DNA of 39,323 bases from a virus. The position numbers and the translations under genes are program-made. This document shows, one piece after another, positions 1 through 39,323 of the stretch (its first letter is position 1; each line of letters starts with the position of its first letter). Where the stretch lies: IMG/VR virus record IMGVR_UViG_3300028423_001017, positions 1 to 39,323 of that record, one strand, 5' to 3'. The notes under the pieces are model-generated. The model had not been told where the DNA came from, made no database searches, and worked only from the letters and a program-made list of their open reading frames with translations.

Positions 1-6
1 TTTTAC

Positions 7-91
7 GCGTCTGTGGTGGAATTGGTAGACACGCTAGATTTAGGTTCTAGTTCCTTTGTGAGTGAGAGTTCGAGTCTCTCCAGACGCACCA
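7..91 (+). tRNA. tRNA-Leu (anticodon TAG)
   Basis: A complete cloverleaf with an encoded CCA end. The acceptor strands gcgtctg and cagacgc pair fully. The anticodon stem ctaga/tctag encloses the loop tttaggt, giving anticodon TAG, which reads CUA leucine codons. The long variable arm is as expected for tRNA-Leu. It is the first gene of a phage tRNA cluster. Confidence 0.93.
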
Positions 92-100
92 TAATAATAT

Positions 101-176
101 TGGGAAGTGGCGCAATTGGTAGCGCAACTGGTTTTGGTCCAGTAGGCTGTAGGTTCGAGTCCTACCTTCCCAGCCA
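101..176 (+). tRNA. tRNA-Gln (anticodon TTG)
   Basis: Acceptor tgggaag pairs with cttccca, followed by discriminator G and an encoded CCA. The anticodon stem actgg/ccagt closes the loop ttttggt, giving anticodon TTG for CAA glutamine codons. It lies nine bases after tRNA-Leu. Confidence 0.93.
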
Positions 177-183
177 ATAATAT

Positions 184-222
184 CTGTGTATAGCTCAGTC
201 TGGTAGAGTGCTGCACTTGGAC
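184..222 (+). pseudogene. 5' half of an interrupted tRNA-Pro
   Basis: This is a tRNA 5' half: acceptor strand ctgtgta (184-190), TA, D arm gctc...gagt, then an anticodon 5' strand and ...cttgga (216-221), where the similarity stops. The same TATAG, AGTCTGGT and CTTGGA landmarks occur in the intact tRNA-Pro(TGG) at 831-907, so this was probably also a tRNA-Pro. The matching 3' end (T-stem 3' strand, acceptor strand tacacag and ACCA) is found about 700 bases downstream at 917-935. The 3' anticodon strand, variable loop and most of the T arm are absent. I read it as a tRNA gene broken at the anticodon loop by insertion of the HNH/tRNA-Pro cassette. Confidence 0.75.
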
Positions 223-247
223 TATTTTTAAATAATTATGCCTAGAG

Positions 248-255
248 CATAAATA
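248..255 (+). promoter_or_regulatory. T4-like late promoter octamer (CATAAATA)
   Basis: CATAAATA followed by exactly five bases (atagt) and the ATG of the HNH gene. By T4 late promoter geometry (octamer at -13 to -6) transcription would start at the A of the ATG. Confidence 0.55.
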
Positions 256-260
256 ATAGT

Positions 261-854
261 ATGGACAATTTAGAAAAATATAACAACGGCGATGGTACGT
301 TTACTAGTCCGAAAAACGGAAAAACATATAAAAGTTTAAAAGCGTTTAGAGCACACTGGAACTATAATTCAGACAAGTTTAAAAAAGCAAAAACAATTCA
401 GCAGAATATTGTTGAATGTAATTTTTGTAATAAACCAGTATATATCTCGGGTATTAAACAACACGAAAAGAATTGCTATCTAAATCTTTTAAACTTGAAA
501 CTTTGTGTTGTATGTAATAATCCTATTAAAGACTTTAAACGTTCAAAAGGAACGTGCTCTTATAGTTGTGCAAATAAACATTGGGCACACATTAAGAATA
601 AAGACGATACACTAGGATATCAGTCGTTGTGTTTTAGATATCATAAAAAAGAATGCATTGTTTGTGGCGAAGACAAGATTGTAGCAGTTCATCACAATGA
701 TCATAATCACAATAACAATGATATCGAGAATTTAATTCCAATGTGTCCTACACATCATCAGTATGTGCATAGTAAGTATGTTAATGAAGTACAACCTATT
801 ATTGATGAATATATCAAAAAATGGAAAAAACAGGGTATAGGAAAGTCTGGTTAA
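261..854 (+). CDS. HNH homing endonuclease with zinc knuckles
   Basis: A 197-residue DNA endonuclease of the HNH superfamily. Two Cys clusters (C53/C56 with H68/C72, and C82/C85/C99/C103) look like zinc-binding DNA-recognition modules. The C-terminal catalytic part has C132/C135, the HHNDH stretch at 144-148, N157, C162 and H165/H166/H170, a classical zinc-stabilised beta-beta-alpha metal fold. Such enzymes are normally mobile homing endonucleases in T4-like phages. The gene sits between the two remnants of a broken tRNA-Pro. Its last eight codons, including the TAA stop, run into the acceptor and D arm of the intact tRNA-Pro(TGG) at 831. There is no Shine-Dalgarno before the ATG; a late octamer lies five bases upstream. 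Its AT-rich, lysine/asparagine-rich coding differs from most neighbours, which fits a transferred element. Confidence 0.9.
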   Translation: MDNLEKYNNGDGTFTSPKNGKTYKSLKAFRAHWNYNSDKFKKAKTIQQNIVECNFCNKPVYISGIKQHEKNCYLNLLNLKLCVVCNNPIKDFKRSKGTCSYSCANKHWAHIKNKDDTLGYQSLCFRYHKKECIVCGEDKIVAVHHNDHNHNNNDIENLIPMCPTHHQYVHSKYVNEVQPIIDEYIKKWKKQGIGKSG

Positions 855-907
855 TCTGTCGCCCTTGGAAGGCGAAGGCGGTGGTTCAAATCCACCTACC
901 CTGACCA
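831..907 (+). tRNA. tRNA-Pro (anticodon TGG)
   Basis: Acceptor cagggta pairs with taccctg, then discriminator A and an encoded CCA. Anticodon stem tcgcc/ggcga encloses cttggaa, giving TGG (Pro). The T arm ggtgg-ttcaaat-ccacc is canonical; the D stem is weak (about three pairs). The 5' end overlaps the last 24 bases of the HNH gene, so the tRNA and the endonuclease gene are physically fused. Confidence 0.9.
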
Positions 908-916
908 ATCTTGTGT

Positions 917-935
917 AGTCCAGCTACACAGACCA
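917..935 (+). pseudogene. 3' end fragment of the interrupted tRNA-Pro
   Basis: The sequence reads as a tRNA 3' end: end of the T loop (agt), T-stem 3' strand ccagc, acceptor strand tacacag, A and CCA. The acceptor strand is perfectly complementary over seven bases to ctgtgta at 184-190, but not to the intact tRNA-Pro between them. It is therefore the displaced tail of the broken tRNA. It also pairs locally with tgtgtag at 912-918 to form a small hairpin, so a fortuitous hairpin is the alternative. Confidence 0.6.
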
Positions 936-940
936 ACAAG

Positions 941-1119
941 GAAGACCTCAGTTTCGATTAGCTCGTTTACAACGATTTGAGCGGAACATGGAGAGGAGGC
1001 AACACAAGCGAGATGGCGGGGGCTGCGTGTTGAGCCAATCAGAAGGTCGAGATTTCGAAATTCTTCACCTGCTCCAATTTACAGAAGAGTGCCGCTGTTG
1101 GCCCGTGGCGGTCTTCTGT
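941..1119 (+). ncRNA. candidate structured non-coding RNA
   Basis: No convincing reading frame covers this stretch, and it is visibly richer in G and C than its surroundings. Several stems are present: gtttc/ggaac (951-955 with 983-987, one G-U) enclosing gctc/gagc (961-964 with 979-982); an eight-pair stem with a two-base bulge, ggcaacac (998-1005) with 1027-1036; and acagaaga (1081-1088) with tcttctgt (1112-1119), enclosing gccgc/gtggc. A long-range pairing gaagacc (941-947) with ggtcttc (1110-1116) would close the whole domain and competes with the last hairpin. It follows the tRNA cluster and may be processed with it. I do not recognise it as tmRNA, RNase P RNA or a group I intron. Confidence 0.5.
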
Positions 1120-1122
1120 TTA
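1081..1122 (+). terminator. terminator-like hairpin
   Basis: Eight perfect pairs (1081-1088 with 1112-1119), a small internal mismatch, then five inner pairs with a nine-base loop, followed by a short T run. It could end transcription of the tRNA/ncRNA unit. The short T run makes it a weak rho-independent terminator. Confidence 0.45.
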
Positions 1123-1134
1123 AAAACACCAAGT

Positions 1135-1179
1135 CCTAAACAACGAAATCCATGACTGTGAATCTCAAAGTTGTTTAGG
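1135..1179 (+). other. 10-bp perfect inverted repeat (hairpin)
   Basis: cctaaacaac (1135-1144) is perfectly complementary to gttgtttagg (1170-1179) with a 25-base loop. It lies between the structured RNA and the next small gene. It could be a second domain of the same RNA, a processing signal or a leader element. No T tract follows, so it is not a normal terminator. Confidence 0.5.
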
Positions 1180-1241
1180 GGTCATACACACATATTCCAA
1201 CCATGTGTAGGCTAACGGGCTGCCAATACAAGGATACAGCA

Positions 1242-1463
1242 ATGTTTACAGTAGAATTTGACCACGACGACGTAGAAATAACCGTAGTAGACGACAGTGG
1301 GCACTACGAAGATTTAAAAGTTGACGCATTTGATGATATAGTGTATGTTAGACAATGGAATGAGGAACTGGATAGATTTAACACTATTGCTGTAAGTCCA
1401 AGAATGTGGGAAGAGTTGATTGCAGCAATATCGAGCCCGGAAGGTGCTTTTACTAAAAGATAA
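1242..1463 (+). CDS. small acidic hypothetical protein
   Basis: I start this at the second in-frame ATG because AAGGA lies seven bases before it; the ATG at 1203 has no ribosome binding site. The 73-residue product is acidic, with many Asp/Glu in the first half (for example FDHDDVEITVVDDSG), and ends in a basic FTKR. No domain is recognised. It is followed with one base of spacing by the tRNA gene at 1465, so both are likely on one transcript within the tRNA region. Confidence 0.65.
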   Translation: MFTVEFDHDDVEITVVDDSGHYEDLKVDAFDDIVYVRQWNEELDRFNTIAVSPRMWEELIAAISSPEGAFTKR

Positions 1464-1464
1464 T

Positions 1465-1539
1465 GCGCTCTTGGACAAGATGGATTGTCAGCGGATTCTA
1501 GCCCGTAGTAGGTCGGATCGTTACCGACAGAGCGCGCCA
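1465..1539 (+). tRNA. tRNA with irregular anticodon arm: Arg (TCT) or amber suppressor (CTA)
   Basis: Acceptor gcgctct/agagcgc (seven pairs), discriminator G plus CCA, D stem gaca/tgtc and T stem gtcgg/ccgac are all perfect, so this is a tRNA. The anticodon arm is unusual: the stem gcgg/ccgt (one G-U) has only four pairs and encloses an eight-base loop, attctagc (1495-1502). Counting two bases 5' of the anticodon gives TCT (Arg, reads AGA), the more common phage tRNA. Counting three gives CTA, which would read UAG. The T loop atcgtta also lacks the usual TTC start. The next gene downstream contains an in-frame TAG, which makes the CTA reading worth testing. Confidence 0.75.
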
Positions 1540-1543
1540 ATAC

Positions 1544-1582
1544 AACACACATGATGCCGGGCCCGACGCTGGTGTGTGTTTT
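1544..1582 (+). terminator. hairpin terminator candidate
   Basis: aacacaca (1544-1551) pairs perfectly with tgtgtgtt (1573-1580) around a GC-rich loop, and the T run continues to 1582. It lies just after the last tRNA and before the next gene, a natural place to end or process the tRNA transcript. Confidence 0.45.
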
Positions 1583-1620
1583 GAAACAGTAAATATCGGG
1601 CAGTTACACAGGAGTATCTC

Positions 1621-2340
1621 ATGGTTAAAACATTCAAAAACAGCATACTCAAGCTGAGAATGAAGCTGCTAAAGGCTTGGACCCGGGGCAAAGAAAATAA
1701 AGCTGTGAAATTACAGCACAAATTGTTAGAAGCAGAACTTGAAAGGAAGAAAAACATGTCATAGATTGACAAAATTCGTTCACAACTGAACTACCTCAAA
1801 AAAGAACAAAAAAATCAAAAGAAAAACTGTCGCGCTGCACAGCGACGATATGACCGACTTTTTGGTGCTGCACTGTTGGGCACAGACGCACTTCTCAAAG
1901 TCAGTGAAGCGCAGTCTAACACATATTACCGACGTCCATTGGAAATTCGTGCACATGAAATAGCACTGAAATTTTTAGAGGACGGCAGGTTTGACACAGT
2001 TGAACAGAAATTTTATGTGATCGATACACCGCCTAAAATCAAACATATAGTTATGCTGGATTGTGATTTGGCACCAGAACACTTGCAAGCAGCCGGAGAA
2101 CTTTGGGGCAAACACGTAACACAATGGCAGTCTGTTAAACGAGCAATGGAACTGTTGGACTGGCAGGACGCTGATTATAGCAGTCACGGCTGGCGTTGGA
2201 GTCAAGACGATTATAAAAATTCTGACAATCCATTCCTACGATGGATATCGAGAACCAGTACAGGCTGTAACATAGTTAACTTTAAAAAGTCAGGAACACG
2301 AAGTCATCGCAAAACTGATTATTGGTTGTTGTATGTTTGA
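1621..2340 (+). CDS. hypothetical protein interrupted by one in-frame TAG
   Basis: An ATG with a good AGGAG ribosome binding site opens a frame of 47 codons ending in TAG at 1762-1764. The same frame then stays open, without another stop, to TGA at 2338-2340. The segment just after the TAG (IDKIRSQLNYLKKEQ...) continues the Lys/Glu-rich, probably coiled-coil character of the segment before it. The distal part has no ATG near its beginning and no ribosome binding site before the TTG at 1876. So this looks like one gene of 239 codons plus stop. Explanations are suppression by a phage amber tRNA (see 1465), natural readthrough, a recent nonsense mutation, or a sequencing error. The distal domain is not recognised. 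Confidence 0.6.
1762..1764 (+). other. in-frame amber codon
   Basis: TAG in the context tca TAG att, in frame with coding sequence on both sides. TAG is rare as a terminal stop in this window (genes ending at 3908, 8937, 20986 and the minus-strand gene ending at 20983), and TAA and TGA dominate. Confidence 0.6.
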
Positions 2341-2341
2341 C

Positions 2342-2370
2342 TTGACATGTTGACGTATCTTTGTTATAGT
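2342..2370 (+). promoter_or_regulatory. sigma70-type promoter
   Basis: TTGACA (2342-2347), 17-base spacer, TATAGT (2365-2370). It lies in the gap after the amber-interrupted gene and precedes a short agctag/ctagct hairpin in the leader of the next gene. Confidence 0.75.
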
Positions 2371-2421
2371 AGTCAAAGCTAGAGCTTTCTAGCTGCTATT
2401 TGAAACCACAACAAAGAGAGA

Positions 2422-2742
2422 ATGAACATGTGGATTATGACGAATAACAGTTTTGTGTCCGCTGTACAAGATAGACACAACCCTGAACAGTTGTGTGTGA
2501 GAGCACGTATCAAAGGCGATCTCGAATCACTTTTTGGTGACAATACCGAAGTATCGGAAACACATGATTCTGATTATCGGTTCAGAACATTTTTACCAAA
2601 AACTGTAGTTGCTGAAACTATTGCAAAAAATGTTCAAGATATTGAGTATGACAACTTTAAAAATTCGGTTGACGATAATGATCGTCACGATGCATATATT
2701 GATGTTTGGACTGCAATGTATCGTTATCAGCACAGACAATAA
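2422..2742 (+). CDS. hypothetical protein, 106 residues
   Basis: A soluble, acidic protein (MNMWIMTNNSFVSAVQD...) with no recognised domain. A second ATG at 2428 is an alternative start; gagaga is the only ribosome-binding-like sequence and suits either. It has its own sigma70-type promoter about 50 bases upstream, and the next gene has its own late promoter, so this is probably a single-gene early unit. Confidence 0.75.
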   Translation: MNMWIMTNNSFVSAVQDRHNPEQLCVRARIKGDLESLFGDNTEVSETHDSDYRFRTFLPKTVVAETIAKNVQDIEYDNFKNSVDDNDRHDAYIDVWTAMYRYQHRQ

Positions 2743-2750
2743 TTTGTGAG

Positions 2751-2793
2751 ACGTGCTCCGATAAAATAAATATAAATAAATATCGGAGCACGT
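2751..2793 (+). promoter_or_regulatory. late promoter inside a hairpin loop that hides the ribosome binding site
   Basis: A 13-base perfect inverted repeat (2751-2763 with 2781-2793) has a 17-base loop containing the late octamer TATAAATA (2771-2778). The 3' arm carries GGAG (2785-2788), the ribosome binding site for the ATG at 2795. Transcripts from upstream would fold and hide GGAG. Transcripts from the octamer would start near 2784 and lack the 5' arm, leaving GGAG free. The same logic is established for T4 genes such as e (lysozyme) and soc. Confidence 0.75.
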
Positions 2794-2794
2794 T

Positions 2795-3427
2795 ATGAAA
2801 AGCCTTGAAGAAGAGTTAAAAAGAAAAATTCTAAGAGAACTTAGAAAACCCGGGGAAGTTGATCAGTTTAGAAAAGATGCTGCTGATTTAAAGTCTGTTG
2901 ATACACGAGATAACAGTTGGAGAATCAACCTAGATGAATATATGTCGAAGTATGGGTTTCGTGCGTTAGGATCAGGAAAATACGCTTCGGTCTACGGAAA
3001 CGAAAGATACCCTTACGTTATAAAGGTTTTTCAAAAAGACAGTGCATACCTACGCTGGATTAAATTTTCTTTGGCAAACAAAAATAATCCTTATGTGCCA
3101 AAAATCAAAGGCAAAGTGGTTAAAATTACTCCGTTGGTTTATGCAATAAGATTAGAAAAATTATCTCCAACTTTTATGAGTGGCGAATTTGCTGACGAAT
3201 ACCAACAATGGATGAGAGATAACTCTCATCAAGCACAAGACCCAAATATTCAGGAAATACTGAATTTTTTTGCCAACAATAAAAAATTGTTGGACTTACA
3301 CAGTGAAAATGTAATGAAGCGTGGAAACCAACTGGTGATCATTGATCCTTTCTATAATTGGTTTGGCAAGTACGAGCCAGGAAAGTATACAATCGATCCT
3401 GATAATGTAGACCCAAGTGTTTTCTAA
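2795..3427 (+). CDS. protein kinase-fold protein
   Basis: A 210-residue protein with the landmarks of a small kinase. There is a glycine-rich loop GSGKYASVYG at 59-68, an invariant-lysine strand YVIKVF with K77, a catalytic loop LDLHSENVM with D167 and N172, and a metal-binding VIIDPF with D184 in place of DFG. It is shorter than eukaryotic-type kinases because little C-lobe follows the DPF. The order and spacing fit an active phosphotransferase of the bacterial kinase-like or APH group. Substrate is unknown. Expression is predicted to be restricted to late infection by the hairpin/late-promoter arrangement before it. A virion-associated or lysis-stage role is possible but unproven. Confidence 0.75.
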   Translation: MKSLEEELKRKILRELRKPGEVDQFRKDAADLKSVDTRDNSWRINLDEYMSKYGFRALGSGKYASVYGNERYPYVIKVFQKDSAYLRWIKFSLANKNNPYVPKIKGKVVKITPLVYAIRLEKLSPTFMSGEFADEYQQWMRDNSHQAQDPNIQEILNFFANNKKLLDLHSENVMKRGNQLVIIDPFYNWFGKYEPGKYTIDPDNVDPSVF

Positions 3428-3473
3428 AATAAATTTTAAATACATAAGTTATTAAAAACCAATACAGGGGTAT

Positions 3474-3908
3474 ATGATGAGTAGCAAGTGGGATAATCGT
3501 TTTTTAGAAATGGCAAAATGTATTTCACAATGGTCAAAAGATCCAAGCACACAAGTTGGCTGTGTGATTGTGGACCACAATAAGATTGTGGTGTCTGTCG
3601 GTTACAACGGATTTCCTAGAGGCGTAGCTGATCATCAGGGCAGATACGACAACAGAAGCATAAAATATTTACTAATACAACATGCAGAAGCAAATGCTGT
3701 TGCAAGTGCAAAAGAACCATTGAACGGATTCACTGCATATGTGACTCATCATCCTTGCAGCAATTGCACAGGACTGCTGATACAAAGTGGTATTGAGAGA
3801 ATTGTTACACAGGAACCCAATACAGAGTTTGCAGCAAGATTCCAAGACAGCTTTGATGCAGCAAAAACAATGTGCCAAGAGGCAGGAGTAGTATTAGATA
3901 TCATTTAG
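3474..3908 (+). CDS. cd: deoxycytidylate (dCMP) deaminase
   Basis: A zinc-dependent deaminase that converts dCMP to dUMP, feeding phage thymidylate synthesis. The zinc site is intact: HAE at 70-72 (H70 ligand, E72 proton shuttle) and PCSNC at 94-98 (C95, C98). The N-terminal part FLEMAKCISQWSKDPSTQVG and YNGFPRG match the T4 Cd family, although the protein at 144 residues is shorter than T4 Cd. Either of two adjacent ATGs (3474, 3477) could start it, with AGGGG just upstream. Its TAG stop overlaps the first base of tRNA-Met. Confidence 0.93.
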   Translation: MMSSKWDNRFLEMAKCISQWSKDPSTQVGCVIVDHNKIVVSVGYNGFPRGVADHQGRYDNRSIKYLLIQHAEANAVASAKEPLNGFTAYVTHHPCSNCTGLLIQSGIERIVTQEPNTEFAARFQDSFDAAKTMCQEAGVVLDII

Positions 3909-3984
3909 GGTCTTTAGTATAATTGGTCAATGCACTTTCCTCATAAGAAAGCCTATCTCGGTTCGAGTCCGAGAGGACCCACCA
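3908..3984 (+). tRNA. tRNA-Met or tRNA-Ile2 (anticodon CAT)
   Basis: Acceptor gggtctt pairs with aggaccc (one G-U), then A and CCA. Anticodon stem ctttc/gaaag encloses ctcataa, giving CAT. T arm ctcgg-ttcgagt-ccgag is canonical. Whether C34 is lysidinylated (making it Ile2) cannot be told from the sequence. Its first G is also the last base of the dCMP deaminase stop codon. Confidence 0.92.
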
Positions 3985-4019
3985 TAACAAGTTCAAAGTG
4001 AAGCAAACCAGCTTTGGAC

Positions 4020-4048
4020 TTGACAAAACACCGTGTCTAAATTATCAT
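4020..4048 (+). promoter_or_regulatory. sigma70-type promoter
   Basis: TTGACA (4020-4025), 17-base spacer, TATCAT (4043-4048). The next ATG (4055) begins six bases after the -10, so the predicted transcript is nearly or fully leaderless. Confidence 0.6.
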
Positions 4049-4054
4049 AGAGTT

Positions 4055-4324
4055 ATGGAACATTCGTATCAACACCGCTTTGATTATTTTCGCAAAACCG
4101 TAGCAGAGTGGCATCAGAATCATCGCGCTACTTCGCCAGGTACTACTGCAAAATTGAAAAAAAAATTTGCTGATTATGAATATGAATACCACAAACATAT
4201 AGCAGAATACAGAAAATCTAGAAGACAAAAATCTTTGGACTCTGCATTGAAAACAGTTGACAAAGCAGAAAACGAGTTTAAAGTATACAAGAGACTGGAA
4301 TTTTTAGGCACATTGGCAAAATAA
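4055..4324 (+). CDS. helical hypothetical protein, 89 residues
   Basis: I place the start at the ATG at 4055 because a good sigma70-type promoter occupies 4020-4048; a GTG at 3998 would put coding sequence across the promoter. The product is highly charged and rich in Lys, Glu, Tyr and Arg, with long predicted helices (KLKKKFADYEYEYHKH...), and could be a coiled coil. No family is recognised. It is followed by 18 bases containing a strong GGGGAGG ribosome binding site for the nucleotidyltransferase gene. Confidence 0.65.
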   Translation: MEHSYQHRFDYFRKTVAEWHQNHRATSPGTTAKLKKKFADYEYEYHKHIAEYRKSRRQKSLDSALKTVDKAENEFKVYKRLEFLGTLAK

Positions 4325-4342
4325 GGGGAGGGTTGGATATAA

Positions 4343-5029
4343 ATGGGCGGAAATGTATTTGATAACTGTGTGCCGTTTGATCAAGCGTTCACGGCAGATC
4401 TAACTCAACAGTTGGATCAAGTTCTTCACAAATTGCATGTAAACGCTATTCCAATAGGCAGCACTGCTAATCCTGTGTCAGGACAAACCAGTGGCGATCT
4501 AGATGTGATTGTTGAACAAAATATTTTGGGTAGGCAATTTAACACACGAAATACTCGCACCATAAGAAAAAAAATGAAATCTGCGTTCGAACAAGCAGGA
4601 TACGACACTGATCAAAGTGGTGTGAGTGTTCACGTTAATCTTCCATTAAATAGACGCTATCATCAGGCAGACATAATGGTAGTAGAGGATGCTGCTAATG
4701 TAAGCAAGTTTCACATACACAATATCCCCAAAGGGTCTCCTTACAAGGGCATAAACAAGCATCTTGCACTTATGTACCTTGCCAAACAACAGAATCTGTT
4801 GTGGAGCGCTTTCAGTGGACTGTATCGCAGAGATCAAAACGGTAAACGCAGTGATTTGATAACACGCGACATTGACAGAATTGCCTATATTCTGTTAGGC
4901 GTAAACGCAACTGCAAAAGACATAGCAAACTTTGAAAACATACAATCTGCCATGTCCAGTCAGCAAGCACAAGAAATGTTAAACACACTGAGGCAAGATG
5001 CAAATTGGAAAGAACATAAAACAAGCTGA
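4343..5029 (+). CDS. Pol beta-type nucleotidyltransferase
   Basis: A 228-residue protein with the minimal nucleotidyltransferase signature: GS at 39-40, then DLD at 52-54 (metal ligands D52 and D54) and a third carboxylate at D110 in HQADIMVV. This set is typical of the polymerase beta superfamily (tRNA CCA-adding, antibiotic and protein nucleotidyltransferases). Acceptor substrate is unknown. It begins a run of three overlapping genes, each with a different nucleotidyl-transfer motif; its end overlaps the next gene by 32 bases. A strong GGGGAGG lies upstream of the ATG. Confidence 0.8.
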   Translation: MGGNVFDNCVPFDQAFTADLTQQLDQVLHKLHVNAIPIGSTANPVSGQTSGDLDVIVEQNILGRQFNTRNTRTIRKKMKSAFEQAGYDTDQSGVSVHVNLPLNRRYHQADIMVVEDAANVSKFHIHNIPKGSPYKGINKHLALMYLAKQQNLLWSAFSGLYRRDQNGKRSDLITRDIDRIAYILLGVNATAKDIANFENIQSAMSSQQAQEMLNTLRQDANWKEHKTS

Positions 5030-6134
5030 GAACAAACAGCTTGGCCGCGCATTCAACCACTTGGAAGATCTTGTATTCTTCTATGGCAGCAAAGGCACCG
5101 CGGAGGCACTGCAACATCTAAGAGACTTTGCCACTGTGCAAGGCAGCAGCAGTATACGCATGAAATGGGACGGCAATCCACAGATATACTGGGGTAGACA
5201 AACAGCAGGCGGACCTTTGGTGCTGGCAGGGCACAATCAATGGAGCCGCAGGGTTATTGCCACTACACCAGAGCAAGTCAAAGATTTCATAGCAAACAAA
5301 AGTGGCAACCCTAAAGACCACAGAGAATGGTGTCAGCGTGAACAGTTTGCAGAACAGTTTGCAAGTTTGTACGATCACTTCGACAAAGCAACGCCTGAGA
5401 ATTTTCAAGGCTATGTGTACGCAGACGGATTGTTTTTATCACCGCAGATAGCACAGGACGGAGTTTACACTTTCTCCCCTAACCCAAGAAGTAAAACCTG
5501 CTATCATGTGAATCAACACACCGAGTTGGGCAGGAGAATCGGCAATGCAAAAACAATGGTAGTAGGTCATGCTTTTTTTGCAGAATTTGGAGCAGCAGAC
5601 AGCAAACAAAAACCCATAGACGATTTCAGCATGTTTAACAGAAATCCTGACTTGATAGTGCAAGGCCCAGTGTACAATACACAGCCTGTGAAAATAAACA
5701 CAGATGAAATTGTTTTTGTGGAAAACTATATGAAACAACATGCACATCAAATCGACAGTTTTTTGGAAGGCACTGTGGGATTAAGCGATCTCAAAAACAT
5801 CATCTATACCTATGTGAATCACAGTGCCAAATCCAAACAGTTGGACAGCATCAGTGAAAAACATTTTTTTCACTGGTTAACAAACAGCAAAGTCAGCAAA
5901 AACAAGCAAAAAAAGATTGCAGATTTGAATCAGCAGTTTCTAGGAGCAGTGAATGCAATATTTAAATTGGTTAAAATGATTCAAAACATAAAGGACAGTG
6001 TAATAGATCAAATCAAAGGCAAGCATGGAGACATATGGGATACCAACGGCGAAGGTCATGTGAGATACAGTGACCCTGACAAACAATTTGGCAACATAAA
6101 ACTGGTACCAAGGAAAGAGTGGACACCTGCATGA
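4998..6134 (+). CDS. KxDG-motif protein, possible ligase-like nucleotidyltransferase
   Basis: A 378-residue protein whose N-terminal half carries MKWDGNPQIYWGR (55-67). The KWDG core (K56) resembles motif I of covalent nucleotidyltransferases (DNA/RNA ligases, capping enzymes), where the lysine is adenylylated or guanylylated. I cannot clearly assign the later ligase motifs (EGxxxK, WxKxK), so the fold call is tentative. I recall similar proteins in T4-like cyanophages, annotated as hypothetical. It overlaps the Pol beta-type gene upstream and shares ATGA with the NadD/NMNAT-like gene downstream, so the three are translationally coupled. Confidence 0.6.
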   Translation: MQIGKNIKQAENKQLGRAFNHLEDLVFFYGSKGTAEALQHLRDFATVQGSSSIRMKWDGNPQIYWGRQTAGGPLVLAGHNQWSRRVIATTPEQVKDFIANKSGNPKDHREWCQREQFAEQFASLYDHFDKATPENFQGYVYADGLFLSPQIAQDGVYTFSPNPRSKTCYHVNQHTELGRRIGNAKTMVVGHAFFAEFGAADSKQKPIDDFSMFNRNPDLIVQGPVYNTQPVKINTDEIVFVENYMKQHAHQIDSFLEGTVGLSDLKNIIYTYVNHSAKSKQLDSISEKHFFHWLTNSKVSKNKQKKIADLNQQFLGAVNAIFKLVKMIQNIKDSVIDQIKGKHGDIWDTNGEGHVRYSDPDKQFGNIKLVPRKEWTPA

Positions 6135-6733
6135 CACAGAATCAATGCTCAACACTTGCCACTGAAACAGTGGGCTTGATTTTTGGAAGATTCAATCCAC
6201 CGCACAAAGGGCACAGTGCTGCATGGTCTCAGGCCAGCAAAGAAACACACTGGTATGTGGGCACAAATCGCAGCACACAGGGTCCAAAAGATCCCTTGCC
6301 GTTTTGTGTAAAAGTCAAATGTATGGAAGCTGTGTATCCAGAAATAACCAAGCACATTGTTGCCAGTCAAAGTTGGTTGACACTGGCTAGTGAACTGTAT
6401 ACCAAGCATCCGAAAGCTGGTTTGGTTCTGTTTACTGATGAAGCATGGGTGTCAAAAACTGTGCAACGGTACAACGGAGTAAAAGGACCCCATGGTTTTT
6501 ACAGGTTTGAGAAAATCAAAACAAAGACTACTCCAAGACTCAGCAGTGCAACTGCACTGAGACAAGCAGTGCTGGACAATGATACAAAAAGGTTTCAAGA
6601 AGCAGCAGGTGTGCCAGCAGATACACTGATTGATGTTAACGGAGTACACAGCGATTTTTTCAATACAGTAAGACAGTATTTAGAACCATACAAAGAAAAA
6701 AATTCTTGCAAAAAATTGCTGGATGCACTATAA
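6131..6733 (+). CDS. HIGH-superfamily nucleotidyltransferase (NMNAT/cytidylyltransferase-like)
   Basis: I start at the ATG overlapping the preceding TGA (ATGA), giving 200 residues. GRFNPPHKGH at 19-28 is the nucleotide-binding (H/T)xGH motif of the cytidylyltransferase/NMN adenylyltransferase superfamily. SSATALR at 138-144 matches the second phosphate-binding motif (ISSTxxR). The reaction is transfer of AMP or CMP to a phosphate-bearing acceptor; NMN in an NAD salvage pathway is one option. The acceptor cannot be told by eye. It is the last of three consecutive nucleotidyl-transfer genes. Confidence 0.82.
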   Translation: MTQNQCSTLATETVGLIFGRFNPPHKGHSAAWSQASKETHWYVGTNRSTQGPKDPLPFCVKVKCMEAVYPEITKHIVASQSWLTLASELYTKHPKAGLVLFTDEAWVSKTVQRYNGVKGPHGFYRFEKIKTKTTPRLSSATALRQAVLDNDTKRFQEAAGVPADTLIDVNGVHSDFFNTVRQYLEPYKEKNSCKKLLDAL

Positions 6734-6739
6734 TAAATA
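6732..6739 (+). promoter_or_regulatory. late promoter-like octamer (AATAAATA)
   Basis: AATAAATA lies four bases before the ATG of the glycosyltransferase-like gene that opens the radical SAM block. It overlaps the stop of the preceding gene (TAA 6731-6733). The first base differs from the T4 consensus. Confidence 0.4.
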
Positions 6740-6743
6740 AATT

Positions 6744-7838
6744 ATGAATGTGTTTTTTCTTTTACCAGAAGTATATCCTGCTCCTCACAACAATATTGTA
6801 GTAACCAATCAAATCAAACCCAGTGATGTGCCATTGGAAAATGTTTTTGCACACTTTGACGATTTCAGTTACAGAAATTTTTTGTTGTTTGAAAAAAGAA
6901 ATTTACTTCCTAAAGATGCTAAAAAGTTCGTTGTGTATTTCATACACATGCCCAATGACACTGATGTGCCCATTGATAAACAGGTAGTAAAAGAAGTCAA
7001 CAACGATCCTAACACATTTTTGTTATTGGTCAGTGTTTTTGAGCATGTGGTTACACCTCAAGAATTGCATAATACTTTGCAGAAAAAAAGGATTAAAACA
7101 GATAAAACTGTGTGTATGGTAAGTAACATCCACATGCACAACAAACTACACGGTGGAATTCGTTTTTTACATGTTGACTTTTGGGAAAGCTATACAAGAC
7201 ACCATCAAAAGTTTATGAGCACAAGCACGGAAATGGATATAAGAGAAAGACTCAACACCATTGATCACGCCAAGAAAAAATTTCTCTGTTTAAATAGAAA
7301 TCTAAAACCACATAGAATTTGGTTTTATTATGCACTGTTGAAAACAGGCGCTGTCAAGGAGGGTCATGTAAGTTATCATCTTCCAAAAATTGAAGAAGAC
7401 AAAAACAATTACAATAGAATAGCAAACGAGCATATTGTTTTAAAGCATATTCCTGCTGCATTGCACAAAGACTATTTCTACTATCTCAAACGCAAAATGC
7501 TTGTGAGAAACCTAGATAAATTAGATGACGTAAACATCATCAATTACAAAAAAAGTATAAAAAATTATTACCAAGACAGTGTAGTTAGTATAATAACTGA
7601 AAGTGATTTTCGAGGAGTATTTTTAACGGAAAAAACCTTCAAGGCAATTGTGCATTGTCATCCTTTTTTTATCATTGGTAACCCGCACCATCACGAACTA
7701 CTGAATAATCTAGGATATTACACATTTGAGGATTTATTTGACAGCAAAGCAGTTGGCAAGTTTAGACAAGCCGAAAACATGTTGAACAATCTAAAATCAA
7801 AAGATCTCACAGATTTAACACTGGGATATGCCAGTTGA
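6744..7838 (+). CDS. putative glycosyltransferase-like protein
   Basis: A 364-residue protein. FLCLNRNLKPHR at 180-191 and ITESDF at about 284 are followed by EKTFKAIVHCHPF at 296-308, a glycine-containing loop, and LGYYTFEDLFD. This arrangement resembles a family of phage and bacterial proteins related to nucleotide-sugar glycosyltransferases (GT10-like/GT-B C-terminal region), where the Glu-Lys pair contacts the donor. The N-terminal half is not recognised. It heads the radical SAM block and overlaps the first radical SAM gene by 11 bases. No Shine-Dalgarno is visible. Confidence 0.55.
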   Translation: MNVFFLLPEVYPAPHNNIVVTNQIKPSDVPLENVFAHFDDFSYRNFLLFEKRNLLPKDAKKFVVYFIHMPNDTDVPIDKQVVKEVNNDPNTFLLLVSVFEHVVTPQELHNTLQKKRIKTDKTVCMVSNIHMHNKLHGGIRFLHVDFWESYTRHHQKFMSTSTEMDIRERLNTIDHAKKKFLCLNRNLKPHRIWFYYALLKTGAVKEGHVSYHLPKIEEDKNNYNRIANEHIVLKHIPAALHKDYFYYLKRKMLVRNLDKLDDVNIINYKKSIKNYYQDSVVSIITESDFRGVFLTEKTFKAIVHCHPFFIIGNPHHHELLNNLGYYTFEDLFDSKAVGKFRQAENMLNNLKSKDLTDLTLGYAS

Positions 7839-8937
7839 CAACGTCAATCGCAATGGCATCAAGGGTGCATGGAACAGCGAAAAAATGCGACAGCTAAGAA
7901 TGCGCATGCTCGAAAATATTCCCAGTGAAGGCTGTGCAAAATGCATAAACTATGACCGCCAGGGTATTATCAGTTATCGACACAAGATGAACACTGAGTA
8001 TGCACATCACATGGACACTGTTGAATCCACACATGAAGACGGCACAGTAGACAAAGTTAATCTAGCATATTTTGATATTCGTTTTAGCAATCTCTGTAAT
8101 ATGAAATGTCGCAGTTGTGGTCCTCATTTCAGCAGCAAATGGGCAGAAGATATAAACGGAAAGCCCGAGGTTGTGGAAATCGATCATCCAGAGATGTGGA
8201 GCGAGATCAAAGAAGCACTGCCTAACATTGAAGAAATATACTTCACCGGCGGCGAAAGCTTGTTTATGGCTCAGCACTACAGACTTTTGGATATGTTAAT
8301 TGAACGAGAATTAAAACCTAGACTCACTTACAACAGTAATGCCACAAGACTGAGTCTCAAAGGCAAACACATCAAGGATTATTGGAAACACTTTGACAAT
8401 ATTGTGTTCTGTGTAAGCTGTGATCAAATAGGTGACAAAGCAGAGTATACTAGAAATGGTCAGAGTTGGAATACTGTGTACAACAATCTCTGTTGGATTC
8501 GTGACAACTTTGAACAAGGCTATAACAAAGGCGTTGTCATTCAACCAAACCCTACTATCAGTGTTTTAAATGTGTGCGATCTAGGAGAAATATTAAATTA
8601 TTTGTTTGACAATGATTTAGCAACTGATTATGATATCAACATGAACAATCTTTTGGTAGGTCCTGAATGGTTAAGCTGCACTATATTACCAGAACATCTA
8701 AAACAATTGGCTGAGAACAGACTTGTTGAATTTAAGAACAGTTTAGATAAAAGATCCATGTATCCACAACGCAAGCAGTTTCTATACAGCGGAATTGACA
8801 ATGTAATCAATTACATGCACAGTCGAGACGATACACATCTTATACCACAGTTTAGAGAAGAGATGCAAAAACTGGATATGATAAGAGGTGAAAACTTTTT
8901 ACGAGTGTTTCCAGAATTAAAGGATTTATATGTCTAG
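7828..8937 (+). CDS. radical SAM protein (twitch/SPASM-like), N-terminally short
   Basis: A 369-residue radical SAM enzyme. CNMKCRSC (C90, C94, C97) would bind the [4Fe-4S] cluster that cleaves S-adenosylmethionine, and TGGES at 140-144 is the SAM-binding GGE motif. Close paralogues at 8930 and 10135 begin with an FCxxPW...CC segment; this protein lacks that segment (about 45 residues) and starts near its GCAKC (C36, C39). It therefore has fewer ligands for an auxiliary cluster. Its start overlaps the glycosyltransferase-like gene, suggesting a deletion or gene fusion event. It shares ATGTCTAG with the next gene: its TAG stop lies inside the first codons of that gene. Confidence 0.88.
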   Translation: MPVDNVNRNGIKGAWNSEKMRQLRMRMLENIPSEGCAKCINYDRQGIISYRHKMNTEYAHHMDTVESTHEDGTVDKVNLAYFDIRFSNLCNMKCRSCGPHFSSKWAEDINGKPEVVEIDHPEMWSEIKEALPNIEEIYFTGGESLFMAQHYRLLDMLIERELKPRLTYNSNATRLSLKGKHIKDYWKHFDNIVFCVSCDQIGDKAEYTRNGQSWNTVYNNLCWIRDNFEQGYNKGVVIQPNPTISVLNVCDLGEILNYLFDNDLATDYDINMNNLLVGPEWLSCTILPEHLKQLAENRLVEFKNSLDKRSMYPQRKQFLYSGIDNVINYMHSRDDTHLIPQFREEMQKLDMIRGENFLRVFPELKDLYV

Positions 8938-10138
8938 CAAGTACAGTGACGATAAAACATTTTGTATGATGCCTTGGGTGCACATGCATACTTGGCCGGC
9001 AGGAACTACCTATCCGTGTTGTATGGCAGATCCTGATCTGCCCATTGGCGATACACAGACACAAAATTTACAGGAAATATGGAACGGTCCTGAACTGCGC
9101 AAAATTAGAATGAACATGCTGCAAGGCAAAAAGTCTGCGGAGTGCAGACGCTGTTACGAACTTGAAGAAAATGGCATGTGGACATTGCGCAGGAGTGCAA
9201 ATGAAAACTTTCAACACCACCAAAACAAAGTGGAAAGCACCAGCGACGACGGCAGCGCCGGTGATGTCAACATGGCATACATGGATATTAGATTCAGTAA
9301 TCTTTGCAATCTCAAATGCCGCAGTTGTGGCCCACAGTTTAGCAGCAGTTGGTTTGAAGATCACAAACTCACACACGGCGATCCTGGGCATCCAAAGATA
9401 CTGAAAGTCAAAGAGGACATGACAGAGTTCATGAACGAACTTGACCCACTGTTGGAAAGTGTGGAAAGAGTTTACTGGGCAGGCGGCGAACCACTTATAA
9501 CAGAAGAACATTATCGCATACTGGACAAGTGGATCAGTATGAACAAACATGATGTAAAGATGGACTATACCACAAACTTTACACAAATGAATTACAAGAA
9601 AAAGACAGCGTTTGATTACTGGAATGCGTTTGAGCATGTGAGAGTGGCAGGCAGTCTTGATGCAAACCATGCCCGTGGAGAGTATTTGCGCAAAAATATG
9701 GTATGGAGTCAAGTGGTACAAAACCGTCGTGATATGATTGCACAATGTCCTCATGTTTATTTTGAACTTACTCCTACTGTGAGTGTATACAATGTGTTCA
9801 ATTTGCCTGATTTTCACAAGGAGTGGATTGAGGAAGGATTGGTAGAACCGGCCAATATTAGAATAAACATTTTGCTTGATCCTACTTATATGAGATTACA
9901 AATTTTGCACCCGTGGCAAAAAGATCAAATTAGACACAGATATCAGCAGCACATAAATTATCTCAAACAGTTTGACAATATTGATTCTGTAATCAACGAT
10001 TATGAAAATGTTCTACAGTTTTTAGAAACAGACAGGTCAGAGGAACAATCAGTGTTTTTGTATAAAACTAAAAAAATGGACAAAATAAGAAAAGAAGATT
10101 TTGCTACAGTATTTCCAGAATTGGCAGACATACAATGA
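8930..10138 (+). CDS. radical SAM protein (twitch/SPASM-like)
   Basis: A 402-residue enzyme. The radical SAM motif CNLKCRSC (C126, C130, C133) is followed by AGGEP. The N-terminal region has FCMMPWVHMH (C12), a CC pair (C30, C31) and CRRC (C72, C75), probably ligating an additional iron-sulfur cluster. It is a clear paralogue of the 7828 product: both share VEST..DG, the DIRFSNLCN stretch and a common C-terminal IRxExFxxVFPEL. Such proteins modify peptides or small substrates by radical chemistry; the substrate here is unknown. It overlaps both neighbours and is part of one operon. Confidence 0.9.
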   Translation: MSSKYSDDKTFCMMPWVHMHTWPAGTTYPCCMADPDLPIGDTQTQNLQEIWNGPELRKIRMNMLQGKKSAECRRCYELEENGMWTLRRSANENFQHHQNKVESTSDDGSAGDVNMAYMDIRFSNLCNLKCRSCGPQFSSSWFEDHKLTHGDPGHPKILKVKEDMTEFMNELDPLLESVERVYWAGGEPLITEEHYRILDKWISMNKHDVKMDYTTNFTQMNYKKKTAFDYWNAFEHVRVAGSLDANHARGEYLRKNMVWSQVVQNRRDMIAQCPHVYFELTPTVSVYNVFNLPDFHKEWIEEGLVEPANIRINILLDPTYMRLQILHPWQKDQIRHRYQQHINYLKQFDNIDSVINDYENVLQFLETDRSEEQSVFLYKTKKMDKIRKEDFATVFPELADIQ

Positions 10139-11349
10139 AAGAAACGTTCTGTGTATATCCGTGGATAAACCTGCATACCAACACTGATGGACGCTGTAAA
10201 CTGTGTTGTCATGTTTACGGCGAAGATTACATCACTGTGGACGGCGAAGATGCAGTATTGGGCAAAACTGAGTTTGACAAAATATGGTGCGGCGATTATA
10301 TGACAGATGTGCGCGACAAGATGCTCAGTGGACGCAAAGTCAGCGAGTGCCAGCGCTGTTATGATCACGAGGACAAAGGTTTAGAGAGCAGCAGACAATG
10401 GGCAAACAAAATGTTTCCTATAAAAAATGCAGAAATTTTTGATCCAACTCATCTTGAATTGAGACTAGGAAATCACTGTAACCTCAAGTGCAACAGTTGT
10501 TGGAGCGTAAGCAGCGACCAGTTGTACAAAGAGCGCAAAAAAATTATGAGCAAAGAATCTGTGCCGCAGTGGCTATCAGATCAATGGAATCACGAAATTC
10601 GCAGTGTTGAACAGTTTGACTGGCAATGGTTTGAAACTGACGAGTTTAAACACTTTGTGGATCGTGTTGCTCCTACACTGAAAAGACTTTATCTAACCGG
10701 TGGCGAACCCACACTGATTGATGCAAATCGTTATGTGCTGGATCAACTTGTAAAATCGGGCAACAAAGATTGTCATGTTGCATGGACTACCAACATGACC
10801 ACATGGCCGCAGGAATTTTACAATAAATTGGATTTTTTTCACAGCAGCGAAATACAGATGAGCATCGACGGTTTTAAAGACCATAACAGTTACATACGAT
10901 ATCCTACTACATGGGAAAAGGTAGAGCAAAACTTTGCGCATGCTATGCAGTTACCACACAGTGTACAACTGAAAATCTATTTTGTATATCAGGCATGGAA
11001 CATTTTTGATGTGGAACCTCTTATAACATGGTTGCAGCGAGCACAGGGAAATAGGCGTGTTGATTTTGTGCCTATATTTTTAGAACATCCTGATCAAATT
11101 CATAGCTGTGTATGGCCCGAGCATGTAAGGCACAGCGCTGTGGAACAGTTGCAAAGCATAAACACAGTGCATCATCGTGATCCAGTATCGCGAATCGTTA
11201 ACTACACAGTTAATACCAATAAATACAGCGTTGAAAATTTACAAAAAATGAAACAGTTTGTTGAAATAAACGACAGGTATCGTCGTCGTACCTTTGGAGA
11301 AACATTTCCTGAATTAAACAGTATATTGGAACAAGAATGCAAGATATAA
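10135..11349 (+). CDS. radical SAM protein (twitch/SPASM-like)
   Basis: A 404-residue paralogue with CNLKCNSC (C115, C119, C122) and TGGEPT. The N-terminal cluster region has FCVYPWINLH (C6), CKLCC (C21, C24, C25) and CQRC (C72, C75). The C-terminal segment ends in FGETFPELNSI, as in the other copies. It overlaps the upstream gene by four bases (ATGA) and the downstream gene by 13. Substrate unknown. Confidence 0.9.
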   Translation: MKETFCVYPWINLHTNTDGRCKLCCHVYGEDYITVDGEDAVLGKTEFDKIWCGDYMTDVRDKMLSGRKVSECQRCYDHEDKGLESSRQWANKMFPIKNAEIFDPTHLELRLGNHCNLKCNSCWSVSSDQLYKERKKIMSKESVPQWLSDQWNHEIRSVEQFDWQWFETDEFKHFVDRVAPTLKRLYLTGGEPTLIDANRYVLDQLVKSGNKDCHVAWTTNMTTWPQEFYNKLDFFHSSEIQMSIDGFKDHNSYIRYPTTWEKVEQNFAHAMQLPHSVQLKIYFVYQAWNIFDVEPLITWLQRAQGNRRVDFVPIFLEHPDQIHSCVWPEHVRHSAVEQLQSINTVHHRDPVSRIVNYTVNTNKYSVENLQKMKQFVEINDRYRRRTFGETFPELNSILEQECKI

Positions 11350-12329
11350 AGGCAATTATTCCAGCCAAGGACAAATGGGTAAGCATAGTATGGCAGGTCA
11401 ACGATTGGTGCAATTTTAGATGCACTTATTGCAGTGAATGGAACTGGGCCGGGCGTCACAAAAATGAGCACGACATCAATACTATTGTGCAGACACTGGA
11501 ACAAATAATAAAACATTATCAAAGCAAAGGTTATGTGTATTTCAAACTGTTTCTCAGTGGCGGAGAGCCTACTTTTTGGAATGGTCTGATTCCTGTGGTT
11601 AAAAAATTTAGAGAGTTAGTTGAGTGGCCTGGAAGCTGCGTTGGTATCAATACAAACTTTTCAAAACCTTTGAGCTGGTGGCAAAATTATCATCATTTGT
11701 TTGAGGATGTGGTAGCCAGCTATCATGCAGAGTGGACCAAAGAAGACAAGTACCTGCAAACCTACAAGTTTTTGCAAGATAAGAAAAATTATCTTTGCAG
11801 CAGAATCATGATGCATCATGACAGATTTCAGCAGTGCATCGACTTCTCTAATAAAATCAAAGAACACTGTGACAATTATCACATAGAATATGCTCCTGTA
11901 TACGACGAGCTACGTCCTAGCACAGATCCTTATTACTATGATGAACAGTGGAAGATGGATTTCTTCAAAACACACAGCACTGAGAGAAATCAAACTGTGC
12001 CCATTGATAAACAACCCAGTTATGCCTGGGCACAAGTTTGGTACGATGATGACACAGTGGAAGCAATAGACACAAACGCTATTATAACAGAAGGCAAAAA
12101 CTTTTTCAAAGGTTGGTTGTGTAATATACACGAAAGCCTGCACATACACCCCAACGGACGTATACAGGCTGCAAGCTGCGGTGTTGGGCCTATAGTAGGA
12201 AACATTGTAGAAGGCAACTTTGATAGCAATCTAGCAGAAGGTGTATGGTGTCCAAAAACACATTGTCACTGTGCAGCAGATTTTAATATCTCAAAGGCAA
12301 AACCAGAATATGCAAAACACATCAGATAA
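11337..12329 (+). CDS. radical SAM protein with C-terminal SPASM-like Cys cluster
   Basis: A 330-residue enzyme of different build from its neighbours. The radical SAM motif CNFRCTYC (C25, C29, C32) lies near the N-terminus and SGGEPT at 74-79. The auxiliary-cluster cysteines sit at the C-terminus (WLCNI, AASCG, then CPKTHCHC), the usual SPASM order seen in peptide-modifying enzymes. HIHPNGRIQAASCG is typical of the SPASM CxxxxxxC region. It lies between two N-terminal-cluster paralogues, so it probably carries out another step of the same pathway. Confidence 0.9.
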   Translation: MQDIKAIIPAKDKWVSIVWQVNDWCNFRCTYCSEWNWAGRHKNEHDINTIVQTLEQIIKHYQSKGYVYFKLFLSGGEPTFWNGLIPVVKKFRELVEWPGSCVGINTNFSKPLSWWQNYHHLFEDVVASYHAEWTKEDKYLQTYKFLQDKKNYLCSRIMMHHDRFQQCIDFSNKIKEHCDNYHIEYAPVYDELRPSTDPYYYDEQWKMDFFKTHSTERNQTVPIDKQPSYAWAQVWYDDDTVEAIDTNAIITEGKNFFKGWLCNIHESLHIHPNGRIQAASCGVGPIVGNIVEGNFDSNLAEGVWCPKTHCHCAADFNISKAKPEYAKHIR

Positions 12330-13653
12330 ATTACCAGGAAACTTCTGTTATTATGCTATGCAAGGATTTAGTAGTCATCCACACGGAAGAACTAGACCCT
12401 GTTGCTTTAGTAGACAGAATACCAAAAGATTTATGTCCACTGTTGATGTAAAAAAATATCCTGTGTACGATCAAGAAAGCCACAGGTTTGAACCAGTTGA
12501 CAATATAGAAGATTTTGTTAACGATGATGAAATAAAAAAAATTAGAAAATCTTTGATCAACGGTGAAAAGCCCAAAGGGTGCAGCGAGTGTTTCAAATTA
12601 GAGGATCAGGGTGTTCGCAGTTTTAGGCAAACTTTCAATGAAATTTACGAAGATGAAATTGATACCAGTTTAAAACACTTGTCCAAGGATGGACACCTAG
12701 ACCCTAAAGCAATAACTTACCTTGATATAAGTTTGGGAAATGTGTGTAATCTCAAATGTCGCAGTTGCAATCCTTGGGCCAGTAGTAGATGGATAGAGGA
12801 AGGTCCGACAGTGCCTCACACTGACTGGGACGAAACTGCATACATAGTAGGAAACATGAGCAGCAAAAATCCATGGTTTATACATGCATTTGAAACAGGG
12901 TTTTTTGACGGTGTGTTGCCCAATGTAAAAAGAATCAATTTTATTGGCGGAGAGCCACTGGTGGTAAAAGAGCATTATGCATGGCTAGAACACATAGTCG
13001 ATTGTGGCTGGGCTGATAATATAGATCTTCACTACAACACCAATGCAACTACCATACCAGACAAGCTGTTGGACATATGGAAACATTTCAAAGGTGTGGT
13101 ATTGAGCATCAGCATTGATGCTGTGGATGATTTAGCATACTATGTGCGTTTTCCCAGCAAGTGGTCTGTTGTGCAGAAACAGGTAAACAAGCTAAAAAAC
13201 TTCAGTAAAAATCACACAGGTGTTACTGTGCAAACACATGTTACACTCAGTGTGCTAAATCTTCATGACTTGCCCAATGTGTTAAACTGGTGTGAACAAA
13301 ATTATCGCAGTTGGCATTACACTTGGGAATGGGGAAATCACGGATATCAAAATTGTCTACCGCATTTCAATTTTGTAGACTGGCCCCAAAATATGAATAT
13401 ACGTCACTTACCTGATCAAGAAAAAACCGTGCTTGCTGAAATGCTTGATCAACAATACAACAAATTCAGTGCCATGCAGTTGCCAGAATGGGAACAACAC
13501 AGTGTGGAAAATATCAAAGGTATAAAAAATATTCTACTTCAACAAAGAGATCCTGAGATGTGGAGCCAGTTTATAGACAATACTCGTGCCAGTGACAATT
13601 TTCGAGATATAAATATACTGGATTATATACCGTGGATGGAAAAATATATTTGA
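12310..13653 (+). CDS. radical SAM protein (twitch/SPASM-like)
   Basis: I start at the ATG at 12310 (447 residues); a GTG at 12241 would only add sequence that overlaps the previous gene. N-terminal FCYYAMQGF (C13), a CC pair (C31, C32) and CSEC (C91, C94) precede CNLKCRSC (C146, C150, C153) and IGGEP. It is the longest of the five, with an insertion between the first cysteine group and the radical SAM core. The C-terminus differs from the other copies (ends ...LDYIPWMEKYI). It overlaps the preceding gene by 20 bases and the next by about 22. Confidence 0.9.
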   Translation: MQNTSDKLPGNFCYYAMQGFSSHPHGRTRPCCFSRQNTKRFMSTVDVKKYPVYDQESHRFEPVDNIEDFVNDDEIKKIRKSLINGEKPKGCSECFKLEDQGVRSFRQTFNEIYEDEIDTSLKHLSKDGHLDPKAITYLDISLGNVCNLKCRSCNPWASSRWIEEGPTVPHTDWDETAYIVGNMSSKNPWFIHAFETGFFDGVLPNVKRINFIGGEPLVVKEHYAWLEHIVDCGWADNIDLHYNTNATTIPDKLLDIWKHFKGVVLSISIDAVDDLAYYVRFPSKWSVVQKQVNKLKNFSKNHTGVTVQTHVTLSVLNLHDLPNVLNWCEQNYRSWHYTWEWGNHGYQNCLPHFNFVDWPQNMNIRHLPDQEKTVLAEMLDQQYNKFSAMQLPEWEQHSVENIKGIKNILLQQRDPEMWSQFIDNTRASDNFRDINILDYIPWMEKYI

Positions 13654-14270
13654 AAAAATTGATATTTTTTGGAGAAGCATCTCCGTTGCAGGACAGATTT
13701 ATTGAGACTTTAGCAGAGCACTACGCAGCAGAAGTGGAGAACCTTGTGAATACAGATGCCACTGTCAGTGAAGTGCATCGCAGTGTTGTAAGGTATGTTG
13801 TGGAATTTGACACCACTGATTGTTTTATTGTGATTGGCTGGCCTTCACCGTACAAGATAGAACTGCGAGAAGATCCTATAGATAAAAGCAATAATCGATA
13901 CCAGTTCAACGATGAAAATTATTTTTCATTTACTTTGAATCAGTATTTAACAAAACCCAACATGAAATACAACAAGCTTCACAAATTCAGCAGCATTATT
14001 TTTGATAATATTTTGGTAAATGGCAAATGGGCAGTCACAGCTTATGGACTGACTGAGTTTTTGAAATCTTTTGATATTCCGTTTGTTATGTACAATTCAC
14101 ACCAACCTATTGAAATTGATCAGTTTAATAAAAATACTATAAAAAACATAGATAGGCAATATTACAGCAGCACAGTTGATAAAAAAGAAACTATGAACAA
14201 AATTGCAAATCACAGCGAGCGTGTTTGGGCAGATAAAATCATTACTGAAATAGACAGGATTGCAAAATGA
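13632..14270 (+). CDS. SGNH-related hypothetical protein
   Basis: About 212 residues. Start uncertain: GTG at 13632, or TTG at 13650 overlapping the previous stop as TTGA, which gives the more natural beginning MKKLIFFGEAS. The strand LIFFGEAS, the FIVIGWPSPYKIE segment and the C-terminal NHSERVWADKI follow the layout of the SGNH-like protein encoded next (LVGWTSINRIE..., HLAWADVL). The SGNH nucleophile serine (GxSxT) is replaced by GEAS here, so it may be inactive. It is part of the same coupled gene string as the radical SAM genes. Confidence 0.6.
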   Translation: MDGKIYLKKLIFFGEASPLQDRFIETLAEHYAAEVENLVNTDATVSEVHRSVVRYVVEFDTTDCFIVIGWPSPYKIELREDPIDKSNNRYQFNDENYFSFTLNQYLTKPNMKYNKLHKFSSIIFDNILVNGKWAVTAYGLTEFLKSFDIPFVMYNSHQPIEIDQFNKNTIKNIDRQYYSSTVDKKETMNKIANHSERVWADKIITEIDRIAK

Positions 14271-14989
14271 AGATTGTTGCAATAGGTTGTAGTCACACTC
14301 ACGGCATTATGTTGGACGGCAAAACAGGCACTACCACATGGAATAGAGAAAACGCATTCGGTCCTACACTGGCCAAAAAGCATGGTTTTGGTTTTTACAA
14401 TGTCGGGTTGCCCGGTGGTAGCAATGAATATATTTACAGAGCAAGCATACATTTTTTAAACAACTATATACAAGCCAACGAAGATTATATATTTTTAGTT
14501 GGCTGGACCAGTATCAATAGAATTGAGTTTAGATACAACAATAAAAATTCCTATACACATGAAACCGATGGCGATTTTATAGACCAAAAATATATACCAT
14601 TCACAGCAGGCACTGATGCTAGATTGTTTAAACAGCCTTTGTTAAAAAGGTTACAGAAATTGACACCTCTTATATTCAATGATACAAAATTTTTAGATGA
14701 ATGGAGTGTGCAAGCTCTTACACTACAAAAAGTATTTGAAAATCTCAAAATGAAATATTTGATGTTCAATACCTGTCAAGAACTGGCAACTACTAAAAAC
14801 AACAAAAAGATAGTCGAAGGTCTCAACACGCGCACCTATATTGATCCACAAAATGAAGATGCATGTTTTTTAGATTGGGCACTCAACAAAGGTTATAAAA
14901 AAACCAAATGTTGGCATTTGATGCATGATGCGCACCTTGCTTGGGCTGATGTGCTGGATGCAAAGTGTCAAAGCCTAAATTACTATTGA
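14267..14989 (+). CDS. SGNH-hydrolase-like protein
   Basis: 240 residues with block I IGCSHTHG (S9 nucleophile), GLPGGSNEYI with N53, FLVGWTSINRIEF at 76-88, and a C-terminal DAHLAWAD containing the likely catalytic His (H223). SGNH enzymes are esterases or deacylases, often acting on acylated sugars. It overlaps the gene before it by four bases and is the last gene before a new sigma70-type promoter. The neighbouring radical SAM and glycosyltransferase-like genes suggest action on a modified peptide or glycan. It could instead be a non-catalytic relative. Confidence 0.75.
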   Translation: MKIVAIGCSHTHGIMLDGKTGTTTWNRENAFGPTLAKKHGFGFYNVGLPGGSNEYIYRASIHFLNNYIQANEDYIFLVGWTSINRIEFRYNNKNSYTHETDGDFIDQKYIPFTAGTDARLFKQPLLKRLQKLTPLIFNDTKFLDEWSVQALTLQKVFENLKMKYLMFNTCQELATTKNNKKIVEGLNTRTYIDPQNEDACFLDWALNKGYKKTKCWHLMHDAHLAWADVLDAKCQSLNYY

Positions 14990-15013
14990 CAACAATTGCT
15001 GTTGTGTTACAGT
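14986..15013 (+). promoter_or_regulatory. sigma70-type promoter for DNA ligase
   Basis: TTGACA (14986-14991), 16-base spacer, TACAGT (15008-15013). The -35 overlaps the stop codon of the SGNH-like gene. The ligase ATG follows with a strong GGAGG. Confidence 0.7.
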
Positions 15014-15031
15014 TGCATTGGAGGTAACCCA

Positions 15032-16261
15032 ATGCGCACACAACCTGATTCGATTATTCGCAACTTAGAAGAACACAACAGTCGGCTGGCCAAGGAAGCA
15101 ATACTGTATGACGCTGCCAGAGAACACTTGGCAGAATTCTTTGAAGGATTGCGCATGGCGCTTGATCCTCTGGTTACATTTGGCATTAAACAAGTTCCGT
15201 TGCGAGAAGGCCAGGCTCCGGGACAAGGTCTTGCTTGGGAAACATTTGTAGAATTGGCAATGCGCTTAGCTGGTAGAGATTTGTCAGGGCATGCTGCCAG
15301 AGACGCTGTTCAGTTGGCAATGAGCGTTGCCACTGACGAACAATGGAATGACTGGTATCGACGCATTCTTATCAAAGACCTGCGCTGCGGTGTCAGTGAA
15401 AAAACTGTAAACAAGGTAGCAAAGCAGGTCAAAAAAACAGAATTCGAAGTGCCAATTTTTGCTTGTGCACTGGCACATGACAGTGCCAAACATGAAAAGA
15501 AAATGGTGGGCCGCAAGCAGATTGAAATCAAATTAGACGGTGTCCGTGTAATTACGATCATTCGCGGCAACAAAGTGGAAATGTTTTCACGCAATGGAAA
15601 ACAATTTCACAATTTCGATCACATTATTGCAGAAATTGAATCCGTTGTCAAAGATTATCCTGTGCCTTATCCAATGGTGCTAGACGGCGAAGTTATGAGT
15701 GCTAACTTTCAGGACTTGATGAAACAGGTACATCGCAAAGACAATGTGCAAAATCAAGACGCTGTGCTACATCTGTTCGACACTTTACCGCTGGGCTGTT
15801 TTCGCAACGGCGGTTGGGACAAGCCGCAGATTTTCCGTTCAGAACTTGTAAAAAATTGGGTGGAAGAACATCAGGACAGTTTACAGCATGTGCAAGCATT
15901 GGAATGGGAAACTGTGGACTTAGACACCGAGGAAGGCAAACAACGCTTTGTAGAGCTTAATAAGGCGGCTATAAAAGGCGGATACGAAGGTATTCTTACT
16001 AAAGACCCAGACGCACCATATGAGTGCAAACGAACACATGCTTGGCTTAAATCAAAGCCATTTATTGAGGCAACACTGGAGGTTATAGAAGTTGAAGAAG
16101 GAACAGGCAGAAACGCAGGGCGTCTTGGGGCTTTGGTATGCGCCGGGCAGGATGACGGGAAAGATATTAGGGTCAATGTTGGCAGTGGCTTTACAGATGA
16201 TCAGCGATCCAGTATTTGGGCTGCTCGCAATGATGTTCTTGGCCAGTTGTCGATGCTCTAA
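15032..16261 (+). CDS. lig: ATP-dependent DNA ligase (T4 gp30-like)
   Basis: A 409-residue ligase sealing nicks in phage DNA during replication and repair. Motif I is EIKLDGVR with adenylylated K167; SRNGK at 186-190, LDGEVM (motif III), YEGILTK (motif IV) and WLKSKP (motif V) follow in order. A start at 14996 is possible in frame, but GGAGG (15020-15024) eight bases before the ATG at 15032, and the promoter overlapping the earlier start, decide for 15032. It is shorter than T4 ligase. Confidence 0.93.
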   Translation: MRTQPDSIIRNLEEHNSRLAKEAILYDAAREHLAEFFEGLRMALDPLVTFGIKQVPLREGQAPGQGLAWETFVELAMRLAGRDLSGHAARDAVQLAMSVATDEQWNDWYRRILIKDLRCGVSEKTVNKVAKQVKKTEFEVPIFACALAHDSAKHEKKMVGRKQIEIKLDGVRVITIIRGNKVEMFSRNGKQFHNFDHIIAEIESVVKDYPVPYPMVLDGEVMSANFQDLMKQVHRKDNVQNQDAVLHLFDTLPLGCFRNGGWDKPQIFRSELVKNWVEEHQDSLQHVQALEWETVDLDTEEGKQRFVELNKAAIKGGYEGILTKDPDAPYECKRTHAWLKSKPFIEATLEVIEVEEGTGRNAGRLGALVCAGQDDGKDIRVNVGSGFTDDQRSSIWAARNDVLGQLSML

Positions 16262-16266
16262 TAAAG

Positions 16267-16295
16267 TGGACAAGAAACTTGGTTTTACTTAAACT
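16267..16295 (+). promoter_or_regulatory. sigma70-type promoter
   Basis: TGGACA (16267-16272), 17-base spacer, TAAACT (16290-16295), just after the ligase stop and 35 bases before the next ATG. Confidence 0.55.
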
Positions 16296-16329
16296 ACGGT
16301 GAACAAAAAGAACAAATAAAAAAGTTGAC

Positions 16330-16557
16330 ATGATTCCTGTTGAGTTTAGATTAGACCCGAAAGCAGATGTATACGCACATTTGGTTGATTGTGCCGACGC
16401 AATGCCTTGGCTTAATTATCTATGCAAAAATTGCGCAGGTATGAAAATACGTGAAATATATGATACAGTTCCTTATCAAATTATAGTAACGTATGAATTT
16501 GATCTAGATCCAAAAAAAGAAACTTACTATAGAATGAAATACGGCGATGGATTATAA
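16330..16557 (+). CDS. hypothetical protein, 75 residues
   Basis: A small acidic protein (MIPVEFRLDPKADVYAH...) with three cysteines and a C-terminal KETYYRMKYGDG. No family recognised. There is no good ribosome binding site, only an A-rich leader. It lies between two sigma70-type promoters and is probably a single-gene early unit. Confidence 0.65.
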   Translation: MIPVEFRLDPKADVYAHLVDCADAMPWLNYLCKNCAGMKIREIYDTVPYQIIVTYEFDLDPKKETYYRMKYGDGL

Positions 16558-16586
16558 TTGACCAAATTAATTTTTGACTATATACT
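16558..16586 (+). promoter_or_regulatory. sigma70-type promoter
   Basis: TTGACC (16558-16563), 17-base spacer, TATACT (16581-16586), 25 bases before the next ATG, which has AAGGA. Confidence 0.72.
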
Positions 16587-16610
16587 TGTAAACAAAGAAA
16601 AGGATTGTAA

Positions 16611-17798
16611 ATGGCTCGTGCATCCAAAGTAGGAACCAAACCCAAAAAGAAAACTGTTCGCGCTGCTCGCAGAGTGGCAGGATTAAAAGCTATTCCAACA
16701 GACAGCTGGAACAACGCCAAGTATTATACACACTACGAAGTTGAAAATCGTGAGTGGCTTATTGTTGTAAAAAATTATATCAAAAATAATCTAGACAAGC
16801 AAAAAATCTCAGCAATATACAAATTGCCCGATTGGAAAATTGGTGCCTTCAGCCATTGGGCCTGTGTTGCTCAACTGTATGAAACCAAGCCGGAACTTAT
16901 TCCTGAACAATACAAAATCAAGTTTGCCGAATGGTTAGATAAGTTGGCCAAAGATGGCGAGTTGATTATAGAGAAAAAGCATTCGGAAGTAAAACCCAAA
17001 AAGGGTTATGTGCCCAGTATTCAAGAACGCATCACTGAGCAAGCACAAGATGCCTGTGATGCAATAGAAGAATGGATGGAAGGTTTTATTGTTGACCCAA
17101 AATCCTTTGATCCCAAAGGATTTGACTTTGCATCTCACTTTGCAAAAATGAAAGTGACACAGGCACATGCTCGTAAAATCAAAAAGTATTACGAGGGTTG
17201 TCTAAAAGAAGCACAGCTTGTAGTTGATATGCCAACGCCCGCGCAAATTAAAAAAATCAAGGATCCTAAAAAAGCCGACGAAGCAGAACAACTGCGTGAA
17301 GGTTATTCCCATGTGAAAAAGGCTGATGCAAAAAAGTGGTTGCTTGCCATGGAAAATCTAATAGGAGCCTGCGACATGGTAATCGATGCTGCAAAAGCTA
17401 CTCGAAAAACCAGAGTCAAAAAGACTCCAAGCAAGGAAAAGCTGATAGCTAAATTAAAATACAAGGAAACCGACGAAACCTATCAGATAGCATCAATAAA
17501 CCCTATTGATCTAATTGGCTGTACAGAAGTTTGGGTTTTCAACACCAAGACCCGCAAACTGGGAAGATATGTTGCAGACGAGTACACCAAAACGATCAGT
17601 GTCAAAGGCACATCGTTGGTCGGCTTTGACGAAACCAAGAGCATTCAAAAGACATTGAGAAAACCCGAAGAAACTCTCAAAGAATTTAAAAAGGCAGGCA
17701 AAGTAAAGCTGAGAAAATTCCTAGACGACATTGGCACAACTGACACAAAACTCAATGGCAGATTCAATAACGATACAGTTATTTTGCGAATACACTGA
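16611..17798 (+). CDS. conserved-looking hypothetical protein, 395 residues
   Basis: A large basic protein. The N-terminus (MARASKVGTKPKKKTVRAARR) is strongly Lys/Arg-rich, as in nucleic-acid-binding or virion proteins. It is followed by a mixed helical middle with long charged helices (for example 120-230) and a beta-rich C-terminal domain starting near IASINPIDLIGCTEVWVFN. No catalytic motif is seen. It has its own strong promoter, an AAGGA ribosome binding site and ends within a late octamer. A role in DNA binding is only an inference from charge. Confidence 0.8.
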   Translation: MARASKVGTKPKKKTVRAARRVAGLKAIPTDSWNNAKYYTHYEVENREWLIVVKNYIKNNLDKQKISAIYKLPDWKIGAFSHWACVAQLYETKPELIPEQYKIKFAEWLDKLAKDGELIIEKKHSEVKPKKGYVPSIQERITEQAQDACDAIEEWMEGFIVDPKSFDPKGFDFASHFAKMKVTQAHARKIKKYYEGCLKEAQLVVDMPTPAQIKKIKDPKKADEAEQLREGYSHVKKADAKKWLLAMENLIGACDMVIDAAKATRKTRVKKTPSKEKLIAKLKYKETDETYQIASINPIDLIGCTEVWVFNTKTRKLGRYVADEYTKTISVKGTSLVGFDETKSIQKTLRKPEETLKEFKKAGKVKLRKFLDDIGTTDTKLNGRFNNDTVILRIH

Positions 17799-17806
17799 TA
17801 TAAATA
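17799..17806 (+). promoter_or_regulatory. T4-like late promoter octamer (TATAAATA)
   Basis: A perfect TATAAATA followed by five bases (tttgt) and the ATG of the membrane protein gene, so the predicted start of transcription is the ATG itself. Confidence 0.7.
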
Positions 17807-17811
17807 TTTGT

Positions 17812-18099
17812 ATGGAAAATGCTGTTCTACAAAAAAAAATTTTAGCATGGTATCGTGCGTCTGTTATTGTACCAGCGGTTACTACTGTGACGATGATAGG
17901 TGCATATGTGTTCGGCATTGCCGATACTCGCATACTTTTTATAATTGCGTGTGGACTATATTTTTTCACTGCTATCATTTGGTGGTGGTGGACTATGAAA
18001 AATCTTCAGTATTTGATAAAGGTTCTTCAAAAAACCACTTCTGATGTAAATTCAGTTATCAACGAAGTAAACAGTATCAAAGAATACTTTAAAAAGTAA
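17812..18099 (+). CDS. small two-helix membrane protein
   Basis: The start at 17812 gives 95 residues and places a perfect late octamer directly upstream; an earlier in-frame start would overlap the previous gene by 68 bases. Two hydrophobic segments (about 16-36 and 41-61, the second ending in IIWWWW) are separated by a short turn with D38 and R40. A Lys-rich C-terminal helix (63-95) looks coiled-coil-like. Late expression, size and topology would suit a holin or a host-envelope-acting protein, but there is no family match that I can see and no endolysin next to it. Confidence 0.75.
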   Translation: MENAVLQKKILAWYRASVIVPAVTTVTMIGAYVFGIADTRILFIIACGLYFFTAIIWWWWTMKNLQYLIKVLQKTTSDVNSVINEVNSIKEYFKK

Positions 18100-18120
18100 A
18101 GATTAAATCTTAAAAATATC

Positions 18121-18186
18121 TTGACTAATGAAAAATATTTGTTAGAATATAAATAGAGGACTTGGTGTTCGTTCCCTCTATAAATA
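18121..18186 (+). promoter_or_regulatory. overlapping early and tandem late promoters with a leader hairpin
   Basis: TTGACT (18121-18126), 16-base spacer and TAGAAT (18143-18148) form a sigma70-type promoter. A late octamer TATAAATA follows at 18148-18155 and a second at 18179-18186. Between them tagagg (18154-18159) pairs with cctcta (18175-18180). The queD-like gene would thus be transcribed both early and late, and only the upstream transcripts would contain the hairpin. Confidence 0.6.
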
Positions 18187-18226
18187 TTCCGCACACTCCA
18201 TTAACTATTTTTAGGAGTATAAAATT

Positions 18227-18676
18227 ATGGCAAAATACGTTTCAACAAAAACCTATGGGCACAATGTAGGACTCAGTGCAGCATTCCGTCAATGGCGTGC
18301 CGACTCGCACTGTAGATTTATCCATGGCTACAGCTTGTCATTCAAGTTTGTTTTCGAAAGCGAAGAACTTGATGTGCGCAACTGGGTTGTGGATTTTGGA
18401 TCACTGAAAACTCTCAAAGGCATACTGGAAGACACATTTGACCACAAGACTGTGGTTGCAGAAGATGATCCAGAAATGTCGTGGTTTGAAGAAGCACACA
18501 AAAGAGGCATCATTGATATGGTTGTATTGCCAGCAGGCGGATGTGAAAAGTTTGCAGAGTATGTGTATGAAGTAGCAGACGGCTGGTTAGGTGATGCAGG
18601 TTACAAGCCCAGAGTCAAGCTGCGTTCGGTTGAAGTTATGGAACACGGTGCTAATTCAGCATTACACGAAGGCTAA
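18227..18676 (+). CDS. queD: QueD-like 6-pyruvoyl/6-carboxy-tetrahydropterin synthase homologue
   Basis: A 149-residue protein of the T-fold QueD/PTPS family. Family members turn dihydroneopterin triphosphate into 6-carboxytetrahydropterin (deazaguanine pathway) or 6-pyruvoyltetrahydropterin. HCRFIHGYSL at 28-37 corresponds to the usual CxxxHGH; one of the zinc histidines is replaced (HGY). LSAAFRQW stands where SAAH is normal. FDHKTV with D72/H73 and the C-terminal VMEHGANSA keep catalytic residues. The zinc site is therefore variant, with H28 and H33 as candidates. No other deazaguanine gene is visible in the window. The start has a TAGGAG ribosome binding site. Confidence 0.8.
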   Translation: MAKYVSTKTYGHNVGLSAAFRQWRADSHCRFIHGYSLSFKFVFESEELDVRNWVVDFGSLKTLKGILEDTFDHKTVVAEDDPEMSWFEEAHKRGIIDMVVLPAGGCEKFAEYVYEVADGWLGDAGYKPRVKLRSVEVMEHGANSALHEG

Positions 18677-19369
18677 ATGAACTATGTAGTATGTTTAAAG
18701 TGGGGTACCAAGTATGGTCCTGAATATGTAAACCGTTTGGCCAACATGGTCTCACGAAACACCACTGTAGATTATGAATTTGTATGCTTCACTGAAAATT
18801 CCTCCGGCTTGGATAAAAATATAAAAATAAAACCACTGCCCAAATATCCACTCACTGGCTGGTGGTACAAACCATACTTTCTCAGCAGCGATGTGCCATT
18901 GAAAGGCACATTGCTGTTTCTTGACTTAGATATAGTGGTTTTTAAAAATATAGACAAGCTGTTTGATTATGAACCGGGCAAGTTTTGTATTGTTCGAGAT
19001 TTTAACAGAAACACAAGGAAAAATTTTGATTATATGAACAGCAGTGTTTTTCGTGTAGAATCTGGCCAATATCACAATATATGGAAAGATTTTATCAAAA
19101 ACAGCAAATCACATGTTTCTCGAAACAGAGGCGATCAGGATTGGATGCAAAAAAACATCAAAGATCATGTGTATTGGCCTGACGAATGGATACAGAGCTA
19201 CAAATGGGAAATGCGCAGTCGGGCTGATCTTACTGTTGTGAACGGCAAGCGAAATTTCAAAGACGACAAGCCTCCCCAAATACTACCGGGCACTAGTATT
19301 GCCGTATTCCATGGCATGCCCAACCCAGAAGAATGCAACGACAAATGGGTTAAAAAACATTGGGTTTGA
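18677..19369 (+). CDS. glycosyltransferase (GT-A, DxD type)
   Basis: A 230-residue protein with FLDLDIVVFKNID near 81-93, where D83/D85 form the metal-binding DxD of GT-A glycosyltransferases (GT8-like). GDQDWMQ and the C-terminal FHGMPNP are also characteristic of this class. GWWYKPYF at 61-68 is the conserved aromatic segment. It begins at the base after the queD-like stop, so the two are coupled. The acceptor may be a phage or host glycan or modified DNA base; nothing decides which. Confidence 0.82.
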   Translation: MNYVVCLKWGTKYGPEYVNRLANMVSRNTTVDYEFVCFTENSSGLDKNIKIKPLPKYPLTGWWYKPYFLSSDVPLKGTLLFLDLDIVVFKNIDKLFDYEPGKFCIVRDFNRNTRKNFDYMNSSVFRVESGQYHNIWKDFIKNSKSHVSRNRGDQDWMQKNIKDHVYWPDEWIQSYKWEMRSRADLTVVNGKRNFKDDKPPQILPGTSIAVFHGMPNPEECNDKWVKKHWV

Positions 19370-19394
19370 CAAACAACAACACATGCTGTATGTT
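19366..19394 (+). promoter_or_regulatory. sigma70-type promoter
   Basis: TTGACA (19366-19371) overlaps the glycosyltransferase stop codon; 17-base spacer, TATGTT (19389-19394). The next ATG begins five bases after the -10. Confidence 0.6.
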
Positions 19395-19399
19395 AAAGC

Positions 19400-19549
19400 A
19401 TGACAAGAACTTATATGATATACGCAGGTGATATTTTCCTCGGCTACGAGTATGGTGATACCCAACAAGCAGTGCTGGACCTTGCACACAAAAAGTTTGG
19501 GCCAGCAAGCGATTGGAAAATAGAAAACTACAAAGCTAATCTTATTTGA
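19400..19549 (+). CDS. small protein, 49 residues
   Basis: MTRTYMIYAGDIFLGYEYGD... ends ...DWKIENYKANLI. It has no ribosome binding site, but a good promoter ends five bases before its ATG, predicting a leaderless transcript. The sequence looks like a compact folded domain (beta strands then a helix) rather than a RiPP precursor, because it has no Cys or Gly-rich core. No family recognised. It ends 20 bases before the UvdE start. Confidence 0.6.
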   Translation: MTRTYMIYAGDIFLGYEYGDTQQAVLDLAHKKFGPASDWKIENYKANLI

Positions 19550-19569
19550 TATCGCGAAGAGGAAAATGT

Positions 19570-20592
19570 ATGAACAAACGCATAGGTTTTGCGTGTAAAT
19601 ATCTACACCCGGATCAGACACAAAAGAAAAAATTGCTAGAAGAGATGCAACGCCCTCTCACTGAGCGCAGTACCACTGTTGCATGGCTAAACAGACAGAC
19701 ACAGGACGTAGCAGAACAGCGGCTTTGGGACATCATGGTTCACAACACAGCCGCAGCACGGAGGTTAGTTGAATATGTGGGAAGCCTTGATCCAGAACTT
19801 CGTATGGTCCGACTGGGTAGCAATCAACTTCCTTGTGCTACCGAGCCTACTTGGCGTTATTTTTGGAGTCGTCCGGATGTGGTGGCGTACTGCGAAAAGC
19901 ACTATGCAACAGTGGGCGAAACAGCCAGACAACTAGATGTTAGGCTTTCCATGCATCCAGGACAATTCTGTGTGCTTGCCAGTGATAATCCAGAAATTGT
20001 TGAGCGATCAATAGAAGAGTTTGAGTATCATGCAAATCTCATCAGGTGGATGGGATACGGAAAGAACTTTCAAGATTTCAAATGCAATGTGCATATTTCT
20101 GGACGCCGAGGCCCACAGGGAATACGCGATGTGTTGCCGAAGTTGTCAACTGAAGCAAGAAACACCATCACAATCGAAAATGATGAAAACTCGTGGGGTC
20201 TTGATGCTTCGCTTGAACTTGCTGATGATGTTGCACTTGTACTGGATCTGCATCACCATTGGGTTCGCACAGGTGAATATATACAGCCCAACGACGACAG
20301 GTGTCGCCGTGTAATTGACAGCTGGCGCGGTTTACGTCCTGTGATTCATTATTCCTACAGCAGAGACGAACACTTGCCCGAAGATTTTGACAACACTGCA
20401 TTGCCCGACATGCAAGCACTGCTAACAGCAGGACACAAAAAGCAAAAGCTGAGAGCTCACAGTGATTATTATCCCAATGCAGTGGCCAATGATTGGGCAT
20501 TGAGTTTTTGGGAACACAGCGATATCATGGCAGAGGCAAAATGCAAGAACCTTGCATCAATGCAGCTCTGGAAACAGGCAAATGTCAAATAA
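19570..20592 (+). CDS. uvdE: UV damage endonuclease (UvdE/UvsE family)
   Basis: 340 residues from the ATG preceded by AGAGGA. UvdE enzymes are TIM-barrel, metal-dependent endonucleases that nick DNA 5' to UV photoproducts. Family landmarks are present: RIGFACKYL at the N-terminus, RLGSNQLPC, RLSMHPGQFCVLAS, NVHISGR, TIENDE, LDLHHHW and HYSYSRDEH. The His and Glu residues in these strands are the expected metal ligands. It overlaps the next gene by 11 bases. It suits a phage of sunlit surface water. Confidence 0.93.
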   Translation: MNKRIGFACKYLHPDQTQKKKLLEEMQRPLTERSTTVAWLNRQTQDVAEQRLWDIMVHNTAAARRLVEYVGSLDPELRMVRLGSNQLPCATEPTWRYFWSRPDVVAYCEKHYATVGETARQLDVRLSMHPGQFCVLASDNPEIVERSIEEFEYHANLIRWMGYGKNFQDFKCNVHISGRRGPQGIRDVLPKLSTEARNTITIENDENSWGLDASLELADDVALVLDLHHHWVRTGEYIQPNDDRCRRVIDSWRGLRPVIHYSYSRDEHLPEDFDNTALPDMQALLTAGHKKQKLRAHSDYYPNAVANDWALSFWEHSDIMAEAKCKNLASMQLWKQANVK

Positions 20593-20986
20593 AAAAACAA
20601 GATGGTACTTGAATGCATTCGACGAAATTTATCAACACAGAGATGCCAATCTCAAGTCACGATGGTTAAAAGCAAACAAGCACAAAAAACACTGCTGGCA
20701 ACTCTGGTTACCGCTTGACAAAATAAAACAAATGGGGTACAAAATGTATGATCCTGATGTAGAAAAAATTGCCAATTGGATGATTCGAGAACGCACAGTG
20801 AAAGTGCGTGAAAAATCTATCTGTTTTAATCCTTGCGCATTTTGTTGGGATAGTGGAAAATCGCTGTTTTTGAAACCTGTAACAGTTGTTCACACTGTTA
20901 TTATAGCCTTCCACGATGACCTGGCGCTGGAGGAAAAATTCTACTTTGAACCCAAAAAATACACTGCGCGGCTGTTGAAAACCTAG
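20582..20986 (+). CDS. hypothetical protein, 134 residues
   Basis: The ATG at 20582 overlaps the end of uvdE, and translational coupling is likely. The product is basic, with many Lys and Trp residues (RWYLNAFDEIYQHRD, KHCWQLWLPLDKIKQMG), a CFNPCAFC cysteine cluster in the middle and a hydrophobic VTVVHTVIIAF strand. No domain recognised. Its TAG stop shares the palindrome CTAG with the stop of the opposing minus-strand gene. Confidence 0.7.
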   Translation: MSNKKTRWYLNAFDEIYQHRDANLKSRWLKANKHKKHCWQLWLPLDKIKQMGYKMYDPDVEKIANWMIRERTVKVREKSICFNPCAFCWDSGKSLFLKPVTVVHTVIIAFHDDLALEEKFYFEPKKYTARLLKT

Positions 20987-21267
20987 CCGCCGCCTGCTCC
21001 GTGATGATCTCTACAAGACATTTCCAACATAAACACAAACAAATCGTTGGGTTTTTCAGCAGGATGATCGACTTGATCCATCCACTTTGCATGTAGTTTG
21101 TAAGCCACGGGCTCCAGAGACTGTACGCAATCCTTTGCTTGTTGGCTTTCGTAATCACCGTTGATATCCTGTAGGTCAACTATCCATTGTACATACTTTT
21201 CAAAAACAGGATTGGCATATAATGGAGAAGCAAATGCAATTAATATAATAGCTAGTAAATATTTCAT
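20983..21267 (-). CDS. small secreted protein with signal peptide
   Basis: On the minus strand, 94 residues starting MKYLLAIILIAFASPLYA, a classic Sec signal peptide with likely cleavage after A18. The mature part is acidic, has two cysteines, and ends in HHGAGGG. Start choice: GGAG lies eight bases before this ATG; an ATG nine bases upstream would weaken the signal peptide. A minus-strand late octamer (21290-21297) is 23 bases upstream of the ATG. Export by the host suggests action in the periplasm late in infection, for example in lysis or exclusion; this is inference. It is one of only two minus-strand genes. Confidence 0.75.
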   Translation of the reverse strand: MKYLLAIILIAFASPLYANPVFEKYVQWIVDLQDINGDYESQQAKDCVQSLEPVAYKLHAKWMDQVDHPAEKPNDLFVFMLEMSCRDHHGAGGG

Positions 21268-21289
21268 TTGATGCACTCCATTGTGTTAC

Positions 21290-21301
21290 TATTTATAAAT
21301 A
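21290..21301. promoter_or_regulatory. palindromic bidirectional late promoter
   Basis: tatttataaata is its own reverse complement, and each strand reads TATAAATA. The plus-strand copy (21294-21301) ends five bases before the ATG at 21307. The minus-strand copy (21297-21290) precedes the secreted-protein gene with a normal leader containing GGAG. Confidence 0.65.
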
Positions 21302-21306
21302 ATTGC

Positions 21307-21597
21307 ATGAAATATTTGAATAAGATGTATGCAAAAACCAATACTGCTGAACCCGCCGCAGAAAAAAATCCCAATCGTGTTATAGGGGGGTTAAAAGGTG
21401 CTGGCGTAAACAGTTTTACCATGCTTGACGAACAAGGTTCTGAAAAACATATTCCAACTCATGCATATGTGAAAGCACTGGAAGAAAAGTTTGCAAGGTT
21501 AGAAAGACAATTGCAAGAACAAGATAAGAAAATTCGAAGATTGACCAATGATCAAAAATTGGACAGAGCAGCCTTTGCTAAATCCAAGAAGGAATAA
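21307..21597 (+). CDS. hypothetical coiled-coil protein, 96 residues
   Basis: The ATG lies five bases after a perfect late octamer, so the transcript may be leaderless; an ATG at 21325 is the alternative. The C-terminal half (YVKALEEKFARLERQLQEQDKKIRRL) has heptad spacing typical of a coiled coil. The N-terminal half includes a Gly-rich NRVIGGLKGAGVNSF. No function can be assigned. It is followed seven bases later by the SGNH-like gene. Confidence 0.68.
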   Translation: MKYLNKMYAKTNTAEPAAEKNPNRVIGGLKGAGVNSFTMLDEQGSEKHIPTHAYVKALEEKFARLERQLQEQDKKIRRLTNDQKLDRAAFAKSKKE

Positions 21598-21603
21598 TCT
21601 TCT

Positions 21604-22248
21604 GTGCGTATTGTTTCTTACGGTTGCAGTTTTACAAAATACCAGTATCCTACCTACGCTGATATATTAGCACAGGATTACACAGTTGACAACCACGGGT
21701 CAAGTGGTTGTGGCAATGATTACATACACTATAACCTTATGCAGGATTTTCAAAAAGGAAATCTACACAAATACGACATGGTTATAGTTCAATGGACTTC
21801 GTATACCAGATACAATTATCTGCACGCGCAACGCGGGTGGCTGGGTATGGATGGAAGTATTTGGCAAAATACCACAAATTTGGCTCTTTGGAAAACTGTT
21901 AAAAATATATATAATACACAATATGAATTTGACAGACAAATTAATTATATCATAGGAGCAAAGCATGCACTGGATACACTTGCAGCAAATGTGGTACACA
22001 TGTGTTATTTTCCATCAGGACTAGATTTCATGCTTTATGATAATATGTTTGAAAGATTCAAAGGAGATTATGTGTTTAAGCCTACAACCTTTTCGTTAAA
22101 TAATTGGATAGATGACCATCCAACAGTGATGCAGCATCTTCAAATTGCGAAAAGTATTGCACCGTTGAAAAATCAAACCAAATCGCGAGCAGTTGAAGTT
22201 GATACACAAATTCGACAAAATAAAAATTTTGTAAAAATTGATTTATAA
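21604..22248 (+). CDS. SGNH-like protein, GTG start
   Basis: A 214-residue protein beginning VRIVSYGCSFTKY with a GTG start 11 bases after AAGGA. YGCSFT (S9) is block I. NHGSSGCGNDYIHYN contains the block III Asn, and YDMVIVQWTSYTRYNYL matches the segment LVGWTSINRIEF of the SGNH-like protein at 14267. DDHPTVMQH near residue 180 may provide the catalytic His. It is the third member of this family in the window and the only one outside the radical SAM block. Its end overlaps a minus-strand gene by six bases. Confidence 0.75.
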   Translation: MRIVSYGCSFTKYQYPTYADILAQDYTVDNHGSSGCGNDYIHYNLMQDFQKGNLHKYDMVIVQWTSYTRYNYLHAQRGWLGMDGSIWQNTTNLALWKTVKNIYNTQYEFDRQINYIIGAKHALDTLAANVVHMCYFPSGLDFMLYDNMFERFKGDYVFKPTTFSLNNWIDDHPTVMQHLQIAKSIAPLKNQTKSRAVEVDTQIRQNKNFVKIDL

Positions 22249-22530
22249 TTTACTTATTGGCAAACGGCTACTGGCTGAGAGTTCCCAAACTTTTCGGCGT
22301 TCGACTCCGCGTTTTTGTGCAAATCGTTTACCATCACAATTGTTGCACACATGAAAATAGTTATTGCTTAGTCTTTTTGGATCCATTTTTCCGCGTTCTC
22401 TAGTAAACTCGCTGTCACAGTTGTCGCAGCGAAATACACAATAGGTGCGTGTTCTAGTGTAACTGTGTTTACTGCCCAGTTTGCTAGTGCGTGTGTGTCG
22501 ACTCTGCTCGGTGAATTCTTTTAAAAACAT
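22243..22530 (-). CDS. zinc-ribbon-like small basic protein
   Basis: A minus-strand gene of 95 residues, strongly basic. CDNC (C35, C38) and CNNC (C62, C65) form a four-cysteine zinc site. RHTRTSKLGSKH and GVERRKVWEL are basic flanks suited to nucleic-acid contact. I have the impression that closely similar proteins occur in other marine T4-like phages, annotated as hypothetical. It converges on the SGNH-like gene and overlaps it by six bases. No Shine-Dalgarno is visible, but a late-like octamer lies five bases before the ATG. Confidence 0.78.
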   Translation of the reverse strand: MFLKEFTEQSRHTRTSKLGSKHSYTRTRTYCVFRCDNCDSEFTRERGKMDPKRLSNNYFHVCNNCDGKRFAQKRGVERRKVWELSASSRLPISKL

Positions 22531-22535
22531 AAGTA

Positions 22536-22543
22536 TATTTACA
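22536..22543 (-). promoter_or_regulatory. late promoter-like octamer (TGTAAATA, minus strand)
   Basis: On the minus strand TGTAAATA is followed by five bases (tactt) and the ATG of the zinc-ribbon gene. The second base deviates from the consensus, but the spacing is the same as at three plus-strand genes. Confidence 0.4.
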
Positions 22544-22563
22544 TTAAGATTACAAAATAATAC

Positions 22564-22571
22564 GATAAATA
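22564..22571 (+). promoter_or_regulatory. late promoter octamer (GATAAATA)
   Basis: GATAAATA 20 bases before the ATG of the IscA-type gene, with an AAGGAAGG ribosome binding site in the leader. It may also transcribe the 2116-residue virion protein gene. Confidence 0.65.
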
Positions 22572-22591
22572 TTTACAAGGAAGGTCTAAAC

Positions 22592-22966
22592 ATGAATATT
22601 TGCCAACTTACAACAGCAGCCAAAGAACAAATTCTTTCTCTTTGCCAAAGCAACAATGTCTGGGGCATAAGTTTAAATCTCAAAGGAGGCGGTTGCGCGG
22701 GCTTTGAGTACCAGTGGGACACAGTGCAAACTGCTGAAGATGTACAAGCAGGTGATTTTGTAATAAATGTGGATACAGATGCAAACTTTGTTATTGGTTC
22801 ACAGAGTCTTATGTTTTTGGCAGGAACCGAAGTCGACTATGTTAACAGTTTAGTAGGTTCCAATTTTGAAATAAGAAATCCTAATGCACAATCCAGCTGC
22901 GGATGTGGCGTTAGTGTAAATTTTGATATGGAAAAACTTCCAGATCTTACAAGCTCAGCAGTATAA
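22592..22966 (+). CDS. A-type iron-sulfur carrier (IscA/ErpA/HesB family)
   Basis: 124 residues from the ATG after AAGGAAGG; an upstream GTG-type extension would run across the late promoter and a minus-strand gene. The three cluster-binding cysteines are present: GGGCAGF (C35) and SSCGCGVS (C103, C105). The family receives [2Fe-2S] or [4Fe-4S] clusters and delivers them to apo-proteins. HesB-like genes are known from T4-like cyanophages. Here, five radical SAM enzymes encoded upstream are obvious possible clients, though the gene is late-promoted and adjacent to virion genes. Confidence 0.9.
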   Translation: MNICQLTTAAKEQILSLCQSNNVWGISLNLKGGGCAGFEYQWDTVQTAEDVQAGDFVINVDTDANFVIGSQSLMFLAGTEVDYVNSLVGSNFEIRNPNAQSSCGCGVSVNFDMEKLPDLTSSAV

Positions 22967-22977
22967 CGGAGAACACA

Positions 22978-29690
<6,713 letters not shown>

Positions 29691-29697
29691 TGAATGC

Positions 29698-29705
29698 GAT
29701 AAATA
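29698..29705 (+). promoter_or_regulatory. late promoter octamer (GATAAATA)
   Basis: GATAAATA 24 bases before the ATG of the 390-residue fibre gene. AGGA lies in the leader. Confidence 0.7.
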
Positions 29706-29729
29706 TACTAAAGAATAGGATTTACAAGT

Positions 29730-30902
29730 ATGGCAGACCGATTTCCACTGATAGTTGATGCAGAAGACAGTAACATAAAAGAACTTCCGCAAGGAGATAA
29801 TCTCGATCTTGACAATTCCAATATTGTAAATCTAACCGATTTGACAGCAGCTGGCACTGTCAGTGCTGAGATATTATCTGCTACAGTATCAATAAATGCA
29901 GATTCGATTGACATCGCTGACAGTATAACAGCAAACTCTATTGTTACTACTACCTCAATTCAATCCGACACAATTACAGTTGACGACACAGCAAACTTTG
30001 GATCCGATATTTCTGTTACAGGCGCAGTTGATGCTGCAAATTACACAGTAGATGGTTCGCCTCTCAGCAGTATACAAATACAAAGTGATTGGACAGAACA
30101 AGATGACCAAAACCCTGCTTATATTGCCAACAAGCCAACAATAAACAATATCAACGAATTGGACGATATTCCAGATGTGTTTGTTGGTTCTGCTACACTA
30201 GATCAAGTTCTTAGATATGATGGCGTAACTTGGCAAGCGTCAGATGTAATAGATCTAAGTGATTTCAGTGGCACAGGCCCTATTGATTACAACAGCAGTA
30301 CAGGTGTAATAAGTTTTGATAACTCAGTTACTAACTATATTACATTAACAGATGCAAAAAATAATATATCATTCGATGATGTAACTTCGGTTTTTAATGA
30401 GACTACCAATGAAATTATAGTAGGTGCAATAACAGCAGAGGACCAAACATCTCCTAGTAGTTTTCAAGATATTGAAGCAGGTTCAATTAACGTGTTTAAT
30501 GATATACAATCATCTACACTAAGTGCCACTGTCAATGTATCAACACCGACACTAGTATCAGACAATAACATAACAGTAAATCTTGGCAGTTCAAGTAACA
30601 GATTGAGTATTTCTCAAGGTTTCCTTAGACTTTCAGAAGTTAATAACAGTGCTGCTGGCGAACCCGGCGATATTAGATTAACCAACAGTGGAGCAATTGA
30701 ACTTTATTCATCCAATATTGGCACAGGCGGCTGGTTTCACATCGGCGGAGATGGCTTCGGCGCAACCCGTGGGTTGATTTTGCCATTCTTTACTACCGCA
30801 GAAAGAGATGCGATATCAGACCCGCAACCTGGCGAAACTATACTAAACAGCAGCACTAATACTTTACAGGTATACAACGGAGTAAGTTGGATTACTGTGT
30901 AA
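29730..30902 (+). CDS. tail fibre-like virion protein, 390 residues
   Basis: The N-terminus MADRFPLIVDAEDSNIKELP resembles beginnings of structural proteins in marine T4-like phages. Ser/Thr/Ile/Asp-rich beta repeats follow (SAEILSATVSINADSIDIADS...). DWTEQDDQNPAYIANKP near residue 120 is a known fibre motif. The C-terminus has ILPFFTTAERDAI..PGETILNSSTNTLQVYNGVSW, a common fibre tip or chaperone-like ending. It probably folds as a trimeric fibre acting in receptor binding. It has its own late promoter and ribosome binding site. Confidence 0.82.
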   Translation: MADRFPLIVDAEDSNIKELPQGDNLDLDNSNIVNLTDLTAAGTVSAEILSATVSINADSIDIADSITANSIVTTTSIQSDTITVDDTANFGSDISVTGAVDAANYTVDGSPLSSIQIQSDWTEQDDQNPAYIANKPTINNINELDDIPDVFVGSATLDQVLRYDGVTWQASDVIDLSDFSGTGPIDYNSSTGVISFDNSVTNYITLTDAKNNISFDDVTSVFNETTNEIIVGAITAEDQTSPSSFQDIEAGSINVFNDIQSSTLSATVNVSTPTLVSDNNITVNLGSSSNRLSISQGFLRLSEVNNSAAGEPGDIRLTNSGAIELYSSNIGTGGWFHIGGDGFGATRGLILPFFTTAERDAISDPQPGETILNSSTNTLQVYNGVSWITV

Positions 30903-30914
30903 ACCTGTATCCGT

Positions 30915-30922
30915 CATAAATA
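30915..30922 (+). promoter_or_regulatory. late promoter octamer (CATAAATA)
   Basis: CATAAATA 18 bases before the ATG at 30941, with GGAGAAGG between them. Confidence 0.7.
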
Positions 30923-30940
30923 TGTAAAACGGAGAAGGTT

Positions 30941-31624
30941 ATGACTATTACACCGATTGATGTAGGCTTGATTGCCAACGATGGTACAGGCGACGATTTA
31001 CGCGAAGCATTTATAAAAATCAATAATAATTTTGACGAAATAGATTTGCGTACCAGTATGACTACAGTTAGCAACGTAGGTCTAGAATCAGGCACTGGAT
31101 TATACAAAGAAACTGTTGGATCGGATTTGAGATTTCGAAAATTAGCAGTGAATCCTGCCTATCCTAATTCGTTGGGTATAGAGTTAAGTCCTGATGAAAA
31201 CACCGTTTATATTTGGTCACCACAAAATTCATTGTCTTTTACCAATGGTGTTGTTACACAAAGCTCAGATATAAGCAATCCTGTATATTTCACTGGCACA
31301 GAAGCTGCTAGCACTAGTATTACAACTAGGAACAACGGTGAAGACATTGAAGTAGTTGTCGACAGTCAACTGGTTCGTGAGACTGCCCCTCGATTAAATG
31401 CACATCTAGATGCACAAGGCAATGATTTAGTCAATGTATCTAACATCAACAACAACGATATTAGCTTACTTGATAATGTTATAGGGTTCGACTTTGGCAC
31501 ATTCTCCAATGTAAGATCGGGTATAATAGATTTTATTGTAAATTCTGTTGATGCCGATCTTGGAACTATACCAGAGGACAAACCAGACATAGTAGATCTT
31601 GGCAATCTGCCCGGCATATCATAA
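30941..31624 (+). CDS. virion protein with NDGTGD module, 227 residues
   Basis: Begins with DVGLIANDGTGDDLR...INNNFDEIDLR, the shared anchor module. The rest is a beta-rich domain with an acidic C-terminus (VDADLGTIPEDKPDIVDLG). Probably a baseplate or fibre-associated structural protein made late. It is followed nine bases later by the 1391-residue gene and likely co-translated with it. Confidence 0.82.
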   Translation: MTITPIDVGLIANDGTGDDLREAFIKINNNFDEIDLRTSMTTVSNVGLESGTGLYKETVGSDLRFRKLAVNPAYPNSLGIELSPDENTVYIWSPQNSLSFTNGVVTQSSDISNPVYFTGTEAASTSITTRNNGEDIEVVVDSQLVRETAPRLNAHLDAQGNDLVNVSNINNNDISLLDNVIGFDFGTFSNVRSGIIDFIVNSVDADLGTIPEDKPDIVDLGNLPGIS

Positions 31625-31633
31625 GGATTACCA

Positions 31634-34600
31634 ATGACTTGGACTGAAAAATCTGGATTTAATCTAGGCACAGTAGAAGAAAGAACCAATGTTGATATTG
31701 CTCTGCCTATAGCTGCGGATTCCGGTACAACTATAAAAAAAATTGCGGGCGAGCTGCCTCCTGGAGTTAGAATTCAAGATTTTTCATTGGTAGGTGTGCC
31801 TTTTGAAGTTAACAGAGTCACTGACTTTGAATTTACACTGAGGGCAACATCCGACAACGGAATAGCAGATAGAACATTCGTGATCACTGTACAAGGTGAA
31901 GATTTGCCGCAATGGATTACACCGCCAGGAAGATTAAACATAGGTGAACAAAAATTCAAATCATTCTGGTTAGATACAAAAAACAGTGAGTTTGGACTGT
32001 ATGTCACTAATGGAACCAGTAATTTTGTTCAAACACAAGTAGATTTATACAACGGTATTCCTAGTAGAACACAGGGCGTCGATGGTGATTATGCATTTAA
32101 TCTTGATAACAATCAATACTACATAAAACAAAACAATCGTTGGAGAGAAATCAATGACTCAGTGATTAAAAGTGTATTTGGCAACGATCAACAGGTTGTT
32201 GCCAGTATAGCTGTGCCAAATCCCAACACGGTTGATTTTTGGCTGAATCTAAATTCGCAAAACAATGGATTAGATTTGCGTTTGAGACAGTATGACAACG
32301 ATAAATCAGCATGGGTGCCTGTTGAATACACTGTGAGCGAAACTACTCCAACAGCACCATTTGATCAGCAAATTTGGTTGCAGAGCTTTCCGCAACAAGC
32401 GCGATTTAATCTCAAGATTTACAACTTAGCAGAACGTCAATGGCAGTCTTTTGATTATGATTTTGGATTTACGCCGCCTGACAATACCAAAAATGCTTTT
32501 TTTATTTTAGACAATACTCCAGTGGACTTTGATTTAGAAGCAATTGATAGCGATTTAGCTGCCGGCGACGATCTCTACTATTACATAGCCAATGGCGAAG
32601 GCCAGTTGCCCAGTGGTTTAGAATTGTCTGCTTCGGGTAAAATAACAGGCATAGTAAATCCTATTTTGGCGCTGGATGCCGGTGACGAACCAGGGTATGA
32701 TCTCAATCTGTATGACAACGTACCACTGGATTTTGGAGTGTTGGACGACGGCGAATCTGTAACACCAAATAAAATAAACAGATATTTTAACTTTACTGTT
32801 ACAGTAGCCGATGATGTAAATGAAATCAAGAGAGATTTTCAAATTTATGTGGTAAGCGACGATTTCCTCAGAGCAGACAACACTATTATGAAATCCGCTA
32901 CTGGGTTGTTTACTGCTGATGTCACTTTCTTGCGCAAACCTTTGTGGCTTACTCCGGGTTATTTAGGTTTAAGAAGAGCAGACAATTTTCAAACATTCTT
33001 CCTTGAGATTTTTGACCCGAACAGTCTACTTGGCAAAATATCTTATGTGTTAAAAGAAATAAACGATGACGGTTCTGTCAGTGAGTTACCACCAGGAATG
33101 AGTTTGGACAGAGCCACTGGCGAAATATTTGGACAAATACCTTATCAACCTGCTGTGACAAAACAATATAGATTTACCATAGAAGCTTTGCGCAGCGAAA
33201 ACGACGTGGACAGTGTTGAAATCTCTGCCAATGTGTTTGAAGATACACTGAGCGGCAAACAGAGTTTGAGATTATTTAAACTGCCCACAGGGACACAAGA
33301 CAACATCAACGATCTAAATGCTCTAGTAGGGCAAAACATCAATATTGAAAATAATATATACAAAGTTGTCAGCGTAGACGACAGCAACAGCAATTTTGAC
33401 GTGCTCAATTTGGACAGACAACTGGTGCCAACTTACAAAGCAAAGCCGCTTACACTGATCAAAGACCACAGCTTTGGCGAATCAAGCTTGTATGTGTCCT
33501 TTGACAGCTTGGAAAACAGCAGGGATTTGGAATATTGGTTTCCGAGCAAAAATACCGAAGACAGAACCAAATTGGTTTTCAGTAGCAGCGAAGAGTACAG
33601 CATAGAAAATGTTATACCTTACATAGCATGGACAATAACAGCCAACAGTGCAGGCGGTGTTATAGAATTCAATTTTGACGAAGCAGGCATCAATCAAGTA
33701 CAGGATTTTGAAACTGCTATCGAGAACTACATTGACCAAGTGTTGTTGGCCGATACTGTGTATACTTCTGCAGATTGCAAAATCAACATTGTTTCACAGG
33801 ATCTAATTTATTTAGAATTACCAAGAACTGCAAAAACATTAAATCGCAGTCTTATAGAAAAACCGTTTCATCTGGAAGACAGCACTGAAATTGATGTTTT
33901 CAAAGGCGGAGCAGAGTTATCCGATGCTGAATTTTGGCAAGTGTTTTTGGACACTGGGTTGACACGCAGCTTTACAACAGGCAAACAATTGGCGTTGGCT
34001 ATTGCAAAAGCAACAACAATAACACAGAGAATAAATGTTTCAGACACCGAAGTCATCAGCAATATAAAAACATTCACAGTTGACATTTTGGGCAATGTTG
34101 ACAGCACAATCAATTGGCAAACACCGTCTGTATTGCCTGATATCGAAGCTAATCGCGTAAGCTATCTCAGTTTGAAGGCTACTACTACATTGGTAGGTTC
34201 AAATATCAAATACAATATTGTAAAGGGCAAACTGCCTAACGGTTTAGAATTAAAAAGAAATGGTGAAATAACTGGCAGAGTAAATCAGTTTTCAGCAGAC
34301 CCTGTATTGTATAAGGGAATTTTCAAAAACGATCGTCTTTATCAACAAAATGATTTAATACGAGTTGACAACGATTATTATAAATGCATCAAAGATTATC
34401 CTGTTAATACGTTTTTTGATGTTAGCAACACTGAATACTGGCAAAGTTACGATTTGCAAAGCAACAAAGGTCTCACCTACATTGATAGAAATTACAATCA
34501 ATGGATTTTAGGATATGATTATACAGTCGGCGACATTGTTGAATTTGCAGATATATCATACAAATGCGTTCAAGATCACACAGCCAGCAGCAACAACAGA

Positions 34601-35809
34601 CCTGACCAAGACACTGATTCGGTTTTTTGGCAAGTGTTGCAACAGACCACTGTTTTTGACGGCGGCACCACCAGCTTTGATAGAGTATTTACATTCACTG
34701 CGCTGGCAAGAGATAATTTTGGCTACAGCGCAGATACCAAAGAATTTGTTTTGACAGTGAGAGATGTTGATCAGCGTGTGTATACAAATGTATATATGAA
34801 ACCTTTGTTGAAAAAGGAACAGCGCAGAGTGGTCGAAAGTCTAGTAAACAACTTCAATGTGTTTTCGCCTGATTTAATATATCGTCCGTATGATAGAAAT
34901 TTTGGAATTCAAAAAGATTTAAAGACTTTGGTATATGCTGGCATCGAACAAAGAGAAGTAAACTATTTTGCAGCAGCTACAGTGAAGAATCACCGCAGAA
35001 AACGATTCAATTTTGGAGAAGTAAAAACTGCTGTGGCAAAACAACCCGGATCAAACCAAATTGTGTACGAAGTTGTGTATGTGGATTTGATTGATCCACA
35101 AGAGCCCGGCGCTGGCACTGTGCAGGAAAGATCCAAAATTAAAACCAAGCAATCTCTAAAAATAAATCAGGTCGAATTAGAAACCAAAGACGACAGCAGT
35201 TTAGAAGCAGTTGCCAATGACACTTTTGTAATACAGGGCAGAATCCAAACAGTAAACATCAATGCAGTAAATGGCGGATTTAATGTTGTAACAAAAAATG
35301 CCGAAAACATCAGAGTAGGCAACAACGGGCAAGTGGGTGTCATTTTGAGAGATTTAACCACAGTGACTTTTAGAAGTTCTAGCTTGAATAGCACTGTTAC
35401 AAACAGCGTTGACAGATACAGACCAAAAAACACTGTGATTACTGCGGACACAACTGCACATTTAGCAAGTCAAAACAAAGATCAATTTAGATATATAAGC
35501 AATATCAGTAACATGCGAAAAAGAATTGAAAACATTGGCATAAATGAAAGACAGTTTTTGCCATTGTGGATGCGCACCAGTCAACAAGGTGATATACAAC
35601 AAATTGATTATGTAACTGCAATTCCACTGTGCTATTGTAAACCAGGAACAAGTGAAACAATAAAAGAAAATATAGAAAACTTTATTGCAACCACTGAGTT
35701 TTCATTTAACCGTATAAACTATGAAATAGATAGATATATTGTAGAGGGCACAGAGTCGAATCCAAACGATCAATACATACTTTTTGGAAATTACAAACAC
35801 AATATTTAA
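31634..35809 (+). CDS. giant virion protein with Ig-like and carbohydrate-binding repeats, 1391 residues
   Basis: Four putative-Ig (He_PIG-type) signatures are visible: LPPGVRIQDFSLVGVP (41-56), LPSGLELSASGKITG (about 324), LPPGMSLDRATGEIFG (about 485) and LPNGLELKRNGEITG (about 866). Between about 890 and 1000 lie two copies of a chitin/cellulose-binding (CBM5/12-like) pattern: YQQNDLIRVDNDYYKC...YWQ and YTVGDIVEFADISYKC...FWQ. The C-terminal third includes a conserved-looking segment with CYCKPG. It is a likely tail-fibre or adhesin protein with glycan-binding ability. AAGGA precedes the ATG. Confidence 0.84.
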   Translation: MTWTEKSGFNLGTVEERTNVDIALPIAADSGTTIKKIAGELPPGVRIQDFSLVGVPFEVNRVTDFEFTLRATSDNGIADRTFVITVQGEDLPQWITPPGRLNIGEQKFKSFWLDTKNSEFGLYVTNGTSNFVQTQVDLYNGIPSRTQGVDGDYAFNLDNNQYYIKQNNRWREINDSVIKSVFGNDQQVVASIAVPNPNTVDFWLNLNSQNNGLDLRLRQYDNDKSAWVPVEYTVSETTPTAPFDQQIWLQSFPQQARFNLKIYNLAERQWQSFDYDFGFTPPDNTKNAFFILDNTPVDFDLEAIDSDLAAGDDLYYYIANGEGQLPSGLELSASGKITGIVNPILALDAGDEPGYDLNLYDNVPLDFGVLDDGESVTPNKINRYFNFTVTVADDVNEIKRDFQIYVVSDDFLRADNTIMKSATGLFTADVTFLRKPLWLTPGYLGLRRADNFQTFFLEIFDPNSLLGKISYVLKEINDDGSVSELPPGMSLDRATGEIFGQIPYQPAVTKQYRFTIEALRSENDVDSVEISANVFEDTLSGKQSLRLFKLPTGTQDNINDLNALVGQNINIENNIYKVVSVDDSNSNFDVLNLDRQLVPTYKAKPLTLIKDHSFGESSLYVSFDSLENSRDLEYWFPSKNTEDRTKLVFSSSEEYSIENVIPYIAWTITANSAGGVIEFNFDEAGINQVQDFETAIENYIDQVLLADTVYTSADCKINIVSQDLIYLELPRTAKTLNRSLIEKPFHLEDSTEIDVFKGGAELSDAEFWQVFLDTGLTRSFTTGKQLALAIAKATTITQRINVSDTEVISNIKTFTVDILGNVDSTINWQTPSVLPDIEANRVSYLSLKATTTLVGSNIKYNIVKGKLPNGLELKRNGEITGRVNQFSADPVLYKGIFKNDRLYQQNDLIRVDNDYYKCIKDYPVNTFFDVSNTEYWQSYDLQSNKGLTYIDRNYNQWILGYDYTVGDIVEFADISYKCVQDHTASSNNRPDQDTDSVFWQVLQQTTVFDGGTTSFDRVFTFTALARDNFGYSADTKEFVLTVRDVDQRVYTNVYMKPLLKKEQRRVVESLVNNFNVFSPDLIYRPYDRNFGIQKDLKTLVYAGIEQREVNYFAAATVKNHRRKRFNFGEVKTAVAKQPGSNQIVYEVVYVDLIDPQEPGAGTVQERSKIKTKQSLKINQVELETKDDSSLEAVANDTFVIQGRIQTVNINAVNGGFNVVTKNAENIRVGNNGQVGVILRDLTTVTFRSSSLNSTVTNSVDRYRPKNTVITADTTAHLASQNKDQFRYISNISNMRKRIENIGINERQFLPLWMRTSQQGDIQQIDYVTAIPLCYCKPGTSETIKENIENFIATTEFSFNRINYEIDRYIVEGTESNPNDQYILFGNYKHNI

Positions 35810-35812
35810 ACT

Positions 35813-35820
35813 GATAAATA
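35813..35820 (+). promoter_or_regulatory. late promoter octamer (GATAAATA)
   Basis: GATAAATA 21 bases before the ATG at 35842. AAAGGA lies in the leader. Confidence 0.7.
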
Positions 35821-35841
35821 AAGACACAAAGGAAACACAGC

Positions 35842-36456
35842 ATGCCAAGTAATATTATAAGCGAAACAATCGATGAGCAGTATCCTGTTGCCGGTGCAGA
35901 CAACGACTCTCAAGGTTTTAGAGATAATTTTAATATCATCAAACAAAACGCTGCAAATGCAAAAATTGAAATAGACGATTTACAAGAAAAAGCTGTGTTA
36001 AAAGCACCGCTAACAGGCGAAAGCTCAGTAAACAACAATTTTGATAACAATACTATCAGTGTTGTAAATTTTCTACAATCTACTATGGAAACAAACACTG
36101 CAATTGTGCCAGACAATGACAGGCCTGTGAGTTTTCAAGGCGGGCATTACTATGTTGTTGACACAGTGAGCACAAATATTGTGCTTACTTTCCAAGATTG
36201 GCCACTGGTTGACCAATATGCAGAAATCACTGTTCAACTAACTGGCAATGGCAGTGCTGCTCACACAGTGACATTTGCAAGCGAATATGCCAGTGGAGCA
36301 ACAAGCAATTTATACACTGACAGTTTTGGATCATGGGCAGGTTCCAGTGTGGATCTCAACATGTCTACTTCAACTGCAACTATAATCAAAGCATGGACCA
36401 CTAATCAAGGTCAAGATGTTTACCTTAGATATCTTGGCGAATATTCACAGGTATAA
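35842..36456 (+). CDS. virion structural protein, 204 residues
   Basis: The N-terminus PVAGADNDSQGFRDNFNIIKQN is a diverged version of the NDGTGD/NF module. The middle VVDTVSTNIVLTFQDWP and SAAHTVTFASEYASGAT are beta strands typical of fibre or baseplate proteins. Late promoter and AAAGGA ribosome binding site upstream. Probably a baseplate or fibre component. Confidence 0.8.
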   Translation: MPSNIISETIDEQYPVAGADNDSQGFRDNFNIIKQNAANAKIEIDDLQEKAVLKAPLTGESSVNNNFDNNTISVVNFLQSTMETNTAIVPDNDRPVSFQGGHYYVVDTVSTNIVLTFQDWPLVDQYAEITVQLTGNGSAAHTVTFASEYASGATSNLYTDSFGSWAGSSVDLNMSTSTATIIKAWTTNQGQDVYLRYLGEYSQV

Positions 36457-36459
36457 TCA

Positions 36460-36693
36460 ATGCATCCAAATTTAGAAAAAGTATCTGAGCTTAGCAATGC
36501 TGAGTTAGAGCAAAAGATATCAACGCTGAATCGATACTATTTTATGACAGAAAACGATCAAGTAAAACAACAGATAGTTCTAGTGCTTGACGATTTAAAA
36601 TTAGAACAGGAAAATCGCAGAATCCGCGAATACCAAAAACAATCCCAAAACAACGACGATAATGGTCTTGACGACTTGATCAACATCAGTTAA
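36460..36693 (+). CDS. small helical protein, paralogue of the 38014 product
   Basis: 77 residues, mostly helical and charged. The pattern LExKIxxLNRYYF...D..KQQ...LVLDDLKLE is matched by the protein encoded at 38014 (LESKLGRLNSAYF...RQE...LLIDEIKLE), so the two are probably duplicates. The C-terminal tail (NNDDNGLDDLINIS) is absent from the other copy. It starts three bases after the preceding stop without its own ribosome binding site. Function unknown. Confidence 0.75.
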   Translation: MHPNLEKVSELSNAELEQKISTLNRYYFMTENDQVKQQIVLVLDDLKLEQENRRIREYQKQSQNNDDNGLDDLINIS

Positions 36694-36702
36694 TATACAA
36701 AT

Positions 36703-37239
36703 ATGCTCATGAAAACAGATGACCTAGGTATACCGCGATTTACCAGTCGCGACCTTATTAATATAATCTACAGCGGCAATGTGGATAAATGTCATGTGGT
36801 TCTCTGTGATCCAAGTGACGATGTAGACCGTTTTAACACAGTCATGGAAAAACAAGGTCTTCCTAAACTGCAAAAATACATTCCTGTTGATGTTGAACAA
36901 AAACAATTTGACGCTGTGTGTCAAAGTGAATGGCTTATGCCCGAAGAATACAAGAAAATCAATATATTGGAGTACTTAACTCACAATTCCAAGTTTAGAG
37001 GATGTTCCAAAGAAGTATGGGACAGAGTGCATGAAGAACTAGAAGCGTTTAACGAACGTGGTATGTTTGATTTGTTACGCTATATGATTTATCTCGTAGA
37101 CTACATGCGTGAAAATGACATTGTTTGGGGTGTGGGCCGAGGCAGTTCAGTGGCATCATACATACTGTATTTGATTGGTGTGCACAGAATCGACTCAATC
37201 AAATACAATTTAGACTGGCGTGAGTTTTTGAGAGACTAA
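36703..37239 (+). CDS. DnaE-like fragment protein, 178 residues
   Basis: The C-terminal part VWGVGRGSSVASYILYLIG (141-159), followed by IDSIKYNLDWREFL, matches the region of bacterial DNA polymerase III alpha (DnaE) just before the catalytic aspartates (GxGRGSAAGSLV...PIxYxLLFERFL). The protein stops where the polymerase active site would begin, so it cannot be a polymerase. The N-terminal 100 residues are not clearly PHP-like. I have the impression that similar stand-alone proteins occur in T4-like cyanophages. It may bind nucleotides, DNA or the host replisome; this is inference. ATGs at 36703 and 36709 are both possible starts. Confidence 0.7.
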   Translation: MLMKTDDLGIPRFTSRDLINIIYSGNVDKCHVVLCDPSDDVDRFNTVMEKQGLPKLQKYIPVDVEQKQFDAVCQSEWLMPEEYKKINILEYLTHNSKFRGCSKEVWDRVHEELEAFNERGMFDLLRYMIYLVDYMRENDIVWGVGRGSSVASYILYLIGVHRIDSIKYNLDWREFLRD

Positions 37240-37266
37240 ATATACGCATATTACTAGGAGAATACA

Positions 37267-37665
37267 ATGGTACAAAAGTCAAGAGGTCGCAAGATTTACA
37301 GAACAATGCAAGGCAAACAAGTAGATCTTGACTTGCTTATAAAAAGAAATGAGAATGTTCCTGCGGTGGGCAATGCTAGAGTAAATGCCAGAGGCGACGA
37401 GTTAGGTCCAGGCGGAAAAATCATCCGCAAACGCGAAGAAGTTGTTCAAGATTATTATCAAAACAACAAGCCTGTGGCAGACGAGCCAGTTCTGAAACAA
37501 CCAACCACAAAACCTGTTGCTGAAGATATTGCAGAACTGGAACAGTTTGACAACGAACCTGTTCCAACAAAATCTCCAACACAAAGTAAACAGTCCTCAA
37601 CACAAAAAAAGCAGGATTGGGTCGAAGACAAAGACGGAAATTTTAAATCAAAGGACAACGAATGA
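37267..37665 (+). CDS. conserved-looking phage protein with disordered tail
   Basis: 132 residues. The N-terminus is basic (SRGRKIYRTMQGKQVDLD) and VGNARVNARGDELGPGGKI looks like a conserved phage motif. The second half is Pro/Gln/Thr/Lys-rich and probably disordered, ending DWVEDKDGNFKSKDNE. It has a good AGGAG before the ATG. It overlaps the GroES-like gene by four bases (ATGA). A virion-assembly role is possible from its neighbours only. Confidence 0.75.
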   Translation: MVQKSRGRKIYRTMQGKQVDLDLLIKRNENVPAVGNARVNARGDELGPGGKIIRKREEVVQDYYQNNKPVADEPVLKQPTTKPVAEDIAELEQFDNEPVPTKSPTQSKQSSTQKKQDWVEDKDGNFKSKDNE

Positions 37666-38066
37666 CAATGAATTTGAATGCCATACACGGTGAATTAAAG
37701 CCAATTAAAAATCGTGTTATTGTTTCCAATATGCATTTTGGTGAACAGAAAACTGCCGGTGGAATTATAATTTCTGACGACGATGGTCAAACCCGTGGCA
37801 TCTATCCACGCTGGGGTCAAGTGCATGCCAAAGGTCCTGAAAACACAGAACCATACAGTGTCGGTGATTGGATTCTAGTTGAACACGGCAGGTGGACTAG
37901 AAGTGTAAAGCTTGACGAAGGCAACGGTGAAGAAGAACTGCGCATGGTAGAAGCAGAATCAGTGCTGGGGTGGAGCAAAACCAAACCCGACGGTGTGCAA
38001 ATAGGAGCAGAATATGCTGACGGTGAAGCAGCAACAATCGATCCTAGTTCGTTCATCGACGCATGA
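37662..38066 (+). CDS. GroES-like co-chaperonin (T4 gp31-type role possible)
   Basis: 134 residues. LKPIKNRVIVSN at 12-23 and a mobile loop EQKTAGGIIISDD at 28-40 match GroES (the ETKxAGGIVL loop that docks on GroEL). VGDWILVEHGRWTR corresponds to the GroES dome-strand region VGDxVLF. The C-terminal extension (from about 95) is not in bacterial GroES. In T4, gp31 replaces GroES for folding the capsid protein; a similar role is plausible here but not shown. Start at the ATG overlapping the previous stop; AAGGA just upstream. Confidence 0.78.
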   Translation: MTMNLNAIHGELKPIKNRVIVSNMHFGEQKTAGGIIISDDDGQTRGIYPRWGQVHAKGPENTEPYSVGDWILVEHGRWTRSVKLDEGNGEEELRMVEAESVLGWSKTKPDGVQIGAEYADGEAATIDPSSFIDA

Positions 38067-38196
38067 TCTTGAAAGCAAATTGGGCAGATTAAATTCTGCC
38101 TATTTTTTAATAGATGATAGACAACAACGACAAGAAATGTTGTTGTTGATAGACGAAATTAAACTTGAACTTAAAAAAAGAGGAAATTATGACTAA
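38014..38196 (+). CDS. small helical protein, paralogue of the 36460 product
   Basis: 60 residues. The start at 38014 has GGAG seven bases upstream and means a 53-base overlap with the GroES-like gene in another frame; no later start codon precedes the conserved HDLESKLGRLNSAYF segment except GTG at 38023. The pattern matches the 36460 protein. It overlaps the MazG-like gene by eight bases. Function unknown. Confidence 0.68.
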   Translation: MLTVKQQQSILVRSSTHDLESKLGRLNSAYFLIDDRQQRQEMLLLIDEIKLELKKRGNYD

Positions 38197-38545
38197 CCCA
38201 TTTGACGACATTGATAGATTTCACACTGCCTGTGATCAAGAACCCAGTCAAGAAAATTATGCAATGTATACAAAATTAATCGGCGAGGAGGCAGGCGAAC
38301 TAATGAGTGCAATTGTGCTCGACGATCGTGTGGAACAGCTTGATGCGCTGGTCGATATTTTGGTTGTTACCATAGGAGCTATTCGTGCCGGCGGATTTGA
38401 CGGCCAGGGCGCATGGAATGAAGTAATGCGTACTAATTTTGCTAAAATTAATCCAGACACTGGCAAGGTTCGCAAGCGAGAGGACGGAAAAGTGCTTAAA
38501 CCCGAAGGTTGGCAATCTCCGCATTTAGCACCATACGTAAAGTAA
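38189..38545 (+). CDS. MazG/HisE-type all-alpha NTP pyrophosphatase
   Basis: 118 residues from the ATG preceded by AGAGGA. EEAGE (E33, E34, E37) and DALVD (D52, D56) give the EExxE...DxxxD metal site of MazG-like enzymes, which hydrolyse NTPs, dNTPs or (p)ppGpp-like nucleotides to monophosphates. The C-terminus (KVRKREDGKVLKPEGWQSP) matches phage forms. It probably cleans the nucleotide pool during replication. The real substrate cannot be told. Confidence 0.87.
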   Translation: MTNPFDDIDRFHTACDQEPSQENYAMYTKLIGEEAGELMSAIVLDDRVEQLDALVDILVVTIGAIRAGGFDGQGAWNEVMRTNFAKINPDTGKVRKREDGKVLKPEGWQSPHLAPYVK

Positions 38546-38548
38546 CAG

Positions 38549-38577
38549 TTGACACAGTATAACTTATCAGTTACACT
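38549..38577 (+). promoter_or_regulatory. sigma70-type promoter
   Basis: TTGACA (38549-38554), 17-base spacer, TACACT (38572-38577), followed by an AAGGA ribosome binding site and ATG at 38601. The spacing is ideal. Confidence 0.75.
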
Positions 38578-38600
38578 AAAGTTCATCATAAGGAATTAAA

Positions 38601-39137
38601 ATGGCTACACACGGTATGATCGACCTTGAAACACTAGACGTGTTTCCTACTGCAACTGTTCTTTCACTCGGAGCAGTTAAATTTAATCCACTAGATGATA
38701 GTGAACCGCACAGCGAACTTTATCTCAAAATCAATATTGATCAACAAGATAGCATGGGTCGCAGTACCAGCGACAGCACCATTGAATGGTGGGGCAAACA
38801 AGATCCTAAAATCATGGAAGAAACATTTGATCAAACCAATGCTGTTACAGTGGAAGAAGCATTGCAACAGTTAAACAAATGGGCTGTGGGTGTGGATGAA
38901 TTTTGGGGCCATGGTTACGGATTTGACATCACTATGCTAGAGGATATGTACCGCCATATTGGCAAGCCTATTCCATGGCAGTTTTGGCAAATTTCAGATG
39001 CACGAACCATTACCAAACGTATGCCACAGGACCCAAGAAAAGATATGCAAACAGATTTGCACAATGCACTTGCAGATGCTTACTATCAAGCAAAGTCAGT
39101 GCAAAAAATCTTCCATCATTTTGGATTTGAAAAATGA
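38601..39137 (+). CDS. dexA: DEDDh 3'-5' exonuclease (T4 DexA-like)
   Basis: 178 residues. The exonuclease triad is intact: MIDLET (D8, E10), GHGYGFDITML (D109) and HNALADA (H154, D159), the DEDDh order. STIEWWGKQDP and DARTIT are typical of the DexA branch. It probably degrades single-stranded DNA in replication or host-DNA breakdown. It has its own sigma70-type promoter and AAGGA, and overlaps the next gene by four bases (ATGA). Confidence 0.88.
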   Translation: MATHGMIDLETLDVFPTATVLSLGAVKFNPLDDSEPHSELYLKINIDQQDSMGRSTSDSTIEWWGKQDPKIMEETFDQTNAVTVEEALQQLNKWAVGVDEFWGHGYGFDITMLEDMYRHIGKPIPWQFWQISDARTITKRMPQDPRKDMQTDLHNALADAYYQAKSVQKIFHHFGFEK

Positions 39138-39313
39138 ACCCAACACCAAGATCAATTACACGAGAAGAAAAAGACCTAATTCAAGAATATCTAGACAACG
39201 GTGGCAAAGTTGACGTTCGGCCCGAGGGCGAACGATCAGAAGAAATTGAGTTTACTGGCGGATTCTATCAAAAGCGCAAGAAGAAAAAAGAAGAAAAAAA
39301 CAAAGACGAATGA
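39134..39313 (+). CDS. small charged protein, 59 residues
   Basis: Begins MNPTPRSITREEKDLIQEYL, continues with DVRPEGERSEEIEF, and ends in a Lys/Glu-rich tail (KRKKKKEEKNKDE). It overlaps the DexA-like stop, so it is translationally coupled. Conserved-looking but unrecognised; the tail suggests binding to nucleic acid or protein. Confidence 0.7.
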   Translation: MNPTPRSITREEKDLIQEYLDNGGKVDVRPEGERSEEIEFTGGFYQKRKKKKEEKNKDE

Positions 39314-39323
39314 CAGTTGTTAA

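Follow-up and report, generated by a model that had tools for sequence, protein, structure and literature searches.

What would lead a phage to carry five radical SAM (rSAM) genes side by side? The question is raised by a DNA stretch of 39,323 nucleotides from a marine phage (IMG/VR record IMGVR_UViG_3300028423_001017; hereafter the window), in which five overlapping rSAM genes (7828–13653) lie between a gene for a glycosyltransferase-like (GT-like) protein and two genes for SGNH-like proteins. The eight genes of this block (6744–14989) are located on the plus strand with spacings of −11, −8, −4, −13, −20, −22, and −4 bp. An earlier note on this DNA had described five consecutive, overlapping genes with CxxxCxxC and GGE motifs and the same flanks; both motifs are present in all five rSAM proteins, and the positions of the open reading frames bear out the flanking genes. 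With this block, the phage may encode the rSAM core of a soluble pathway for sugar tailoring.

Four of the rSAM proteins, R1 (7828–8937), R2 (8930–10138), R3 (10135–11349), and R5 (12310–13653), are members of NF033640, the NCBIfam family of radical SAM proteins with an N-terminal twitch domain (N-twitch). The matches are far beyond chance (R1, 327 bits, E 1.6e-97; R2, 398 bits, E 4.5e-119; R3, 301 bits, E 1.1e-89; R5, 334 bits, E 1.7e-99) and well over the curated cut-off of 170 bits, in agreement with the earlier statement that four of the copies have the same build. The mechanical reading frame of R5 begins at GTG 12241; the ATG at 12310 is the likelier start because it fits the length of the relatives. 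R4 (11337–12329) scores only 20 bits with NF033640 and is therefore placed outside the family. Its description as a classical SPASM protein was not borne out: despite the C-terminal cysteine array, the SPASM HMM gave no match to R4 even at E 0.1, and the protein is instead STM4011-like (E 1.1e-9, under the cut-off of that model). Relatives of R4 were found in 38 IMG/VR loci. The twitch cysteines (FC..PW, PCC, and CxxC) are complete in R2, R3, and R5. Among the relatives, CxxxCxxC and GG[ED] are intact in all 215 full-length N-twitch homologues, so that the motif decay held out by the earlier note as a counter-argument did not appear. A cobalamin-binding rSAM protein, absent from the window, is the sixth rSAM protein in most close relatives.

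R1 (CNMKCRSC, GGES) retains CxxC as its only twitch motif; FCxxPW..PCC, present at the N-terminus of the relatives compared, is missing. Compared with the sister contig L005, a clean deletion of 207 bp crosses the junction of the GT-like gene and R1, which costs the GT-like protein approximately 35 C-terminal residues and R1 the beginning of its twitch domain. The deletion junction was not found in any other IMG/VR contig, and the deletion is either real or an assembly error. The auxiliary region is thus reduced in one copy, as the earlier note had it, but as a functional design of the block this reduction was rejected in favor of the local deletion.

The grouping of the sequences indicates that the rSAM paralogues are ancient. 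R2 belongs to a core orthogroup with a member in 51 of 57 loci, mostly as a single copy, R3 orthologues occur once per locus in 26 loci (clade support, 0.99), and the orthologue clade of R5 comprises 23 loci (support 0.59). A recent tandem duplication in this phage was rejected, since the window copies each group with orthologues of other phages and R2 shares only 25–36% identity with the other three N-twitch copies.

Relatives of the block are encoded in at least 551 IMG/VR stretches, many of them from uncultured aquatic T4-like phages that share the block in conserved order next to sugar-handling and tail-fibre genes; T4-type Gp23 is present in 7 of 16 related contigs. Among the carriers, a 518-kb contig has 20 copies. 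Contigs of Bdellovibrionota MAGs combine N-twitch and R4-type rSAM genes with a carbamoyltransferase gene, some also with an SGNH gene. The order common to many loci is tail fibre, structural protein, glycosyltransferases, three to eight rSAMs, and carbamoyltransferase. In many contigs, the fuller order TF – virF6 – f5 – GTfam4 – GTfam4 – (f11) – GTfam2 – rSAMs – f10 – SGNH – carbamoyltransferase is found, and TF, virF6, GTfam4, and GTfam2 are located upstream of the rSAM genes in 24 of 36 evaluable loci. The window itself contains neither the carbamoyltransferase gene nor virF6. Scattering of the genes in relatives, which would have spoken against the earlier proposal of a single radical-based pathway, was not observed; strong synteny and intact motifs are consistent with such a pathway in a layout conserved among phages. 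The retention of this order beside sugar-handling and tail-fibre genes suggests an unusual decoration with radical-modified sugars, probably for the phage's own particles.

Glycosyltransferase genes are present in 95 of 97 distinct loci (1 of 20 control regions), SGNH genes in 60 of 97 (2 of 20), and TobZ-like carbamoyltransferase genes in 48 of 97 (1 of 20). The 364-aa GT-like protein of the window (GTst, 6744–7838) carries a TEKTFKAI..HPFF motif, and its orthologues adjoin the rSAM genes in 68 of the 97 loci. It had no Pfam match, and a PDB profile search was empty. The best Foldseek matches of its AlphaFold model (pLDDT 88) in the PDB are mostly GT-B glycosyltransferases, among them an alpha-1,3-fucosyltransferase (2nzw/2nzx, probability up to 0.98, E only ~0.01), with nothing at E ≤ 0.001; this weak fold match is the reason for the designation GT-like. 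GTfam4 weakly resembles glycogenin, a GT8 enzyme (E 0.0017), and GTfam2 found no support in the databases, its PDB profile search being empty as well. Pfam and PHROG returned nothing useful for GTst, GTfam2, f5, f10, f11, or virF6. The second SGNH-like protein (14267–14989) retains the GCS, N, and H blocks and matches DUF6071 (31 bits, cut-off 27), a family whose profile matches structures of the GDSL/SGNH type (4rsh, for example, at E 3.6e-5). The first (13632–14270) had no Pfam match and aligns with DUF6071/SGNH proteins as a divergent paralogue with degenerate motifs and no clear catalytic set, so that the pair of SGNH-like genes is only partly as previously described. The carbamoyltransferase matches TobZ, GdmN, and the novobiocin carbamoyltransferase, all of which are natural-product O-carbamoyltransferases. 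One relative (L055) encodes a UDP-glucose dehydrogenase (UGDH), a C-methyltransferase, and a heptose-P adenylyltransferase/M6P isomerase, and NDP-sugar epimerases, DegT aminotransferases, and a SAM synthetase occur among the otherwise unassigned cluster proteins of relatives. Upstream of the GT-like gene, three plus-strand genes (4343–6733) encode an NTase-like protein (4343–5029), a KWDG-containing protein (4998–6134), and a cytidylyltransferase-like protein (6119–6733) with matches to cytidylyltransferase PHROGs. The trio is found in the same order in most close relatives and may be linked to the rSAM pathway.

The earlier note had left a peptide, a capsular glycan, and a virion glycoprotein as candidate targets. 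A sugar or glycan is preferred over a peptide because of the glycosyltransferases in nearly all loci, the sugar enzymes in relatives, and the scant room for precursors, and a sugar substrate of the rSAM proteins is well supported by this gene content. The gaps inside the rSAM runs have a median of −11 bp and reach 120 bp or more in only 5 of 836 cases; no precursor-peptide gene was found beside the overlapping rSAM genes, and a RiPP system was rejected because there is almost no intergenic room to hold one. The rSAM proteins might instead modify side chains or the backbone of a virion protein, RiPP-like but with no small precursor, at sites that the glycosyltransferases then glycosylate. The structural genes within the same operon would fit such a role, as would weak scores of the N-twitch proteins with StsB, WgkB, and similar peptide maturases and the occurrence of CteB, SuiB, and anSME among the fold matches. 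The strong association with sugar-nucleotide and carbamoyl-transfer enzymes argues against it, as do the tight gene spacing and the lack of RRE/PqqD-type or peptidase families among the 25 Pfam families most often matched by 116 unassigned cluster proteins, and we consider it improbable. The folds leave the substrate unfixed: the best Foldseek match of the R2 model (pLDDT 92.9) is BlsE, but comparable scores are reached by sactisynthases, viperin, and anSME (TM about 0.3–0.5).

In the favored pathway, whose sugar substrate, reactions, acceptor, and benefit we infer, each rSAM orthogroup would have its own hydrogen-abstraction step, with a sugar, nucleotide sugar, or glycan as substrate; oxidation, dehydration, epimerization, and C-methylation are possible examples. 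Associated enzymes would next activate, transfer, and cap the sugar, namely the GT-like and GT8-like glycosyltransferases and SGNH acyl-esterases or acyltransferases, to which relatives may add a TobZ-like O-carbamoyltransferase, UDP-glucose dehydrogenase, NDP-sugar epimerases, sugar aminotransferases, and C-methyltransferases.

As to the acceptor, none of 1603 cluster proteins has four or more hydrophobic segments, and no flippase, polymerase, or other multi-membrane protein was detected among them. A virion glycoprotein is favored over a capsular glycan because of the operon position and this lack of membrane-embedded export genes. The likeliest acceptor would be a tail fibre or an adjoining structural protein, and the candidate in the window is a giant tail fibre protein (22978–29328, plus strand; phrog_9851 tail fiber, E 2.1e-47). 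Its gene lies about 8 kb 3' of the cassette, in the wider family directly upstream of the operon, and homologous fibre sequence was detected in 8 of 12 relatives' records, in one of the 8 just marginally. The proximity could reflect a shared variable region rather than a shared function. The same sugar pathway might instead remodel the O-chain of the host LPS or the capsule during infection and thereby exclude competing phages, as proposed for GT8, rfaE, and UGDH genes of a similar cluster in the passages of PMC7029224 that deal with it. Enzymes of these types occur in the rSAM-block loci. Host export could compensate for the missing membrane proteins, but the structural genes stand first in the operon, and we regard host-surface remodeling as unlikely. 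A diffusible small molecule akin to aminoglycoside or nucleoside antibiotics, directed against competitors or altering the host, might be the product instead, since a twitch rSAM, a cobalamin rSAM, a TobZ-like carbamoyltransferase, and a sugar aminotransferase together resemble the enzyme set of aminoglycoside pathways; with no transporter-like multi-membrane protein, a fixed linkage to virion structural genes, and several glycosyltransferase families per locus, it appears highly improbable.

That the rSAM proteins modify sugars for attachment by glycosyltransferases of the phage, with virion fibres as the likeliest target, seems to us an even bet. A more specific form, in which large aquatic T4-like phages use four to eight rSAM proteins, often one of them cobalamin-dependent, to rebuild sugars before their attachment to the virion's fibres and so produce a carbamoylated, radical-modified glycan coat, is put forward tentatively, at somewhat less than even chances. 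Such an exotic glycan on the virion might affect adsorption or shield the particle. If true, the coat would be unlike any known viral glycan and the pathway previously undescribed. Study of the block could also bring to light new radical reactions of sugars.

To our knowledge, stacks of four to eight oxygen-sensitive radical enzymes have not been recognized among phage genes for glycan or sugar modification. Databases of isolate phages contain almost nothing of the block, and for one GTfam4 and one virF6 query protein the collection of isolate phages yielded no homologue; together with the several hundred viral stretches, this near absence indicates that a widespread virus chemistry has been overlooked. 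Among annotated isolate phages, clear homologues are confined to Vibrio phages K566 and K567 (OZ196521, OZ196593), whose rSAM run is interleaved with GT8-like and GT4-like genes. Their proteins share about 23–26% identity with those of the window, the flanks differ, and the rSAM runs are shorter; K566 is cultured, which provides a carrier for experimental work.

The only relevant paper found in the literature describes the host recognition cluster of pelagimyophages, which, like the carriers of the block, are T4-like marine phages with a variable island that combines tail fibres and glycosyltransferases with rSAM cassettes (PMC7029224). That cluster is placed between VrlC and gp14 in T4-like phages infecting SAR11. 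The cassettes were mentioned there in passing in 2020, and the statement that no phage system with this layout had been described was therefore nearly right: the passages on the cluster give no analysis of them and name neither the rSAM family, the paralogue stack, the gene order, a cobalamin rSAM, nor a carbamoyltransferase (PMC7029224). The phage clusters differ from an O-antigen biosynthesis operon in having no flippase, polymerase, or initiating phosphoglycosyltransferase among the 1603 proteins scanned for hydrophobic segments. BtrN acts on an aminocyclitol and BlsE on a sugar nucleoside. The antibiotic pathways of these enzymes resemble the block in having an rSAM core, there on cyclitol or sugar substrates, and in the TobZ-like carbamoyltransferases of the block's relatives; the similarity of BtrN- and BlsE-type proteins to the window rSAMs is distant. 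The single-auxiliary-cluster twitch domain of BtrN is C-terminal, whereas the region that it matches in the N-twitch proteins of the block is N-terminal. NF033640 has been a family name without a function, and R1, R2, R3, and R5 now provide it with a concrete genomic context, a multi-paralogue phage operon.

The block at 6744–14989 of the window, which derives from a single IMG/VR virus record of 39,323 bases, comprises eight consecutive plus-strand genes with neighbours overlapping by 4–22 bp: a glycosyltransferase-like gene (GTst), five radical SAM (rSAM) genes, R1 to R5, and two SGNH-like genes. R1, R2, R3 and R5 are members of the NCBIfam family NF033640, characterized by an N-terminal twitch domain ("N-twitch" rSAMs), with scores of 301–398 bits (membership cut-off 170 bits). 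R4 lies outside this family and is nearest to the STM4011-type rSAMs, scoring under the cut-off of the STM4011 model. All five contain the CxxxCxxC and GGE motifs; R5 likely starts at ATG 12310 rather than at GTG 12241. The stretch that separates the block from the tail fibre encodes a second glycosyltransferase (phrog_1962) and a further SGNH-like protein (18677–19369 and 21604–22248).

The profile scan detected relatives in at least 551 viral stretches, and the shared gene order for which the earlier note proposed to search was found. The fetched loci share a recurrent same-strand operon, which starts with the tail fibre, the repetitive, structural-looking protein virF6, family f5, two copies of the glycosyltransferase GTfam4, f11 and a second glycosyltransferase, GTfam2, continues with 3–8 N-twitch rSAMs interspersed with GTst and SGNH genes, and ends with f10, SGNH, a carbamoyltransferase and a kinase. 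Tail fibre, virF6, GTfam4 and GTfam2 were found together upstream of the rSAMs in 24 of the 36 loci with sufficient upstream sequence; the other 12 come mostly from the clade of the window itself, several records of which have homologous giant fibres downstream. The families f10, f11 and f18 are conserved, small to mid-sized and constant in their position within the operon, and matched nothing in any database (L041, L044, L048, L055). Whole records carry about 5–20 N-twitch rSAM genes each, with the highest number in a 518-kb contig. This contig (G001, 518,643 bp, containing locus L036) is a jumbo phage with 21 N-twitch matches in several clusters, most of them above the family cut-off. Several carrier contigs are T4-like, judged by their Gp23 capsid protein.

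Close relatives (73–87% identity to R2) mostly share the order NTase, 4998, CytT, GTst, R1, R2, (B12-rSAM), R3, R4, R5, SGNH, SGNH. The B12-rSAM, a protein of ~720 amino acids with B12-binding and radical SAM domains and a distant likeness to CysS, TokK and other cobalamin rSAMs, is present between R2 and R3 in most of them and missing there in the window, L005, L007, L009, L011, L014 and L015. The conserved upstream trio (4343–6733 in the window) encodes a nucleotidyltransferase-fold-like, a ligase-like KWDG-motif and a cytidylyltransferase-like protein, and may serve in nucleic-acid repair or capping, separate from the sugar pathway.

A tree built from 280 N-twitch proteins groups the window copies with orthologues from other loci: the R2 clade is represented in 51 of 57 loci (modest support, 0.67), the R3 clade in 26, with one copy each (high, 0.99), the R5 clade in 23 (modest, 0.59) and the R1 clade in 10 (high, 1.0). 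The four copies are accordingly old specialists inherited together. Both motifs are kept in all 215 full-length N-twitch proteins checked. The reduced auxiliary region described earlier for one copy is that of R1, which is indeed shortened, but its cause is a 207-bp deletion relative to the sister contig L005 (junction at 7812–7832). As a result, R1 lacks the first part of its twitch domain and the GT-like protein its last ~35 residues. The R1 orthologues inspected in other contigs are full length and the junction sequence is absent from every other IMG/VR contig; the deletion is either private to the window or an assembly error.

Compared with 20 control regions of 20 kb from elsewhere in the same large phages, the loci were strongly enriched in glycosyltransferase families (95/97 vs. 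1/20), SGNH (60/97 vs. 2/20) and carbamoyltransferase genes (48/97 vs. 1/20), a contrast that is large even though the family profiles derive partly from the same loci, which biases the locus frequencies upward. The companion enzymes in relatives are of sugar activation and decoration types: a TobZ-like O-carbamoyltransferase, UDP-glucose dehydrogenase, C-methyltransferase, sulphotransferase, heptose-P adenylyltransferase/M6P isomerase, NDP-sugar epimerases, DegT aminotransferases, FkbM methyltransferases and one SAM synthetase. GTst and GTfam4 matched weakly to GT-B-like and GT8-like enzymes, respectively. The twitch part of the N-twitch rSAMs matches BtrN, and BlsE was the top match in the fold search with R2, where peptide and nucleotide rSAMs scored nearly equally; BtrN and BlsE both have sugar-like substrates. 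The intergenic gaps inside the rSAM runs are too small for precursor genes. A sugar is judged the likely substrate of the rSAM pathway. None of the 1603 cluster proteins was flippase- or polymerase-like. A virion protein is the leading candidate for the acceptor, at about even confidence.

Genome scans located cellular matches chiefly in Bdellovibrionota and Myxococcota MAGs, where N-twitch rSAMs lie near R4-type rSAMs and a carbamoyltransferase, in some cases with SGNH genes. Several N-twitch rSAM genes occur in runs in L112, L126, L127, L128 and L132 (contigs of Bdellovibrionota and other bacterial MAGs). Seven further MAG contigs (L107, L111, L115, L117, L120, L146, L149), binned as Pelagibacter, Rickettsiales, Rhodobacteraceae or Neomarinimicrobiota, contain the phage rSAM operon including the fibre and are probably misbinned phage.

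Radical SAM cassettes in the host recognition clusters of pelagimyophages are mentioned in PMC7029224. A literature search found no published analysis of these phage rSAMs. The only isolate phages with annotated homologues are Vibrio K566/K567, so that a laboratory isolate suited to testing exists; in these phages, the rSAM genes are interleaved with GT8 genes.
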